Below, piece by piece: positions 1-64,000 of a stretch of DNA of 64,000 bases. The stretch is from assembly GCF_001078375.1 (NCBI RefSeq), contig NZ_BBXI01000021.1, positions 124,001 to 188,000 on the forward strand, given 5' to 3'. The position numbers were made by a program, and so were the translations under genes. The DNA is from Veillonella tobetsuensis. GTDB lineage: Bacteria > Bacillota > Negativicutes > Veillonellales > Veillonellaceae. The notes below the pieces were generated by a model that saw only the letters and a list, made by a program, of their open reading frames with translations, searched no databases and had not been told where the DNA came from. Within the stretch, counting starts at the first letter, position 1, and each line of letters starts with the position of its first letter.

Positions 1-1481
1 TTTACATAGAATGGACGGCCTTGTTTTTCAAGCCATACGGCCACATTATCGCGGTCCCCTTTGCGGAAAGAATCAATGATACCGCGTACAATTGGTTCTA
101 CCTTTGGCGGATGACAGGAATACACGTCCCGGCCAATTGCTGTAGTAGGACGTTTGAATACCTTTTCACCATCGTTGAAATAACGGTTAATATCTTCATG
201 GTCAACGAAGGTTACCTCCATTGGCATTGTATTGAGCATAGTATCTAGTTGCTCTAGGGTCATGCTACCACCGATAAGAGCAATGGTGTTATCTGTTGCA
301 CTGGCTGGTGCATGACTATCAGCCAAAGCAAGTTCTGCCTCTGTCCAAACAACGCGTTCTACGCCAAAGATTTCTTCATACTGTGCGGTATCTTTGTAAA
401 TTTGGTACCATTCTTGAGCTGTAAAGTTTTCCGCACAAAGTGGGAATAGGATATTTTGTTCCTTGTAAATCATCTCTTGTGCACGAGTTAGGACCGCATC
501 AAAGTCTTCATACCAAGATTCTGTAAAGGTAGCAGACTTAGCTAGTCGACCAAATGTATCGCGAATATCGCCGTCCACAGTCCACATAACCATGGATGGC
601 CCAGAAATATCATAGGCCACTTTTAAGTGCGGATATAGAAGGTCGCCTTTTTTAGCATAGTGAATAGATACTTGGCGTACTGCATTCACATCCTCTAAAA
701 TTATAGACTGATTCGCCACCTTAGTCTTAAGAGACTCAATTAACGTATCGAGAGCTTTGTTTTCTTCTGTCAATCGGTTGAGCGGATGACCTACAGTTTC
801 AATGAGGGTCACTACGCTTTGGCTCTTTTCTTGCGCCTCAAGCACAGCCTCAACCTTAGCATGTTCCGCATCCATTTGTTCATGGATGGTAGAACCATGG
901 AACAATGCAGAATGAAGATCACATAATTGTTGCACCTCTTCAAGCGGTGTCCCTTCACGCATAAGCCCTTGCTCAGCCTTCATGATTTCACTGGCCTCAA
1001 CATGTTTGAATTGGCTCGCAAAGTCTTCACGAACAGCACCAAGCTCTTCACCAGTACCTAACCGTTTCAAGAAACCTTTCAATTGTTCTACACGTTCGCT
1101 ATCTGTAACAGTATTCTCTGCATTAGCTTCTACTTTTTTAGTAGCATTAGCTTCTGCATTGTCATTAGCATTAGATGACTCTACTTGAGTAGCAGCAGTC
1201 TCTACAGGAGCATCCTTAGCAGATGCTGCTTCATCACCTTGTAGATTTGGCATTTCACCTTCTAAGGTAAAACCAGCTTTCATGAATGCGCTCACGATAT
1301 CGATCATGGATACGCCCTTCATTTTAGCCCCTTTCGGGATGGTCATGATTTTACCAACAGAGTTCAACATCACTTTATTAGTGATTTCACTGAACCCTAA
1401 ACCCTTCATAATATCTATTACTTCAGGATATTCTTTTACCAAATCATATACGGATTTGGACAAATCTAATTTCTTTTCCAT
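1..1481 (-). CDS. DUF438 / hemerythrin / PAS domain protein (3' end outside the window)
   Basis: Open from an ATG at 1481, preceded by GAGGGG, to the left edge with no stop, so the C-terminus is missing; about 493 codons are visible. In order: a DUF1858-like N-terminus (MEKKLDLSKSVYDLVKEYPE, about residues 1-70), an Ala/Asn/Glu/Thr-rich linker (about 75-130), a DUF438 block (KGFLKRLGTGEELGAVREDF), a His-rich hemerythrin-like helical region with HLKVAYDISG and ILFPL, and a PAS domain starting near TFVDHEDINRYF and running through SCHPPK to GRPFYV. This order is that of the DUF438 family, probably a cytosolic oxygen, NO or redox sensor with a di-iron hemerythrin site. The function is inferred from domain content; partners are not visible. 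It lies next to the sodA remnant, which may suit an oxidative-stress setting. Confidence 0.85.
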   Translation of the reverse strand, partial: MEKKLDLSKSVYDLVKEYPEVIDIMKGLGFSEITNKVMLNSVGKIMTIPKGAKMKGVSMIDIVSAFMKAGFTLEGEMPNLQGDEAASAKDAPVETAATQVESSNANDNAEANATKKVEANAENTVTDSERVEQLKGFLKRLGTGEELGAVREDFASQFKHVEASEIMKAEQGLMREGTPLEEVQQLCDLHSALFHGSTIHEQMDAEHAKVEAVLEAQEKSQSVVTLIETVGHPLNRLTEENKALDTLIESLKTKVANQSIILEDVNAVRQVSIHYAKKGDLLYPHLKVAYDISGPSMVMWTVDGDIRDTFGRLAKSATFTESWYEDFDAVLTRAQEMIYKEQNILFPLCAENFTAQEWYQIYKDTAQYEEIFGVERVVWTEAELALADSHAPASATDNTIALIGGSMTLEQLDTMLNTMPMEVTFVDHEDINRYFNDGEKVFKRPTTAIGRDVYSCHPPKVEPIVRGIIDSFRKGDRDNVAVWLEKQGRPFYV

Positions 1482-1688
1482 TTTGATCCCCTCGCGTCAA
1501 AAATATTGTTTATTACTTATGTGAGTAGCCCTCTATACGTACCACTGTGTATACAAGGCAATATATACTGTGAAAGGTTTATCTAACATAACCTATGACC
1601 CTATGATAAACGATATCGATTAGAAAATCTGTATCCATGGCTATACTTTTGAAAGTTCTTTCTAAAAATATCAAAATTTTTATATAAA

Positions 1689-1752
1689 AATAACGGATAG
1701 ATAATATATCCCCAGTCAAGTATGGAGGAGAATATATCAACTATCCGTTATC
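1689..1752 (-). terminator. terminator after the sodA locus
   Basis: ATAACGGATAG at 1690-1700 pairs with CTATCCGTTAT at 1741-1751, with further AT pairs inside, and a T-rich stretch follows on the minus strand. It ends transcription of the sod locus (reading frame ends at 1793). The rest of 1482-1792 shows only AT-rich DNA and the leader of the DUF438 gene. Confidence 0.6.
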
Positions 1753-1792
1753 TATTAAAATATATCTAGTTTTGAGAGGATTTAAAGCTATC

Positions 1793-2422
1793 TTATTGAT
1801 GCTGAGGTTGCAATGCTTTTTCGTAGTTTTCAGATACTTTATCCCAGTTAATAACGCGGAAGAATTCCTTGATATAATCCGGGCGACGGTTTTGGTAGTG
1901 CAAGTAGTATGCATGTTCCCACACATCCAAGCAAAGAATGGCTGTTTTACCTTCTAACAAAGGATTGTCTTGGTTCGCAGTAGATGTTACTTCTAATTTT
2001 CCGTCCTTGTTGACAACAAGCCATGCCCAACCAGATCCAAAACGTGTTGCTGCAGCATTAGAAAAGCTTTCAACAAAAGCATCATAGCCTCCAAGGTCAG
2101 CATCGATAGCCTCTTTCAAAGGGCCTTGCAATTTGGAAGTATCTGGTTTTGTCATGATTTCCCAGAACATAGTGTGGTTCTTATGACCCCCACCATTGTT
2201 GATAACCGCTTGGCGGATGTCCTCTGGCACATTAGCGATGTCGCCAAGGATGCAGTCTACACAACCATATGGAAGATCAGGATATTTCGCAATAGCAGCA
2301 TTCAAATTATTAACATACGCTTAATGATGCTTGTCATGATGCAATTTCATTGTTTCTGCATCTATAACAGGTTCAAGATAATCGTAAGCATATGGTAATG
2401 GTGCGAGTTCGAAAGGTTTCAT
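1793..2422 (-). pseudogene. sodA: superoxide dismutase (Mn/Fe family) broken by an in-frame TAA at codon 34
   Basis: An ATG at 2422 with a strong AAGGAGG site opens a normal SOD N-terminus ([20 protein letters not shown], then MKLHHDKHH). Codon 34, at 2323-2321, is TAA where the family has Gln (HHQAYVNN); CAA to TAA is one transition. Past it the same frame continues intact to 1793 (GGGHKNHTMFWEIM, DVWEHAYYLHYQNRRPDYI), 209 sense-length codons in all, which is normal SOD length. A TTG at 2305 could restart translation, but that product would lack the N-terminal metal-ligand His segment (HHDKHH). So it is either a recent pseudogene, a readthrough case or a base-call error; the otherwise perfect frame argues that any inactivation is very recent. 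Confidence 0.85.
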
Positions 2423-2581
2423 AATAGTCCTCCTTATAATTAGGGCGTAGAACGATGTTAAAACTATATATCGTTTTTCTGAAAGCAATTCGATGCACCT
2501 GCATCAGTATTATAGAATCAATTAATTACATCCAAATACATGCTCATCAACAAGCAACATATTCATGGTATGGTTTTAATT

Positions 2582-2600
2582 GATATGAATTATCATTATT
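2582..2600. promoter_or_regulatory. Fur-like box upstream of sodA
   Basis: GATATGAATTATCATTATT matches the classical 19-bp Fur consensus GATAATGATAATCATTATC at 14 of 19 positions. It sits about 160 bp upstream of the sodA ATG in very AT-rich DNA. SOD genes are often iron- or peroxide-regulated, so a Fur or PerR site is plausible, but chance matches are easy in such DNA. The rest of 2423-2741 holds the sodA leader and the terminator of the next gene. Confidence 0.4.
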
Positions 2601-2681
2601 TATATATTGTACTATCTATATAGAGAATCGTCAATATATTCCCACCTATTGAATAAAACCATTTTGCTTTGTACACAAGAA

Positions 2682-2715
2682 AAAGGGTATCGATAGTATA
2701 TAATCGACACCCTTT
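2682..2715. terminator. terminator after the cysteine hydrolase gene
   Basis: AAAGGGTATCGA pairs with TCGACACCCTTT (one A-C mismatch) around a short AT loop, with A/T runs on both sides. It lies just past the stop at 2742 and could work in both directions. Confidence 0.65.
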
Positions 2716-2741
2716 AATGGCAATGGAAAGGAAATTTTTTA

Positions 2742-3278
2742 TTAATCAATAACACACTGACACATTTTCATCGTAGCCAATGCTGCTTCATGAGACTCTG
2801 GTGTAACCCCAGCACAGCACTTGGAGTCCACATGAATGGGAACCTCTGGCAATCCTGTTTTAAGCAATATTGCATTCGATACGACGCAAATATCAGTACA
2901 AAGACCTACTAAAGTTATGCTTTCAAGAGGTTCAGCGGTATGCATACCTTGTAGTCGCGTTACCAATTCAAAGGAACCAAAATTCGGTTTATCTATAATC
3001 ATATGAGGATAGATGGTATTGCGTTCTTCTGCTGCTTCAACTAAACTATCCATAATTTGCCAACCAGCCGTATCTTTCACACAATGTGGCACAGGTAAGT
3101 GCTGACCTTCTTGGCTTTCAAGATAATTGGTAGTGTGTGTATCTCGCGTAAAAATAATCGGCCCATCAAAGGATGCGATTTTTTGACGCACATTGTCCAC
3201 TATGGCTTGCGCCTGCGGAGAACCAAGAGCACCATCCACAAAATCATGTTGCATATCAATTACGACTAATACATTCAT
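2742..3278 (-). CDS. isochorismatase-family cysteine hydrolase (nicotinamidase-like)
   Basis: 178 residues, ATG with GGAGGG upstream. The catalytic triad of the family is visible: Asp in VVIDMQHDF (residue 8), Lys in IIDKPNFGSF and Cys in GLCTDICV. The metal-type motif DTH followed by EGQHLPVPHCVKDTAGW is typical of nicotinamidases (PncA), which turn nicotinamide into nicotinate in NAD salvage; nicotinamidase is therefore the best guess, though the isochorismatase family has other substrates. Cytosolic. It starts 3 bp after the stop of pgpA, so the two are almost certainly co-transcribed, although their functions are unrelated. Confidence 0.85.
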   Translation of the reverse strand: MNVLVVIDMQHDFVDGALGSPQAQAIVDNVRQKIASFDGPIIFTRDTHTTNYLESQEGQHLPVPHCVKDTAGWQIMDSLVEAAEERNTIYPHMIIDKPNFGSFELVTRLQGMHTAEPLESITLVGLCTDICVVSNAILLKTGLPEVPIHVDSKCCAGVTPESHEAALATMKMCQCVID

Positions 3279-3281
3279 TTT

Positions 3282-3794
3282 TTATCCCTCCACAATGACA
3301 TGATGTACCCGATTTGGTGTATTATGGGCAATGCGACCTGCTGCAGCGGCCGCCACGGCACCAACTAAATCATCAAGAAATGTATTACAATGACCATCAA
3401 CTTGGCTATCAAGATTTCTAATGATGCCAGGTTTTACCTTATCAATATAACCATAGTTCGTGAAACCAATGGATCCGTAGAGATTAACAACAGATAAGGC
3501 GAGGATTTCATCAATGCCAAACAAGGCCTCGTCACGCGTCATAAAGCTTTGCAGTGGCTCAGACAATTTCTTTTGTTCCGCTAATATATCTAATTCTATG
3601 CCCGTAATAATTGCATTCTGCGTTTCCCGTTTTTCAAGGACTGCCTGCACGCTTTCTAAACATTCGTCCATCGTCAGATCAGGGATGTAAGGTTGTTGGA
3701 TACTCATCACAATGTCAGCAATCGCTTGAATCGTAACCCCTCGTTTTTCTAAGAGATTATATGTAAATTTTTTTAATTCCTCCTGAGATATCAT
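3282..3794 (-). CDS. pgpA: phosphatidylglycerophosphatase A family protein (YutG-like)
   Basis: 170 residues. The start is placed at the ATG at 3794 (MISQEELKKF) because GAGGAG lies just upstream; a TTG 15 bp further out has no such support. The DEILALSVVNLYGSIGFTNYG and GYIDKVKPGIIRNLD segments and the later DDLVGAVAAAAAGR stretch match the PgpA/YutG family, which removes phosphate from phosphatidylglycerophosphate in phosphatidylglycerol synthesis. Family members without clear membrane segments, like this one, are common in Firmicutes and their in vivo role is less certain. It is first in a two-gene unit with the hydrolase downstream. Confidence 0.8.
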   Translation of the reverse strand: MISQEELKKFTYNLLEKRGVTIQAIADIVMSIQQPYIPDLTMDECLESVQAVLEKRETQNAIITGIELDILAEQKKLSEPLQSFMTRDEALFGIDEILALSVVNLYGSIGFTNYGYIDKVKPGIIRNLDSQVDGHCNTFLDDLVGAVAAAAAGRIAHNTPNRVHHVIVEG

Positions 3795-3852
3795 AGTTAC
3801 TCCTCTCAATCATACAACCTACATAACACATTACACTTTAATTATACCACGA

Positions 3853-3889
3853 AAAAATCCCTACCAATGCATAATTAGTAGGGATTTTT
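3853..3889. terminator. terminator after yjdM
   Basis: AAAAATCCCTAC and GTAGGGATTTTT form a perfect 12-bp stem with A and T tails, right after the yjdM stop at 3895. It can act in both directions. Confidence 0.8.
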
Positions 3890-3894
3890 CATAG

Positions 3895-4239
3895 TTAGAT
3901 TTTCTTAACCATTTCGGATTTCAATGCCATCGCACCGAAACCATCGATTTTGCAATCGATATCATGGCCATCACTAGCACCAGTAATGAGGCGAATATTT
4001 TTAACACGCGTACCTTGTTTCAAGATGCCCGCACCTTTTACTTTAAGGTCTTTTACAACAACAACTGTATCGCCATCAGATAGCTCGTTGCCATTAGCAT
4101 CACGAATGATACCTGCTTCAGCTGCAGCTTGTGCGTCAGCCGCTGTCCATTCATTGCCACACATAGGGCAGATAAACATATGACCGTCTTCGTATGTGTA
4201 TTCGTCGCCGCACTTAGGGCAGTTAGGTAAATTTGCCAT
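3895..4239 (-). CDS. yjdM: YjdM/PhnA family zinc-ribbon protein
   Basis: 114 residues, ATG with AAGGAG. An N-terminal zinc ribbon (NCPKCGDEY and [10 protein letters not shown], two CxxC knuckles) is followed by a compact beta domain with [20 protein letters not shown] and the [12 protein letters not shown] stretch, as in the YjdM/PhnA family, at the usual length. The PhnA name came from phosphonate loci, but this family is not phosphonoacetate hydrolase and its role is unknown. Single gene with its own terminator. Confidence 0.9.
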
Positions 4240-4347
4240 TTAGCTCTCCTTTTTCACTACATAATGAAAGTATTATACCATATTATACCTATGACTATGA
4301 AAGCCTTATAGATGAGACTTCGATGATTCATTTAATTATTCACAACA

Positions 4348-4719
4348 CTATTGTAAACTGAATTCAAAAGATACTAATACAGTTGTCGCTTTCTCGACAC
4401 CAATATTGCCTACATTCCATACTATATTTTTAGCAACCTGAACTAATTCCAAATAAGCCGTGTCGTCAGATAGGTCCTGATTAGGCGTTAATTCAACAGA
4501 AATAACATTTCCTTGAGCATCTGTAGTAATAGTCAATGGAACACTATACGGTCCACTAACACCCATCTTTTTCATTACCTCAACTGGAATGAATTTCTGT
4601 TCTTCTATTTTACTCAAAAATGAAAAAAGCTCATTGTTATCTGGTTCCATATCATCTGCAAAAACAGAAAAAGGACTTAAAACAACTAACAATAAAAACA
4701 AACATATAACTCTAAGCAT
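4348..4719 (-). CDS. small exported protein with a TonB-C-like domain
   Basis: 123 residues, beginning with a clear signal peptide (MLRVICLFLLLVVLSPFSVFA, cleavage about residue 22). The mature part has VPLTITTDAQGNVISVEL, then a helix, then TTVLVSFEFSL, a pattern like the TonB C-terminal fold (the same DADGNVI pattern occurs in TonB at 26470). No membrane anchor or proline-rich linker, so not a TonB itself. Probably periplasmic; specific function unknown. It lies just outside the left 22-bp repeat that brackets the toxin/sRNA module. Confidence 0.6.
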   Translation of the reverse strand: MLRVICLFLLLVVLSPFSVFADDMEPDNNELFSFLSKIEEQKFIPVEVMKKMGVSGPYSVPLTITTDAQGNVISVELTPNQDLSDDTAYLELVQVAKNIVWNVGNIGVEKATTVLVSFEFSLQ

Positions 4720-4768
4720 AAACGTTCACCAATCATAACACACAACACAATAATTTCTATTAAGATAT

Positions 4769-4790
4769 ATTCTAGAGACTGTCAATTTAC
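4769..4790 (+). repeat. left 22-bp direct repeat bracketing the toxin/sRNA module
   Basis: ATTCTAGAGACTGTCAATTT plus AC; the same 22 bp with one change (G for A at the tenth base) is at 5291-5312. The two copies are in the same orientation, 500 bp apart, and enclose the sRNA, the toxin-like ORF and two terminators. Confidence 0.8.
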
Positions 4791-4804
4791 ATCTCTAGTT
4801 CGAA

Positions 4805-4833
4805 TTGACTATATATGTCAACCCCTTTATAAT
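4805..4833 (+). promoter_or_regulatory. promoter of sRNA copy A
   Basis: TTGACT at 4805-4810, exactly 17 bp, then TATAAT at 4828-4833. Copies B and C have the same layout, with TTGACG. Confidence 0.85.
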
Positions 4834-4839
4834 GTAGTA

Positions 4840-4946
4840 AAGAGATAGTCGACGAGTGGTTCCGTCAGGCTCATCCCAAAACATTATAAAACATGCAGAA
4901 ATGGCCTTTCGTTTTCAGCTACCAGTTGGTAACGAAGGGCTATTTG
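4840..4946 (+). ncRNA. repeated small RNA, copy A (candidate antitoxin RNA)
   Basis: Predicted RNA of about 107 nt. The 5' part reads AGATAGTCGACGAGTGG, then CGTCAGGCTCATC, with a small GACG/CGTC hairpin. The 3' part is a hairpin (4899-4944) in which AAUGGCCUUUCGUU pairs with AACGAAGGGCUAUU, allowing GU pairs; these GU pairs favour the plus strand as the transcript. The tail is only weakly U-rich in this copy. It converges on the 33-residue toxin-like gene, whose stop codon lies inside the hairpin, so the two RNAs would overlap at their 3' ends as in type I toxin-antitoxin pairs. No known RNA family was recognised. Confidence 0.7.
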
Positions 4947-5041
4947 TCGTTATTACGACAAATCAGCACTATCAATGCGCCAAAGGAAATAACTACAGTT
5001 AAAATCCCAAGGACAATCATAATGATTTCGTAGGCACTCAT
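4940..5041 (-). CDS. putative type I (holin-like) membrane toxin, 33 residues
   Basis: ATG at 5041 with GGGGGTG upstream; product begins MSAYEIIMIVLGILTVVISF and ends ICRNNDK. One membrane segment (about residues 7-28) followed by a short charged tail is the layout of the small putative holin-like toxins (TxpA/Fst type) of Firmicutes, many of which start MSxYE. A possible upstream promoter is TTGAGC (5123-5128), 18 bp, TATAAT (5099-5104). The leader repeats 14 nt (5078-5091) of the 5' end of the convergent sRNA. A longer upstream frame exists, but only the 33-residue form has a ribosome site and fits the family. Toxicity is inferred. Confidence 0.65.
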   Translation of the reverse strand: MSAYEIIMIVLGILTVVISFGALIVLICRNNDK

Positions 5042-5152
5042 AGGCTTCACCCCCTTCAAAGAAAAGGGCGACCCAACCTCGTCGACTATCTTAATTATAT
5101 TATATATCGAACTAATGTTTTTGCTCAACAAAAAATATTAATGTAAATTAAG

Positions 5153-5213
5153 CAAAAAAATAAACCTAACGTTTAAGACTAAGTGCTGCAATACTTAGAC
5201 ACGTTAGGTTTAT
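5153..5213 (-). terminator. terminator after the ECF S-component gene
   Basis: TAAACCTAACGT (5161-5172) pairs with ACGTTAGGTTTA (5201-5212), with an inner CTAAGT/ACTTAG helix, and a run of seven T follows on the minus strand. Confidence 0.7.
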
Positions 5214-5234
5214 CAAATTTCTCAATTCTTTGAT

Positions 5235-5270
5235 GAGCCTAACGCCTAGAACACGTTAACTGGCTCTTTT
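5235..5270 (+). terminator. bulged hairpin followed by TTTT
   Basis: GAGCC pairs with GGCTC and TAACG with CGTTA, with an ACT bulge, then TTTT on the plus strand. Probably a second terminator between the toxin module and the ECF gene. Confidence 0.4.
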
Positions 5271-5290
5271 GTACTTATAGTATAGTCTGA

Positions 5291-5312
5291 ATTCTAGAGG
5301 CTGTCAATTTAC
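5291..5312 (+). repeat. right 22-bp direct repeat bracketing the toxin/sRNA module
   Basis: 21 of 22 bases match the copy at 4769-4790. Its last base is the first base of the ECF gene's stop-codon triplet (5312-5314), so the module abuts that gene exactly. Confidence 0.8.
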
Positions 5313-5809
5313 TACCCCAGGCGTTTACGCAAGATAGCATAGAGAATCATGCTAATAATAACGCTCATAACGGCTTGAATGGTATTAGTCACAATACTAG
5401 CAATGGCTACGCCTGGATCGAAGACAAAGTATTCGGCGATGAAGTAGCCTGCTACGATAATAATACCACCTACGACAGTTGCTACCAAAGCAGAAGTAGT
5501 TGTCTTATTGTTATAGACAGTACCGACAAGATAGCCTTCAATGCCTTTCACCACAAAGGTGATTGGTACAAAGACTGCGTAGCCGAGGAATAAATCAGCT
5601 AACGCTGGGCCGATAGCACCAATATAGGCGCCATATTTTCGACCTAATAATAAAGCGGATGTCATGATAACAACATCTCCAACATTGAAATAGCCGCGAA
5701 TGCCAGGTACTGGAATTTTCGTGTACATGGTAAACAGTGTTGCGAGGGCAATCAATACGGCTGTGAGTACTAACGCGGATGTAGTACTGCGGGTTTGAAC
5801 GTGTTGCAT
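5312..5809 (-). CDS. ECF-type vitamin transporter S component
   Basis: 165 residues; the ATG at 5809 (MQHVQTRSTT) has AAGGAGG at good spacing, so the longer frame is not used. Five or six membrane segments; the PVPGIRGYFNVGDVVIMTSA and GRKYGAYIGAIGPALADLF stretches are typical of the riboflavin-type ECF S component family. S components bind a vitamin and dock to a shared EcfAA'T module, which is not in this window. Substrate cannot be read from the sequence, and no vitamin riboswitch was seen upstream. A promoter TTGCAG (5885-5890), 17 bp, TATAGT (5862-5867) is present, with a short inverted repeat at 5831-5859 over the start of transcription. Confidence 0.75.
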   Translation of the reverse strand: MQHVQTRSTTSALVLTAVLIALATLFTMYTKIPVPGIRGYFNVGDVVIMTSALLLGRKYGAYIGAIGPALADLFLGYAVFVPITFVVKGIEGYLVGTVYNNKTTTSALVATVVGGIIIVAGYFIAEYFVFDPGVAIASIVTNTIQAVMSVIISMILYAILRKRLG

Positions 5810-5919
5810 AGCGTCCTCCTTATAAAAAATAGACATGTGACTATATCCATCACATGCCTATACTATAAACCTTTCTGGTAACACCTGCAAATAAAAGGAA
5901 TTAACTATAGAAAATGCTA

Positions 5920-6213
5920 TTAACGGTACTCTTCAAAACGTTCCTCTACATTGTAGAGAACCTCGCAATCACAACCGCCACCTTCGTTGATAATCCAGTC
6001 TAGTACGCTTTCAACATCTATGCTCTGCTTTTCCAAAAATTCTCTTGTGAAAGTCAAACTATGATCGCAACCGTCATTTGTTTCTAATTTCTCGTCTACA
6101 TAATCAAAGAGATTCCAAAATAATTCTTCGTCCATAGGTAAACTATCTTTAAACGATTGCCTTTGCTCGTCTGCATAAGCTTTTAATAATTCCTTTTTAC
6201 GCGCTTTATCCAT
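5920..6213 (-). CDS. DUF2695 family protein
   Basis: 97 residues. A basic N-terminus (MDKARKKELLKAYADEQRQS) is followed by ELFWNLFDYVDEKL, GCDHSLTFTREFL, and the characteristic NEGGGCDCEVLYNVEE ending, which defines DUF2695. The conserved Cys/His pattern (CDH and CDC) suggests a metal-binding or small structural fold. Cytosolic, no partner known. The ribosome site is weak. Function unknown. Confidence 0.75.
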   Translation of the reverse strand: MDKARKKELLKAYADEQRQSFKDSLPMDEELFWNLFDYVDEKLETNDGCDHSLTFTREFLEKQSIDVESVLDWIINEGGGCDCEVLYNVEERFEEYR

Positions 6214-6357
6214 TTTTATGTACCATCTTTATACTATCTTCCCAAGAACAAACTAATATCAAAAGACTTAACATTCTGTGCACATAACAAACCACATTTG
6301 ATATAATTATTATAAACATAGAAAAATAATTTATTTTTATCAAATAAGGATCCTATA

Positions 6358-6888
6358 ATGCTTCGACTATTACTAATACCAATCATATTAATACTAATAC
6401 CACTCACTAGTCATGCTGTTTCACTAAATGATATTCATAACAATCCCAACCAATATACTTTAGTATATTCAGATGAAAAAATAGAAGAGTATGTAGATAC
6501 AAATAGTATAAAATCAATAAGATATGCGCCACCATATTATGTAATTAATGCAAATACGCTCCTAGTATCATATCAACATAATATTATTATGCAAACAGAC
6601 GAAACATTCTTTTATAATTATGATAATAATATAAGAACTTTATTGAAATCAGGTATGAGTAAACAAGAATTAGCTAATAGAATAAATATGGATACTGGAC
6701 TAAAATATAAAGTCAACTCCACTTCCTCCTTTAATTTTGATGGTTCTAGTTTTATGCCTACCGAAATTTTACATCAAGAACCTGAAATACCGGGCTTTTT
6801 ATCCCCAGTCTACCATTCAGCAATGTTTGCGTTTTATAAAACCTACAATCTTTACTTTAATCCTAAAGCACCAAAACAACCCTATTAA
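6358..6888 (+). CDS. exported protein, family shared with 59158-59730 and 62132-62698
   Basis: 176 residues with a signal peptide (MLRLLLIPIILILIPLTSHA). The mature start VSLNDIHNNPNQYTLVYSD and the motif VDTNSIKSIRYAPPYYVINA line up with LDTRSIEVLEYAPPMYKIKA in the protein at 62132 and with LNTYSVEPLHYAPPQYTLRG at 59158. All are about 180 residues, exported, and have no domain I can name. This copy stands alone, is on the plus strand and is more AT-rich than its paralogs, which suggests an old duplicate or separate gain. Function unknown. Confidence 0.7.
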   Translation: MLRLLLIPIILILIPLTSHAVSLNDIHNNPNQYTLVYSDEKIEEYVDTNSIKSIRYAPPYYVINANTLLVSYQHNIIMQTDETFFYNYDNNIRTLLKSGMSKQELANRINMDTGLKYKVNSTSSFNFDGSSFMPTEILHQEPEIPGFLSPVYHSAMFAFYKTYNLYFNPKAPKQPY

Positions 6889-7039
6889 ATAAATAACATC
6901 GAGAATAATTATTATACCTTTATAACTATTCTCGATTCCATAATAAAATTTCCAAAATACAATTAGCATAAAAACTTTCAAATTACTAATCATTGCCAGT
7001 ATTCATTAATAGCTTTATGGATACTGGTTTGTTATATTC

Positions 7040-7546
7040 TTAGCAAATCGATACAAGCACATGCCCGTTAGCCTCTAGCACTTGTTTATAAAAGCGTTTC
7101 ATTTGTTCAAAATCGTGAAAAATTTCGTCTTTGATTTCTTCCTCTTCTTCTTCATAGTCCCAGATATTTGGATACAATTCTGCTTCTTTGCAGGCTTTCA
7201 TATCAAAAGATTCGAGTGCACTTTCAATATCAAATTGATCTAGAGCTGCCACGATATTGGCTAAATGATTGTGTTCTGTATATGCTACATAGTCTGATAT
7301 AGCCTCAACAGCCATTACGCCTAGTACCGCTTGGCTAAGAGGATTTTTATCGTCTTTATGATCAGTGCCCACACCAGTTAGCATGAAATGGAGCACATCC
7401 CACATCTTGTCGATATCGAGCAATAATTCATCATCGTCATTCCACTCTTCAACGCTTTCAAGAATTTCCTCTTCTTCTGAGCCCATGGCTTTAAGCTCTT
7501 TTAAATTTACATCGCTTAAACAGCTATAATTTGCAATAAGTCCCAT
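7040..7546 (-). CDS. DUF1877 family protein, immunity-like
   Basis: 168 residues, ATG with AAAGGA. It starts MGLIANYSCLSDVNLKELKA, the usual opening of DUF1877 (YfbM type), with the core DIDKMWDVLHFMLTG also typical. Strongly acidic, including a run of Glu near residue 135. DUF1877 proteins are small cytosolic proteins often found among immunity genes of polymorphic toxin systems. It is the last of eight minus-strand genes of similar character; see the findings. No toxin is adjacent. Confidence 0.75.
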   Translation of the reverse strand: MGLIANYSCLSDVNLKELKAMGSEEEEILESVEEWNDDDELLLDIDKMWDVLHFMLTGVGTDHKDDKNPLSQAVLGVMAVEAISDYVAYTEHNHLANIVAALDQFDIESALESFDMKACKEAELYPNIWDYEEEEEEIKDEIFHDFEQMKRFYKQVLEANGHVLVSIC

Positions 7547-7577
7547 AATTAAATCCTTTCACAAATCCTTCTACACA

Positions 7578-8120
7578 CTAGAAAAATAGATGTTCTGATT
7601 CCGTAATGCTCCCATCATCTTCATGGAAATAGCAAGCATATACAGATTCACGATGCGCCGCATCATAGAATTTCTGTAAAACAGGTGAAAGTTTCATGTC
7701 TATGGGCATATGCAAAGCTTTCACAATGGGTTCCCAAAGTTCCATCGGCGAATAAGAGATAATGTCCAACTGCTTATTTTGACCATATTCTTCAAGTGTT
7801 GTCGCATCAGCATACTTACTTGAGTCACAGTAATCATGCCAACAAATACTAAAAACGATCAAATAAAACAAATCATCCATACTTTCAGCCAAACGGCCCG
7901 CAGCACCCTCGCTACTCCAATAACCTATGGATCCGTCCTCCAATAGATGATATTCACCGCCAGCACCATCTACAGCAAATGCCATTCCCGGCAAAGAGAA
8001 TGTGCAGCGACCTTCAGCAGTATCACGTTCCTCCAACGCATCTAGCAAACGAAAATCGAATAGCGTATCAAAATCTTCAGCTAACTTGGCATCATTTCGC
8101 AATATATCTAAATAGTCCAT
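7578..8120 (-). CDS. SUKH-like (SMI1/KNR4) acidic protein, immunity-like
   Basis: 180 residues, ATG with AGGAG inside the end of the upstream gene, whose stop is 1 bp before this start. The stretch FAVDGAGGEYHLLEDGSIGY followed by WSSEGAAGRLAES resembles the SUKH core, where a short beta hairpin displays a Gly-rich turn before an acidic helix. No signal peptide and many Asp/Glu. SUKH proteins neutralise diverse nuclease toxins and also occur outside toxin systems. Family assignment is from pattern only. Confidence 0.5.
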   Translation of the reverse strand: MDYLDILRNDAKLAEDFDTLFDFRLLDALEERDTAEGRCTFSLPGMAFAVDGAGGEYHLLEDGSIGYWSSEGAAGRLAESMDDLFYLIVFSICWHDYCDSSKYADATTLEEYGQNKQLDIISYSPMELWEPIVKALHMPIDMKLSPVLQKFYDAAHRESVYACYFHEDDGSITESEHLFF

Positions 8121-8121
8121 C

Positions 8122-8718
8122 TTACACGCTCCTATTAGCAGAAATTAATCCTAGCAATTTAGCCTCTCCTTCATCAGATGTATCTAATAGCGGAATAGCT
8201 AACAAAAGTATTTGCAGGGAGTAATAATAAAAGCTAAAGAATAAATCATCAGGGAATACGTCATCTTCCTCAAATCTAAGAACGTCTTCGTCTTCATCAT
8301 ATTCTTCAGACCAAAGGTATTCTTCGTTGAGCATATCCTCAAAGTTCGGCAATGGATCTGCATGCTCTAGCATAAGACCATCTCGAATGCACTCAGCAAT
8401 CACAGTAAACAACTCAACCAATTGTTCTGCTAAATACTGCGCTACCGCATTATGAGCGCTCGCTTCTTGAGCTTTCTTAAAAATACGAAGCAAGAAAATC
8501 ATCGCGAATGGTGTCGCATGCCACAACGTTGATTGGTGCTCAATATTGAGTTCTAACGCCTCACCAGCCGCATCAACAGTTTCAATGCTTTCCATGTTCC
8601 ACAACACATCAAGCGCCTCAGGGAAATCTGTGGCACATCCGTAGGTGGTCGTTAACCGATGCCACGGTATATCGTTGACTTGTACAGTTTCTATATATGT
8701 TTGAATTGCTGTATCCAT
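8122..8718 (-). CDS. acidic cytosolic protein of unknown function, immunity-like
   Basis: 198 residues. The N-terminal part (VNDIPWHRLTTTYGCATDFP, then STLWHATPFAMIFLLRIF) has the Trp, Tyr and HATPFA..FLL pattern of helical-repeat proteins found in immunity loci. An acidic stretch (SEEYDEDEDVLRFEEDD) occupies about residues 135-155. It is tightly coupled to the SUKH-like gene downstream (1-bp gap). I cannot name the family with confidence; an immunity role is inferred from the company it keeps. Confidence 0.5.
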   Translation of the reverse strand: MDTAIQTYIETVQVNDIPWHRLTTTYGCATDFPEALDVLWNMESIETVDAAGEALELNIEHQSTLWHATPFAMIFLLRIFKKAQEASAHNAVAQYLAEQLVELFTVIAECIRDGLMLEHADPLPNFEDMLNEEYLWSEEYDEDEDVLRFEEDDVFPDDLFFSFYYYSLQILLLAIPLLDTSDEGEAKLLGLISANRSV

Positions 8719-8759
8719 TTTAGTTATACCTTTATAATTACATTTTCATGTATCTATCT

Positions 8760-9569
8760 TTATAATTTCTCAATAACCTCTTTCACCAGTTCATAAGTAT
8801 CTACGAGACGCAGTTTTCCAACCCTAGGATTATCTGTAATCTCCTCATAGATATCCTCCAACGTACCTGCTGGTGCTAGTTTCCATAGTTTACACGGATA
8901 GAGTTCAACGGTTCCGATGACTTCCAAATCATCTAGCAACATACCTAAGTCCTTATGATTGAACCAACAGTCTGTATCGATAGCAAGATTTGTATTATCT
9001 TTTCGGCATGTGATTTTGCTGTTTAGAAACTCTTCCATTGTTGGTTTTTCTTCTTGTAAAAGCCGCGTACAGGCTAAATGATATTCGATTTTCCGCGGTG
9101 ACTGATCTACGTCAGAGACAAATATAGCACCATACTCGTTTTCAAACTTAACAGCTAATACATCGCCCTCCTTAAAATGAGGTTCTCTCTTTATTTTAGA
9201 TTTACGAACCTTAAGCGGCTTCAGATTTTCACTTTGTAGCTGTACGGCTAACTTATCCAATACCTTTTGACGCTGTTTAGGGGCCTTATCATCGATTTCT
9301 AGCCAAAACTCGTGAGGGCCCTGAGCGATTATATTTAATGCTTTCTCTTTAACATTATCTGGTAGATGCCCTATCTTCCACAACGAATAGGCCATCGCAG
9401 TCCAATAAATCTCTGTATAAAACTCATCAGTACAAAAATTTTGTTTCTCACTTAAGATTTCAGAAATTATGGTATCGACACTGACACCATCCTTGTACCG
9501 TTCAACAATGGCATTATAAATATCATGGCCATCATCACTATCTATGATTTTCACACCGTCAATAGCCAT
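8760..9569 (-). CDS. two-domain acidic protein of unknown function, immunity-like
   Basis: 269 residues, ATG with AAAGGAG. The first 100 residues are a helical domain (DDGHDIYNAIVERYKDGVSV, TDEFYTEIYWTAMAYSLWKI). The second half starts FKEGDVLAVKFENEYGAIFV, a small beta barrel similar to Imm26-like domains. A basic segment (LKPLKVRKSKIKREPHFKEG) links the halves. Cytosolic. It lies 26 bp from the stop of the gene upstream and 41 bp from the start of the next, probably in one operon. Immunity role inferred. Confidence 0.5.
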   Translation of the reverse strand: MAIDGVKIIDSDDGHDIYNAIVERYKDGVSVDTIISEILSEKQNFCTDEFYTEIYWTAMAYSLWKIGHLPDNVKEKALNIIAQGPHEFWLEIDDKAPKQRQKVLDKLAVQLQSENLKPLKVRKSKIKREPHFKEGDVLAVKFENEYGAIFVSDVDQSPRKIEYHLACTRLLQEEKPTMEEFLNSKITCRKDNTNLAIDTDCWFNHKDLGMLLDDLEVIGTVELYPCKLWKLAPAGTLEDIYEEITDNPRVGKLRLVDTYELVKEVIEKL

Positions 9570-9595
9570 ATGAATCTCCTTTAGGACAACAGCTC

Positions 9596-10276
9596 TTATT
9601 CCATCTCGCCATGGGTTGCTACAAAGTCATCCTTAATCTGTTGTAGTTCTTTTTTAGCGACCATGTATTGTTTCAAGTCAATTTGTCCGTTCTCTTTTTG
9701 TTCAGCCAAGGTCTTTTCTTTATTTATGATTCTAATCCAGTCTAATTGTGTACTAAATTGAGTATTAACGCCTTCACTATTTTCTCGTAACGCAAGCAAC
9801 GCAAAGACTTCATCCATGCCGAGATTAAACATGTCGCTTTCAAAATCGATAGGTTCAAAATAATAGCGAACCGTATCCGCCCCAAATTCACCATCTAATT
9901 TGGCCCATTCTGACACTGAAAGCACGGTAAAGCCGAGTGTATCGTTGCCAAGGCTTTCAACAAACCAACGCACCTCATAATCAGGCTTAATAAAGTCGTT
10001 GAAATATTTGATGGTCACATCTCGATCTTGCTCATCACCGTAAGGAATTTGCAGCTCTTTATCGCCCTTTTTTAGCACAATATCGTCACCATAGGGCTTG
10101 CCATTACTAACCGTTTTAATATCGATAGGCTCATCCATCATATCATTGAAATAGTTCACCACATCTTCGTCATACTCGCGCCAGTCAATCCAGATGATAG
10201 CTTCGGAATCAAACAAATCAGTTAGGTCAATATCATTGGCAAAAAAGCTTCTTAATTCTTTATACAGATTTTCCAT
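9596..10276 (-). CDS. acidic protein of unknown function (immunity-island member)
   Basis: 226 residues. The start is put at the ATG at 10276 (MENLYKELRSFFANDIDLTD) because AGGAGAG lies 7 bp upstream; an ATT/ATG frame 21 bp earlier has no site. Strongly acidic, no signal peptide, no membrane segment. It ends with a helical stretch (EKTLAEQKENGQIDLKQYMV) of coiled-coil type. I do not recognise the family. Its size, charge and position match its neighbours. Confidence 0.5.
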   Translation of the reverse strand: MENLYKELRSFFANDIDLTDLFDSEAIIWIDWREYDEDVVNYFNDMMDEPIDIKTVSNGKPYGDDIVLKKGDKELQIPYGDEQDRDVTIKYFNDFIKPDYEVRWFVESLGNDTLGFTVLSVSEWAKLDGEFGADTVRYYFEPIDFESDMFNLGMDEVFALLALRENSEGVNTQFSTQLDWIRIINKEKTLAEQKENGQIDLKQYMVAKKELQQIKDDFVATHGEME

Positions 10277-10346
10277 CGTCTCTCTCCTATGTATCACTTA
10301 TTTTTTAGGTAGTCTACAACACCCGTGTCACCACTTTAATACAACT

Positions 10347-10778
10347 CTATAAGGTTTCATAAATCACATCTTGTTGAGCCGTAAAGTTTTCATCAAAAGA
10401 AACCAAAGCATATAGATGTCCTGCTGGGGATTCACCTATATCATAACCTAGTGCAAATGCGTCGTAACAACCTGATTTATCTAACATTATATCCGTTAGT
10501 GTTAGCACAACAGACTCTTCTTGCGATATTTCCTTTTGTATGATTTCCTGTGCTAATTGGTCTAATTTATCTAATTGAATATATAATTGTTCCCACATTG
10601 GTAGTGAAAGCACCTCAGCCTCAGTATAATCGGTGCAACTAATATTGAGGTTTTGAAAGGCTTGTCCTACATTCTCTAAACGATTAGTGCCCAATCGTCG
10701 AGATACGAAATAAACGCCATACGGTTCTACTGCCCAGCTTTCAACGTTCCATAATGTCATTAATTCAGATTTTATCAT
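10347..10778 (-). CDS. small acidic protein of unknown function (immunity-island member)
   Basis: 143 residues, ATG with GGGGT upstream. Begins MIKSELMTLWNVESWAVEPY and ends HLYALVSFDENFTAQQDVIY; Trp-rich at the N-terminus, acidic overall, no signal peptide. No family recognised. It lies within the run of eight minus-strand genes of like character. Confidence 0.5.
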   Translation of the reverse strand: MIKSELMTLWNVESWAVEPYGVYFVSRRLGTNRLENVGQAFQNLNISCTDYTEAEVLSLPMWEQLYIQLDKLDQLAQEIIQKEISQEESVVLTLTDIMLDKSGCYDAFALGYDIGESPAGHLYALVSFDENFTAQQDVIYETL

Positions 10779-10816
10779 TATGATACCCCACTAGTTCGCC
10801 ACACTTCACTAGTTTA

Positions 10817-11632
10817 TTATCCTGCAATATCCGCACTAACAGGGTTCCCATCCGCATCAATATTGGCTATGATGCAGTGTCCCCAGAAAATATCATCATC
10901 GTCATAATAGACCTCTATGGTGCCATCATTACGAAACGCCAATTCGCCCATAGTAATACGCTTAGCAAATATTTCTGCCGTAATTGGATCTTGGTCATCA
11001 TTGTCGAGCCAATCGTTAGCGAGGTCTAATAAGGTCTCACTAATATAGGTACTAATTCGCTGTTCAAATGCTTTGAAATTATCGATTTTATTGAAAGCCG
11101 ATAACGCCACGGTGCAGCTTTCATCAGAACCCTCGTCTACATCAAGGGTGAATGCATAATCATCAATTCTCGCTGTGTAATATTGATACTCTCGATTTAA
11201 CAGGAAGTCACCCCTGTCAGTATGAAGGTATTTAGGAGTTTTCAAATAAGCTGACAACGCCTCTAACTCGCTATGTTTAGCATGTTCCTCTAAGACCTCA
11301 AGTACATAATAGCGATTATTCCAAGAGGGACGCATATAGCCCAAGTCCTCTAATGGTTTTGCTTTCTTAACTAACAATTTATAGACCCCATGGGGCTCAA
11401 AAGAATAACCCCATCTATCGTCAAGACCCTCAATAATCCACGTCAAAATGCCTTCACTACGGTCAAGCACGCCCGTCCGAGTATCTAGGATAGCATCGGT
11501 AGACACCAGCGGTCTATGGTACTTATCTAAATAAGGACTAGCCCCATTCGCATCACTACGCGGTAATGCATAAATTTCAAATACTTCCGGCTCAAACTCT
11601 GCTTCATATTCTGGTAGACGTACAACACTCAT
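10817..11632 (-). CDS. DUF2262-like protein
   Basis: 271 residues, ATG with AGGAGAG. The C-terminal third (ITMGELAFRNDGTIEVYYDD, then FWGHCIIANIDADGNP) matches the DUF2262 pattern, in which an acidic strand is followed by FWGH and a glycine-containing turn. The N-terminal half holds a separate domain with a DUF-like EIYALPRSDANGASPYLDKY opening. DUF2262 proteins are common in immunity arrays of polymorphic toxin systems. Cytosolic, very acidic. Function is inferred from family and context only. Confidence 0.6.
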   Translation of the reverse strand: MSVVRLPEYEAEFEPEVFEIYALPRSDANGASPYLDKYHRPLVSTDAILDTRTGVLDRSEGILTWIIEGLDDRWGYSFEPHGVYKLLVKKAKPLEDLGYMRPSWNNRYYVLEVLEEHAKHSELEALSAYLKTPKYLHTDRGDFLLNREYQYYTARIDDYAFTLDVDEGSDESCTVALSAFNKIDNFKAFEQRISTYISETLLDLANDWLDNDDQDPITAEIFAKRITMGELAFRNDGTIEVYYDDDDIFWGHCIIANIDADGNPVSADIAG

Positions 11633-11751
11633 ATGATTCTCTCCTATTCATCACATTTATACAGTGCAAATTGTTTACAGTTAAGAATTACAACCTTTTT
11701 ATAGATACGGCCACATTATAATCGTGCCACTACATTATAATTTTCGTTACA

Positions 11752-12582
11752 TCACAAACGTTCAGCTACATCGATTCTATGTAATAATTCTTTCGCTAGT
11801 TCTTGGGCTCTTTTAAATTCCTCATTTGAAAGTACCATGAGCACCAAACTATCTGTACCGATGTCCATACCTACTAACTTATGGTTTTTCCACGTGGAAT
11901 TAAAATGTGCGCACCAGTCCCCAATACATTGACTGTCATCAAATGCGGCTGTATCAATAGTTAGATTTTCGCTAGTATCTAAAGACTTGTTACGTATTAA
12001 CTTCTGCACATGATAAAGAAAATCCTCTAATTCAATTTTTAAAGATATCTCTACAGCGCGACCTTTAGACTGTAGTTTCTCATAGAGGTTCCACCAATCA
12101 TCTTCTATATCATCCATAGATGTTAGCTTTACCTTGGACATGAAAGATTTAGCTTGTTTCGTATCGCCAAGTAATAACGCTGCTAACTCTGCAAAAGTTG
12201 ACTTAATTTGTTTAACATCTATTTTTACTGTTTCTACAAACAGGCTACGGTCAGGCAACCGACGTTTCTTCACAAAAGCCCGCATCATCTGTACCGCATC
12301 AGGATAACTTACATCTGCCATACGATAGGTTTTATCATTAATATCTAAGAATATATCTACTGCATCCGGTGTTTTTCCTACACGTGCTTTCATCGCAGTG
12401 CAGCCATCGATGGCACAAGGTGGGTATAATTCTATATACATAAAAAATCCATCATGCATAGCCTGTAAGGTATTATCTATTCCTACTATGTTAAAACCGT
12501 TCCGATTATAATCAGGGCTCTTCAAACGCCACTCTTCGTAATTGTCGAATAATTTTGCTTGAATCCAATTGGAAAAACTCAT
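11752..12582 (-). CDS. acidic protein of unknown function, first gene of the immunity-like run
   Basis: 276 residues, ATG with GGTG. Begins MSFSNWIQAKLFDNYEEWRL; has an internal helical region (AELAALLLGDTKQAKSFMSK) and ends ELLHRIDVAERL. No signal peptide, membrane segment or recognisable motif. It is the most upstream of the eight genes and 119 bp from the next, so that gap may hold a separate promoter. Function unknown. Confidence 0.5.
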   Translation of the reverse strand: MSFSNWIQAKLFDNYEEWRLKSPDYNRNGFNIVGIDNTLQAMHDGFFMYIELYPPCAIDGCTAMKARVGKTPDAVDIFLDINDKTYRMADVSYPDAVQMMRAFVKKRRLPDRSLFVETVKIDVKQIKSTFAELAALLLGDTKQAKSFMSKVKLTSMDDIEDDWWNLYEKLQSKGRAVEISLKIELEDFLYHVQKLIRNKSLDTSENLTIDTAAFDDSQCIGDWCAHFNSTWKNHKLVGMDIGTDSLVLMVLSNEEFKRAQELAKELLHRIDVAERL

Positions 12583-12719
12583 AATGATGCACCTTTACTT
12601 AACAACTGTATACAAATATCCTATTTTATCTTATTATAGCATTATTTATAAATTAAATAGCATGATTTATAAGTATATTAAATAACAACATATAGATACA
12701 AAAATAGGGATGTGAATTA

Positions 12720-13931
12720 TCACATCCCTAATAACCAGTCTAATACATTACATTGCTGAATTCCATTATAATTATGAGGTTTATAGAGCTCATCCATAGT
12801 GAGTAAAAATTTAGGATACTGATCTTTAACCGCTTCTAATGGTGCTAACTCTCTGTCTCTAGTAGTTGGATCCAATACACTTTCTGATACTTGGTAGTAC
12901 TCTAATATGCCACCAGGCTTTTGAGCAACGAAATCTATTTCTCCCTTTGTTAATTGTCCAACATATACTGTATATCCTCGACGCCGCAACTCAAGGTATA
13001 CAACATTTTCTAATACATGACCCCTATCACGGTTAATATCAGGTAGTAATAGTTGCCTAAAAGCCATATCCACTACATAATACTTAGGACGTAATCTTAA
13101 TAATTCTTTGCCACGCACATCAAATCGTTCTGTATTATATAACAGTAAACTATCTTCTAAGCCCCTAAGATAACGTTCTACAGTTTTGTTATCTACCTTT
13201 CGACCTGCACTTGTTAATGAATTCGCAATCTTTGTGGGATTAATCAAGCTACCAATATTGGCGAAAATATATCTCACAATACTTTCAAGCAATTTAATAT
13301 CTGCAATTTTTAATCGATCAACAATATCTTTTAAAACAACGGTATTAAATAAACCTTGTAAATAATCCTGCCGACCTTGCCAATTTTCCGACATATGTAA
13401 AAGCCCTGGGAATGAGCCTTCACTTACATATTTTTCATATAAGACCATCCGTGAAAGCCCACTTTCACTATAGGCATCAACATATTCCTTATAAGACAAG
13501 GGAAGCATCTCAATTTGTACATAGCGACCTGTGAGAAGTGTAGCCATATCAGAGGACATAAAATAAGCATTAGAACCTGTAATATATATATCAACATTAT
13601 CTTGTACAAAGAAGTTATCTACTACACGCTCAAACGATGGTACATGCTGAATTTCATCGAGGAATAGATACATCTTTTTACTTGGAATAATCCGTTCATT
13701 AATGTATTCATATAAAGCCCGATAATCTCTTAATTTATCATACTCCATCGACTCAAAATTAATATCAATAATTTGTTCGGCAGTTACATTATCGGCTAAT
13801 AACTCATCTTGAAACAGCTTAAACAACGTAGATTTACCACAACGCCGTATACCAGAAACAACCTTAATGATAGGTCTATCTTTATGTCTTCGAAGAAAAT
13901 CTAAATAATACGGTCGCGAAACTAATGACAT
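12720..13931 (-). CDS. AAA_14/DUF4143 ATPase
   Basis: 403 residues; start at ATG 13931 (MSLVSRPYYLDFL) with AGGAGG 7 bp upstream. Walker A is SGIRRCGKST (about residue 27) and the Walker B-like MYLFLDEIQHV follows, then the sensor ITGSNA. The C-terminal part (ENVVYLELRRRGYTVYVGQL, GEIDFVA) is the DUF4143 domain, with the DFVA-type restriction-nuclease-like ending. These ATPases are widespread and mobile in bacteria; no role is firmly known, though they turn up near defence and toxin genes. The upstream DNA carries three phased palindromes that may be its operators. Confidence 0.8.
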   Translation of the reverse strand: MSLVSRPYYLDFLRRHKDRPIIKVVSGIRRCGKSTLFKLFQDELLADNVTAEQIIDINFESMEYDKLRDYRALYEYINERIIPSKKMYLFLDEIQHVPSFERVVDNFFVQDNVDIYITGSNAYFMSSDMATLLTGRYVQIEMLPLSYKEYVDAYSESGLSRMVLYEKYVSEGSFPGLLHMSENWQGRQDYLQGLFNTVVLKDIVDRLKIADIKLLESIVRYIFANIGSLINPTKIANSLTSAGRKVDNKTVERYLRGLEDSLLLYNTERFDVRGKELLRLRPKYYVVDMAFRQLLLPDINRDRGHVLENVVYLELRRRGYTVYVGQLTKGEIDFVAQKPGGILEYYQVSESVLDPTTRDRELAPLEAVKDQYPKFLLTMDELYKPHNYNGIQQCNVLDWLLGM

Positions 13932-13952
13932 GCACAAGCCTCCTCTCAAAAT

Positions 13953-14050
13953 GGGTTTTAAAACCTAATTCTATATCTATTATATCACTTTAAGGTTTTT
14001 AAACCTAATTTTTATGTTTTTATGTTATAATTTAGGCTTTAAAACCTAAA
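13953..14050. promoter_or_regulatory. three phased palindromes upstream of the ATPase gene
   Basis: GGTTTTAAAACC (13954-13965), GGTTTTTAAACC (13994-14005) and GGCTTTAAAACC (14035-14046), each followed by TAA, have centres 40 and 41 bp apart, about four helical turns. That puts them on one face of the DNA, as expected for cooperative operators. A TATAAT-like TTATAAT is at 14024-14030. Confidence 0.6.
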
Positions 14051-14094
14051 TTCAACCTTAAATTGCAATATGACATTTTCCACTTCCCTTATCT

Positions 14095-14691
14095 TTAATA
14101 CCCAGTATACAAACAAATTGCCGTAACTCGTCCTTTGTAGGTATAAACGTCCATTTCTTCCATATCATCCCAAGAGGTACGTGTCGCCTTAACTCTATAA
14201 CTATAGATTTCATCATACATAAACTTATAAGGTCCAAAACGTGTGCTTTTATCTACTTTCCAGTTTCGTGCAGACCCCATTGGCAACCCATATAGTTCTA
14301 TCACCTTTTGTATACTATCTCCTACTGCTAGCCCAGATGGCGTTGTACCACTTCTATCAAGCAATAGAATCAAGGCCACCCTACGACCATAATTATCAGA
14401 ACCTACAGATATATCTGCAACTGTAAGGCCAATTCCGTTATAAAATAAGATTTCCTGATTCGTATACTTTACAAATGGCCCTCCTTTTGTATAAGTATAG
14501 TCCCCCTTATATCTTTCTGTTGGCTCGCCCAATGATTGTAAAACATTCTCCTCAAATGCTCCTGGTTGAGTACCCCCAATAAAGTACTCACTCGTAGAAA
14601 TATAACCATCACTCCCCAATACTTGAGTGGGAGCCATAAACAAACTACACACACAAGCCAAAGATATTGCTACCAAAGATTTCTTCAACAT
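14095..14691 (-). CDS. exported protein with BamE-like repeats
   Basis: 198 residues, ATG with AGGAG. Signal peptide MLKKSLVAISLACVCSLFMA. Two halves each contain the pattern G...V...LG.P (VLQSLGEPTERYKGDY and GLAVGDSIQKVIELYGLP), as in SmpA/OmlA (BamE-like) domains; the protein at 53184 shows the same pair (VKASLGQPTSEKRDEL, GIAVGDTLKKVMDVYGRP). A shared periplasmic fold is likely, but I cannot say they act in outer-membrane assembly. Function unknown. Confidence 0.6.
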   Translation of the reverse strand: MLKKSLVAISLACVCSLFMAPTQVLGSDGYISTSEYFIGGTQPGAFEENVLQSLGEPTERYKGDYTYTKGGPFVKYTNQEILFYNGIGLTVADISVGSDNYGRRVALILLLDRSGTTPSGLAVGDSIQKVIELYGLPMGSARNWKVDKSTRFGPYKFMYDEIYSYRVKATRTSWDDMEEMDVYTYKGRVTAICLYTGY

Positions 14692-14753
14692 TATTTACAC
14701 TCCTAGATTTAAAACTTTACACATATGTATTTTTTAACTCTACATATATCACA

Positions 14754-17552
14754 TTATGTACCACTCTTTATCTTGTTTTCATACAATTCCATTAGTGCAG
14801 CTACACATTCTTCTTCTGTCATTAAAGTATCAAATCCATATGCCTGCATAACAGCTCTATCATTAGCTCTATGAGCTTCTCTTAACTCTTTAGGCATCAA
14901 AACAGCATCATAAAGGTCTGCCAAAGAACAATCTGGATATAACTCCCGTGCATTAAGAATTGCTTGTGCAGTTTGTTCTATTTTTTTCTTTTGATTTTCA
15001 TTTAACGGTGGCCAAGGGAAGTTATTATAAACAATAAAATTGGAATATCTATATCGCATTTCTAAACGACCTGCAACTGCACGCATCCAAGCCATATGAA
15101 CATTTGAGTTTAATATCCCAAAAATATATAAATCTGCATAAGGTAAAAAATATGCTGCATCACTAATCATAACAGTTGATGGTAGGAAGCCCATCGGGAT
15201 ATATCTACGACGCTCTGATGATACACGAGGAATAAAGATAAAATTATTATAATCTATATCCTTCTGTGTAATATTTAATAATAAAGATGGATAGTTAGCG
15301 CCTTGCTTTGTACTTACTCTCTTAGAGGATTGTCTAAACTCATAAACTTTAGCAACTCGCTCTTTTATAGATTTAACTTTATTAATCTCTTTAGGAGAAA
15401 CATTTTGAAGCCAAAGAACATACCTTTGTTTTCTATTAATAAACTCATATGCACCTAAAAAAGGTCGAATCCACTTTTCAGCAATCGGATTCTCACAAAT
15501 TAACTCATCTTTCTCTTCTTCAGACAATATCAAATTACCATCTTCATATGTCATATTCCCTAAAATCAATGTAGGTATATTCGCCAATGGTTTTGATCTA
15601 CGTTTTACAAAAACATCTGGTGCCTCAGCTAGATAAGCATTAATATGATTACAAGATTTACAGCTTTGATCACTATATAGTAATTTATTCTTTAATTCTT
15701 CATAGCTAAATCCGACAATTACACAATGCACATGTGCTTTTAAATTTGCCTCACTATCCCATATAAAACTCTTATAAGCAAAGTTTATAATTATTCCTTC
15801 TTGCATAAGGGGTTCCCAAAGAATCGGGACTTGTTCCCCCTGCGTAATCGAATTTGTTGATACAAATGCAGCATGAATTTTTGTATCTTTCATATATTCA
15901 GCAGCTTTTTTATACCATGCAGCAACATAATCCAAAGACTTAGCACTAGAAGTTTTATTAAACAATACTAACATCTCAGACTTCTGTTGCTTATTCATCA
16001 TCTTTGCACCAACAAATGGAGGGTTACCCATAATATATGATAAAACATTAGAATCAACTATCTCTGCCCAATCCATATTAAGCGAATTACCTTCATGTAT
16101 ATTCGCATTATTATGTAACGGTAAAAAATCCATTTCTTTATGAATAATAGCTTCGGTCTCTTTAAACATTTGAGCTTCAGCTATCCAAATAGCTGTTTTG
16201 GCTACAGATACAGCAAAATCATTGATTTCTATACCATAAAACTGTTGAATACTAACCTTAATAGGATCAAATTCCTCTTCATCAAAGCCTAATATTCCTG
16301 TACCAGATGAGTCCGTAATAGTCTCTCTTAAAATATCATTCTCTAATCGACGCAATGATAAATATGATTCTGTTAAAAAGTTACCAGAACCCGCAGCAGG
16401 ATCAAGGAACGTTTTGGATGCCATTTTATCTTGTAAGGCCTTTAGTAGTTGGATTTTCTTTTTCCCATCTTTTCTAGACATAGCTTCTTTAAAATCATTT
16501 CTAAACTCATCTAAAAATAATGGATCTATTAGCTTATGAATATTTTCAATGCTGGTATAATGCATACCACCATGACGTCGTGTATCTGGATTTAACGTAC
16601 TTTCAAAAATAGCCCCAAAGATTGTTGGTGAAATTTCACTCCAATCAAAATTACATGCATCTTGTAATATCAAATTAACTGCATCTTCTGAAAATTGAGG
16701 AATTTCAACAGGGTCACTAAAAAGACTTCCGTTCACATAAGGGAATTTTAATAGGGTCTCACTCTCATAGGGATTCCTATTAGATTCTTCTGTATCTAAA
16801 ATACGGAATAAATCCATCAATGCATTTCTAACTTGATGGGGTTGAAAATCTTGTAAATAATCATGAAACAAGCTCTTTTTACCAAATAGCCCTGAATCCT
16901 CTGCATATAAGCAAAATACTAAACGTACACATAACTTATTGATATTATGTAAAATTGCTTCTTCTGTTAATAAAGGATTGACTTTATATTGCTCTAACAA
17001 TGAATCATATAGTCGAGCCACAAGCTCCCCTGCGCCCTTGGAGATTTCCATCTCACGTTCTATATGACTACTTTTAACATCAACTAAAAAATTAAGTCTA
17101 TAAAATTCAGTCCCTAATTTGCTCAATTCTATAATTTCCGCAGAATCATTTGGCCGTTCCATATCTAATACATGAAACTCTTTAAAGTTGCAACTTACAA
17201 TCCATCTTGGGCGTTCACTATATGGTAATGCAGCTGCATAGCGTTTGGCTTGTTCTGCGGGCGTTAAAAGTGTGCCATCAGATTGTCTAATCGGAGCATT
17301 AAGATCTTTCCCTAAACTTTTCTGCTCTATCATAGTATGTGTAGCCGGAATCAGAGCATCAATATAACTAGTATGACCTAGCTGAACACGTTGTTCAAAG
17401 CCGATAAAATCAGCAGGATTATTTATCCCATATACATTTTGAAGTAAATCCATCCAAAATCGTTGAGTGTCTTGTTTCTCATCTCCAACATTTTCCCATT
17501 TTTTGGCAAATTCTTTAGCTGCTTTCTCTTGCTGTTTTAATGTAAGTTGCAT
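14754..17552 (-). CDS. MmeI-like type IIG restriction-modification enzyme
   Basis: 932 residues from the ATG at 17552 (MQLTLKQQEKAAKEFAKKW), which has TTGGGGG upstream and matches the family's usual start; the frame runs 35 codons further without a better site. The N-terminus carries a PD-(D/E)xK nuclease: D65 in YIDALIP and E76-x-K78 in MIEQKSLG. SAM motif FLDPAAGSGNFLTESY and amino-methylase motif MGNPPFVGAKMM follow, then a target-recognition region and a C-terminal NFPWPPL helix. One polypeptide would both methylate and cut DNA, so no separate methylase is needed; none is seen nearby. Recognition sequence unknown. The gene lies between an exported-protein gene and a tRNA. Confidence 0.85.
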   Translation of the reverse strand: MQLTLKQQEKAAKEFAKKWENVGDEKQDTQRFWMDLLQNVYGINNPADFIGFEQRVQLGHTSYIDALIPATHTMIEQKSLGKDLNAPIRQSDGTLLTPAEQAKRYAAALPYSERPRWIVSCNFKEFHVLDMERPNDSAEIIELSKLGTEFYRLNFLVDVKSSHIEREMEISKGAGELVARLYDSLLEQYKVNPLLTEEAILHNINKLCVRLVFCLYAEDSGLFGKKSLFHDYLQDFQPHQVRNALMDLFRILDTEESNRNPYESETLLKFPYVNGSLFSDPVEIPQFSEDAVNLILQDACNFDWSEISPTIFGAIFESTLNPDTRRHGGMHYTSIENIHKLIDPLFLDEFRNDFKEAMSRKDGKKKIQLLKALQDKMASKTFLDPAAGSGNFLTESYLSLRRLENDILRETITDSSGTGILGFDEEEFDPIKVSIQQFYGIEINDFAVSVAKTAIWIAEAQMFKETEAIIHKEMDFLPLHNNANIHEGNSLNMDWAEIVDSNVLSYIMGNPPFVGAKMMNKQQKSEMLVLFNKTSSAKSLDYVAAWYKKAAEYMKDTKIHAAFVSTNSITQGEQVPILWEPLMQEGIIINFAYKSFIWDSEANLKAHVHCVIVGFSYEELKNKLLYSDQSCKSCNHINAYLAEAPDVFVKRRSKPLANIPTLILGNMTYEDGNLILSEEEKDELICENPIAEKWIRPFLGAYEFINRKQRYVLWLQNVSPKEINKVKSIKERVAKVYEFRQSSKRVSTKQGANYPSLLLNITQKDIDYNNFIFIPRVSSERRRYIPMGFLPSTVMISDAAYFLPYADLYIFGILNSNVHMAWMRAVAGRLEMRYRYSNFIVYNNFPWPPLNENQKKKIEQTAQAILNARELYPDCSLADLYDAVLMPKELREAHRANDRAVMQAYGFDTLMTEEECVAALMELYENKIKSGT

Positions 17553-17691
17553 TTTATGCCCCCAAGGTTCCCTATACATATTGGCTATTAATATTAGAAA
17601 ATCTAATTTACATACTTTTATATTATCATAAAAATAGAACGAATCACTATTATTCAATTAGTATTCTATATTAGCAAAGATTTCTTCAAAC

Positions 17692-17726
17692 AAAAAAATA
17701 GGCATAAGGGAAAAAGCCTTATGCCT
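17692..17726 (-). terminator. terminator after tRNA-Arg
   Basis: AGGCATAAGG and CCTTATGCCT form a 10-bp stem, and a run of seven T follows on the minus strand. The gap 17553-17920 otherwise holds the tRNA and short promoter DNA for the plus-strand gene. Confidence 0.8.
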
Positions 17727-17739
17727 GATTCATCTTCTA

Positions 17740-17816
17740 TGGTGCGCCTAGAGGGAATCGAACCCACAACCTGCAGTTTAGGAAACTGGCGCTCTGTCCG
17801 GTTGAGCTATAGACGC
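17740..17816 (-). tRNA. tRNA-Arg (anticodon CCT)
   Basis: Read on the minus strand: acceptor stem GCGTCTA with TAGGCGC (one GU pair), D-arm GCTC/GAGC, anticodon loop TTCCTAA giving CCT (decodes AGG), and T-loop TTCGATT; encoded discriminator A and CCA end (17740-17742). One mismatch at the base of the anticodon stem and one in the T-stem. It serves the AGG codon. Confidence 0.9.
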
Positions 17817-17920
17817 ATGTATACTTTATTATATCGTTTTTAAATCTATCTACGCAAGAACTATGCTATAATACAGCTGTTGATAGTATTAGAGAGTTCT
17901 TATAAAAAGAGGTATGTGTA

Positions 17921-18805
17921 ATGAAACTATGTAAACGATTGATTATTACCAGTTCACTATTAGCTGTCTTAGCTATATCATCCGCGTACGGGGCTACACC
18001 TGCGCAGCCAAGTGAAAGCACAGATACTGCTGTGGTTGATATGGATTACGCCAATATTCCAGGGTTAAGAAAATCAATTGAAAGCGCAACACCAGCCATA
18101 GTACAATCTACGCTTGATGCTTCTGAGGGAAAACCTACTAACGGCAAACCAATCTATTCGACAGTCACTATGTCTGGTAACCGTGTTGTATCCGTAAAAA
18201 CTTATAAATCTAAAGAAGAGCAAGAAAAGGCCATGTTAAAAGAGCGTGAACGCTTAGACAAGGTCACTGCGGAACGGCGCGCTAAACGGAAAAACGAAAC
18301 TCGCACAGATATGCTAAAAGGTTTAACGCCTATACCGTTCTATCCACCTGTTAGTGAAACACGGGACTTACAAAGCGAAATGTTCTCTCGACCATTTGGT
18401 AGGCAACTCGATTTGCGTTTGGTAGAAGCCTATACACAAGATTATGATAAGGCCAAACCTGGCGATATTTATGTCTATGCAGATTATGTAGAGTACACCT
18501 CTAAACAGCTATTAGGCGAAAAGGATGGTACTACTGCTATCTCAGCTATGATTTTACGTACAATCATGAGAAAAGATGAAAACAAAGCTTTCAGCATCGA
18601 TGTAAATGCGTACTTCATAAATCCAACAACCCATACAATTTCTATAAGCCGTTCTGACGATGTAAAAGGCATCGATATCAAGAAAAACGAAATAGCTGAG
18701 GCCGTATTTAAACTACCTTCACACCAACTACAAGCCGGTGATCCACAATATGAAATCGCTAAGCTTATGTATCAGGACTTAACAAATAAGAAATTTGATG
18801 AGTAA
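17921..18805 (+). CDS. exported protein of unknown function
   Basis: 294 residues, ATG with AGAGG. Signal peptide MKLCKRLIITSSLLAVLAIS, cleavage near SAYGATPA. A charged helical stretch (EEQEKAMLKERERLDKVTAE) lies at about residues 93-125; the second half is mixed alpha/beta (QLDLRLVEAYTQDYDKAKPG, FSIDVNAYFINPTTHTISIS). Soluble periplasmic protein; no family recognised. One of the few plus-strand genes, divergent from the tRNA and followed by a terminator shared with the next, converging gene. Confidence 0.65.
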   Translation: MKLCKRLIITSSLLAVLAISSAYGATPAQPSESTDTAVVDMDYANIPGLRKSIESATPAIVQSTLDASEGKPTNGKPIYSTVTMSGNRVVSVKTYKSKEEQEKAMLKERERLDKVTAERRAKRKNETRTDMLKGLTPIPFYPPVSETRDLQSEMFSRPFGRQLDLRLVEAYTQDYDKAKPGDIYVYADYVEYTSKQLLGEKDGTTAISAMILRTIMRKDENKAFSIDVNAYFINPTTHTISISRSDDVKGIDIKKNEIAEAVFKLPSHQLQAGDPQYEIAKLMYQDLTNKKFDE

Positions 18806-18840
18806 TATTTAAATACGCACTCCAACTATAGCCACAATAA

Positions 18841-18880
18841 GAAAACCCCTTTATAGCACCAACATGGCTACGAAGGGGTT
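18841..18880. terminator. bidirectional terminator
   Basis: AACCCCTT pairs with AAGGGGTT, with TAGC/GCTA inside, between the convergent genes ending at 18805 and 18889. Confidence 0.6.
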
Positions 18881-18888
18881 CATTTTAA

Positions 18889-19173
18889 TTACGCTGGGCG
18901 GCTCCAGTCGACTTGTACGTCGATGGCAACCCACATGCGTGTAAGAGCTAATTTAAAGTTTTCCAAGGATTCTAAAGGTTTTACTTGTACACGTTCATAT
19001 GTATCGAGACCTGTTGCATTCTCAATAGTATGTTCTTCGTTTAAGTATGCATGAACCTTATCAATCCATTCTTGTTCAGGTAGGTCTATAGTCACAGTTT
19101 TTGTATCTGTATCATAAGCTAAAAACCCATTGCTGTTTACGCCATAATGAATGGCCACACGAAATATACTCAT
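18889..19173 (-). CDS. small conserved hypothetical protein in the dinB operon
   Basis: 94 residues; start at ATG 19173 (MSIFRVAIHYGVNSNGFLAY) with AGAGAGG upstream, in preference to longer frames without a site. Soluble, acidic C-terminal half (LDTYERVQVKPLESLENFKL) and a final VDWSRPA. No family recognised. It follows dinB by 90 bp on the same strand and may be co-transcribed with it. Confidence 0.5.
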   Translation of the reverse strand: MSIFRVAIHYGVNSNGFLAYDTDTKTVTIDLPEQEWIDKVHAYLNEEHTIENATGLDTYERVQVKPLESLENFKLALTRMWVAIDVQVDWSRPA

Positions 19174-19263
19174 ATTTATACCTCTCTTGCAGATATTTTC
19201 TTGCATATACACATTGCTGTATACGTACATTGTATCACGAATGATTCTATTCATGAAAGATTT

Positions 19264-20583
19264 TTATTCTTCAGTATCTAAATCAATTTCGGCCTTTAAT
19301 TCCGACCGTTTTCGCCGTTCTCCACCATCTCCATGAGCACGTCGCCAAAGGGCTCCACTCATGATAGCCCCTTCACCGAATTTAGATGCTAATGAATCGA
19401 GCACTGTTGAAAGTTTCTCATCTTTTTCATCCGCTCCAATAGAGAATAAATCATCTTGTACAATGCCTTCTGTTGAAAGTCCGCTGACTGTCACACCTAA
19501 GAGGCGAATTGGTTTAACAGGCACTTCAAGAATAGAATTATCAAACTTAGGCCTAGGTGTAGCACCCATCACATCTTGCTCTTCTTGCTTAGCAGAGAGT
19601 GCATCACGCATCAGCTTATTCCATAACAATACCGAAGTGTCATAAATAACACGTTCTTGATCCGTGGACGAATCAAGACGTTTCTGTCGAGATACGGTTT
19701 TAAAATCCTTGTACCGTACCTTTATCGATACGGTATGCCCCATCAAGCCATACTTACGCAATCGTTTCGCTACACGATTGGCAAAGTAATGCAGTTCTAA
19801 GTCGATAACAGCAGGATCCTCTACATCATATTCATAGGTTTCCTCATTACCTACTGATTGTATTTGCCGATCCGTTTCTACAGGGCGTTCATCAATGCCT
19901 CGAGCCAATTCCCACACCCGCCGCGCCTGATTACCCACATAAGGCACTAAAGCGGTCTCATCAGGTAAAGCCTGAATATCTTTAATGAACGAGAATCCAC
20001 CATCCTTAAGGCGCCGTTCTGTACTTGGCCCGACGCCCCAAATACGTTTAATGGGCAAATTAGCGAGGCTTTCATATTCCTTACCATAAGGAATGACCAC
20101 AAGACCGTCAGGCTTATCTAGGTCAGATGCCAGCTTAGCAAGGAATTTATTCGGAGCCAGACCCGCCGAAATGATGAGCCCCGTTTCCTCAAACACGCGG
20201 TCCTTAATAGCACGGCCCAAAGCCTTAGGGCCCGTAAATTTATGGGTAATACCCGTAACATCCAAGAAGGCTTCATCCAGAGATAAGGGCTCAATGATAG
20301 GTGTAAATTCCTCCATCACCTTGTGAATGATCTGGGAAATCTCCTTGTAGCGAGCCATATTCGGATACACGTAGATGCCGTGCGGACAAAGTTTCTTCGC
20401 CCTCGAAATAGGCATGGCCGAATGGACCCCAAATTTTCTGGCCTCATAGGATGCAGTAGCTACGACGCCACGCGAAGAAAGACCACCCACGATAACGGGG
20501 TGGCCTTTATATTCAGGATGATCCAGTTGTTCTACGGATGCAAAGAAAGCATCCATATCAACATGCATAATCCAGCGTCTCAT
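19264..20583 (-). CDS. dinB: DNA polymerase IV
   Basis: 439 residues. Y-family motifs are clear: MHVDMDAFFASVEQ at the start, RKFGVHSAMPISRAKKLCP, and the catalytic PLSLDEAFLDVTG. A helix-hairpin-helix (ANLPIKRIWGVGPSTERRL) and little-finger domain follow. It copies past damaged bases without proofreading. The C-terminus (KRSELKAEIDLDTEE) lacks an obvious QLxLF-type clamp motif, though DDLFSIG near residue 375 could do that job. It starts 2 bp after the stop of the ArsR gene, so the two are one operon. Confidence 0.93.
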   Translation of the reverse strand: MRRWIMHVDMDAFFASVEQLDHPEYKGHPVIVGGLSSRGVVATASYEARKFGVHSAMPISRAKKLCPHGIYVYPNMARYKEISQIIHKVMEEFTPIIEPLSLDEAFLDVTGITHKFTGPKALGRAIKDRVFEETGLIISAGLAPNKFLAKLASDLDKPDGLVVIPYGKEYESLANLPIKRIWGVGPSTERRLKDGGFSFIKDIQALPDETALVPYVGNQARRVWELARGIDERPVETDRQIQSVGNEETYEYDVEDPAVIDLELHYFANRVAKRLRKYGLMGHTVSIKVRYKDFKTVSRQKRLDSSTDQERVIYDTSVLLWNKLMRDALSAKQEEQDVMGATPRPKFDNSILEVPVKPIRLLGVTVSGLSTEGIVQDDLFSIGADEKDEKLSTVLDSLASKFGEGAIMSGALWRRAHGDGGERRKRSELKAEIDLDTEE

Positions 20584-20585
20584 GA

Positions 20586-20930
20586 TTACGCGTCTTGTTC
20601 GTGTTCATCAAGACGGCAGTATTTAATTTGTGCACAAATGCATTCGTCTTTAGTTTTGTACAATTGTGGAATGATTTCCAAAATGTCGCTAAATGTATCT
20701 TCATTGATGGAATAGCGAGTCCAAAGACCATTACGTTGAGAATTTACAACGCCAGCATCAATTAAGATTTTCATGTGGTAGCTCAATGTGGATTGAGACA
20801 AATTAAAACTTGCCAAAATATCTGCTGCACACAACTCATTACAGGACAACATATCTATAATATGTAATCTTGTTTCATCACTGAGCGCTTTAAAAATCGT
20901 TGCCAAACGTTCATAAGAAACTTCAACCAT
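20586..20930 (-). CDS. ArsR-family transcriptional regulator
   Basis: 114 residues. Winged-helix core with ALSDETRLHIIDML and SQSTLSYHMKILIDAGVVNS, as in ArsR/SmtB repressors. Cysteines sit in CNELCAADIL (around the usual ELCxCDL metal site, second Cys replaced by Ala) and in a C-terminal ECICAQIKYC cluster, so metal or thiol sensing is possible. It is directly upstream of dinB (2-bp gap), which is unusual for a metal repressor. It probably controls its own operon. The preceding 200 bp is AT-rich with TATACTATTATATACTATT, likely promoter DNA. Confidence 0.85.
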   Translation of the reverse strand: MVEVSYERLATIFKALSDETRLHIIDMLSCNELCAADILASFNLSQSTLSYHMKILIDAGVVNSQRNGLWTRYSINEDTFSDILEIIPQLYKTKDECICAQIKYCRLDEHEQDA

Positions 20931-21085
20931 AAGAAAAACTCCTCAATATACATCAAAAATTATCAATCTACTTTTATACTATTATATACTATTTTAATAA
21001 CTAAATCTATTTTTTTCTTTTTATTCTCATTAAAATATTTTAATTGAATAATTAAATTTATTTATGAGATAGAAAATACGCATAA

Positions 21086-21117
21086 AAGCGGAGATTCTCT
21101 AATAAGAATCTCCGCTT
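21086..21117. terminator. terminator after purA
   Basis: GCGGAGATTCT and AGAATCTCCGC form an 11-bp perfect stem with TTTT on the minus strand, about 35 bp past the purA stop. Confidence 0.8.
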
Positions 21118-21148
21118 ATTATTTTTTATAATAATTTGCTACAGCAGA

Positions 21149-22456
<1,308 letters not shown>

Positions 22457-22533
22457 TCAAATTAATCCATAGTTATTATACAACATAATAGCAAAGCACG
22501 AAAAGACTAAATAAAGATTACACGAATTCTATT

Positions 22534-23682
22534 TTATTTAGGTTCTTTCAACCAGAAGCTCATTAATAATCCTAACGCACCAACAGGTATCAAGGTCATT
22601 AATGCAGTTTGTACATCGTAAATATCTGCTAAATGTCCAATATAAGGCGCTACAAGGCCACCTAATGTAATGCCGAGGCCCAATGTAATGCCTGATGCAA
22701 AACCTGCATTTTTAGCAAGGTATTTTTGGCCTAGAACGGTAATAGGGCCGTATTGCGAGAATACGCCAAAGGCCATCGGTATCATGGCACCAAAGAATCC
22801 CCATGCATTCGGTACGAAGATAAACACTAATACGGATGGTAAAAATATAATATTGCCTAAACGCACTGTTTTTAGAAAGCCTAGCTTATCTGATAGTGCA
22901 CCACCCATATAGGTAAGGACAGCCCCCATGGCAAAGTACATCGTAAGTGCCAAGCTCGATGCACCGGCTTCACCATTAATAACGGTAATATACAAAATTG
23001 GAATAAAGATAGACAGCACAGAAAACAGTATAGACCTTGAGGCTATGACAAAGAATAACTTCCCGAAGCTCACCCAATCGTTAGTGCCAATAGCAACAGA
23101 TTTAGAATGGCTTTCACAGACACTAGCATTACTCACATCGGCCTTATCCGTGAAAGCATAGATATACATTAATACGCCCAGTAAAGCGATGGCTGTAAAC
23201 ACCCAGAGAAATTGTCCGCCAAAGACATAAACGCCCCCTGCAATGAGAGGTCCTAACGCAAACCCCGCACTACCGCCCACAGCAAAGCGCCCCATGGCGT
23301 TGCCAATTTCATGGGATTGCGTGCGATTCACCAAAAGAGCCGCCTCAGGATGGAATAACGCTGCTCCTACGCCGGCTAAAAGAGACAAAGCAAGAATCAT
23401 TTCATAGTTCGTAGCCAGCGCCATAGCACTAATAGACACAAGAGTCACTGTAAAGCCTACCGGAATAAACCAAGGCACGCGCCATCGATCCGCTACATAC
23501 CCCAAAATGGGCTGAGCAATAGACGCTACCACGGTATTACAGAAAATAATGGAAGCCGATTGATAATAATTAAGGCCAAAGTTCGTAATAAAAAATGGTA
23601 TAAGCGCAGCCAGTGAACCTTGACCGAAGTCGTTAATACAGTGAAAGATAGGAGGTGCGTATTTTCTTATGGTGTTTTTCAT
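22534..23682 (-). CDS. MFS transporter, fosmidomycin-resistance (Fsr) type
   Basis: 382 residues, ATG with AAAGGAGG, about 12 membrane segments. The first helix region (HCINDFGQGSLAALIPFFIT) and LLAGVGAALFHPEAALLVNR with its GxGxAxFHPE pattern mark the Fsr subfamily of drug-efflux pumps. Inner membrane, proton-driven; the natural substrate is not known. It sits between purA and purB, but an operon is unlikely because of the repeat region with hairpins upstream. Confidence 0.85.
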   Translation of the reverse strand: MKNTIRKYAPPIFHCINDFGQGSLAALIPFFITNFGLNYYQSASIIFCNTVVASIAQPILGYVADRWRVPWFIPVGFTVTLVSISAMALATNYEMILALSLLAGVGAALFHPEAALLVNRTQSHEIGNAMGRFAVGGSAGFALGPLIAGGVYVFGGQFLWVFTAIALLGVLMYIYAFTDKADVSNASVCESHSKSVAIGTNDWVSFGKLFFVIASRSILFSVLSIFIPILYITVINGEAGASSLALTMYFAMGAVLTYMGGALSDKLGFLKTVRLGNIIFLPSVLVFIFVPNAWGFFGAMIPMAFGVFSQYGPITVLGQKYLAKNAGFASGITLGLGITLGGLVAPYIGHLADIYDVQTALMTLIPVGALGLLMSFWLKEPK

Positions 23683-23719
23683 GTATCCTCCTTTTATTGG
23701 GATAAATCAACAACTATAG

Positions 23720-23822
23720 CTATGGATGATGAGGCTCCAAAAAACTCCACCGGCCGGGTCTGACTACGCCCTTCGGGCTTCGCAGGGCCAAAGTCGTTTT
23801 TTGAACCCTCATCATCCATCAT
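23720..23822. repeat. long stem-loop with the shared GC-rich core (copy 1)
   Basis: The arms (left ATGGATGATGAGGCTCC, right the complement of ATGGATGATGAGGGTTC) enclose A and T runs and a core containing CCACCGGCCGGGTCTGACTA and GCAGGGCCAAAGTCG. The core is the reverse complement of that at 43074-43134, but the arms are unrelated there. It lies between MFS and the tandem repeats. Confidence 0.75.
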
Positions 23823-23992
23823 TCAAAACGGTTTTCGCCCTTATCCCCATACCAAGCATGCCAAACAAAAACCCCATAACAAAATACACACTAGGGCGAA
23901 ACACAAAGTCGTTTTTTACTTAGCCTAGCCCCTTTCTAACTAATAATAATTATGAAGCACCGTAAGAAAATGCGGCACTTACGATAAACAAA

Positions 23993-24319
23993 AAAGGACG
24001 GGTACCCTTCTCAAAACGACTTTGCCCTGTTTGCTCTATGGCTCGTTTTCGGCATAGAAAGTTTAATGCAAAAAGGATGGTCCGTTCAGAAAACGACTCT
24101 GTCCTTCTCCCTATGGCTCGTTTCGGCATAGAACTTATAGCAAAAGGACGGATACCTTTCTCAAAACGACTTTGCCCTGTCTGTCTCTATGGCCCGTTTC
24201 GGCATAGAACTTATAGCGAAAAGGACGGATACCTTCCTCAAAACGACTTTACCCTATTTGCTCTATGGCTCGTTTTCGGCATAGAAGGTTTAATGTAAAA
24301 AGGATGGTCCGTTCAGAAA
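23993..24319 (+). repeat. tandem array of four full and one partial ~76-bp units
   Basis: Units begin near 23993, 24070, 24142, 24219 and 24297. Each has AAAAGGAYGG, a variable stretch, AAAACGACTYTG, and (in the first four) CTATGGCTCGTTTCGGCATAG. The last motif is an inverted copy of the purB 3' end. Unit 5 runs into the stem-loop at the purB end. No coding function; the plus-strand ORFs here are by-products. Confidence 0.85.
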
Positions 24320-24409
24320 ACGACTTCGGGCTCCGCGTAGCGCAGTAGCGTGTCGGCTTTCTGGACGGACCATCCTATACATTAAGGATTATAGGCCGAA
24401 ACGAGCCAT
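24265..24409. repeat. long inverted repeat at the purB 3' end
   Basis: The left arm begins ATGGCTCGTTTTCGGC (24265); the right arm ends in the complement of ATGGCTCGTTTCGGC, which is purB coding sequence (MARFG). The arms are about 62 bp and include the perfectly paired GGATGGTCCGT. The loop region is GC-rich (GGCTCCGCGTAGCGC). It can act as the purB terminator. Confidence 0.8.
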
Positions 24410-25684
24410 TATTGTATCTACGTGTTTCAATAGTTTATAAGGATCGAAGCATGCATCGATTTCTTCGTCGGTCATGTATTTTTTGATGTTTTCATCGGAT
24501 TTTAGACCTGTCGCGAAGTCTTTGCCTTCGAGCCAGCGTTCCATAGCGTATTTTTGTACCCAGCGGTATGCTTCGTCACGAACTGCGCCTTTGTCTACAA
24601 GGTGTGTCAAAATGGTTTGGCTGAATACAAGGCCACCTGTAAGGTTAAGGTTTTTAAGCATTGTTTCAGGGTATACCAACAATTTATCGATGGTACGGAT
24701 TGTTAGGTGAAGCATGTAGTTCAACGCGATGGTTGCATCTGGTAAGATAACGCGTTCTACAGAGCTATGGGAGATGTCGCGTTCATGCCACAAAGCTTGG
24801 TCTTCGTACGCAGATTGTGCATAACCACGCAATAAACGAGCCATACCACAAATTCTTTCACAAGTGATAGGATTACGTTTATGAGGCATCGCGGAGGAAC
24901 CTTTTTGTTTAGGGCTAAAGTATTCTTCCGCTTCGCGCACTTCTGTACGTTGCAAGTGACGGATTTCTTTGCCGATTTTGTCCAATGTGCCGCCTACAAC
25001 AGCGATGGTGGACAATAATTCAGCGTGACGGTCACGTTGTACGACTTGCGTCGCGATTTTAACAGGTTCAAGGCCTAGTTTTTCACATACGTATTGTTCT
25101 ACGAATGGGTCGATGTTGGAGTATGTACCAACAGCGCCGGACAATTTACCAACAGCAACGCTTTTACGAGCATGTTCCATGCGTTCGATATCGCGTTCTA
25201 CCTCTGCCATCCAAAGGCAAATCTTTAAACCGAATGTAGTAGGTTCGCCGTGAATACCGTGAGTACGACCAATCATAGGCGTATGTTTGAATTCTGCAGC
25301 GCGACGGCGCAACACAGCGTGTAATTGTTTCAAATCTTCAATCAAAATATCGCAAGCTTGTTTCATCATATAGCCAAGGGCAGTGTCCTTAACGTCAGTG
25401 GATGTCAAACCAAGGTGAATATATTTAGCCGCTTCAGGGCCAACGTATTCGCCCACAGCAGTTACAAAGGAAATGATGTCATGATTTGTTTCACGTTCAA
25501 TTTCGTGAATTCTTTCAACATCAAAATTACCTTTTTCCCGAATAATTTTAGCTGCTTCCTTCGGAATAATGCCAAGCTCTGCTTGCGCTTCAGATGCCAA
25601 TGTTTCAACCAATAACATTGTGTCGAACTCGTTGCGTTCGCTCCAAATATGGCGCATTTCTTCTCGTGTATAACGTGGTATCAT
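24389..25684 (-). CDS. purB: adenylosuccinate lyase
   Basis: 431 residues, ATG with AAAGGAG. The fumarase/aspartase signature GSSAMPHKRNPI is present, as are GRTHGIHGEPTTFGLK and TSTDVKDTALGYMM, at family length. It splits adenylosuccinate to AMP and fumarate, and SAICAR to AICAR in de novo purine synthesis. Cytosolic tetramer in the family. Its last 15 coding bases have been copied in inverted orientation several times downstream. Confidence 0.97.
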   Translation of the reverse strand: MIPRYTREEMRHIWSERNEFDTMLLVETLASEAQAELGIIPKEAAKIIREKGNFDVERIHEIERETNHDIISFVTAVGEYVGPEAAKYIHLGLTSTDVKDTALGYMMKQACDILIEDLKQLHAVLRRRAAEFKHTPMIGRTHGIHGEPTTFGLKICLWMAEVERDIERMEHARKSVAVGKLSGAVGTYSNIDPFVEQYVCEKLGLEPVKIATQVVQRDRHAELLSTIAVVGGTLDKIGKEIRHLQRTEVREAEEYFSPKQKGSSAMPHKRNPITCERICGMARLLRGYAQSAYEDQALWHERDISHSSVERVILPDATIALNYMLHLTIRTIDKLLVYPETMLKNLNLTGGLVFSQTILTHLVDKGAVRDEAYRWVQKYAMERWLEGKDFATGLKSDENIKKYMTDEEIDACFDPYKLLKHVDTIMARFGL

Positions 25685-26017
25685 GATGTCTCCTTTGCAT
25701 GATGAAAGCTAGATTTCTTATACGATAATTGTACCATATGTGAAAGCTTGGTTCAATAAATCTTATGTAATTTTCCGAATAATATATATATTAGTTTTTC
25801 TTAATGTTCGGTATTTAATTTGCTTATGGATTCATTTGTAATTTATTATTATAATAGTAAGGTATAGATTACATGATACAGCGTGTAAACATTTATAATT
25901 TATGTAATATAGAAATATTACAGTAATAATACGAAAACATTACAGTAATAATGTAAAAACGTATACAGTAACGAATTAATAGCATATCACTACTGTATGT
26001 ACACATAGGAGACCCGT
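25685..26017 (+). promoter_or_regulatory. AT-rich gap with three TACAGTAA repeats
   Basis: TACAGTAA occurs at 25919-25926, 25941-25948 and 25964-25971, 22 and 23 bp apart (two helical turns), just upstream of the membrane protein gene at 26018. The first two are within a 13-bp repeat, TTACAGTAATAAT. No gene is seen in this stretch. The repeats could be sites for an activator. Confidence 0.4.
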
Positions 26018-26422
26018 ATGACAAAGAAACAACACAAGGAACGCACACCAAAACCAAAAGAATCAACGATGCCAGAAACTATATTTAAAGCATTCTTTCT
26101 CATCAGCTTTATTGTCATTGGCCTATTCGTATTTAACGATGTACCCGTCAATTGGATTTTAAGCGTATATGCTGTTGATATCATCGTTTCCCTTGCATAT
26201 GTTGCCATTAATAGAGACCGCATCAGTACATCGCATGTAGTTCATACGAATGTGCGTCGCATCTTATCCTTTTTAATTATGCTCATCACCATGTTCTTTT
26301 ATGCCTTTGCATTATGGCGTGTGGACCAATACACAACACAAATGCAAGTGACATTATTCATCGGTGGCGTCATCATTTACTACGCAATCTTTAACAGTAC
26401 AAAAAACTTGATTAAGAAATAA
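26018..26422 (+). CDS. small membrane protein of unknown function
   Basis: 134 residues, ATG with AGGAGACCCGT. A basic N-terminus (MTKKQHKERTPKPKESTMPE) precedes four predicted membrane segments (about 22-40, 45-63, 79-98 and 107-123). No family recognised. Inner membrane. It is divergent from purB and convergent with tonB, with which it shares a strong terminator. Confidence 0.65.
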   Translation: MTKKQHKERTPKPKESTMPETIFKAFFLISFIVIGLFVFNDVPVNWILSVYAVDIIVSLAYVAINRDRISTSHVVHTNVRRILSFLIMLITMFFYAFALWRVDQYTTQMQVTLFIGGVIIYYAIFNSTKNLIKK

Positions 26423-26423
26423 C

Positions 26424-26472
26424 AAAGAGGCATATCTTACATACATTCTTGTATGTGAGGTATGCCTCTTTA
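26424..26472. terminator. bidirectional terminator
   Basis: AAAGAGGCATA and TATGCCTCTTT, with ACATACA/TGTATGT inside, form a long stem between convergent genes. Confidence 0.9.
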
Positions 26473-27288
26473 TTGTCCCAACACGACAGGAATCGCTAAT
26501 GCCACGACCTGTCCTTTTTTATTAACAATACTGCCGCTCGTCTTGATAATACGCAGCGCTTCGTCCCGTACATCTGGAGGAACACCGGACTCAACAATGC
26601 GCGGCGTATTAACGCCTACGATAACATTACCATCTGCGTCAAAGTTAACACGCACAACCGCTTTTCCGCGGATGGAGGAAGCTTTGCCTTGTTCTCGCAC
26701 TTGTCGTAGATATTCGGTAGGATTAATCTCCGGTTGTTCTAACCACGCCCGTTGACCTGGTGTTAACAGCTGGAGTGCATCAGCAAAAAAGGATAAATCC
26801 TTATTCGTATCATCAATACCGTTACCCTGTGCGTTGGGGTCCGTAGATGTAGTATTGCCTACTAGTTTTTTAGATGATGATGAATTTTGATGGGCAATAA
26901 CACCCGTTTCACCACCACTAGCCTCTGATTCAATGGCTTTAGGAACAGCCCACTCACGTTTAGTATTCTTTTCCTTTTGTGGATCATCCGTCTTTTTAGT
27001 CGAATCTAATCCCTCCAATTGAGGCTTGGCTTGAGGTTTTTGTGGTTTTATTACCTCCGTTGCATCTGCATCTTCAGATGGCTTTGGCATCTGTGGAGGT
27101 GTTACCACAGAATGTTCATCCGCATGCTCGCTTTCACCAACATCAGCCAAATCAAAGCTGATTTCCGCTGCCTCTTGGCCTGCACCGGTACCGCCCATGC
27201 CTTTTAATGACAGTCCCATCCCCGTTACCATAAGAATACTGATAAATAGGGCTATCAAAAAGGGTCGTAAATAATGCGATTCAAACAT
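26470..27288 (-). CDS. tonB: TonB energy transducer
   Basis: 272 residues; start at ATG 27288 (MFESHYLRPFLIALFISILM) with GGAAG upstream. One N-terminal membrane helix, a long Pro/Lys/Asp/Glu-rich periplasmic linker (PPQMPKPSEDADATEV, KPQKPQAKPQ), and a TonB C-terminal domain (GKAVVRVNFDADGNVIVGVN). It links inner-membrane proton flow to outer-membrane receptors for iron or B12. Last gene of exbB-exbD-tonB; its start is 5 bp past the exbD stop. B12 uptake would suit the mut operon nearby, but that is a guess. Confidence 0.9.
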   Translation of the reverse strand: MFESHYLRPFLIALFISILMVTGMGLSLKGMGGTGAGQEAAEISFDLADVGESEHADEHSVVTPPQMPKPSEDADATEVIKPQKPQAKPQLEGLDSTKKTDDPQKEKNTKREWAVPKAIESEASGGETGVIAHQNSSSSKKLVGNTTSTDPNAQGNGIDDTNKDLSFFADALQLLTPGQRAWLEQPEINPTEYLRQVREQGKASSIRGKAVVRVNFDADGNVIVGVNTPRIVESGVPPDVRDEALRIIKTSGSIVNKKGQVVALAIPVVLGQ

Positions 27289-27292
27289 AGAA

Positions 27293-27697
27293 TCACTTCC
27301 GATCCGTTGCAACACTAATGTACTTAGCGCCGTTTACTTTCAGCATGTCCAACAAGGCGATAACCTCGTTATAATACACGTCCTTCGCAGCGCGAATGAC
27401 AAAAGCCTGACGTGGCGTTGTCTGCACAATGGCTTGCACCTCTTGAGATAGGCGATCTGGAGAGATTTCCCGATTATCAATGTAGAGTTTATGCGATGTT
27501 GTAAGAGTAATGGTAATTGGTTCGATCGATTTCGCAGTCGATGTGGATGCGGACGGCAAGTTTAAGGGAATTTGTTGTTCCGTATTCATGTACAAGGTGC
27601 CAACCATGAAAAATACCAATAAAAAAAATACGATATCAATCATGGGGATAATCATTATGGTAGGCTCTTTTTTTACCCCTAATGTGCGCCGCCTCAT
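27293..27697 (-). CDS. exbD: ExbD/TolR-family protein
   Basis: 134 residues. The N-terminus (TIMIIPMIDIVFFLLVFFMV) holds the single membrane helix with the conserved Asp used in proton transfer, followed by a periplasmic domain with LPSASTSTAKS and YNEVIALLDMLKVNGAKYIS. Its ATG overlaps the exbB stop (ATGA). It works with ExbB and TonB in the inner membrane. Confidence 0.92.
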   Translation of the reverse strand: MRRRTLGVKKEPTIMIIPMIDIVFFLLVFFMVGTLYMNTEQQIPLNLPSASTSTAKSIEPITITLTTSHKLYIDNREISPDRLSQEVQAIVQTTPRQAFVIRAAKDVYYNEVIALLDMLKVNGAKYISVATDRK

Positions 27698-28302
27698 AGG
27701 TCGTGTTCCTCATTGTACGCATCGAGGATAGTGCCACATTCATGCTCTAATGCCACGATGAAATCGTTCACCTTAGCCGCACAGTAACTGTGAAAGCCAA
27801 GAGCAATGATTGCAACAGTAAGGCCCGTCGCCGTTGCCACCAAGGCTTCAGATACACCGCCAGTAATGATGGTGGGCGCCCCAATATCGCCACCTACAAC
27901 AGCAAAGGCGCGAATCATACCTAGAACAGTACCGAGCAAGCCAAGCAAAGGTGCCATGGTAACAATCATACTAAGCCACCCAAGGCCTCGTTTCAATCGT
28001 TCATCAGTATAGCCTACCAAATCCTGCAAGCGGTTTTCCAATCCATTGTAGTTTTTAGCGTTGCGCAAAGCACGAGCAAAAAGAATCCCTAACTCCTTTG
28101 TATCCCGTTCTAGCACAGTAGGTAACATAATCCAGCCTGGATGATTGCCCAAAACAGCTGTAAATTGGCGCATATCTTTATGAAAGCGACGATATAATAA
28201 AAATCGTTCAATACCAATCATCAAAGTAACGATTAAGAACATAACCAGTGGATACATAACAAAACCACCAGCTAGAAATAAATGTGTAATACTACTACTC
28301 AT
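27694..28302 (-). CDS. exbB: ExbB/TolQ-family proton channel
   Basis: 202 residues; start at ATG 28302 (MSSSITHLFLAGGFVMYPLV) with GGAGG. Three membrane segments and the MotA/TolQ/ExbB block (LGWLSMIVTMAPLLGLLGTV, then GMIRAF and GVSEALVATATGLTVAIIAL). It is the first gene of the TonB-system operon; the TonB pairing favours ExbB over TolQ. A Fur-type site was not found upstream. Confidence 0.92.
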   Translation of the reverse strand: MSSSITHLFLAGGFVMYPLVMFLIVTLMIGIERFLLYRRFHKDMRQFTAVLGNHPGWIMLPTVLERDTKELGILFARALRNAKNYNGLENRLQDLVGYTDERLKRGLGWLSMIVTMAPLLGLLGTVLGMIRAFAVVGGDIGAPTIITGGVSEALVATATGLTVAIIALGFHSYCAAKVNDFIVALEHECGTILDAYNEEHDL

Positions 28303-28459
28303 ACTAACCTCCAAAAGCCACACCCATACAGGCTCTATCTAATAATTATACCACGTTTCAAAACATCAAAACATATGCGACTCTCCATAGATGGGTAAAA
28401 ATATACTAGACGCTGTATATGAGAACACAAAACAGATCTAGTATGGGTAAAGACACAAA

Positions 28460-28500
28460 AAGGGCTACCTCAAATAATATTGCTATTTAAGGTAGCCCTT
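28460..28500 (-). terminator. terminator after the DUF3829 lipoprotein gene
   Basis: AAGGGCTACCT and AGGTAGCCCTT form an 11-bp stem, with TTTTT on the minus strand. Confidence 0.8.
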
Positions 28501-28615
28501 GAGGGTACATCCGTTATGTACCTTTGTATGAAATTTTTATATCTACAGTTTAGTACTTCCTATGAGACATGGACTTTCACAAGTAATGCGCACAATGTTC
28601 GTACATAGTTAGATA

Positions 28616-29506
28616 TTATTTATCAAGTTTGTTCATATCCAAACGATTCATGCTGCCAATGAAGCTATTGTAGGATTCAATCATATCATTGTAATGATCA
28701 TTTGTTTGATCACCTATGAATGTACGAATTCTACCAATAGCTGTATTTAATGAATTCTTAGCACTGTTATATTCCGGACTAGTAATACTATTAGATACAT
28801 CCATGATGCCTTGTAACTCTTGGTTAGCTGCATTTACATCAATTTGCTTGCCTTCTTCAAAGCCATCCAATAAAGCAGTTAAACGTAAATGAACTTCTTG
28901 AGCTGCCGCTGCATTTTTCTTACCAGACTCTTTAAGTTCTTTTAAGTGCGCTTGTTGGTTTTCCGTATTATGTTTATGGATTACTGCATCTAATTGGTTA
29001 TACGCTGCATAGAACTGATCATATAATTGAACGTATTTAGGTCCTAATTGTTGTTCTTTAGCATAATTATCTGCTTTATATGTATTAGTTTGGTAGTACG
29101 TATCCAATTCACTGGCTACTGGTACAATATCCTTTAATACAGCTAATACCTTATCAAGAGGTTCCTTCATATCATCATATGGCACGCCAGCATCTTTAGC
29201 GGCTTGTAATTTCTCTTGTAAAGAATCAAAATGTGGTGCCATAAAGCTTGTTAAATGTTGACCTTCTCTTAGTTTTTGAATGTCTGGGCCAATAGCATAG
29301 CCAAAGCGTACTGTATGACTATTAAAATCGCCAACGGCTTTAATGTAGTTGTTAAACACTTTAACGTCTTCTTGTGATCCCTTTTGAACACCTTGTTGTA
29401 CGCTATTGGCAACCTTAGAGAAGCTGCAGCCAGTCAAGAACAATGGAGATGTGAGTGCGGTCACACACAATACTGCTGTTGTAATTTTCTTTACTACTGG
29501 ATTCAA
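28616..29506 (-). CDS. DUF3829-type lipoprotein
   Basis: 296 residues; start is a TTG at 29506, preceded by AAAGGAG; no ATG in frame fits the signal peptide. Signal peptide MNPVVKKITTAVLCVTALTS ends in a lipobox, FLTGCS, so the mature protein is lipid-anchored. The rest is helical (QEDVKVFNNYIKAVGDFNSH, EKLQAAKDAGVPYDDMKEPL), the pattern of DUF3829 (YiiG type). Function unknown. Own terminator downstream. Confidence 0.75.
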   Translation of the reverse strand: MNPVVKKITTAVLCVTALTSPLFLTGCSFSKVANSVQQGVQKGSQEDVKVFNNYIKAVGDFNSHTVRFGYAIGPDIQKLREGQHLTSFMAPHFDSLQEKLQAAKDAGVPYDDMKEPLDKVLAVLKDIVPVASELDTYYQTNTYKADNYAKEQQLGPKYVQLYDQFYAAYNQLDAVIHKHNTENQQAHLKELKESGKKNAAAAQEVHLRLTALLDGFEEGKQIDVNAANQELQGIMDVSNSITSPEYNSAKNSLNTAIGRIRTFIGDQTNDHYNDMIESYNSFIGSMNRLDMNKLDK

Positions 29507-29617
29507 AATAAATCTCTCCTTTATTAAACTCCATAAAATACATCTATAATTAAATTATATCCTATGTATAACTTTTACGAAAGTAATACTTATGCATTTG
29601 ATGAAAAAAAATAAAAA

Positions 29618-29680
29618 AGCATAGTATCTATAATGGTCTATCGATTAAGTGACCGATTTCAAAATAGATGCTATGCCTTT
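29618..29680 (-). terminator. terminator after meaB
   Basis: GCATAGTATCTAT (29620-29632) pairs with ATAGATGCTATGC (29665-29677, one mismatch), and the minus strand continues with TTTTTTA. It ends the mut operon. Confidence 0.75.
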
Positions 29681-29738
29681 ATATAAAGTTATGTATTGGT
29701 TTGATTGTTTAATCAAAGAGGTATCGTATTATAATCAT

Positions 29739-30992
29739 TTATTTCAATGATCTATCAAATACGCCTATCAGTTCTTCAACGGCTTGAGATTCACTCATTT
29801 CGCCATCTAAAACTGCAGCTTCTACCTCGCCCATACGACCTTGAATGACTACATTGTTAAAGAATAGGTTGTGCAAGTGTTCGTCAATCATATCACGTAC
29901 CCAACGAAGGGATTGTTCTTGACGGCGTTTTAAGAATACGCCATTTTCTTTGCCTTGTTCAGCAAATTCTTGGATAACATCCCACAATTCGTCGAGGCCG
30001 TCCTTTGTAACGGCTGAACAAGTATAGGCTTGGGTTTTCCATTTTTCCGTAGCTGGACGAATGTAATGTAACATTCGATCGTAATCGCTACGAGCAATGA
30101 GAGCTCGCTTGAGGTTATCCCCATCAGCCTTGTTGACCACAATAGCATCAGCCAATTCCATAACGCCTTTTTTGATGCCTTGCAATTCATCGCCTGCACC
30201 AGTTAAGACGATGAGCATAAAGAAGTCTACCATGGAGCGCACAGTAACTTCGCTTTGCCCAACACCAACGGTTTCAACGAGGATAATATCATATCCAGCA
30301 GCTTCGCAAAGTAGCATAGTCTCTCTACTTTTACGAGCTACACCGCCTAGTGTACCACCAGCTGGCGATGGACGGATATACGCTTCTGGATGTTTCGTCA
30401 ACGTTTCCATCCGCGTTTTATCGCCCAAGATACTGCCTTTTGTAACTTGGCTTGTTGGGTCAACGGCAAGTACAGCAACCTTGTAACCGGCTTCAATGAG
30501 CATATTACCAAAGGCTTCAATAAATGTACTTTTACCGGCTCCAGGCACACCAGTAATACCGATGCGCAACGCCTTGCCCGTACGAGGCAATACGGCTTGC
30601 AATACTTGTTGAGCTAGTTTGAAATGGTCCTTATTATTACTTTCTACTAATGTGATAGCCCGTGAAAGTATAACGCGGTCCCCCTGCTCGATACCGCGTA
30701 CATAATCAGCGACAGTTAACTTCTTTCGCCGCTGTACGGGACATACCGCTGGAGCCAGATGAGCTGAACTAGATAAGAGGCCGTCGTGCATTTCCTTAAC
30801 GCCTTTCATCACATGACACGCAAAGGTGTCATCCTTCTTTGCATCTTCTGGCACCCAGTCGGGACGATACGTACTACCCTCAGTGCTTGCGTTTTTTACA
30901 CCTAATTCAGGGGCCTTACCTTCACCAGTGGTGAAAGTTGCATCCTGTGTATTGCGCAATTCATCCGGAGTAGGCCGTTTATTATCAGTCAT
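29739..30992 (-). CDS. meaB: methylmalonyl-CoA mutase chaperone GTPase (MeaB/ArgK)
   Basis: 417 residues. GTPase motifs: [12 protein letters not shown] (P-loop), [14 protein letters not shown] (switch region) and VNKADG. MeaB loads intact cobalamin into the mutase and protects it. Family members usually have about 310-340 residues; this one has an extra N-terminal segment of about 85 (from [20 protein letters not shown] to [14 protein letters not shown]). Its start overlaps the mutB stop by 8 bp, so the genes are translationally coupled. A membrane or signal segment is absent; it is cytosolic. Confidence 0.95.
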
Positions 30993-33174
30993 GAGACTCG
31001 TCTTGAACGTGACTAGTCAATGTTTCTAGTAATTTTTTCGCCGCTACTGGCAAAACTGTACCAGGGCCAAAGATAGCCACTGCGCCATGTTCGCGTAGGA
31101 ACTCATAGTCCTGAGCAGGGATTACGCCGCCGATGGCAACCAAAATATCTCCACGACCTCGCTTGTTGAGTTCTTCCACAAGTTGAGGTAACAATGTTTT
31201 GTGACCTGCCGCAAGAGAACTAAATCCGACGATATGAACGTCATTATCCACCGCATCTTGTGCTGTTTCTTCTGGAGTTTGGAACAAAGGTCCGATATCC
31301 ACGTCAAAGCCCATATCCGCGAAGGATGTAGCGATAACTTTGGCACCACGGTCATGACCGTCTTGGCCCATCTTAGCAATCATGATACGAGGGCGACGAC
31401 CTTCGAGTTCTTCGAAATCATCCGCCATTTGACGTACTTCTTTGATAACATCGTCATCTTCATATTCACTGGAGTATACGCCAGAGATAGAGCGGATAAC
31501 CGCTTTATGACGGCCACAAACCTTTTCAACAGCAAAGGAAATTTCGCCCAAGGATGCACGAGCACGAGCGGCTTCAAGTGCAAGGGCAAGCAAGTTGCCT
31601 TCACCAGATTCGGTAGCATTGGTAATCGCTTCGAGGCAGGATTGAACCTTGTCTTCATCACGGTTAGCACGCAATTGTTCGAGACGACGAATTTGCGCTT
31701 CCCGTACAGCCGTATTATCTACGTCGAGGATATCCAATGGATCTTCTTTATCTAGACGGTATTTGTTGATACCAACAATGGCTTCACGACCAGAGTCGAT
31801 ACGAGCTTGGCGACGAGCCGCCGCTTCTTCAATACGCATCTTAGGAAGACCTGTGTCAATCGCTTTCGCCATACCGCCAAGGGATTCGATTTCTTGAATA
31901 TGGCCCCAAGCACGACGAATCAATTCATCAGTCAAGGCTTCTACATAGTAGGAACCGCCCCATGGGTCGATAACCTTACATACCTTAGTTTCGTCTTGGA
32001 TGTAAAGTTGTGTATTACGCGCAATACGTGCAGAGAAGTCTGTAGGTAACGCGATGGCTTCGTCAAGCGCATTTGTATGTAGGGATTGCGTATGGCCCAA
32101 TGCGGCGCCCATCGCTTCCATACATGTACGAGCTACGTTGTTGAATGGATCTTGTTCTGTTAAGGACCAACCAGATGTTTGGCTATGTGTACGAAGTGCC
32201 ATGGATTTAGGATTTTCAGAGCCGAAGCTATTAATAATCTTAGCCCACAACATACGAGCCGCACGCATTTTTGCCACTTCCATGAAGTAGTTTTTACCGA
32301 TTGCCCAGAAGAAGGACAAGCGTGGTGCGAATTTATCTACGTGAAGGCCTGCATTTACACCTGTGCGGATGTATTCAAGGCCATCGGCCAATGTGTAACC
32401 TAATTCGATATCCGCAGTAGCACCCGCTTCTTGCATATGGTAGCCAGAAATGGAGATACTGTTGAACTTAGGCATATATTGGGATGTGTACGCAAAGATA
32501 TCACCGATGATACGCATGGACGTAGCTGGTGGATAAATGTAAGTATTACGTACCATGAATTCTTTCAAGATATCGTTTTGAATTGTACCGGCCATAACCT
32601 TTTTATCAACGCCTTGTTCTTCACCTGCTAGGATGTAGAACGCCATTACTGGCAATACAGCGCCGTTCATAGTCATGGATACGGACATTTGGTCAAGAGG
32701 GATACCGGAGAATAGAATTTCCATATCGAGGATAGAGTCTACCGCAACACCCGCTTTACCAACGTCACCTACTACGCGAGGATGATCGGAGTCATAACCG
32801 CGGTGAGTAGCAAGGTCAAAGGCGATAGACAACCCTTTTTGGCCCGCTGCCAAGTTACGACGATAGAACGCATTGGATTCTTCTGCTGTGGAGAAACCAG
32901 CGTACTGACGAACTGTCCAAGGACGAGTTACGTACATTGTAGGATAAGGTCCACGCAAGAATGGAGGTACACCAGCCATATAATCAAGGTGTGTCATCCC
33001 TTCATAATCCATCTCTGTATAGAGAGGTTTTAATTGGATTTGCTCCATTGTCGTGTTATATAAGTCTTCAAAGCTTTTTCCTGTTTCTTTTTGAAGTTCA
33101 GCAAGCCATGCATCGCGCGATGTGGCAGACTGAGATCCCAAGCCAAGAGAGGAGAAGTCTGGATTTTTAAACAT
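30985..33174 (-). CDS. mutB: methylmalonyl-CoA mutase large (catalytic) subunit
   Basis: 729 residues, ATG with AAAGGGA. The N-terminal barrel starts with [10 protein letters not shown] and has [20 protein letters not shown]; the C-terminal B12 domain holds the lower-ligand motif DGHDRG (near residue 610) and GGVIPAQD. It interconverts succinyl-CoA and methylmalonyl-CoA using adenosylcobalamin, the core step of propionate formation from lactate via succinate. It pairs with MutA, encoded 4 bp upstream. Cytosolic. Confidence 0.96.
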
Positions 33175-33178
33175 GAGC

Positions 33179-35341
33179 TCACATCCCTTTCTTATCTTGT
33201 AACGTATTTAAAATAGCGTAGCAGTTTGCACGAACAGAGATGAAATCATCTACACCTGCTTCACGATATACAGGCTCTAGGTCCTTAGAAGGTGCCCCTG
33301 CCAAAATAACCGTTACATTCGGCATAGTTTCTTTCAATTCTTTCGCAAGTGGTGGAACCAATTCAGGATACGTATCATCTGTAGAACAGATAACTACCAC
33401 ATCGGCGCCACTTTCACGAGCCGCTTTTGCCGCATCAGCCGTTGTTTCATGACCATCATTTTTAATTACTTCGAATGCCGCTACTTCAAAGAAGCCTGTG
33501 GAGAAGTCCGCACGAGGTTTATGTTGAGGAATAGGGCCCATATTAGCCAAGAATACCTTCACATTGTCTTTCGTACGTTGTTTATACGCTTCAGTACGCA
33601 TACGAAGTGCTTCAAATTGTTCAGTCCAGCGATGTGCAGTAATTGGTTCGATAGTTTCAGAGGAAATATCGCCCGCCTCTAAAGCACTGCGAATTTGGCG
33701 AATTGTCATTTTGTGTAATGCACCCAATTCGATAAGGCCAATCAACGCACCTGGTTCTGTTGTGCTTGCTTCTAACGTAGCTTGTGCTTTTACAAGAGCA
33801 TCTTGATCTGCACCAGCCAAGTATTCTTCAAGATGAGCTACACGTTTTTGACGTAATGTTTCTTGATTTTCAGGTTTTGGATCCAACAATTCTTCCGTCA
33901 TATTAGCGTACATGTTGTTACCAACTGCCACATCTTTACGGAACGCAAGATTTTTAAATCGTTCGTTAAGAATCGACTTAACTTGCGCTTGTGGATAGCC
34001 TTCTTTCAATGCAGCAATGATGCCACCTTTGGATTCGATAGTTTGGAATTCAGCCCAAATTTTTTCGCATAATTCGGCTGCCAATGTTTCTACGTACCAA
34101 GAACCACCTACAGGGTCAACTGGTTGACGCAATTCGAATTCAGTTTGCAACATAACTTGAATGTTACGGGCAATACGACGAGAGAATTCATCGGATTTGC
34201 GAATTGGTTGATCAAATGGAGAAACTTCAAGGCTATTGAGACCACCTACAACACCAGAGAATGCTTGTGTTGTGTTACGCAACAAGTTTACATATGGGTC
34301 GTATACGGTTTTTGTGAAAGCAGATGTTCTGCCGTGTACATGAACTGCACGATCTTGTTCTTCCGCACCAAATTCTTCCATGATGCGAGCCCAAAGTACG
34401 CGCAACGCACGTAATTTAGCGATTTCCATGAAGAAGTTAGCACCCATGGAGAATGTGAACATCATGCTCTTAGCAATGGTTTTCATATCGATGTTGCGTT
34501 GTGCCAATTGACGTACATAACAAACGGCTGTTGCCAATGTATAAGCAACCTCTTGTACATCGTTAGCGCCGCCGTTAGCGTACACATCGCCAGATACGAG
34601 TACTGTTCTAAGTTCTGGAGCTTGTTCTTTAGCCCACACAACAGTATGCGCCATTTCATCAAACGCTGTGTCCAAAGACATATGCAATGCACCGTCTTTT
34701 GCCCACACGCCGATAGGATCTGCACCAACGAGACCTTTCAAATCGGATGTTTGCTTTTTAGAAGCTTTTACAGTTGCTGACAACATACCGAGCAAAATGG
34801 CTGCAGATGCACCAGTTTCAATATATAAAGGATTTTCCTTAAAATTGAATCGTTCAATTAATTGGCTGCAATCATCCATTGTGGACAAGGAAGTACCGCC
34901 CACACCAACGGATGCGCCTACTTGTACGTCTTGGTCATGGCGTGTAGCCTCATCAAGACGAATATTGTGGATGGTGCCACCTTTTACAATTTCGTATAAA
35001 CTTGCATGGTTAGCATCCTTAGGCAAGGAATCATCAACATATTGGGATACGCCCCAAGATTCTTTAATATAGCCACTGGCTATTGTGCCACGTAGGAACT
35101 GTCCAGCTCCAGGGTAAACACCTTTTGGAATATTCTCCGCATGCAATGCAGGTGTATAAATTGGTTGTAGCGTAATACCTTCATAAGTTGGAGTGAACAT
35201 CTTTTTATGGAAGTCGCCACCTTTTAACGCCTTTTCAACTTCAGCCTGCCATCGTTCATACGTAGGTTTCTCAAATTCATCAAAGGATACAGGCGCCAGT
35301 AAATCGCGTTCAGCGTCCTTTGAAGTCTTTTTGTCAGACAT
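33179..35341 (-). CDS. mutA: methylmalonyl-CoA mutase small subunit
   Basis: 720 residues, ATG with AAAGGAGG. Same fold as MutB but the C-terminal B12 domain is degraded: the DxHxxG site reads NDGHETT and the GGVIP motif is replaced by LAGAPSKD, as expected for the non-catalytic partner. The barrel has [20 protein letters not shown] and [12 protein letters not shown]. First gene of mutA-mutB-meaB and the one directly behind the cobalamin riboswitch leader. Confidence 0.95.
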
Positions 35342-35356
35342 ATATGTGCCTCCTTT

Positions 35357-35446
35357 TCAACTTGAAACCATACAGGGGAACAGCGCACCGTACCAGTGAG
35401 TTGCTTCGTATATGAGTTCCATAGGTGCCAAATATATGTCCATCAT
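35357..35446 (-). CDS. possible 29-residue leader peptide upstream of mutA
   Basis: From tandem ATG codons (35446 and 35443), with GGAG 7 bp upstream, to a TGA 15 bp before the mutA start: MMDIYLAPMELIYEATHWYG then ALFPCMVSS. It follows the riboswitch terminator, and its stop abuts the mutA ribosome site, so it could couple translation to mutA. It is short and may be chance; no family recognised. Confidence 0.35.
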   Translation of the reverse strand: MMDIYLAPMELIYEATHWYGALFPCMVSS

Positions 35447-35518
35447 GATGATGAATCTCCAGTCAAACTATTAAGCCTATGCCATATATGAACGACCCTC
35501 TAGCGTGGCAATAAAAAA

Positions 35519-35545
35519 AACGTGCCACCCGAGAGTGACACGTTA
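35519..35545 (-). terminator. terminator between the cobalamin riboswitch and mutA
   Basis: On the minus strand, AACGTGTCACTC and GGGTGGCACGTT form a strong stem (one wobble) followed by eight T. It lies about 90 nt past the B12 box and before the leader ORF, the place expected for a riboswitch expression platform. Confidence 0.8.
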
Positions 35546-35633
35546 GGTTACATATTGAATGGTACACTAAAACTATTGTAAAAAGCATACCTCAATCCCC
35601 TTCCTATCGCTCGTAGGTACATAACGGTGATTA

Positions 35634-35790
35634 TCAAATAGGCAGTTCTCCTGGCTCGGGGTCATCACCTCGCTTTCGCCTTCCCAGATTTCTCCAGTGA
35701 CATGTATGAAAGCAGGCTCGTCCTTACAGTGGCGGGACCGCATCGGCTTGTACCGATTTCTCTATTAAGTCTTGCGACACCTATTCTCTG
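35634..35790 (-). promoter_or_regulatory. cobalamin (B12) riboswitch
   Basis: On the minus strand the B12 box AGCCAGGAGAACTGCC (complement of 35641-35656) is exact, and the upstream GGTCCCGCCACTGTAA core, CCGATGCGG and GGCGAAAGCG hairpin loops are in the right order. AATAGG near 35780 can pair with CCTATT near 35636 to close P1. It heads the mutA-mutB-meaB transcript. Cobalamin riboswitches usually switch genes off, so control of a B12-requiring enzyme is notable. Confidence 0.93.
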
Positions 35791-35809
35791 TATTCGTTGT
35801 TCTAAGTCC

Positions 35810-35839
35810 AATATAGTGTAAAAATATGCACAAAGTCAA
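35810..35839 (-). promoter_or_regulatory. promoter of the mut operon leader
   Basis: TTGACT (35834-35839) and TATATT (35810-35815), read on the minus strand, are 18 bp apart and lie just ahead of the riboswitch. Confidence 0.6.
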
Positions 35840-36031
35840 TGAATATAACAGTAAATCATATGTACCAAAATATAAGTTATAACTCAAAGTCATATATAAT
35901 AACCAAAACGCATGCATCATTAAAAAGCAAAAAAGTCAAGTAACTAATAGGAACCTAGGTGAGCAATGGTCACCACTATACAGCTAAAAACGGTGCTAGA
36001 CTACAGATGAGATAAGTAATACTCCTGTCAA

Positions 36032-36060
36032 TTGTTTTATACGTATATACGTGTTACTAT
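36032..36060 (+). promoter_or_regulatory. hicAB promoter with operator-like palindrome
   Basis: TTGTTT (36032-36037), 17 bp, TACTAT (36055-36060). The perfect palindrome ACGTATATACGT (36041-36052) lies in the spacer, where a bound HicB repressor would block RNA polymerase. Confidence 0.6.
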
Positions 36061-36073
36061 AAAAGGAGAGCCT

Positions 36074-36250
36074 ATGAAGGACAAAGATTTACTGAAATTA
36101 CTGTTAAAAAATGGTTGGAAGGATGTACGCCAACGAGGAAGTCATCATCGTTTAAAAAAAGATGACCAAGTCGAAGTGATTGCCGTACATGGCAAAGATG
36201 TACCTATAGGTTTATTAAATGCCATTTTGAAGAGAACAGGACTAAAATAA
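36074..36250 (+). CDS. hicA: HicA mRNA-interferase toxin
   Basis: 58 residues; start at ATG 36074 (MKDKDLLKLLLKNGWKDVRQ) with AAAGGAGAG, not the longer frame. The double-stranded-RNA-binding-like fold is shown by the GSHHRLKK motif, whose His is the catalytic residue of HicA. It would cut mRNA and be blocked by HicB, 9 bp downstream. The order toxin then antitoxin is usual for HicAB. Confidence 0.92.
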   Translation: MKDKDLLKLLLKNGWKDVRQRGSHHRLKKDDQVEVIAVHGKDVPIGLLNAILKRTGLK

Positions 36251-36259
36251 GGAGGAACT

Positions 36260-36637
36260 ATGAAATTTATATACCCTGCCATAATCCATGACGACGCTGA
36301 TGGTTTCTGGACTGAATTTCCAGACTTAGAATATACAAGTAGTACGGGCTCAACACTAACAGAATTAGTAACCAATGCACAAGAAGCGATGGAGCTATAT
36401 ATTTTAGGCGCGCTAGAGGATGGACAAAGCTTACCTACTCCAACCTCTATTCGCGACTTACCATGCACAGATACCACATACCCTACATTAGTTCAAACAG
36501 ATATAGATTTAGCTAAAAACAGTAAATCCGTAAAGAAAACCTTAACCATTCCTGCATGGCTTAACGATAGAGCGCTAGCGAAAGGTATCAATTTCTCGCA
36601 AATTCTACAAGAAGCATTAGTAGAGAAAACAATGTAA
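36260..36637 (+). CDS. hicB: HicB antitoxin
   Basis: 125 residues, ATG with AAGGAGG. The N-terminal HicB fold has YPAIIHDDADGFWTEFPDLE and the helix TNAQEAMELYILGALEDGQS; the C-terminal part (TIPAWLNDRALAKGINFSQI) is a ribbon-helix-helix-type DNA-binding region. It neutralises HicA and probably represses the pair through the palindrome upstream. Confidence 0.92.
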   Translation: MKFIYPAIIHDDADGFWTEFPDLEYTSSTGSTLTELVTNAQEAMELYILGALEDGQSLPTPTSIRDLPCTDTTYPTLVQTDIDLAKNSKSVKKTLTIPAWLNDRALAKGINFSQILQEALVEKTM

Positions 36638-36742
36638 ATTCATATCATTAATTGCTCAGCAAAATTAGGACTACATTTGTTTACTATCCATTATGACAAT
36701 CCCATTACTATCAATAATCTAGTCTTTTCGAGTTTTATAAGG

Positions 36743-37369
36743 CTATAATCCAACTAATGTTTTAAATCGCGTATTATTATGAAAGCGCTCGAAATGGTCT
36801 TGTTCTGCTGCCACAGCTTTTACAGATGGATCAATTTTAATCGCCTTTTCAAGCCAATCAAGGGCCTTAGTATCATCCCCTTGGTCTGCATAAATGGTAG
36901 CAATACCATAGACGGACCAAGTATTACTAGGGTCCTTTTCTAATACCTTTTCAAACCACTGTTTAGAATCGTTTAATTGGCCTTGTAACTTGTACACCAT
37001 AGCCATGTTGTAGTAATTAGCCACATTATTAGGATCTAAATCATAAGATTTTTTAGTATCTACTAAGCCTTTAGCTGTATCGCCATGTAAAGCCGTTGCG
37101 AAACCTCGCACAGAATAAGCTTCGGAATTATTAGGGTTATCTTTAATCGAGGCTGTGGCCTCCTCGATGGTTTTAGTGTAATCCCCAGCAGATAAAGCCT
37201 GTTTAGCGGTAACTAAATGATTATCTAGATTAGTCACTTTACTACTGTCTTTAGAGGGTGTACTTGAACTCGTAGTATTGCTTTCTATATTACTATTATT
37301 TGTATTCTGATTTAATCCACAACCACTAATAAATATAAGTAGTACAAATATAGATAAAATGCTTCTCAT
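36743..37369 (-). CDS. TPR lipoprotein
   Basis: 208 residues. Signal peptide MRSILSIFVLLIFISGCG ends in a lipobox (ISGC). A Ser/Asn/Thr-rich linker is followed by about four tetratricopeptide repeats (AKQALSAGDYTKTIEEATAS, NYYNMAMVYKLQGQLNDSKQ, SVYGIATIYADQGDDTKALD). TPR lipoproteins act as scaffolds in envelope complexes; the partner is unknown. Single gene, minus strand, next to a strong terminator. Confidence 0.8.
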   Translation of the reverse strand: MRSILSIFVLLIFISGCGLNQNTNNSNIESNTTSSSTPSKDSSKVTNLDNHLVTAKQALSAGDYTKTIEEATASIKDNPNNSEAYSVRGFATALHGDTAKGLVDTKKSYDLDPNNVANYYNMAMVYKLQGQLNDSKQWFEKVLEKDPSNTWSVYGIATIYADQGDDTKALDWLEKAIKIDPSVKAVAAEQDHFERFHNNTRFKTLVGL

Positions 37370-37423
37370 ATCATATATTCCATTCTTAAATAATCTCCAA
37401 GATGTATAGCATAATAATATAAG

Positions 37424-37455
37424 AAAAAGGACGAGCTGCCACTCGTCCTTTTTTT
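37424..37455. terminator. bidirectional terminator after the D-lactate dehydrogenase gene
   Basis: AAAGGACGAG and CTCGTCCTTT form a 10-bp stem with A and T runs outside, about 105 bp past the stop at 37561. Confidence 0.85.
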
Positions 37456-37560
37456 GTTATATTGTAGGTAATTTCATACACTCTACTACCTACGTATAGT
37501 ATATCATACTTAATAGAAAAACAAACCCCTAATAGATAATACTAGAATCTTATTCAAGTA

Positions 37561-40383
37561 TTATTTCTTAGCCTTAGAGCAACGGTCCAATAGGAATGCA
37601 ACGCCTACGAATGGGATGCCACCGCTTTCACCAAGACCAATTTCACATGTGGAACTGGAGCTTACGCCTAGTGTAGCACCGTATTCAGCAATTTCACCAG
37701 CAAGGTCTTTTGTAGCAGATTTGTTAAGTTCTGGTGTAAAGAAGCCTTTTTGACCAGCGAAACCATCGCATGCGAAGGATTTGATGTTAAATACATGGTC
37801 TGTGCATAGACGAGCCAAGTCTTCAATGTATTGAGATTTGCCTAAAGATTTAATCTTACATTGTTTATGTACGATTACGCGTTCATCGCATTTTTCAATG
37901 TCGAGATGCGGTACAACATATTTGCACAAGAATTCAGAAATATCGTTGATTTCTAAGTCTGGCATATGTTTGAAAGCGTGATTGAAGCATGCACTATGGT
38001 CGATTACGATTGGGTATTTACCATTTTGAGATGCTTTCATCAATGCATCATGCAAGTCTTTGACAGCCCGTTCATGAACGTCGTCATAGTTTTCAAAGCT
38101 CAAGCCACAGCAAAGATTTTCAATATGTTGAGGGTAAATAATATCGATATGAGCCTTGTTGCAGAGACTTTCTACAACTTGTTGCAAGCTACGGTCATCG
38201 TCATAACCTTGGTTAGGCTTGAATGCGCGGTTCGCACAAGTACTGAAATATACAACCTTTTCAAAGTTAGTAGGTTTGATGCGGTTTCTCAATTTATAAC
38301 GATTAGCTTTAGGTGTTGTTTTAGGAACATATGGTGTAATACCCGTTACGCCATGCAAGCCTTCTGTAATTTTAGAGATTGCTTTTTGCGTAATGATAGA
38401 ACCTGCAATGCCTTCGAGGCTCACACCGGCACGACACATTTCAATAGTTGTAGAGAAATTGTTGTAGATTTTTTTAGCCAATTCTGGTGCAGGAGGATCG
38501 ATGCGACGCATGGACAATGCGATTTGTGCAGTATCAATGCTAAGAGGGCAAAGGCCTTTACACATGGAGCATGCTGCACAAGTTTCAATACCATAGTATT
38601 CATAGCCTTTTCTAAGCTCAGCGGCAAGCGCATAATTACCTTCATCTTCAAGGCGTTTTGTTTCGCGTAACAACGCAATACGTTGACGTGGAGTCAATGT
38701 TAAATTACGGCTTGGACAATGTTTTTCACAGAAACCACATTCCATACAGATTGTGAAAGCATCGTCGATAGCGCATTGTGCTTTAAGATTTTTCTTGTAC
38801 ACATCTGGATCATCAGTGATGATAACATCAGGGTTCAAGATGCGTTCAGGGTCAAAGATAGCTTTGATGCGACGGTTAATTTCATACGCTTTTTTACCCC
38901 ATTCCATTTCGATGAAAGGTGCTACCATGCGACCTGTACCATGTTCAGCTTTCAAAGAACCGCCAAAGCCAGATACACGTTCGGACATTTCTTTTACTAA
39001 ATCGCCGAAGTTCTTAGTATCTTTAGGGTCGCTGAAGTCAGGAGTGATGTTAAAGTGAACGTTACCGGACAAGGCATGACCGAAGATTACGCCACCGTCT
39101 ACGAAATCGTATTTGTAGAATAATTCAGTAAGCATTTCTATGCCTTTAGTGAAGTCTTCAATTTGGAAGCAAACATCCTCTGTAATAACAGTGGTGCCTT
39201 TTCTACGTTGACCACCAACAATTGGCAAGATACCTTTACGAATAGCCCACCAGGAATCGTATTCTTTAGGATCTTGAGAATAAAGACTTGGAATAGCTGT
39301 TGGAATGTCTTTCAATTGTTCTTTAATGAAAGCCAAGTTTTCATCTACTGTTTCTTTGGAATAGCTTTCAGTTTGGAACAAGATAGCACTCGTACCTTCA
39401 GGCACTTCACGAACAAAGTCAGGTACATTTTCAAGACGTTGAACAGCGCGCAAGGATTGATAGTCCATCATTTCCGCAGCCACAACCTTTTCACGCCCCA
39501 TATTAGCCAATGCTACAACCGCAAGAGATGCATCGTTCAATGTGCTGAAGAACATAAGACCACAACCTTTATGAGGTACGTCTTCAACAGTGTTGTACAC
39601 GATTTCAGATACGAAGCCCAATGTGCCTTCAGAGCCGATGAACAAGTGATTGATGATATCTATAATATCTTCAAAGTCTACAAGGGAGTTTAAACCGTAG
39701 CCTGTAGTGTTTTTAATTTTGTATTTGTGATGAATCAAATGAGTCAATTCTTCATCGGCTAAGATTTCTTTGCGCAATTGCAAGATATCTTCTACCATTT
39801 GAGGTTTCTCTTTGAGGAATTGGTCGATGCTCTTTTGATCGGATGTATCAAGAATAGAGCCATCTAATAAAACAACGCGAATGGAGCGAATTGTTTTATA
39901 AGAGTTTTGCGCCGTACCACAGCACATACCGGAGGAGTTATTATTTAAAATACCGCCTACTAATGCTGTTGCAAGCGTTGCAGGATCTGGACCAATTTTA
40001 CGATTGTACGGTTTCAATAAATCGTTCGCGTCGGAACCAATAACACCGCACTCACATTTTAAGGCTTTGCCATCGTCGATAACTTCCATTTTCTTGAAGC
40101 CATCATTACATACGATGAGCACGTCTTCACTGGAGCACTGACCAGACAAAGAAGAACCAGCCGCACGGAATGTAAATGGTGTGCCGCATTGTTGACATAA
40201 ACGAATAAGGCGTCTTACCTCTTGTTCATCCTCTGCCTTTACAACCACCTTTGGTAAATAACTATAACAGGATGCATCTACACCATATGCATAACGACGT
40301 AAATAATCCGTATACACACGATCTTTGCAAATCATTTTTGCCTCTTTAGCAAAGCGTTCGTAATCTCTAATAAGCGTACTCAC
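37561..40383 (-). CDS. FAD/Fe-S D-lactate dehydrogenase-type oxidoreductase
   Basis: 940 residues; start is a GTG at 40383 (MSTLIRDYERFAKEAKMICK) with GGAGG 8 bp upstream; a TTG 15 bp earlier lies inside that site. Order: FAD-binding PCMH domain (TFRAAGSSLSGQC), FAD-linked oxidase C domain (GVIFGHALSGNVHFNITPDF, KAEHGTGRM), two 4Fe-4S clusters (CMECGFCEKHCP, CAACSMCKGLCP) and a CCG domain (VIDHSACF, NLCCGLSFE). This is the YdiJ/D-LDH layout; members oxidise D-lactate or D-2-hydroxyglutarate. Next to lactate racemase, D-lactate is the likely substrate, giving pyruvate and reduced carriers at the membrane. Confidence 0.85.
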   Translation of the reverse strand: MSTLIRDYERFAKEAKMICKDRVYTDYLRRYAYGVDASCYSYLPKVVVKAEDEQEVRRLIRLCQQCGTPFTFRAAGSSLSGQCSSEDVLIVCNDGFKKMEVIDDGKALKCECGVIGSDANDLLKPYNRKIGPDPATLATALVGGILNNNSSGMCCGTAQNSYKTIRSIRVVLLDGSILDTSDQKSIDQFLKEKPQMVEDILQLRKEILADEELTHLIHHKYKIKNTTGYGLNSLVDFEDIIDIINHLFIGSEGTLGFVSEIVYNTVEDVPHKGCGLMFFSTLNDASLAVVALANMGREKVVAAEMMDYQSLRAVQRLENVPDFVREVPEGTSAILFQTESYSKETVDENLAFIKEQLKDIPTAIPSLYSQDPKEYDSWWAIRKGILPIVGGQRRKGTTVITEDVCFQIEDFTKGIEMLTELFYKYDFVDGGVIFGHALSGNVHFNITPDFSDPKDTKNFGDLVKEMSERVSGFGGSLKAEHGTGRMVAPFIEMEWGKKAYEINRRIKAIFDPERILNPDVIITDDPDVYKKNLKAQCAIDDAFTICMECGFCEKHCPSRNLTLTPRQRIALLRETKRLEDEGNYALAAELRKGYEYYGIETCAACSMCKGLCPLSIDTAQIALSMRRIDPPAPELAKKIYNNFSTTIEMCRAGVSLEGIAGSIITQKAISKITEGLHGVTGITPYVPKTTPKANRYKLRNRIKPTNFEKVVYFSTCANRAFKPNQGYDDDRSLQQVVESLCNKAHIDIIYPQHIENLCCGLSFENYDDVHERAVKDLHDALMKASQNGKYPIVIDHSACFNHAFKHMPDLEINDISEFLCKYVVPHLDIEKCDERVIVHKQCKIKSLGKSQYIEDLARLCTDHVFNIKSFACDGFAGQKGFFTPELNKSATKDLAGEIAEYGATLGVSSSSTCEIGLGESGGIPFVGVAFLLDRCSKAKK

Positions 40384-40771
40384 TTGAATTTCCTCCAATC
40401 CTATCTTAAGGGTAAAATCTTGTATATTTAGTATACGCCCTTCTCATTTCAACCGCTACAATTATGCATAAGTTATATATGAAATATAAATTCTATAGTT
40501 CCATCATATAAATCTATACCTAGTTGAAATCCACTTTCAGTTTCTTGGTTCTTCATTTGTACTTTAACTAAAAAGTATCAATAAAAATATATCTATATCA
40601 TTCTTTTCAGCTACATATACCTCTCTCAAAAATCTAGAGATTCTTAAGAGAATACGCCTATTTTTATAAGATAGTAACAAGGAAGCATATTTTTATATTT
40701 ATACATTTTTAAATGGTATTCTGCATAAATTATATTAAAAATTATCAATATAATTTATATATGCATTTTAG
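40384..40771. other. intergenic region upstream of the D-lactate dehydrogenase gene
   Basis: No gene seen in these 388 bp. It holds the GTG gene's ribosome site, a palindrome GTATATTTAGTATAC (40422-40436) close to its start that could be an operator, and an AT-rich inverted repeat (about 40723-40762) past the TauE stop with no clear T-run. Confidence 0.4.
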
Positions 40772-41572
40772 TTATAGCAAAATAATTCCAGAAACAATAA
40801 TGAGCCGCACAGCCAAGCCAAAGATACCGATACTCATAAGAGCCAAGATGGCCTTTGCCTTGAGGCGTTTTGAAATTTGAGCGCCTGCTTGAGCACCAAA
40901 CACGGCACCAATACTAGCAGGAATGGCGATGCTAAACACAATATGGTTCTCTAAGAGATGGGTAATAACGCCTACTGCGGTGGATACCGCCAAGATGGCA
41001 TGGCTCGTAGCCGTCGCCAAGTGAGTAGGAAATCCCATGATGTAGATGAGGGCCGGCACATGGATTAAACCACCACCAATACCTAAGATACTGGAAATGA
41101 ACCCAACGATGATACTAATGCCGATACCTACAGGCTTATTATAGCTTACTTGGTCCATTGAAAGGGATTCTTCCTTGCGTTCCCCCTTCTTACCAAAGTT
41201 CTTAAAGCCAATCAAGAAGGATGCAAACAACAGGAAACAACCAAAGGCAAATTTGAATCCCGGTCCAGAAAACTCATCGGACATTTGAGCCCCTAAGATG
41301 GCCCCCGGAAAGGTTGCCACACTAAAAATGAGGGCCGCACTAATGTATACCTTTTTCTGTCTAAGATAGGCAATCGATCCCGAAATGGCATTACACATAA
41401 CAGAAAATAGAGAGGTCCCTACAATCATAGATGGGCTCCACTCAGGGAACCAGTACATGAATAGCGGCACAAATATAATGCCACCGCCGGCACCAATAAT
41501 AGTGCCAAGCATAGCCGTAAAAAATCCAACTACGATAAAAAATAGATAGAATAAAACTATATTATCAGTCAT
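40772..41572 (-). CDS. TauE/SafE-family transporter
   Basis: 266 residues, ATG with AGGAG. Eight predicted membrane segments in two similar halves, each with the family's glycine motif (GTIIGAGGGIIFVPL, ISSILGIGGGLIHVPALIYI). The family exports sulfite, sulfoacetate and other organic anions. It begins 10 bp past the larA stop and is in the same operon; a role in moving lactate or a related acid is possible but is inference. Inner membrane. Confidence 0.85.
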   Translation of the reverse strand: MTDNIVLFYLFFIVVGFFTAMLGTIIGAGGGIIFVPLFMYWFPEWSPSMIVGTSLFSVMCNAISGSIAYLRQKKVYISAALIFSVATFPGAILGAQMSDEFSGPGFKFAFGCFLLFASFLIGFKNFGKKGERKEESLSMDQVSYNKPVGIGISIIVGFISSILGIGGGLIHVPALIYIMGFPTHLATATSHAILAVSTAVGVITHLLENHIVFSIAIPASIGAVFGAQAGAQISKRLKAKAILALMSIGIFGLAVRLIIVSGIILL

Positions 41573-41582
41573 AAGAATACTC

Positions 41583-42857
41583 CTACTCTACAATCACTGT
41601 AGACCCATTAGGAATGATGGTAATCGATGCATCTTCTCCCATAATACCTCGTGCAATGCCCAATGCTTCCTCTAATGTGGATGCAGGAGTCATATGCATA
41701 TCGCAGATGACTTGATGGTCACAATCTTCGGTAACAACGATAACCTTAAAATGATTCAAGATACGAGCTAAGATTTGAATTTTCCATTGGTATGGCTTAG
41801 TTTCATTACGCGGTACACCGTGGATATCGTTCAAAATTTGTTGAGGGCTTTCCATGTTTTTAATAGCTTCATACAAAGCCTCACCACCATGGCCTTCCTT
41901 GCAGGATGCAGCAATAATAATCACACCACCATCTTTACAAGATGCTTCGCCAGCAGTCATACCCTTAACAGATTGATATAGGTTTTGATCCGATGGGTAT
42001 CCACCATTGCTAGTAATAACGATATCTGCAGGCATAGCTTTCACAGAAGACAAGGAGCGAATAAATTCATAGCCCGCCTTATGCGCATCTACACAATCGC
42101 CTGCTACAGCCTTGATAATTTCCTTTTTGCTGTCGATGACAACATTCAAAATAAATTGTAAATTCGCTGTTCGTGCAGCATACAACATATCCTTATGAAT
42201 TGGATTTTCGTCGATTTTACCAGTCCGAGAATGCTCACTTTCAATAAACTCAGCACAATGATTTGCAAGCACTGTAACCTTGGATGCAACGCCCGGCAGC
42301 ACGGATTTGCGACCGCCAGAGAATCCTGCGAAGAAATGAGGGTTAATTAGACCTTCGGAAATGAGTAATTCTGTTTCCACTGCTAAACGATTGATGACGC
42401 ACTTGCCGCCAGACGGCAATGTACCAATTTCCACCATATTCGCTGCATCTTCAGAATCATGGTTAATGATGTTTTCAGTCTTAACAAGATCTTCGCCAAA
42501 ACGATTTACCATCTCTTCGTGAGACATCGGTCTGTGAAAGCCTGTGGCAATTAAAATCGTAATATCAATCGTAGGGTTTACTGCACGAATGCGACGAAGC
42601 AAAATCGGCAACGTCACCTTACTAGGCATAGGACGCGTATGATCACTCGTAATGATAACCATATTGCGTTTTCCTGCTACCAACTCCTCTAAAGAAGGGC
42701 TATTAATAGGGTGATCAAGCGCATCCTCAACAAGCTCAGCGGGACTCTTCTCTGCCTTATACGCCGCCGCATTAGACACAAGAACCCCCTGCACAAACCG
42801 CTCATCAATAGACACATCTACACTTTTATAATCATATGGAAAAGAATACGTCTTCAT
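41583..42857 (-). CDS. larA: nickel-pincer lactate racemase (LarA family)
   Basis: 424 residues, ATG with AGGAGG. LarA hallmarks: TSDHTRPMPS, TGFHRPMSHEEMVNRFG and INPHFFAGFSGGRKSVLPG, which carry the His and Lys used in catalysis and in holding the nickel-pincer cofactor. It interconverts L- and D-lactate; other 2-hydroxy acids are known for relatives. It would feed the D-lactate dehydrogenase encoded downstream. The cofactor makers LarB, LarC and LarE are not in this window. Confidence 0.88.
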   Translation of the reverse strand: MKTYSFPYDYKSVDVSIDERFVQGVLVSNAAAYKAEKSPAELVEDALDHPINSPSLEELVAGKRNMVIITSDHTRPMPSKVTLPILLRRIRAVNPTIDITILIATGFHRPMSHEEMVNRFGEDLVKTENIINHDSEDAANMVEIGTLPSGGKCVINRLAVETELLISEGLINPHFFAGFSGGRKSVLPGVASKVTVLANHCAEFIESEHSRTGKIDENPIHKDMLYAARTANLQFILNVVIDSKKEIIKAVAGDCVDAHKAGYEFIRSLSSVKAMPADIVITSNGGYPSDQNLYQSVKGMTAGEASCKDGGVIIIAASCKEGHGGEALYEAIKNMESPQQILNDIHGVPRNETKPYQWKIQILARILNHFKVIVVTEDCDHQVICDMHMTPASTLEEALGIARGIMGEDASITIIPNGSTVIVE

Positions 42858-42944
42858 ATCGACACCTCCTGTTATATTTATAATAAGTATACCAAAAAAA
42901 CTCAGAAGCAGCTAAATCGTATTCCCAATCTATAATTGAAGAAA

Positions 42945-42993
42945 TAAAAAAGGTGAGCTGCCTCGAAAAAACGACTTCGGGTCCCTTCCTCTA
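42945..42993 (+). repeat. half-copy of the stem-loop core
   Basis: AAAAAAACGACTTCGGGTCC follows AAAAAGGTGAGCTGCCTCG in the same order as in the larger elements, but no matching right arm is present. It lies in the larA-clcA gap. Confidence 0.5.
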
Positions 42994-43007
42994 CTGTCTG
43001 TAATAAT

Positions 43008-43194
43008 GCAGCAAAATCATATTTCTAATCTTAATAGTTCTAAATGACAAAGGACTGAGGTCCTACTAAAAAAACGACTTTGGCCCTGCGAAGGCCGTAG
43101 GCCGAAGTCAGACCCGGCCGGTGGAGGCTTTTTTAGTAGGACCTCAGTCCAAAACGATTTAAAGCTAATTAGATTGGAAATACGATTTTGCTGC
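43008..43194. repeat. long inverted repeat at the clcA 3' end, with the shared core
   Basis: The left arm begins GCAGCAAAATCATATTTC; the right arm ends in the complement of GCAGCAAAATCGTATTTC, which is the clcA coding end (AAKSYF). Inner arms GGACTGAGGTCCTACTA pair perfectly. The loop (about 43074-43134) carries CGACTTTGGCCCTGCGAAG and GTCAGACCCGGCCGGTGGAG, the same core as at 23720-23822. Probably also the clcA terminator. Confidence 0.85.
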
Positions 43195-44709
43195 TTTTAA
43201 ACGTCCTCGTTCACAAGAGACTTGCAGTTCATCTTCCGATTCTAGTTTCACATCGCCAAGAGGCACGATGTATGTACCATTCCGGCGAATGCTAACGATG
43301 AGTGTTCCATCAGGCAAATTAAGGTCTTGTAATGGTGTATTAATATAAGAGGCCACCACAGGAACCTTAGTTTGGAAGAAGGTTTGCACATTTTCTAAGT
43401 TGCTTTGACCGCTCATAGCTTGTAATAAGGAATCGTAAATAGGTGGTTCTTTCAGCATTTCTGCCACCAAGTACGCCACGATAGTAACGATACCAATAGC
43501 ATAGATATTGGAAAAGCTATCCGTCATTTCAAGAACGAGTAAAATCGCCAAAATTGGGGTGCGCATAGCGGCCGCTAGTATGCCACCCATGGCACAAAGA
43601 ACAAATTGAGGTACAAAATCTGGAGCTATTAATCCCATGGATGAAAGCAGGCTTTCACAAAAAGCACCGGCTGATGCACCGATAACAAGCATCGGTAGAA
43701 AGATGCCGCCCTGTGCGCCGCTGCCATAACAAAAGGTAGTGAGCAAGATTTTACCCAGCACAATGCCACCGAGAAGCAATACACCATGAGATTGAAAGGC
43801 TAGCTGCCCTACTAAATCATTGCCACCGCCCAATAAAAGCTGGGAATCAAAGCCGATAACGGCCACAGTCACAAAAGTAATCACAAGTTTTAAGAAACGA
43901 GAGCATTTCATCCACTCGAAGAAACGCTTAAAGGCAAATATCATGCGGCAAAACAATACACCGCAGAGCCCCATTAAAATACCTACACCGAGCAGAACCG
44001 GAAAATAATCAAGCGGCATCCCTGAAGTTACGGAAAATCCGAGGGCCGGCGTAAGACCAAAGATAGTTACCGTAATGTAGTTCGATATGAGCGTAGCCAC
44101 AAAGGTAGGAATGACGAGGTATGGATAAAAACTCTTATGCACCTCTTCAAAGACGAACATGGCGCCGGATACAGGTGCGCTAAAGGCAGCGGTCAGACCA
44201 GCTCCAGCTCCAGCGGAGGTAAGAATCCGCTGTTCACGCAATCCAGAGTTCATCCAATAGGATACGATTTTACCAGCAGAGCCCCCTATTTGTACGGCTG
44301 GCCCTTCACGCCCCACAGAAAATCCTGCAAAGCCTGTCAATACGCCACCTATCATCTTTGAAATAAGCGTGCGATATGGCTTCATATCAAATAAACCGAG
44401 CATTTCCCCTTCAATTTGAGGAATACCTGAACCGCCAGATAATGGTGCCCACGTCAACAATCGATCGATAATAAAAGCAAACACTACCATGGCAATGAGC
44501 CAGGCTATGGCCCATTCGATAGAAATATCGCCCATCAAATGCCACCTAACATGCTCGGACTCGAGAATTAAGTACCGATAAGCAGCTCCGAAAAAGCCTG
44601 CAATAATACCTACTAATGCCCCTTTGACGATGAGTTCAGATAGCAAAATACGATTCATCGACATATCTGCCAAGGTAGAGCTGTGTTTATTTAGTTTCCA
44701 TAACCTCAT
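43165..44709 (-). CDS. clcA: ClC-family chloride channel or H+/Cl- antiporter
   Basis: 514 residues, ATG with GGAGGCG. ClC selectivity motifs are present: GSGIPQIEG, GREGPAVQ (with the gating Glu) and GAGAGLTAAFSAPVSGAMFV. About ten or more membrane helices. The last 70 residues (NTPLQDLNLPDGTLIVSIRR) form a TrkA-C ligand-binding domain. It moves Cl- against H+ in acid stress or charge balance, useful to an acid-exposed lactate user. Whether it is a channel or an exchanger cannot be read. Its last codons are inside the inverted repeat. Confidence 0.9.
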   Translation of the reverse strand: MRLWKLNKHSSTLADMSMNRILLSELIVKGALVGIIAGFFGAAYRYLILESEHVRWHLMGDISIEWAIAWLIAMVVFAFIIDRLLTWAPLSGGSGIPQIEGEMLGLFDMKPYRTLISKMIGGVLTGFAGFSVGREGPAVQIGGSAGKIVSYWMNSGLREQRILTSAGAGAGLTAAFSAPVSGAMFVFEEVHKSFYPYLVIPTFVATLISNYITVTIFGLTPALGFSVTSGMPLDYFPVLLGVGILMGLCGVLFCRMIFAFKRFFEWMKCSRFLKLVITFVTVAVIGFDSQLLLGGGNDLVGQLAFQSHGVLLLGGIVLGKILLTTFCYGSGAQGGIFLPMLVIGASAGAFCESLLSSMGLIAPDFVPQFVLCAMGGILAAAMRTPILAILLVLEMTDSFSNIYAIGIVTIVAYLVAEMLKEPPIYDSLLQAMSGQSNLENVQTFFQTKVPVVASYINTPLQDLNLPDGTLIVSIRRNGTYIVPLGDVKLESEDELQVSCERGRLKAAKSYFQSN

Positions 44710-44829
44710 AGATTCGCCTCCTTATACACTATGTCGAAAACAGAATAAATATAATCAGTATATTTATAACTAGTATACTTGCGTATCCCTACTTTTTCAA
44801 GAATACTCTTGTGGATAATTTCATAAAAA

Positions 44830-44867
44830 CAGCATCTATATCGGCAAAACCGGCCGTATAGATGCTG
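44830..44867 (-). terminator. terminator after fucO
   Basis: CAGCATCTATA and TATAGATGCTG with further CGGC/GCCG pairs form a long stem; TTTTTA follows on the minus strand. Confidence 0.8.
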
Positions 44868-44895
44868 CTATGTATTGTTATAAGATTATACTAAC

Positions 44896-46047
44896 TTAGA
44901 AAATGGATTCGTAAATTCCTATGATTTCTTCTAAACTTGCATCTCGTGGATTACCTGGCGTACATGCGTCGTTAAAAGCAGATTCAGCGAGGAATGGAAT
45001 GTCTTCCCGTTTCACGCCTGCTTCGCTGAGGGATTTAGGAATACCTACATCGTCAGCTAATTTTTGAATTACATCGATAGCTGCCTGGCGATAGGTTTCT
45101 TGATTCATCGCATCCACATCAGCAACGCCCATAACGCGAGCGATTTCACGATATTTTTCGCCTGTTTCAGGCGCATTGAATTTAAGAACTGCAGTGAGGA
45201 GCATTGCACAAGCTTTGCCATGAGGGATGTCATATACAGCACTCAATGGATGTGCCATGGAGTGAACAATACCGAGACCTACGTTAGAGAAGCCCATGCC
45301 GGCGATGTATTGGCCAACTGACATGGCTTCACGGCCTGCATAGTCACCTGCTACAGCGCTACGTAAAGAGCGACCGATGATTTCAATAGCTTTCAAATGA
45401 AGCATATCAGTGAGTTCCCACGCACCTTTTGTGATATAGCCTTCTACGGCATGCACGAGAGCATCCATACCTGTTGCTGCGCAAAGACCTGTCGGCATAG
45501 ACGCGGACATGTCAGGATCTATGATAGCTACAATTGGAATATCATGAGGATCTACGCAAACGAATTTACGGTTTTTTTCAACGTCTGTAATAACGTAGTT
45601 AATAGTAACCTCTGCAGCTGTACCAGACGTAGTTGTTACAGCGATAATTGGCAAGCAAGGGTTCTTAGTAGGCGCTAAACCTTCAAGGCTACGTACATCG
45701 GCAAACTCAGGATTCGTAATAATCGTTGCAATCGCTTTACTTGTATCGATAGGGCTACCGCCACCAACAGCAACGATAACATCAGCACCAGCCGCTTTAC
45801 ATGCATCAACGCCAGCCGTTACATTTTCGATGGTAGGATTTGGTTTAATGCCGTCATAAATAGCATATTCAATACCTGCTTCATCGAGTAAGTCCGTAAC
45901 CTTTGTAGCTACCTTAAACTCAAATAAATCAGGTGTAGATGTAACGAGAGCTTTTTTAAAATGGCGATTCTTAATTTCGTTCACAATTTCTTGAATCGCA
46001 CCTTGCCCAAAATAAGACGTACCGTTCAACATAATTCTTCTAACCAT
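44896..46047 (-). CDS. fucO: lactaldehyde reductase / iron-containing alcohol dehydrogenase
   Basis: 383 residues from the ATG at 46047 (MVRRIMLNGTSYFGQGAIQE), 8 bp after AGGAG; this equals the E. coli FucO length. Hallmarks: VGGGSPIDTSKA (NAD site), TTSGTAAEVTINYVITDVEK, RKFVCVDPHDIP and MAHPLSAVYDIPHGKA with the iron-binding His. Close to FucO through most of its length. It reduces lactaldehyde to 1,2-propanediol or works on related alcohols. Cytosolic, single gene. Confidence 0.9.
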   Translation of the reverse strand: MVRRIMLNGTSYFGQGAIQEIVNEIKNRHFKKALVTSTPDLFEFKVATKVTDLLDEAGIEYAIYDGIKPNPTIENVTAGVDACKAAGADVIVAVGGGSPIDTSKAIATIITNPEFADVRSLEGLAPTKNPCLPIIAVTTTSGTAAEVTINYVITDVEKNRKFVCVDPHDIPIVAIIDPDMSASMPTGLCAATGMDALVHAVEGYITKGAWELTDMLHLKAIEIIGRSLRSAVAGDYAGREAMSVGQYIAGMGFSNVGLGIVHSMAHPLSAVYDIPHGKACAMLLTAVLKFNAPETGEKYREIARVMGVADVDAMNQETYRQAAIDVIQKLADDVGIPKSLSEAGVKREDIPFLAESAFNDACTPGNPRDASLEEIIGIYESIF

Positions 46048-46082
46048 ATACATCACTCCTAACGCGTACTAACGCAAAAAAT

Positions 46083-46127
46083 ATACCGATAGAGAATAAC
46101 TATATTTATTAATTCTCTATCGGTATC
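46083..46127 (-). terminator. terminator after nagZ
   Basis: ATACCGATAGAGAAT and ATTCTCTATCGGTAT form a perfect 15-bp stem, with ATTTTTTG following on the minus strand, about 70 bp past the nagZ stop. Confidence 0.85.
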
Positions 46128-46196
46128 AAAAAATCCTGTATGGAGTTGATACTATATTGTTATGAATACACTATATACTATGGTTTACACTAGTAT

Positions 46197-47345
46197 TTAT
46201 ATACCATAACTCAATTTCATAAGCAATATCCGTTTCACCGATGCATCAAGGCGTTCCTTGGAGATGGTTCCGTCTTTGACGGCTTTCATAAGCCCATTAT
46301 AAGCGGCCTGCATATGTTCATACTCATGGCACACGAGCAGGATATCGCTGCCCGCTTGGATGGATTGCACCGCCATATCACCAAAGGTATAGTGTTTAGC
46401 GAGGGCCCCCATGTCCATATCGTCGGTAACAACAACGCCCTTATAGCCCATATCCTTACGAAGCCAGTCGGTGATGATCTTCTTAGAGAGACTAGACGGA
46501 TAATCTGGATCAATTTGCAGATACATCGCATGAGATACCATAATCATATATGTGTTCGGTTTAGATTGCTGAATGAGATCTACGAATACCTTTGTATCCT
46601 CAGTGAGCAAGGTATCTTTAGATGCAGGTACAATGCTCGTGTCCGCATGCAAATCCACATCGGTTTTACCAATGCCTGGAAAATGCTTGTACGAATACCA
46701 TAAACCAGATGCATCGTACGCATCGCCGATAGCATGAGCGAATTGTACAACTCGGTCAGGATCTGTGCTATAGGAGCGACCATAGGTCAATCCCAAGTCC
46801 GCATCAGGCGCAAAATTGATATTAAAACCAAGGTCTTTTAACTCAGTTCCCACTTGTTTTGCCAAATTAGCCGCATCACTGGCAGTACCTTGTCCTAACT
46901 CTTCTGCTGGCGGCACCTTTATCAACTGATCGTCCATGCGCGCCACAGCACCACCCTCTTGATCTATACCAATAAATAATGGCGTAAGACCAGCATTTCT
47001 ACTTACCTTATTAATATCGGTGATGAGCGTTTTCACCTGCTCCTTACTTTCCATATTGCGGTCGAACAAAATAATACCGCCCACCCGATATTCGTTGAGC
47101 ATAAACTTTGCATCATCATTTAGTGTCTTTCCATGAATACCAATCATTAACAATTGGCCTACCTTGTCCGCATCGGACATATTCGCCACTAATGTATCTA
47201 CCTTTTCTTCTTGTGAAAGCTCGCTCTGTGCCACCGATTCATAAGTGACAGCCTCCACCTTGTGAGCAAACGGATTCGATAAAGCACAGCCTGCCGTTAG
47301 CGCTAGTGCACCAACCATAGTCGCTGCTAATATACGTCGTAACAT
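46197..47345 (-). CDS. nagZ: beta-N-acetylhexosaminidase lipoprotein (GH3, NagZ-like)
   Basis: 382 residues, ATG with GGAGG. Signal peptide and lipobox (MLRRILAATMVGALALTAGC). GH3 motifs: FIGIDQEGGAVARM, SYKHFPGIGKTDVDLHADTS (the His/Asp dyad typical of NagZ) and VVTDDMDMGAL (the nucleophile Asp). It trims GlcNAc from peptidoglycan fragments in cell-wall recycling. Lipid anchoring places it outside the cytosol, as in Gram-positive NagZ types, unlike the cytosolic E. coli enzyme. Confidence 0.88.
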   Translation of the reverse strand: MLRRILAATMVGALALTAGCALSNPFAHKVEAVTYESVAQSELSQEEKVDTLVANMSDADKVGQLLMIGIHGKTLNDDAKFMLNEYRVGGIILFDRNMESKEQVKTLITDINKVSRNAGLTPLFIGIDQEGGAVARMDDQLIKVPPAEELGQGTASDAANLAKQVGTELKDLGFNINFAPDADLGLTYGRSYSTDPDRVVQFAHAIGDAYDASGLWYSYKHFPGIGKTDVDLHADTSIVPASKDTLLTEDTKVFVDLIQQSKPNTYMIMVSHAMYLQIDPDYPSSLSKKIITDWLRKDMGYKGVVVTDDMDMGALAKHYTFGDMAVQSIQAGSDILLVCHEYEHMQAAYNGLMKAVKDGTISKERLDASVKRILLMKLSYGI

Positions 47346-47427
47346 CAGAACCTCCGAAATAACTTAACAAATAAACCTCATATATGCTATACTAAACTAT
47401 ATCGTAAAGTTTCGATGTAATTTAGTG

Positions 47428-47448
47428 TATAATGACTCACGTGAGTCA
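47428..47448 (+). promoter_or_regulatory. promoter and perfect palindrome upstream of the BFD-like gene
   Basis: TATAAT (47428-47433) overlaps the perfect 16-bp palindrome TGACTCACGTGAGTCA (47433-47448), which covers the expected transcription start. A repressor bound here would block the gene that begins at 47460. Confidence 0.65.
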
Positions 47449-47459
47449 AAGAGGAATAT

Positions 47460-47693
47460 ATGGAATTTGAAAATAACCAAGTGCCAGAAGCGATTCTGGA
47501 TAAATTAACAAAGGTGTGTACATGCCGCAGCATTACACGAAAAACGATTAAAGAGGCCATTTTTAATGGTGCTCATACATTTCCTGCTGTAAAAGAAGCC
47601 ACTAGAGCCGGTACCGGTGCCTGTGGCGGCAAAGGCTGTGGCCCACGCATTGTAAAATTACTAGCAGAACTAAAAGAACAAGGTCGCATTTAG
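47460..47693 (+). CDS. BFD-like [2Fe-2S] protein
   Basis: 77 residues, ATG with AGAGG. Four Cys in the BFD arrangement: VCTCRSITRKTI (CxC) and GTGACGGKGCGPRI (CxxxxC), with a helical layout as in bacterioferritin-associated ferredoxin and NirB/nitrogenase accessory domains. Small electron or iron-sulfur carrier. It stands alone, so the partner is unknown; iron release from ferritin or assembly is possible. The palindrome upstream points to tight control. Confidence 0.8.
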   Translation: MEFENNQVPEAILDKLTKVCTCRSITRKTIKEAIFNGAHTFPAVKEATRAGTGACGGKGCGPRIVKLLAELKEQGRI

Positions 47694-47715
47694 CATATAT
47701 TTTATTATACCAACG

Positions 47716-47741
47716 AAAAGGGTCCTTCGGGACCCTTTTTG
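47716..47741 (+). terminator. terminator after the BFD-like gene
   Basis: AAAAGGGTCC-TTCG-GGACCCTTTTT: perfect stem, UUCG-type loop and T tail. Confidence 0.9.
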
Positions 47742-47751
47742 CTTAAAACAC

Positions 47752-47797
47752 AAAAAAGCTATTAGTTGATCAAATACAATCAACTAATAGCCTTTTT
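47752..47797. terminator. second stem with T-tail
   Basis: GCTATTAGTTGAT pairs perfectly with ATCAACTAATAGC, flanked by A and T runs; it works both ways. A third, weaker stem (TATAGCCCTTT with AAAGGGGCTATA) follows at 47818-47845. Three stems in a row lie between convergent genes. Confidence 0.7.
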
Positions 47798-47900
47798 AGT
47801 GTAATGGACTATTTTGTTATAGCCCTTTAATAAAAGGGGCTATATTTTAATGGGGTTATAGTTTGTTACCGTCCCAGTTACATATAAATGTTTACCAATA

Positions 47901-48533
47901 CTAGAGCACTAAATTAACGATGCTTTCAAAACCCCCTAAAATAGATTTTTGCAATGGCACGAAAATACGAGTTGCAATAGGGGAATTCAAAATAGCGATT
48001 AAAATGAGCAAGGAAACGATACTAAATCGAGCTATATGAACTTGCCATTTTAGGGGCAAAAAGTTCATCAAAATATGACTGCCATCAAGCGGTGGGATGG
48101 GCATCATATTAAGGATGGCGAAGTTGATGTTATACACAACGATGAGTAACAATACGAGGTACAGAGACTCATTCTCTAATAAACCCACTACATCTAAGCT
48201 TCGCATGATAACATACGCAATAAAGGCCATCAAAATATTAGCCATAGGGCCTGCTATGGACACAATCATGTCATCGGTCCGTGGGTCCTTAAAATTAGTA
48301 GGATTTACAATAACTGGTTTTGCCCATCCAAAGCCACCGATAATAAGGGCTAAGGAACCAACTAGATCGAGATGTACAAAAGGATTCATCGTAAGGCGTC
48401 CCATCATACGAGGCGTAGGATCACCCAATAAATCTGCTGCCTTTGCATGAGCATATTCATGCCCCGCCGCAGCGATGATTAGCGCCGGAATTGAGGCGAT
48501 AATCATAATTAAACTTAAACCAGAAAGAATCAT
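47901..48533 (-). CDS. site-2 protease family (M50) membrane metalloprotease
   Basis: 210 residues, ATG with AAGGAG. Zinc motif GHEYAH (HExxH) in the first helix (IIAAAGHEYAHAKAADLLGD) and the second motif MMPIPPLDGSHIL (NxxPxPxLDG). About six membrane segments. This short S2P type (YwhC-like) cuts substrates within the membrane; targets are unknown. The stop is followed by terminator stems shared with the opposing gene. Confidence 0.9.
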   Translation of the reverse strand: MILSGLSLIMIIASIPALIIAAAGHEYAHAKAADLLGDPTPRMMGRLTMNPFVHLDLVGSLALIIGGFGWAKPVIVNPTNFKDPRTDDMIVSIAGPMANILMAFIAYVIMRSLDVVGLLENESLYLVLLLIVVYNINFAILNMMPIPPLDGSHILMNFLPLKWQVHIARFSIVSLLILIAILNSPIATRIFVPLQKSILGGFESIVNLVL

Positions 48534-48555
48534 AACACTCCTTATAATTTAAAAA

Positions 48556-49326
48556 TCATTGACTAGCCGCCCACTCTGCAAAGCCAGCATTAATACAAGT
48601 TAATGCATTCAACACGCGTGGATACCCAATATATGGCACGCACTGAGATGCAATGCTAATCAAATATTGCTTGTCATTTCCGACGTTTAAATTACCAATA
48701 ACATGAACCTTTAGCTGTGCTTCACAGCCACCTTGGGCCATGAGGAAACAGAAGGTAATCATTTCTCGTTGACGCGTAGTCAAGCCTTTACGCGTATAGT
48801 AATCGCCAAACATATTAGACAGCCACTTGTTGATGTGGCGCGTTTCTTGTGGGCCTGATTGGTAAAAGTCTCTCATGCCTTCGCCCCAGATTTCAACCTG
48901 TTTTTCAATGCCCTTCTCAAGGCGTGTCTCACTCGTTACGGTGCTACGATGCGGATTTTGAATATCTTCATCTCGATAGTCAAAAATCTTATTAGTAATC
49001 TTAAAGAACGGACGTACGTGACCAATACCAAGATATGGTACCGCTTGGTAGATGAGCTCTACAATTTCATCAGGAATAACCCCAAAGTTCAAGGCAGCGG
49101 GCATCATCAACGAGTATTCTTCCGTTGCACCTGCACCGACTAATATAGCTAAAATCGCTAAAAATCGACTGTGTGCCGCTACATTACAACCATCTTCGGT
49201 AATAACCTCATGAAAGGCAAAGTTTTCAAATAAATCTTCAAATTCAGGATCTATATATCCTGCGGGGGATGCGATTTCAGGAAACATGCGCTCCATATAG
49301 GCTTGCGCAAATTCAGATTTTGCCAT
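48556..49326 (-). CDS. carboxymuconolactone decarboxylase-family protein, two domains
   Basis: 256 residues, ATG with GGAGG. Two CMD-like halves: FLAILAILVGAGATEEY (no CxxC) and EMITFCFLMAQGGCEAQLKV (Cys and His but lacking the second Cys of CxxCxxxH). The alkylhydroperoxidase-type redox pair is thus incomplete, so a peroxidase role is doubtful. Cytosolic. It precedes the M50 gene by 22 bp in the same direction and is probably co-transcribed. Confidence 0.75.
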   Translation of the reverse strand: MAKSEFAQAYMERMFPEIASPAGYIDPEFEDLFENFAFHEVITEDGCNVAAHSRFLAILAILVGAGATEEYSLMMPAALNFGVIPDEIVELIYQAVPYLGIGHVRPFFKITNKIFDYRDEDIQNPHRSTVTSETRLEKGIEKQVEIWGEGMRDFYQSGPQETRHINKWLSNMFGDYYTRKGLTTRQREMITFCFLMAQGGCEAQLKVHVIGNLNVGNDKQYLISIASQCVPYIGYPRVLNALTCINAGFAEWAASQ

Positions 49327-49418
49327 CCTTACCTCCTAACACAATACATATAGCTTTCACAGAACGAAAGCACTGTCATACTAATCGCCTCATAAAAACT
49401 AATACATGTATATACAAT

Positions 49419-49455
49419 AATGGTGAAAGCTCCCATACGTGAACTTTCACCATTA
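49419..49455 (-). terminator. hairpin after the gene ending at 49470
   Basis: TAATGGTGAAAG and CTTTCACCATTA form a perfect 12-bp stem, but the T-run is weak. Confidence 0.5.
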
Positions 49456-49469
49456 TAAGTATTTAATTA

Positions 49470-49901
49470 TTATGGATGAACATTTACAGTTGCAGGCACT
49501 GCATTCATATTAGTGAATTCAAATTCTGTGCCATATACTTCTTTCCAAGCAGCCTTGAACATGTTGAATTCGTTCGTGCCAGGATTGATTTGGTACAATT
49601 GACCATCTGGAGCAAAACGATAGACTACATTCAAGCTAGGATGCACGATATATTTGAACAATGTAGCTTCGCCGTATTGGTTGTTGTGCATATTCACCAC
49701 ATTAATACCGAATACATAGTTACGGCTGCCATCGATCAATTTAAATTCAGATGCTTTGTCAAAGAAGTAAGTTTCTGTACCATTAGCACTGTTTGGTACC
49801 TCTGGATAATTATCTAAGCCATTCCAGTTAGCAGCGCTTGCTACGGAACCAACTAATAATGTTGCTGCTAGAGCAAATGTTGTAACAAATTTCTTATTCA
49901 T
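49470..49901 (-). CDS. small exported protein of unknown function
   Basis: 143 residues; start at ATG 49901 (MNKKFVTTFALAATLLVGSV) with AAGGAGA. Signal peptide cleaved near ASAANWNG. The mature part is beta-rich (SRNYVFGINVVNMHNNQYGE, HPSLNVVYRFAPDGQLYQIN). Periplasmic; no family recognised. Single gene. Confidence 0.65.
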   Translation of the reverse strand: MNKKFVTTFALAATLLVGSVASAANWNGLDNYPEVPNSANGTETYFFDKASEFKLIDGSRNYVFGINVVNMHNNQYGEATLFKYIVHPSLNVVYRFAPDGQLYQINPGTNEFNMFKAAWKEVYGTEFEFTNMNAVPATVNVHP

Positions 49902-50060
49902 AATGTTCTCCTTCACCCTAAAGGGTAACACTGGGGCTACTCTCAATGACCCCATAATACAAAAGTTACTTAAATTATACCACATATAAAACATACACAA
50001 TACTAAACGCAAACATACTAGGTGTTACAATGGCTTTACCTTACTGTGTTATATATTTTT

Positions 50061-50582
50061 TTATCGTTTAATATCCTCAGGATTAACTACACCATGAGCA
50101 GCATCGATAGCATCTAACAATTTGTTAAGTAAAGCTCTCAATTCAGCCGCTTCATGAACAGAAAACACTTCTTTAGATTTAGCGACTAATAACTTAGGTA
50201 CTTCAATTGCTTCTGCACGAATGTTATGACCTTCTTCTGTAAGAATAACCATCACAACGCGTTCATCATTACGACTACGTTTGCGTTTCAAGAACCCTTT
50301 CAGTTCCAATTTTTTAAGCAGTGGTGTTAATGTACCAGAATCTAAACGCAATACTTGCCCCAATTCTTTTACGGATAAGTCACCGTATTGCCACAATGCC
50401 ATCATGACGATGTATTGAGTATATGTTAAATTTAATGGTTCCAAATATGGACGATATGCATTTACCAATTCCTTTGCTACCACATACAAAGGAAATCCCA
50501 ATTGATTTTCTAGCAATAAATAATCGTCTTCCGGCACCTCCGAAGCCCGATTATAACCTGCTAATGTACCTATTTTAGCCAT
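50061..50582 (-). CDS. MarR-family regulator, OhrR-like but lacking the peroxide-sensing Cys
   Basis: 173 residues, ATG with GGAGGG. The N-terminal ENQLGFPLYVVAKELVNAYR aligns with the OhrR pattern NQLCFxLY, with Gly where OhrR has the reactive Cys; no other Cys is present in the protein. The winged helix (LSVKELGQVLRLDSGTLTPL, KKLELKGFLKRKRSRNDERV) is standard MarR. It likely binds a palindrome near its own gene and responds to something other than thiol oxidation. No Ohr gene is adjacent. Confidence 0.8.
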   Translation of the reverse strand: MAKIGTLAGYNRASEVPEDDYLLLENQLGFPLYVVAKELVNAYRPYLEPLNLTYTQYIVMMALWQYGDLSVKELGQVLRLDSGTLTPLLKKLELKGFLKRKRSRNDERVVMVILTEEGHNIRAEAIEVPKLLVAKSKEVFSVHEAAELRALLNKLLDAIDAAHGVVNPEDIKR

Positions 50583-50757
50583 TTATTAGCCCTCCATTAC
50601 ACACTATGTATTTCTAAATTAATTGTACACAATTTTCCAGCAAACGGTCAATACATCTCTGTAAATTCTTTAGTATTTTAAAGAATAAAATGGTATATTG
50701 CTTAAAATAACATCTATGCCGTGGGTAAACGCTATGTCTCTTTATAAATTTATATAA

Positions 50758-50786
50758 GAAAAAAAGCCGCGATTGCGGCCTTTTGT
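50758..50786 (-). terminator. terminator after the gene ending at 50827
   Basis: GCCGC-GATT-GCGGC with A and T runs outside. Confidence 0.75.
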
Positions 50787-50826
50787 TACATACAACTAGT
50801 TTGAAATTGTAGTTCTATAAGAGGGA

Positions 50827-51087
50827 TTATTTTATTTTTTGACAGCCTTGATGAACTAACATGGTCCATGACAACGCAGTTTGAGATACACTATGCCATT
50901 GTACTGGCATTACTGGCATGCTTAACACAGATATATTATCTAATGTACGGAAGGATTCTTCCACATCACAAGCTTTAGTGCCATCAGAATCATCCACCAA
51001 GAATGCATGATCCATTTTATCTATAATTAATGTTAGTGGTTCGGTATGTTCCAGGAACCAGTCTTTTATTGTATTGTGCGTTGCCAT
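50827..51087 (-). CDS. small hypothetical protein
   Basis: 86 residues; start at ATG 51087 (MATHNTIKDWFLEHTEPLTL) with GGAGGT. Soluble, slightly acidic in the middle (LVDDSDGTKACDVEESFRTL), ends VHQGCQKIK. No family recognised, but the site and codon frame are good. Confidence 0.5.
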   Translation of the reverse strand: MATHNTIKDWFLEHTEPLTLIIDKMDHAFLVDDSDGTKACDVEESFRTLDNISVLSMPVMPVQWHSVSQTALSWTMLVHQGCQKIK

Positions 51088-51287
51088 ATATACCTCCGGC
51101 AACAATATATCAATCGTACTATATATTGTTATTCAACTGAATATAACTATTAACATCATTCTGCATATACCCATACTGGTATATGCTTATCTATACTATA
51201 TACCTATATGGGTATATTGGCAAGCACAATTTTCACTTTTATTTACATACATACATACTATATAGTCATCAGCAGAGCTCAAAAAAA
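51088..51287. other. AT-rich gap with an inverted repeat
   Basis: No gene seen. It contains GCATATACC/GGTATATGC (about 51164-51187) and a second loose match TATACC-TATATGGGTATA (about 51199-51216); these may be operators of the 86-residue gene. Confidence 0.3.
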
Positions 51288-51343
51288 TCCTCAAGGATGA
51301 TGTATGACCACACAATTAGTGTAGTCATGCATCATCCTGAGGA
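51288..51343 (-). terminator. terminator after the nitroreductase gene
   Basis: TCCTC, GGATGATG and ATGAC pair with GTCAT, CATCATCC and GAGGA, a stem of over 18 bp, with seven T on the minus strand. Confidence 0.85.
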
Positions 51344-51420
51344 CCTTTTACTTTATTCTTCTATTTTATTGTTTAACGGAATGGATTATTTCTCAATCTA
51401 TAACTGTTATAGAGCATTTA

Positions 51421-52011
51421 TTAACCTATATATGTTACAGGATTTCCTTTGATGTCCAGTTCTCTACGATTCAATCCATTTGGCAAATCAGGGTACCCCA
51501 CAGAAAGGCTAGCATAAACCTTTTCATCATCGCCCATACCGAGTTCGCGCAAGCGCGCCACGAGGCGTTCATTATCTTGCAAATGACGCAATTGATTAAC
51601 CCAGCAACAGCCCAAATCGAGTTCATTACATGCAAGCATCATATTTTGCATAGCACACGCCGTATCAGAGAAATTGTTGGCTAATACCGGTTTATGAGCC
51701 AATACGACAAGCGCCGGCGCATTGTAATGGAACACAAATTTGCCCTCTTTAGACATTTTAATGATGTTCACCATGTATGGCGGCGTTTGTTCCGTTACTT
51801 CCGTCTTACCATACTCGTCTTGGACAAGGGTTACTAGTTCTTTCAACACATCCGGATTGGTAATGACCATAAAATGTGTAGGTTGTAAATTGCCACCTGT
51901 TGGCGCGCGACGACCCGCATCAATAACAGTATCTAGTAATTCCTTTGCCACAGGTTCAGATTTAAATTTGCGCGTACTATGACGTGTTTTAATGCATTCT
52001 AAGGTATTCAT
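51421..52011 (-). CDS. nitroreductase-family flavoprotein
   Basis: 196 residues, ATG with AAGGAGG. FMN motifs: CIKTRHSTRKF at the start, AGRRAPTGGNLQPTHFMVIT in the middle and CNELDLGCCWVNQLRHLQDN. The family uses NAD(P)H to reduce nitro groups, quinones or flavins; the physiological substrate is unknown. Cytosolic dimer by family. Single gene with a strong terminator. Confidence 0.88.
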   Translation of the reverse strand: MNTLECIKTRHSTRKFKSEPVAKELLDTVIDAGRRAPTGGNLQPTHFMVITNPDVLKELVTLVQDEYGKTEVTEQTPPYMVNIIKMSKEGKFVFHYNAPALVVLAHKPVLANNFSDTACAMQNMMLACNELDLGCCWVNQLRHLQDNERLVARLRELGMGDDEKVYASLSVGYPDLPNGLNRRELDIKGNPVTYIG

Positions 52012-52149
52012 GACTCCTCCTTGTGAAAGTATATCCTGCCTCCAGAAATACTGTGTTACCTAATCTGTACAGTATATACCTAGTTCATAATCTACATTTA
52101 TATTATAAGTCTCATGGTGTAGTAAATCCGTTATCCTTTACAGGAACGT

Positions 52150-52578
52150 CTATTGCACCTGTACGGTCGCCCAAATTAGCACATCATAAATGAGTGATAC
52201 AACGACGGCCATCGCTAGTTGTCCACCGATATAAACAGGTACAAGGTATATAAAAAAGGCCCATAAAGCGCCAATGATTTTCATCCATACCGTACCAAGT
52301 TGTTTTCCTTCAATCCAAGCTACAAAACGATCTAAAGGATTAAACATCCTCATAATCCATTTAGGAACTTCCTTGTGGGGATTGCATGCTGGTAGGTATA
52401 ACAATAAAAGTGGTAATACAACAGCATCAATGGCGAGCAATATGGTCAAGGTCAATGAAAACCAATCCACTTCACCTTCCCAAGTTAATGGATGCGAATA
52501 AAAATGAAGGCCCCACAAATAGGCTTTGTATACGATATACGGTTCTAATAGCCATAATAGGGGCTTTGTAATATGCAT
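52150..52578 (-). CDS. small membrane protein of unknown function
   Basis: 142 residues from ATG 52578 (MHITKPLLWLLEPYIVYKAY), preceded by GAGAG. Four predicted membrane segments; an amphipathic middle stretch (EVPKWIMRMFNPLDRFVAWI) joins the halves. No family recognised. It has a shared strong terminator upstream at 52645. Confidence 0.6.
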   Translation of the reverse strand: MHITKPLLWLLEPYIVYKAYLWGLHFYSHPLTWEGEVDWFSLTLTILLAIDAVVLPLLLLYLPACNPHKEVPKWIMRMFNPLDRFVAWIEGKQLGTVWMKIIGALWAFFIYLVPVYIGGQLAMAVVVSLIYDVLIWATVQVQ

Positions 52579-52644
52579 AATAAACACTCTCTCTAAATTA
52601 TAAATAGTATATTAATTATAGCATATTTTTTACATTTTATGACA

Positions 52645-52694
52645 AAAAAGGCTGTAACAGAGTGTAGTATTACCACATGCTGTTACAGCCTTTT
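52645..52694. terminator. bidirectional terminator
   Basis: AAAAGGCTGTAACAG and CTGTTACAGCCTTTT form a perfect 15-bp stem between same-strand genes, after the ArsC/Spx-like gene. Confidence 0.85.
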
Positions 52695-52711
52695 ATGTTG
52701 ATGAGAAACGA

Positions 52712-53065
52712 TTATAGATTGAGTGCCTCAATCCATTCTTTTTCTTTAAAACCTACTAGAACTTTGTCCTCTAATACCAAAATTGGACGTTTTACGAGCA
52801 TACCATTAGATGCCAATAAAGCTAATTTTTCCTCTTCACTGAGCCCTGGTAATTTATCCTTTAATTGTTGTTCACGATAAATCAAGCCTGATGTATTAAA
52901 GAAAGCTTTCAAATCTTTACCAGATTGAGGATACCATGCAGCGATTTCCTCAGCTGTAGGATTTTCAGATTTAATATCACGGTCTGTGTACTCAATATGA
53001 TGATCATCTAAAAACTTCTTTGCTTTTTTGCACGTTGTGCATTTTGGATATTCTACAAATAACAT
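52712..53065 (-). CDS. ArsC/Spx-family thioredoxin-fold protein
   Basis: 117 residues; start at ATG 53065 (MLFVEYPKCTTCKKAKKFLD) with AAGGAG. The CTTC motif at the N-terminus and the later NTSGLIYREQQLKDKLPGLS and KRPILVLEDKVLVGFKEKEW segments match the ArsC-like YusI/Spx group. With CxxC and no clear arsenate Arg triad, a glutaredoxin-like or regulatory role is more likely than arsenate reduction. Cytosolic. Confidence 0.82.
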   Translation of the reverse strand: MLFVEYPKCTTCKKAKKFLDDHHIEYTDRDIKSENPTAEEIAAWYPQSGKDLKAFFNTSGLIYREQQLKDKLPGLSEEEKLALLASNGMLVKRPILVLEDKVLVGFKEKEWIEALNL

Positions 53066-53183
53066 AGGAACTCCTTTATCTACATATAACATTAGGAATC
53101 ATTATTCATATGTATAGTGTAGCAAATATATTGATTAATTTCAATTTATTGTTTTATATATCGTCCGTAGGAATAGCACCTAC

Positions 53184-53765
53184 TTAATTATCGCTTATGA
53201 TAATCTTCGTCACCTTGCTACCATTATGTTCAAAGAATATACCGCGAATGTTATCGCTATTATATCTAAGATATCCATAGAACCACCGGTTATTAAAGTC
53301 GATAAAATCAGGTCGTCCATAGACGTCCATAACCTTTTTCAAGGTGTCGCCAACGGCAATGCCTCGAGCAGTTACAGCATCGCGATTGCTTACGGTTATA
53401 TACCATACGATAGGTCTGCTATCTTGCATCAAGGAATGTCCGAATTTAATGCCTCCATAGGTAAGCTCATCACGTTTTTCACTAGTCGGCTGACCAAGGC
53501 TAGCCTTTACTGCATCAAAAGATGTACCAAGGGACACACCTGCAATTTTCATATCTTCAGCAGGCAAATAGGCCCCTATGACCTGACCAGGTCTATAATG
53601 ACGATATTGCTCTGCCTTTGGCCAACTTGGTGAAAGTTTAGCATTACTTGTTTCTAAACGATCCATGGCTTTACTCAACCAACTGGCATCAGCAACAGAA
53701 CTCATATTGCCGGCCAGTAATACAGCAATACCCAAACTAAATACTATAAATTTTGTTCTCATCAT
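53184..53765 (-). CDS. exported protein with BamE-like repeats (relative of 14095-14691)
   Basis: 193 residues; tandem ATGs at 53765 and 53762 follow AGGAGA, the second at better spacing. Signal peptide MMRTKFIVFSLGIAVLLAGN. Two G...V...LG.P units (SFDAVKASLGQPTSEKRDEL and GIAVGDTLKKVMDVYGRPDF), as in the protein at 14095. Periplasmic by prediction; function unknown. It heads the exported-protein cluster. Confidence 0.6.
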   Translation of the reverse strand: MMRTKFIVFSLGIAVLLAGNMSSVADASWLSKAMDRLETSNAKLSPSWPKAEQYRHYRPGQVIGAYLPAEDMKIAGVSLGTSFDAVKASLGQPTSEKRDELTYGGIKFGHSLMQDSRPIVWYITVSNRDAVTARGIAVGDTLKKVMDVYGRPDFIDFNNRWFYGYLRYNSDNIRGIFFEHNGSKVTKIIISDN

Positions 53766-53830
53766 TCTCTCCTAGTCTCTCAAAACTATATAACCGATAA
53801 AAGACTTATAAAACTAGAGAAATTCTCAAA

Positions 53831-54271
53831 TTACCCCCATCCTAGTATCCAAGAAAAGAGGTTCCTCAGTTGTAATAATAAGGGTGTAAGAATTAGGGCT
53901 AATATAACAACTAACAGGGTACTCCACAATATACCATAGGCTTTCAATATTAATTCAATAATTAAGAATAAAGATTTAAAAGCAAAAGAAGCCTCTCTTT
54001 TTTCTGCTATCCAAGATTTACATGAATAATATATCTTAGGTTTAGATAAAAATGGATGCAGTTTTTTACACCACAAAATCAGCCAGGGTATAATCCATAT
54101 ATTACCAAACGTAAAAATCAGTACTAGAACTTTATCACCTAATGGGTATAGTTCCAACACATAACGATCATAAATTAAACCACAAAAAACATATATAGAA
54201 ATACACCAAATTACTAAAAGCAATAGCTTTACAACGAGGCCTAAAACAATTTTTATAATTGATTTACACAT
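53831..54271 (-). CDS. small membrane protein, paralog of 58110-58556
   Basis: 146 residues from ATG 54271 (a GTG 6 bp earlier is an alternative; neither has a clear ribosome site). Three or four membrane segments. The stretch YDRYVLELYPLGDKVLVLIF followed by GNIWIIPWLILW and KPKIYY is nearly repeated in the protein at 58110 (YDRYVLEAYPLRDYLPVLML, GNIWFLPWLILW, KPKIYY). No family recognised. Inner membrane. Confidence 0.65.
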   Translation of the reverse strand: MCKSIIKIVLGLVVKLLLLVIWCISIYVFCGLIYDRYVLELYPLGDKVLVLIFTFGNIWIIPWLILWCKKLHPFLSKPKIYYSCKSWIAEKREASFAFKSLFLIIELILKAYGILWSTLLVVILALILTPLLLQLRNLFSWILGWG

Positions 54272-54331
54272 ATTCACAAATATCTAACTCTCAAAACTAT
54301 ATGATATAACAATATAATAACCCTAACGAAA

Positions 54332-54382
54332 AAGGCACAACCTTACTAGCATAAGTATACTATGCTAAGAAGCATTGTGCCT
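54332..54382 (-). repeat. nested palindrome repeat, copy 1
   Basis: AGGCACAA pairs with TTGTGCCT; inside it TAGCATAAGTATACTATGC with its own pairing. The centre GCATAAGTATACTATGC is identical in copies at 58033 and 59752. It sits between a gene start (54271) and sRNA copy B. Confidence 0.75.
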
Positions 54383-54405
54383 ATTGTTTTATGGTTTATT
54401 CGTAT

Positions 54406-54434
54406 TTGACGATATATACAATTCTATCTATAAT
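54406..54434 (+). promoter_or_regulatory. promoter of sRNA copy B
   Basis: TTGACG (54406-54411), exactly 17 bp, TATAAT (54429-54434). Confidence 0.85.
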
Positions 54435-54440
54435 ATAAGA

Positions 54441-54546
54441 AGATAGTCAGACGAGTCGAAACGTCAGGCGCATCTCGAAAATAGTAAAATCTTAGGAAAT
54501 GGCCTTTCAGTTATCTAGTTACACTAGGCAACGGAGGGCTATTTTG
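54441..54546 (+). ncRNA. repeated small RNA, copy B
   Basis: Starts AGATAGTCAGACGAGTCG, then ACGTCAGGCGCATCTC; the GACG/CGTC hairpin is kept. Terminator hairpin from AAUGGCCUUUC to GGAGGGCUAUUUU (54497-54545), with an inner CTAG/CTAG stem in place of the copy C loop. Converges on the 373-residue gene at 54583, whose end it does not overlap. No toxin-like ORF is nearby. Confidence 0.7.
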
Positions 54547-54551
54547 CTATT

Positions 54552-54584
54552 GCTACCTTAGATTCCCTAAGGTAGCTCTTTTTT
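54552..54584. terminator. strong terminator after sRNA copy B
   Basis: GCTACCTTAG and CTAAGGTAGC, then TCTTTTTT on the plus strand; its end touches the stop of the minus-strand gene at 54583. The 54272-54582 gap holds only this, the sRNA and the palindrome repeat. Confidence 0.85.
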
Positions 54585-55704
54585 ATGCTAGCACACATGG
54601 TGTTTTTAGTATTTTCTGAATTATATTGTGCCCTGTGACTACGGTCATTACTGTAGGAGGACAATAGGTAAATGTCGGATCTGGAGAAATCGTTTTGATG
54701 TAACGATCGTGTGTTTCCATAAAGGATTTGTATGTATAAAGTGAAAATCGACCATAGTTACCACATAGTTCCCATTTGTCTTTAGCGAGAAGGGCCAGAA
54801 ATTCATCGGCATGCGGGTCATACGCAATATTAGGTAATGAGTCCGTTGTTAGTCCCGTTTTACTATTGGTAAATGGAGAAATATGGTACATATAGCCTCG
54901 CGGTGTGACACAAATCATCCAATTTATGTCTCTACACATAAGGGTTCGTTTATAAACGCCAAAGACCTCTTGTAATCTTGCTTTTCGTACGTAAAGAGCA
55001 TAAAAGGTTTCTTTATATTCCGTCGGATCATCAGGCTCGTATAGATAGGTTTGTTCCACCATATCATAGGGAATATTACATATATTGGCTAGATCTTCGA
55101 TAGAATGACGTCCGACTTTAGACGCCGAGCAAATGCGACTTTTAGGAAATAGTAAAATATATTCACTACCAATATAGTCAGATAAGGCACCAAAATGAGT
55201 GCCCTCTTTCCTGTTAAATTCAGGAAATTGCATGCACCGATAATCACCATCAATGGCCGTGCAAGCGTAGCTTTTACCAAAGACAGCCATCCCATAATCC
55301 TCAATGTGACTAGGGTCCCATGGCCCCAGGTCATCGCCATAACGCATTTTGCCATTATCATAACGAAGCATCTTAGTATGCCCCGTAGGCGACACGCAGA
55401 GCACACAAGGGTATCCATATTGCTGGGTATACCAGCCACCTACGCTATGCCAATCCGCAATCCGATTCTCAGGCCATGCAAACAAGGTCATTTCCACCGG
55501 CTGCTGTCCATGTACACCATTCACGGACGCCGTGCCATGAATCATGTGCTTGTACCAATTCCTACCAATCATATAATGCCATGTCAAAGGCGGCGTTGGC
55601 CCACTCCGCCCAACCGGATTACTAATCGCGATGAGCAGACCCATCCGCGCTTCGCGATAAGGTCTAACAATATCATTAATTTGGCGCACTAAACCTTGAT
55701 TCAT
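54583..55704 (-). CDS. soluble protein of unknown function
   Basis: 373 residues, ATG with AGGGGG. No signal peptide. Trp/Tyr-rich with several Cys: begins MNQGLVRQINDIVRPYREAR, contains LTWHYMIGRNWYKHMIHG, and later FYALYVRKARLQEVFGVYKR and CRDINWMICVTPRGYMYHIS. Repeated VTPRGYMYH and VSPTGHTKM motifs suggest two similar halves. No family recognised. It is not exported, unlike most genes around it, and ends at the sRNA copy B terminator. Confidence 0.55.
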   Translation of the reverse strand: MNQGLVRQINDIVRPYREARMGLLIAISNPVGRSGPTPPLTWHYMIGRNWYKHMIHGTASVNGVHGQQPVEMTLFAWPENRIADWHSVGGWYTQQYGYPCVLCVSPTGHTKMLRYDNGKMRYGDDLGPWDPSHIEDYGMAVFGKSYACTAIDGDYRCMQFPEFNRKEGTHFGALSDYIGSEYILLFPKSRICSASKVGRHSIEDLANICNIPYDMVEQTYLYEPDDPTEYKETFYALYVRKARLQEVFGVYKRTLMCRDINWMICVTPRGYMYHISPFTNSKTGLTTDSLPNIAYDPHADEFLALLAKDKWELCGNYGRFSLYTYKSFMETHDRYIKTISPDPTFTYCPPTVMTVVTGHNIIQKILKTPCVLA

Positions 55705-55957
55705 AGGACATCCCCCTTGTATCTTGCTAATCCTTATGAAAGCTATCTTTATTACACCTTTATTATAGAAAAACGGATGAGGAGAATTTAGTGCATGGCG
55801 ACATATAAACGTAATACAGATTATAATATGTAAGCGTAATAGGGCTTACAATATAGAAATATATAGACATTCAGTTATATAATTATACTTAATAAAGAAA
55901 ATCTATGTATTGCTATAACACCGATACATAAGGAGAGCCTAAAAGGGAGATAAAAAG

Positions 55958-57289
55958 ATGACAAAATTAGTAGTACTAACGGGAGCTTTCATCATAAGCA
56001 CTATACTGTCACCAGTAGGCGCCATCGATGTCAATATTCCCGGTGCGGATGCGAAAATTCCAAAGGATGCGTATATAAATTATCAAGCCACAAACCAAGC
56101 CATTGAAAAGGATGTGTCCAATTATGTAGAAACCTTAAAGAGTACTGATAAAGCCAACGGTATTAGTAGAAACGAACTAGCCTATGCAAAGGAGGCCTCT
56201 ATATATCGTGGCGAACATTACCACAATACAGTGATTTCCGTTCACAATCGATACAGCCAAATCCGACTTTCATTCCCCGTAGCAGGCATAAAGAGCGAAT
56301 ATAATATCGGCCGGTATAAAAATCCAGATCGCACCATAGAGGATTATCGCGTTATAACCGATAATGGCAGTCTTAATCTAGAAATCGACTATGCAGATTA
56401 CAAAGATCAGGATTGGCGCAACACTAAAACTGCCTATGAAAAACTAACAGACAAGGACGTTCGTAAGTTCTTACAAGATAAAGCAAAGAAGAGTCCAGAA
56501 AAGCATATTTCTGATATAAAGGCAACTGTATTTTCATACCCTACTGTTACCTATAGTACTTGGGACAGTATGAAAATGCCTTACCTCAAAAACGGTCAAA
56601 AAACGACGATGACCGTCGATACCATCAACTTTAAACATATGATGGGCTTTGCCATACGTTACCCTTTATATCATGCAGGTATCGCCTATTTTGATAATAA
56701 ACCGGTGTTGAATAAGGTGCCTACTGACAATCTACTTGCCAATTACGTGCTTCCATCCGTGAAAAATCTCAATGAGTTGAATGAATATTCACGCATAGAA
56801 AACCTAAACGGCATAAAGTATCGTGTACCTAAAGATGCCCTATTCGAAGGTGAAAGTAAAGAAGATTATCAAGATATGAGATATTACCAAAAGGGATCCC
56901 TAACCTTTTTTGTTTCTACTATCAATCTTACTAATAATCCGTATACTCGTAATAATATCATTGATGGGCATTACAATTTCAGTAGGAATTTACATTCATT
57001 CTGGGATATATACCGGTACCACCCAACACCAGAGTATATTAATTACGCTGTTGTATGGAATAATAATATACCTGGCCTATCCATACATAGTTATGAACCC
57101 TATAGTGATATTCACATCCTAAACTTTGAATCCTATGATGGTACCTATCATTTTATCTATACCATCTTTTATCCGAACTTTTTAAGTGCTGATGAAGTTC
57201 AAAAATTACGGAATATGATTGAGTTCTTTGATTCTACGAATAATCCGGAATTTAAGTTACAAGAACATGTAGTGTTTCCAGAAACATAG
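55958..57289 (+). CDS. exported protein, paralog of the gene at 62887-64000
   Basis: 443 residues, ATG with GGGAG. Signal peptide MTKLVVLTGAFIISTILSPV, cleavage near GAID. The C-terminal half (IKYRVPKDALFEGESKEDYQ, YAVVWNNNIPGLSIHSYE, NMIEFFD) aligns with the protein at 62887 (ITYRVPKGMVLKSNDTNHSN, SAVVWNNGIPSYLMDQYN, DIMEYLD). No known domain. It is the only plus-strand coding gene in this end of the window and faces a terminator at 57350. Confidence 0.65.
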   Translation: MTKLVVLTGAFIISTILSPVGAIDVNIPGADAKIPKDAYINYQATNQAIEKDVSNYVETLKSTDKANGISRNELAYAKEASIYRGEHYHNTVISVHNRYSQIRLSFPVAGIKSEYNIGRYKNPDRTIEDYRVITDNGSLNLEIDYADYKDQDWRNTKTAYEKLTDKDVRKFLQDKAKKSPEKHISDIKATVFSYPTVTYSTWDSMKMPYLKNGQKTTMTVDTINFKHMMGFAIRYPLYHAGIAYFDNKPVLNKVPTDNLLANYVLPSVKNLNELNEYSRIENLNGIKYRVPKDALFEGESKEDYQDMRYYQKGSLTFFVSTINLTNNPYTRNNIIDGHYNFSRNLHSFWDIYRYHPTPEYINYAVVWNNNIPGLSIHSYEPYSDIHILNFESYDGTYHFIYTIFYPNFLSADEVQKLRNMIEFFDSTNNPEFKLQEHVVFPET

Positions 57290-57349
57290 GAGATTAATAC
57301 CCATTAGGCATCGTGCAAAATCAACCTAATATTATATATGTAAACAAAC

Positions 57350-57378
57350 AGCCAGTACCGCAATCGCAGTACTGGCTA
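57350..57378. terminator. terminator between convergent genes
   Basis: AGCCAGTAC and GTACTGGCT form a perfect stem with ATT after it; the tail is short. Confidence 0.6.
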
Positions 57379-57391
57379 TTGTTATATGTCG

Positions 57392-58012
57392 CTACTTCTT
57401 TTTAGCTTGTTTTTCATGTTGCTCCACAAGGATAAGGAATTCCTTAAAGTTATTGATTTTAACGGCTTGCCATGTGCCATCATCAAGTTTTTTCATAGCA
57501 AGATTAAATGTTACGTCTTGGTTAAGTTCTTTGGAATTAAATGTAACAGGCACAACAGCGCTATTACCATCAACAGTGGCAGAACCAATGCTTTTGAACT
57601 CAAGGTCTTTGACACCTGTTTTTTCTTTCATTTCATCAGCTGCTTGTTTTTCTCGAGCATTTTGCTCTGAACTTTCAGGTTGCTTTGCAATAGCATTGTA
57701 AATTTCATCGCTCAAAATAGGAACAATCTTAGGTTTCAAACCTTGGAACATCACCTCAGCAAGGTCTTTAAATGGACTATTTTTAATTTCAGGATCTTCC
57801 AGTTGCATAGCCACAACATCATCATAACCAGAACCGATAATAGAATCCATATCTACGTGCTTTTTGAAAGCATTTACATCATGCTTTTCTACGGCTTCAC
57901 GAGCAAGATTCAAGGAATAGACAGGGGTTTTCGTGAAATACAAGAAATACCAACCCAGTACAATCGCCACAACAGCGACTAATGCAGCAATAAACAATTT
58001 CTTTTTAGACAT
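57392..58012 (-). CDS. DUF2939-like membrane-anchored protein
   Basis: 206 residues, ATG with GAGGAGA. One N-terminal membrane helix (MSKKKLFIAALVAVVAIVLG) and then an extracytoplasmic domain that begins TPVYSLNLAREAVEKHDVNA, the usual start of DUF2939. It ends with a Lys-rich tail (VEQHEKQAKKK). Function unknown. Palindrome repeat copy 2 lies just upstream of its ribosome site. Confidence 0.65.
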   Translation of the reverse strand: MSKKKLFIAALVAVVAIVLGWYFLYFTKTPVYSLNLAREAVEKHDVNAFKKHVDMDSIIGSGYDDVVAMQLEDPEIKNSPFKDLAEVMFQGLKPKIVPILSDEIYNAIAKQPESSEQNAREKQAADEMKEKTGVKDLEFKSIGSATVDGNSAVVPVTFNSKELNQDVTFNLAMKKLDDGTWQAVKINNFKEFLILVEQHEKQAKKK

Positions 58013-58032
58013 AAAGGTCTCCTCTCATAAAA

Positions 58033-58082
58033 TAAGCACAATCTTATTAGCATAAGTATACTATGCATATAGGGCTGTGCCT
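58033..58082 (-). repeat. nested palindrome repeat, copy 2
   Basis: AAGCACAATCTTATTAGCAT pairs with the complement half ending GGCTGTGCCT; pairing is best on the minus strand, where mismatches become GU. It lies 20 bp upstream of the gene starting at 58012. Confidence 0.75.
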
Positions 58083-58109
58083 ATCATTAATAATTTTATA
58101 TTATACTGT

Positions 58110-58556
58110 TTAAAAGTAATGAAATATCGTACTAATCATTACCAATAGAACTGGCCCTAGTATAACACATGCCAGTATTACTATAGTGGCATAGGTTAGC
58201 AAACATAATTTTATAAAACAATCTATGCTATTAAATATAAACATACCAAAAAAGGAGTGCTCTTTTAAAGAAATGAACCAATCTTTTACTCTATAATAAA
58301 TTTTGGGCTTATCAAATGCAGGATATAGCTTCTCATACCACAAAATAAGCCACGGCAAAAACCAAATATTCCCAAAGGAAAGCATTAATACGGGAAGATA
58401 ATCTCTTAATGGATATGCTTCTAATACATATCGATCGTACAGCAATCTATAAAAGCACCAAAAAGAGAGTCCCCAAATAAGTAAAAGTACAAGCTTTATC
58501 AGAAGCCCCAAAAAAAGTTTAATCATTAATCTGTGACTATTCACTATTCTATCCAT
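58110..58556 (-). CDS. small membrane protein, paralog of 53831-54271
   Basis: 148 residues, ATG at 58556 without a clear ribosome site. Three or four membrane segments (KLFLGLLIKLVLLLIWGLSF is the first). YDRYVLEAYPLRDYLPVLML, GNIWFLPWLILW and KPKIYY match the paralog at 53831. Inner membrane; function unknown. It lies 23 bp past the start of the next gene's stop region, near palindrome copy 2. Confidence 0.65.
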   Translation of the reverse strand: MDRIVNSHRLMIKLFLGLLIKLVLLLIWGLSFWCFYRLLYDRYVLEAYPLRDYLPVLMLSFGNIWFLPWLILWYEKLYPAFDKPKIYYRVKDWFISLKEHSFFGMFIFNSIDCFIKLCLLTYATIVILACVILGPVLLVMISTIFHYF

Positions 58557-58579
58557 TCTAGAGTACTATCGATAATCTA

Positions 58580-59149
58580 TTACAGCTCATCATCATAGGC
58601 TATTCCATAAGCCTTTTGATATACCAAATTAGGCAGCTTGTATTTTTCATTGCCAAATTCGACAGGTAATAGAATAGCCTTTATATTAGCCATATGAATC
58701 TGTTGCTTATGAGTTTGGCCACCATTATTAAAAGCATTGGCACTTGTAATTGTACCAGTAATTCCCGAATTTGATTGTTTTGCATACCATATGGAAATAT
58801 ATGGGTCATTCCCACCGTTCCGTAAAGATGTATCATGCTTGTCAATCAAATGGTTCAACGATTGATCCATTTGGTAATCATATTGAATCTGAAGTCCATA
58901 AATTAGGTCAGCTGCAGGCATCAGCACATAAACAGTGGCTTCGATACGGCGGTGACCATTAGGAGCTTCTACAGATCTAACGGATGTAAGATCAAGATAT
59001 TTCCCATCGCCCCGACCAGAATCAACAGTAGAATCGATATGTTGGAATCGTGCCGTATCTAATAATTCAGACTGTGATATGGCTTGACCTTGCAACGGTA
59101 ATACGAAGCAGACTAATAACCATAAAAAACGTAAATATATTCGTTTCAT
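58580..59149 (-). CDS. exported protein, paralog of 61569-62123
   Basis: 189 residues; start at ATG 59149 (MKRIYLRFLWLLVCFVLPLQ) with GAGGTGG overlapping the upstream gene's TGA. Signal peptide cleaved near GQAISQ. FQHIDSTVDSGRGDGKYLDL and ATVYVLMPAADLIYGLQIQY line up with MLRGFGESGNGDGTYIDKDS and QYVLMPAGDTIQEKQVLY in the protein at 61569, and WYAKQSNSGITGTI with WLSKQKNSGISSTI. It is also related to the family at 59158 and 62132, in that each pair is A then B. Confidence 0.65.
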   Translation of the reverse strand: MKRIYLRFLWLLVCFVLPLQGQAISQSELLDTARFQHIDSTVDSGRGDGKYLDLTSVRSVEAPNGHRRIEATVYVLMPAADLIYGLQIQYDYQMDQSLNHLIDKHDTSLRNGGNDPYISIWYAKQSNSGITGTITSANAFNNGGQTHKQQIHMANIKAILLPVEFGNEKYKLPNLVYQKAYGIAYDDEL

Positions 59150-59157
59150 TGTCCACC

Positions 59158-59730
59158 TCACTGTACCACAATATCATCAAAGTGTTGCTGATACGCAACC
59201 ATAAACATAGTATCTGCTAAATCATACAGGATTCGATGATTACGATTCACTGGGAACTTACGTGTATCCTCTGAGTACTTTGTCCATTTCACGGTTCCAT
59301 CTGCTTCATATCTCGCCACATCAATATCAGACATATATAAGCCAGAATTGCTTTCACTAGCTTGAATCAATGCAATCATGGACGGACTTGGATTCATCGT
59401 GCGAGACGAACGAATCAACGTAGCCAATGAGTAATTCGTATCATACGCTACAGTAAGCTGTTTCTCTTGAATCCCAACTCCATAGGATGCAACCGTAGCT
59501 ATATAATAGATTCCACGCAATGTGTACTGCGGCGGTGCATAGTGCAAAGGCTCTACAGAATAAGTATTTAGGTAAACGTAGATGCCCTCTTTTGTAACAG
59601 GGTTACTAAACTCATGGTGATGAACCAATTTAAACTGCGGCGATGTCTGTAACTCTTGTAATGTAATTGCCTCTGTAGGCATGGTAAAAACTAGCAACAC
59701 AAAAGCTAGCATTAAAATACGTCGAATCAT
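59158..59730 (-). CDS. exported protein, paralog of 62132-62698 and 6358-6888
   Basis: 190 residues; start at ATG 59730 (MIRRILMLAFVLLVFTMPTE) with AGAGAGG. Signal peptide cleaved near TEAITLQEL. AITLQELQTSPQFKLVHHHE aligns with AISIQELKSSPQFKVMYEVT at 62132, and LHYAPPQYTLRGIYYIATVA with LEYAPPMYKIKATVYNAYQS. The stop TGA is 8 bp from the start of the B-type gene, so the pair is translationally linked. Palindrome copy 3 is just upstream. Confidence 0.65.
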   Translation of the reverse strand: MIRRILMLAFVLLVFTMPTEAITLQELQTSPQFKLVHHHEFSNPVTKEGIYVYLNTYSVEPLHYAPPQYTLRGIYYIATVASYGVGIQEKQLTVAYDTNYSLATLIRSSRTMNPSPSMIALIQASESNSGLYMSDIDVARYEADGTVKWTKYSEDTRKFPVNRNHRILYDLADTMFMVAYQQHFDDIVVQ

Positions 59731-59751
59731 AAAAACCTCTCTCAACATAAA

Positions 59752-59801
59752 TAAGCACAACCCTATTAGCATAAGTATACTATGCAAATAAGGCTGTGCC
59801 T
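59752..59801 (-). repeat. nested palindrome repeat, copy 3
   Basis: AAGCACAACCCTATTAGCAT pairs with the half ending AAGGCTGTGCCT; same centre as copies 1 and 2. It lies 22 bp upstream of the gene start at 59730 and 20 bp past the autotransporter stop. Confidence 0.75.
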
Positions 59802-59820
59802 ATAATTTATAAAATATATA

Positions 59821-60729
59821 CTATCTTATTTTTTGTAATGCCAATTTAATTTCTTGAAGTTCAGCACGTAAATCTGCATTGTCAGCTTGTAAGTCCTTAA
59901 TTTGCTGTGCCATTTCAAAGCGGCTCATTTTTAAGCTAGGGTCTTGGTATCCTAATTTGAAAGATGCACCAAGATTGAAGGTACTTTCACTACCTAAAGC
60001 AACGCCAAGATGAACCATCGTATTTTCATTCGGTTGATAAGACGTACCGATAGCACCAGCCGTTGCATTTTTATAATGGCCTACGCTAGTCGCAAAGGAC
60101 CATTTATCATTTGGATTGTAGTCCAAGTAATGCAAGCCAGATAAAGCAGCTGACACAGCACCAGCTTTGTTAATTTGGCTGCCTACGTTCCCCATAATAT
60201 TGCTAACATTAACATTCGCAGTAGCTGCGCGCAATTGACGAACGTTAACAGCATCTGTATCTGCTTGACCATCGTCTACATTTTCAATTTTCATATCCCC
60301 TGCATGAATACCCGCTTCCGCATCATACGTAAGATTAATGCCATCTGGTCGACCATCACTAATAGTTATACCCGTCGGTTTAACTTTTGTAGCATGCACT
60401 TTCACAGTACTTGGATCCGTCCCTGGCACAATAGAGCTAGCGGCCCCCACATCAGCAATGTTCAATCCATCGCCATCAAAATCCATACTAGTATCGTGAT
60501 TCGACATAGATAACGTGCCCGGTTTAATAATGACACGTTCATTACTACCATCTGGAAACTCATCATTAATCCAAAACTGTTTTGTAGAAATCGTGGTACC
60601 ATCAAAGCGGTTATTTGATGATATACTGCCGATAGTAATCGTATCAGTACCAACAGTCACTGGTGCGCCCATAACATTCACACTCAAAACAGACAAAATT
60701 CCCGTTAACACTAATAATCTCTTATTCAT
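59821..60729 (-). CDS. YadA-type trimeric autotransporter, short form
   Basis: 302 residues, ATG with GGGAGAG. Signal peptide MNKRLLVLTGILSVLSVNVM. A short stalk ends in a neck-type DAVNVRQLRAATANVNVSN motif; the YadA anchor follows (GAVSAALSGLHYLDYNPNDK, SFATSVGHYKNATAGAIGTS, NLGASFKLG). After the barrel there is a coiled coil (EMAQQIKDLQADNADLRAEL). Three chains would form a 12-strand outer-membrane pore carrying the stalk. Its short head suggests a scaffold or a small adhesin. Confidence 0.85.
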   Translation of the reverse strand: MNKRLLVLTGILSVLSVNVMGAPVTVGTDTITIGSISSNNRFDGTTISTKQFWINDEFPDGSNERVIIKPGTLSMSNHDTSMDFDGDGLNIADVGAASSIVPGTDPSTVKVHATKVKPTGITISDGRPDGINLTYDAEAGIHAGDMKIENVDDGQADTDAVNVRQLRAATANVNVSNIMGNVGSQINKAGAVSAALSGLHYLDYNPNDKWSFATSVGHYKNATAGAIGTSYQPNENTMVHLGVALGSESTFNLGASFKLGYQDPSLKMSRFEMAQQIKDLQADNADLRAELQEIKLALQKIR

Positions 60730-60925
60730 GATAACTCTCCCTCTAACCTACATGGTCTAACACACAAATAACCCTTATAGATTCTTATTCATACATACTT
60801 ATGAATATAGATAAATACTGAAAGAAATCTCATATTCTCCAATATAATTTCATTATAAGCACTACTTATTTTTACGTCAACGATGTATTTTCATTCTTTA
60901 TTCATTTTTTCTTTCATTCTACTCA

Positions 60926-61513
60926 CTATAATAAATAAGGGAGTAAATTATATTTTTTGACATCCATCAACACATTACTATTCCCATGCCGATTATGTTG
61001 GTATCGAATCAATACAACCTGATTCGTATATTTATTGAATACAAAAGATAAACCTTCGTTGTGATACCCTACGTATTCACCCACATAGTACCCAGTATAT
61101 TTATCATATCCATGATAGATATCTCCATATGGTTCTGCCGGTCGTCCCCATTCAGTATCCTCAAGAAGCGGCCCATAAAGAGATTCTACTTCGCTTCGCG
61201 TCATACCTACCATAGCCCCTTTATTAGTTGCATACCCAGATTTTGTAATATATATTGTACTCGGTTGTGTACGCAAATCCCATAATGAAATAATAACCGA
61301 TTGGTCAGCAGAGATATACATATCATGATAGGAATAACGATGATCCGCTAGCCATAAGGAATAATGGTAATAGTTTAAATAAGAATACATATCCGAATTA
61401 GATTCTAAACCGGCTAAAACGCCCGCATCATCAGTTTTAGCAAACGCAGTTTGCCCCAAACAACCAATAATAAAAATAGAACTTAACAAGAGTTTTACAA
61501 GCGAGTGTTTCAC
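60926..61513 (-). CDS. exported protein of unknown function
   Basis: 195 residues; start is a GTG at 61513 (MKHSLVKLLLSSIFIIGCLG) with GAGGTG 6 bp upstream. Signal peptide cleaved near AFAKTD. Tyr-rich (SYLNYYHYSLWLADHRYSYH, then YGDIYHGYDKYTGYYVGEYV), with SKSGYATNKGAMVGMTRSEV, a BamE-like G.T..EV..LYG pattern. It may be a distant relative of the proteins at 14095 and 53184. Function unknown. Confidence 0.6.
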   Translation of the reverse strand: MKHSLVKLLLSSIFIIGCLGQTAFAKTDDAGVLAGLESNSDMYSYLNYYHYSLWLADHRYSYHDMYISADQSVIISLWDLRTQPSTIYITKSGYATNKGAMVGMTRSEVESLYGPLLEDTEWGRPAEPYGDIYHGYDKYTGYYVGEYVGYHNEGLSFVFNKYTNQVVLIRYQHNRHGNSNVLMDVKKYNLLPYLL

Positions 61514-61568
61514 TAGAATCACCTCTTAAAGTTTGTAACAATAAACACTATATAACAACATATTCATC

Positions 61569-62123
61569 TTAATTTGACGATATATCATCAAATTGCATAC
61601 CGTACACACGCTCATACAAGCGATTAGCCAAAAGATATCCTGCAAAGCCAAAGTCTACAGGGGCCGTTGCCATCCATTTATCTCTCGCTTCGCTTTGTGC
61701 ATCATATCGGTTTCCATCTACATGGAACACTTTAAAATCAATAATAGTAGATGAAATTCCTGAATTCTTTTGTTTAGACAACCATAGATCTTTATACGAT
61801 GCTAATTGATGGGCATCCAATTTCTTAATTAAATTGGCAAAGGACTGCTTTGTATCAAAGGTGTAAAGAACCTGCTTTTCCTGAATCGTATCACCAGCAG
61901 GCATGAGCACATACTGTGTGATGGTAATTTGCTTTGTTCCATTCGGCCCGTTAGAGGCCTTGATAGAATCCTTATCTATATAGGTGCCATCACCATTGCC
62001 GCTTTCACCAAAGCCACGAAGCATTTCATAGTGGTTAGTATTTTGTAATTCCTGCATAGACATGCTATATGTTGGCACCACACAAGACAGTACCAATGCC
62101 ATTGTTATATATAATACTTTCAT
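61569..62123 (-). CDS. exported protein, paralog of 58580-59149
   Basis: 184 residues; start placed at the second of two ATGs (62123, MKVLYITMALVLSCVVPTYS) by alignment with the paralog, where the TGA of the upstream gene overlaps the GAGG site in the same way. Signal peptide, then MSMQELQNTNHYEMLRGFGE. See 58580 for shared motifs. Its 3' end (FDDISSN) resembles the -35 region of sRNA copy C. Confidence 0.65.
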   Translation of the reverse strand: MKVLYITMALVLSCVVPTYSMSMQELQNTNHYEMLRGFGESGNGDGTYIDKDSIKASNGPNGTKQITITQYVLMPAGDTIQEKQVLYTFDTKQSFANLIKKLDAHQLASYKDLWLSKQKNSGISSTIIDFKVFHVDGNRYDAQSEARDKWMATAPVDFGFAGYLLANRLYERVYGMQFDDISSN

Positions 62124-62131
62124 CATCTGCC

Positions 62132-62698
62132 TCATTTCACCACCACATCTTCAAAATGCATCCGATACGCTTCATAGAATAAAGTATCCGCTATATCATA
62201 ACGCCTCGTATTCGGAGCCATGCGCAAAATAGCACGCGTAGAGGCTTTCACATGAATCGGCAACGACTGACCATCAAAAGAGAATACGCCTAAGGGTTCC
62301 TCAGTTCCCGTCATACCTGCTTTCGTTTGTGCCGCATCAATAACCGTCGTCAACGAAGCACCGACTTGTTTTGCACGATATACCTGACTCGCTAACGACA
62401 AACGAGTGTCATAGGATACAATCCAGGAATCACTATAAATAACATGTTTCCGCGGTGATTGGTACGCATTGTATACCGTAGCTTTAATTTTATACATAGG
62501 TGGTGCATACTCTAACACCTCTATGGATCTCGTATCTAAATACCATGTAGTATGCTCATCTACATTAGGAACATCAGGCGTTACCTCATACATCACCTTA
62601 AACTGCGGTGACGACTTGAGTTCCTGTATCGATATCGCTTGGCTAGGTATGGTGAAAGCTAACGCTACTGCTAACATTATAAAAATATGTTTTAACAT
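62132..62698 (-). CDS. exported protein, paralog of 59158-59730 and 6358-6888
   Basis: 188 residues, ATG with GAGGAGA. Signal peptide MLKHIFIMLAVALAFTIPSQ. AISIQELKSSPQFKVMYEVT and LDTRSIEVLEYAPPMYKIKA define the family together with the proteins at 59158 and 6358. It is followed by a B-type gene, as at 59158/58580, so the A-B pair has been duplicated as a unit. Function unknown. Confidence 0.65.
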   Translation of the reverse strand: MLKHIFIMLAVALAFTIPSQAISIQELKSSPQFKVMYEVTPDVPNVDEHTTWYLDTRSIEVLEYAPPMYKIKATVYNAYQSPRKHVIYSDSWIVSYDTRLSLASQVYRAKQVGASLTTVIDAAQTKAGMTGTEEPLGVFSFDGQSLPIHVKASTRAILRMAPNTRRYDIADTLFYEAYRMHFEDVVVK

Positions 62699-62753
62699 AA
62701 GACTCTCCTCTTAGAGATTATAGTTATAAACACTATACCTCATTCATCTTAAT

Positions 62754-62782
62754 TTGACGATAAATCATAACCTTATTATAAT
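62754..62782 (+). promoter_or_regulatory. promoter of sRNA copy C
   Basis: TTGACG (62754-62759), exactly 17 bp, TATAAT (62777-62782). Confidence 0.85.
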
Positions 62783-62788
62783 ATAAGA

Positions 62789-62897
62789 AGATAGTCAGAC
62801 GAGTGGATACGTCAGGCTCATCTCTGAATTACATATACATGTAGAAATGGCCTTTCAGTTATCGAATTATAAAGGATAACGAAGGGCTATTTTTTCT
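62789..62897 (+). ncRNA. repeated small RNA, copy C
   Basis: Starts AGATAGTCAGACGAGTGG, then ACGTCAGGCTCATCTC. Terminator hairpin 62845-62893: AAUGGCCUUUCAGUUAUC pairs with GAUAACGAAGGGCUAUU and is followed by six more T, the best tail of the three copies. It overlaps the stop codon (62887-62889) of the minus-strand gene, as copy A does with its toxin gene. Confidence 0.75.
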
Positions 62898-64000
62898 TAT
62901 GTATTAAGTTTTGATGCATTGTATCTCTTAGCATCTTAGCGTTCCCAAAATCCAAATATTCCATTATATCGCGTAGTTCGATGTGATTATAGTTTGCTTT
63001 TCCATCTTCATAGGTAAGATATATATTGTATTCATACTGATTATCCTGTATCAATTGAATCATACGAGATTTTTTACCAGAATTATATTGATCCATAAGA
63101 TAAGAAGGAATCCCATTATTCCACACCACTGCAGACTGAATCGGAACCTCTTGTAATAGAAGTGATGGAGATGCATAGAGATAGTCACGTAGAACACGGT
63201 TACAATATACCAATATCGGGCTTTCAGTATCAGTAACAGGGCCTCTTTCAATAACGAATTCCATTCCATGCCCCTGATACACACGCTTATCTGAATTGGA
63301 ATGATTCGTATCATTCGATTTTAGCACCATGCCCTTTGGCACACGATACGTAATATTTCCCCATGTAATAAGATCGCTGATGCTATCCAATGTATCCAAC
63401 GATTGCATAGAAGGAATCACAATATTCGCCATTGCTGACTCTAAGTTCGTTACAACATCCGATTGACCAAACTTACTCAACGTAGCGATGTACGTATGAT
63501 TTGGCTGTTCATCGAATATAACATGGGCAAGTATCATAGGATTATTATCGTTCTTTGATAATTCTGTTATTATCCAAGTTCCTGCTCGTATACCAGGATA
63601 TATGAAAGTTCCTTTACGTCCAGCGCTACTTTCATTAAAAGCTTGTTCCGGCGTCTCTGTAGTACCAGAAAGCGAAGCCATTGCATAACGGTCTATGGCA
63701 AATGATGTAATATCCTCACGTTTTAAAGGGGTCACTATATCCTCCACAGTCCTAATCGGAGCTGTCAGTTTAGCATTATACCCCTTTTCATGTAATAAAA
63801 TGACCGTTGAATCATGGGAAAGCAAGTCCATATACCTAATATTAGCCTTCTTTAATGCATCAGCATTGGCTAGACTCATTCCAGGCTCACTTGCAACGTC
63901 GTCTATCTCTTTAAATCTGAGTTTTAGAGATTCCTTAATCTCAAAGTCAGGTACTTTACTAGTATTGCCATACCGATAATTCTGATATGCATTTCCTGGA
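62887..64000 (-). CDS. exported-type protein, paralog of 55958-57289 (5' end outside the window)
   Basis: The frame is open from the right edge to a TAG at 62887-62889; about 371 codons are visible, so the start and any signal peptide are outside. The first in-frame ATG (63879) is internal: upstream codons read QNYRYGNTSKVPDFEIKESL in the same frame. The C-terminal half aligns with the protein at 55958 (ITYRVPKGMVLKSNDTNHSN, SAVVWNNGIPSYL, DIMEYLD). Its stop lies within the sRNA copy C hairpin. Confidence 0.7.
   Translation of the reverse strand, partial: PGNAYQNYRYGNTSKVPDFEIKESLKLRFKEIDDVASEPGMSLANADALKKANIRYMDLLSHDSTVILLHEKGYNAKLTAPIRTVEDIVTPLKREDITSFAIDRYAMASLSGTTETPEQAFNESSAGRKGTFIYPGIRAGTWIITELSKNDNNPMILAHVIFDEQPNHTYIATLSKFGQSDVVTNLESAMANIVIPSMQSLDTLDSISDLITWGNITYRVPKGMVLKSNDTNHSNSDKRVYQGHGMEFVIERGPVTDTESPILVYCNRVLRDYLYASPSLLLQEVPIQSAVVWNNGIPSYLMDQYNSGKKSRMIQLIQDNQYEYNIYLTYEDGKANYNHIELRDIMEYLDFGNAKMLRDTMHQNLIHKKK

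Follow-up and report, generated by a model that had tools for sequence, protein, structure and literature searches.

Template switching at quasipalindromes is already known, from reporters and from scattered cases: the thyA hotspot and lacZ QP reporters of E. coli, which measure such switching (PMC7202029), yeast genes (PMC8604942) and RNA genes (PMC8794818). Homogenised inverted-repeat arms together with inversion of the spacer are described as the signature of a polymerase that has switched template (PMC8604942), and hairpins can both arise and be maintained through such switching (PMC8794818). Most of the known cases concern short repeats examined one by one, whereas the Veillonella hairpins considered here occur in dozens, share a common tip and have arms of up to about 200 bp. 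They resemble known quasipalindromes in that imperfect arms become copies of each other, spacers are inverted, and changes of several bases occur in concert, some of them altering a protein.

Intrinsic terminators also have a strong hairpin, often soon past a stop codon, though the Veillonella hairpins differ from them in having no general U-tract, a conserved tip, and coding sequence within their arms. Like the REP and BIME sequences that go with RAYT (Y1) transposases, the Veillonella elements are dispersed intergenic hairpins. REP stems are conserved in sequence; in the Veillonella family, by contrast, the tip alone is conserved and the stems are not, and the number of Y1 genes does not track that of the elements. 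The motif MRSC-65-2 (PMC11109978) is similar in having a single long stem, covariation between its copies, which number dozens per genome, and a suspected selfish nature, but its description as a UYCCGG repeat found in many phyla, sometimes near a transposase, sets it apart from the Veillonella family, which has the motif CGACTT...TGGAG and was found in Veillonella only. We found no earlier description of a Veillonella hairpin repeat in the open-access literature, though one may exist elsewhere; a survey of non-coding RNAs that includes Veillonella describes, in its available portion, other motifs of the genus (PMC8632094).

The palindrome at the end of clcA

The window, by which we mean the whole stretch of 64,000 nucleotides from Veillonella tobetsuensis that was analysed, contains the following features of the clcA locus, together with a second copy of the same element elsewhere.

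41583-42857, minus strand: larA-like lactate racemase (Pfam Lar_N 1.5e-69, LarA_C 5.9e-65)
42906-42982, plus strand: tandem-duplicated half-element in which the clcA end is copied a second time, partially and inverted (42906-42932), ahead of AAAAAACGACTTCGG (42966-42980)
43005-43073, plus strand: left arm, made up of the clcA 3' end in inverted copy (about 43005-43037) and, at 43052-43073, the perfectly paired inner stem
43075-43126, plus strand: core or tip, a conserved dispersed repeat, CGACTTTGGCCCTG...CAGACCCGGCCGGTGGAG (BLAST against own genome; covariance model)
43129-43197, plus strand: right arm, comprising the native clcA 3' end, the DNA beyond it and the perfect inner stem
43165-44709, minus strand: clcA, CLC chloride channel with TrkA_C (open reading frame; Pfam Voltage_CLC 2.9e-81, TrkA_C 4.3e-12)
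23721-23821, minus strand: second copy of the element, with different arms (core 23745-23796; outer-arm score 38 against a null maximum of 28)

A sequence-only reading of this locus had described the end of clcA as one arm of a giant palindrome, and the repeat search bears this out: the longest inverted repeat of the window has arms of 69 nt (43005-43073 and 43129-43197) that are 81% complementary and separated by a spacer of 55 nt, and its right arm takes in the clcA stop codon TAG (43165-43167) and the last 10 codons (43165-43197). Pairing is perfect over the inner 22 bp adjoining the core. The outer arms, taken at 25-150 nt from the core, give a local score of 47 compared to a maximum of 28 for 462 pairings of mispaired arms, and the minus strand of 42890-43200 folds with -121.9 kcal/mol (z = -9.2), a value reached by none of 100 shuffles. 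The left arm does repeat the last codons of clcA in reverse, as that reading had also claimed, with an inverted-copy score of 44 against a shuffle maximum of 24.

Two features had escaped the earlier reading, namely the dispersal of the core over dozens of sites in the genome and a tandem partial copy on the left side. In the latter, the stretch 42906-42932 (27 nt, 93%) copies the end of clcA in inverted orientation once more and a second AAAAAACGACTTCGG comes after it at 42966, so that the left side can be described as a tandem unit of about 102 bp; the half-element is found in V. atypica too. Both left copies of the clcA end carry the Ser-Tyr codons of V. tobetsuensis and V. atypica, where most other species have Phe-Phe. 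Going along the direction of clcA transcription, larA is the next gene past the hairpin.

A family of hairpins with a common tip

The region has 34 BLAST matches in its own genome, most of which cover the core alone. A covariance model built from 16 copies, in which both partners vary in 15 of the 16 outer pairs, identifies 39 elements in the V. tobetsuensis genome, 53 in V. atypica and 0-7 in twelve other congeners, the genomes having been searched piecewise and the genes around copies being simple ORF picks. Among the 40 relatives searched the core element is restricted to Veillonella, and in 26 genomes from other genera the model detects no element. The full type-1 core pattern occurs in the genome collection only in V. 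atypica and as single matches in Streptomyces and Curvibacter, which are probably due to chance; the core had no match in the phage and plasmid collections, and an Rfam covariance-model scan of 42000-44500 gave no match at E up to 1.

In the tip, an internal loop (CGACTT / TGGAG) is capped by an apical hairpin that varies, and the whole is set on a long stem with arms specific to the site. Within the tip ACTT (5' side) and GGAG (3' side) never vary, and a scan for the tip motif between complementary arms gave zero matches in shuffled DNA. A kink-turn was considered for the tip, as judged from the letters the loop would fit CGAC/GGAG tandem G-A pairs, but it lacks an adjacent 3-nt bulge and the candidate was dropped. 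There are several types of core, the second of which (ACGACTTCGGGCTCCGCG...GTGTCGGC) has about 10 copies and occurs only in the V. tobetsuensis genome and V. atypica. Each copy in the family forms its own long palindrome with unrelated arms, from tens of bp up to about 200 bp long and taking in gene ends.

Several observations concern the surroundings of the elements. The second copy in the window belongs to a more complex segment (23721-24400): half-elements (AAAACGACTTTGCCCTGT...CTATGGCTCGTTTTCGGCATAG) arrayed in tandem come after it, together with a type-2 hairpin (24301-24376). The sequence AACGACTTNG has 8 matches in the window, all near 23721-24400 or at clcA, compared to 0.35 expected in all. 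Around oriC (locus L012, G000 C23, 191-19365; DnaA boxes at 9281-11288) eight element copies lie within 20 kb, three of them in the gap adjoining dnaA, and V. atypica has the same cluster. At another locus (L103, G000 C22, about 221702-221767) two parS-like TGTTTCACGTGAAACA sites lie near each other, as also in V. atypica and G006. V. atypica additionally carries a separate palindrome family on C11 (L106-L111), represented by AAATTAGAACAGGCCTGTTCTAATTT and similar sequences, often paired.

Arms are local and change in concert

Cores at different sites are near-identical (mostly 90-100%), whereas arms from non-orthologous sites are no more alike than shuffled ones (mean score 12.0 versus 11.6), with the exception of one cluster of duplicated neighbours. 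Within a copy the two outer arms match far better than mispaired arms do (mean 35.6 versus 16.0, sd 3.0), and in 12 of 22 copies the score exceeds all 462 nulls, whose maximum is 28. Since the core recurs across the genome and has self-complementary arms that differ from site to site, copying is a recurrent property of the element and not a one-off event at clcA.

An orthologous site in V. atypica (G013, Veillonella atypica KON ATCC 17744) exists for 20 of the 22 copies. When 24 stem pairs are followed in the only 10 copies that have an identical stem offset in V. atypica, 37 of the 67 changed pairs are concerted double changes, 18 are single and 12 are double without kept pairing, several of the stem counts being sensitive to small alignment choices. 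In three of the 20 orthologous pairs the core is flipped between collinear flanks; the clcA copy is unflipped. Replacement of whole arms is seen between the copy at L012:19314 and its V. atypica counterpart (L098), where both stems are perfect and have little common sequence.

Coding DNA is affected where the genes for an M29 peptidase and a dCMP deaminase converge. Here each of the two gene ends is an inverted copy of the other, with scores of 53 in V. tobetsuensis and 45 in V. atypica and identity at 46 and 44, respectively, of 64 alignment columns, and the encoded ends change from DGRLQV to DGRLLV and from YKSTGRTLNITL to YQSTDRVLEITL. Five congeners that lack the element at this locus have gene-end scores of 19-25, from short or gapped matches; G003, G005 and G006 have a simple terminator-like hairpin in the gap.

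Between queT and queC both arms and core are well kept across seven congeners, which means that arm turnover is not uniformly fast; also at this site, cores and arms differ between species. In the gap upstream of leuB, G010 has nearly no DNA between the genes and other congeners carry elements; in V. tobetsuensis an older element appears to be split there (L035), with a type-1 element lying between its halves. Beside clcA, V. atypica has an element of its own whose inner arms have no visible source in the empty V. tobetsuensis site, so that copying of the local flank fails to explain every arm.

Which clcA arm is original

The C-terminus of ClcA (...AAK-x-FFQSN or AAKSYFQSN) is kept across congeners and aligns among them, which identifies the right arm as the native gene end. 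Following the check that the sequence-only reading had proposed, to look at the same gap in related species, we found the inverted copy only in V. tobetsuensis and V. atypica among the congeners compared; it is missing from all 12 others, with scores in G007 and G009 (22-24) at the level of the shuffle maximum. These latter two genomes have the clcA-larA order of the window, with a hairpin from this family in the gap; it has the position and the tip motif in common with the clcA hairpin but a different core and different arms. The remaining ten show no trace of the element directly 3' of clcA, and in several of them another gene adjoins clcA; they are thus no clean empty sites. As the proposed check demanded, the hairpin in the clcA-larA gap appears from this comparison to be older than the inverted copy, and the left arm would have been made by template switching in the common lineage of V. 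tobetsuensis and V. atypica.

In G011, G002 and G010 (L051, L056 and L057) clcA is immediately followed by part of its own 3' end (TTAGATTGGAAA...) as a direct copy, so duplication of the clcA end is not confined to V. tobetsuensis and V. atypica.

Template switching and its alternatives

Taken as a whole, the comparison shows the clcA palindrome as a member of this Veillonella hairpin family whose arms have probably been rewritten by template switching, the explanation that the earlier reading had offered as one possibility and that is now the best supported, the events themselves being deduced from comparison between genomes. The hairpin would stall replication, upon which the nascent strand would switch template and copy one arm onto the other. 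Such copying may repair the inner stem and so keep it perfect, may extend the palindrome outward into adjoining DNA, here the last codons of clcA, and may sometimes invert the spacer. Template switching is favoured because the homogenisation of arms and the inversion of spacers match its published signatures: clcA provides the imperfect inverted repeat, comparison with relatives the homogenised arms, and other copies the spacer inversion. Concerted arm change can also arise from structural selection with step-wise compensation, and the 18 single changes exist.

Selection on a functional RNA, with the complementary arms kept by compensatory substitutions and copying unneeded, is a distinctly unlikely explanation. 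It would fit the invariant tip (ACTT/GGAG) on a stem where 15 of 16 outer pairs covary, and the conservation of orthologous queT-queC elements, yet it gives no reason why the left arm should equal the coding 3' end of clcA, and leaves unexplained how two unrelated convergent genes came to be inverted copies over about 64 nt with changes in their amino acids. A step-by-step path is likewise hard to imagine for the replacement of whole arms, as between L012:19314 and L098, or for the flipping of cores, and the orientation of the elements relative to genes has no clear bias. Such mixed orientation is what one expects of a repeat-like element and, with near-identical cores dispersed by dozens and a lineage-specific expansion, it would agree with a MITE- or REP-like miniature transposable element that brought its arms along as terminal inverted repeats; the long-stem motif MRSC-65-2 has been read as selfish (PMC11109978). 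We nevertheless consider this unlikely: the arms differ from copy to copy and, not being common to the copies, are no terminal inverted repeats; Y1 transposase matches do not follow the elements (9 matches and 3 elements in G010, 4 and 39 in G000); and no record in the phage and plasmid collections matches.

It is also somewhat unlikely that the hairpin is a plain intrinsic transcription terminator of clcA, even though its core lies 39 bp past the clcA stop, the left arm contains a single weak terminator-like site, and about half of the copies lie no more than 100 bp from the 3' end of a gene by simple ORF calling. Across 35 stems there is scant enrichment of U-tracts (T fraction 0.36-0.40 after the stem versus 0.31 in the background), and copies are also found between divergent genes, around oriC and, in one instance, just upstream of leuB between two genes on the same strand. 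A canonical terminator function is not supported for the family, though the hairpin may have such a role at some sites without this defining the family. The suggestion that the left arm is what remains of another gene like clcA, which the sequence-only reading had named as the finding that would overturn it, has in its favour the AAKSYF-coding sequence in that arm and is hardly credible otherwise: a tblastn search with ClcA over 42401-43164 found no such gene, giving chance-level matches and the last 7-9 residues of the copies alone, and the likeness ends where the palindrome ends.

The presence of near-identical cores at dozens of sites is left unexplained by template switching between arms. 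Our best guess is that the element is repeat-like (selfish or neutral) structured DNA or RNA rather than a dedicated terminator. One speculative route, to which we give little credence, is that the core spreads when a single strand able to form the hairpin is copied into a new site, with fold-back synthesis inversely duplicating the local flank and so giving each copy its own arms. If this were true, the family would be a mobile element hallmarked by inverted duplication of its target flank, reshaping gene ends as it spreads.

Significance

Veillonella tobetsuensis offers dozens of quasipalindromes in parallel within one natural genome, all with one tip and with arms that lend themselves to comparison between sister species. 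Its cores flip, and the 3' ends of genes are visibly rewritten. For annotation this carries a warning, as the C-termini of proteins whose genes adjoin these elements may come from arm copying and not from adaptation. The Veillonella elements provide a system for studying how perfect long hairpins originate and are kept up, how deep into coding DNA the copying goes, and how a structured, conserved tip can spread even as the stem beneath it is built anew from site to site.
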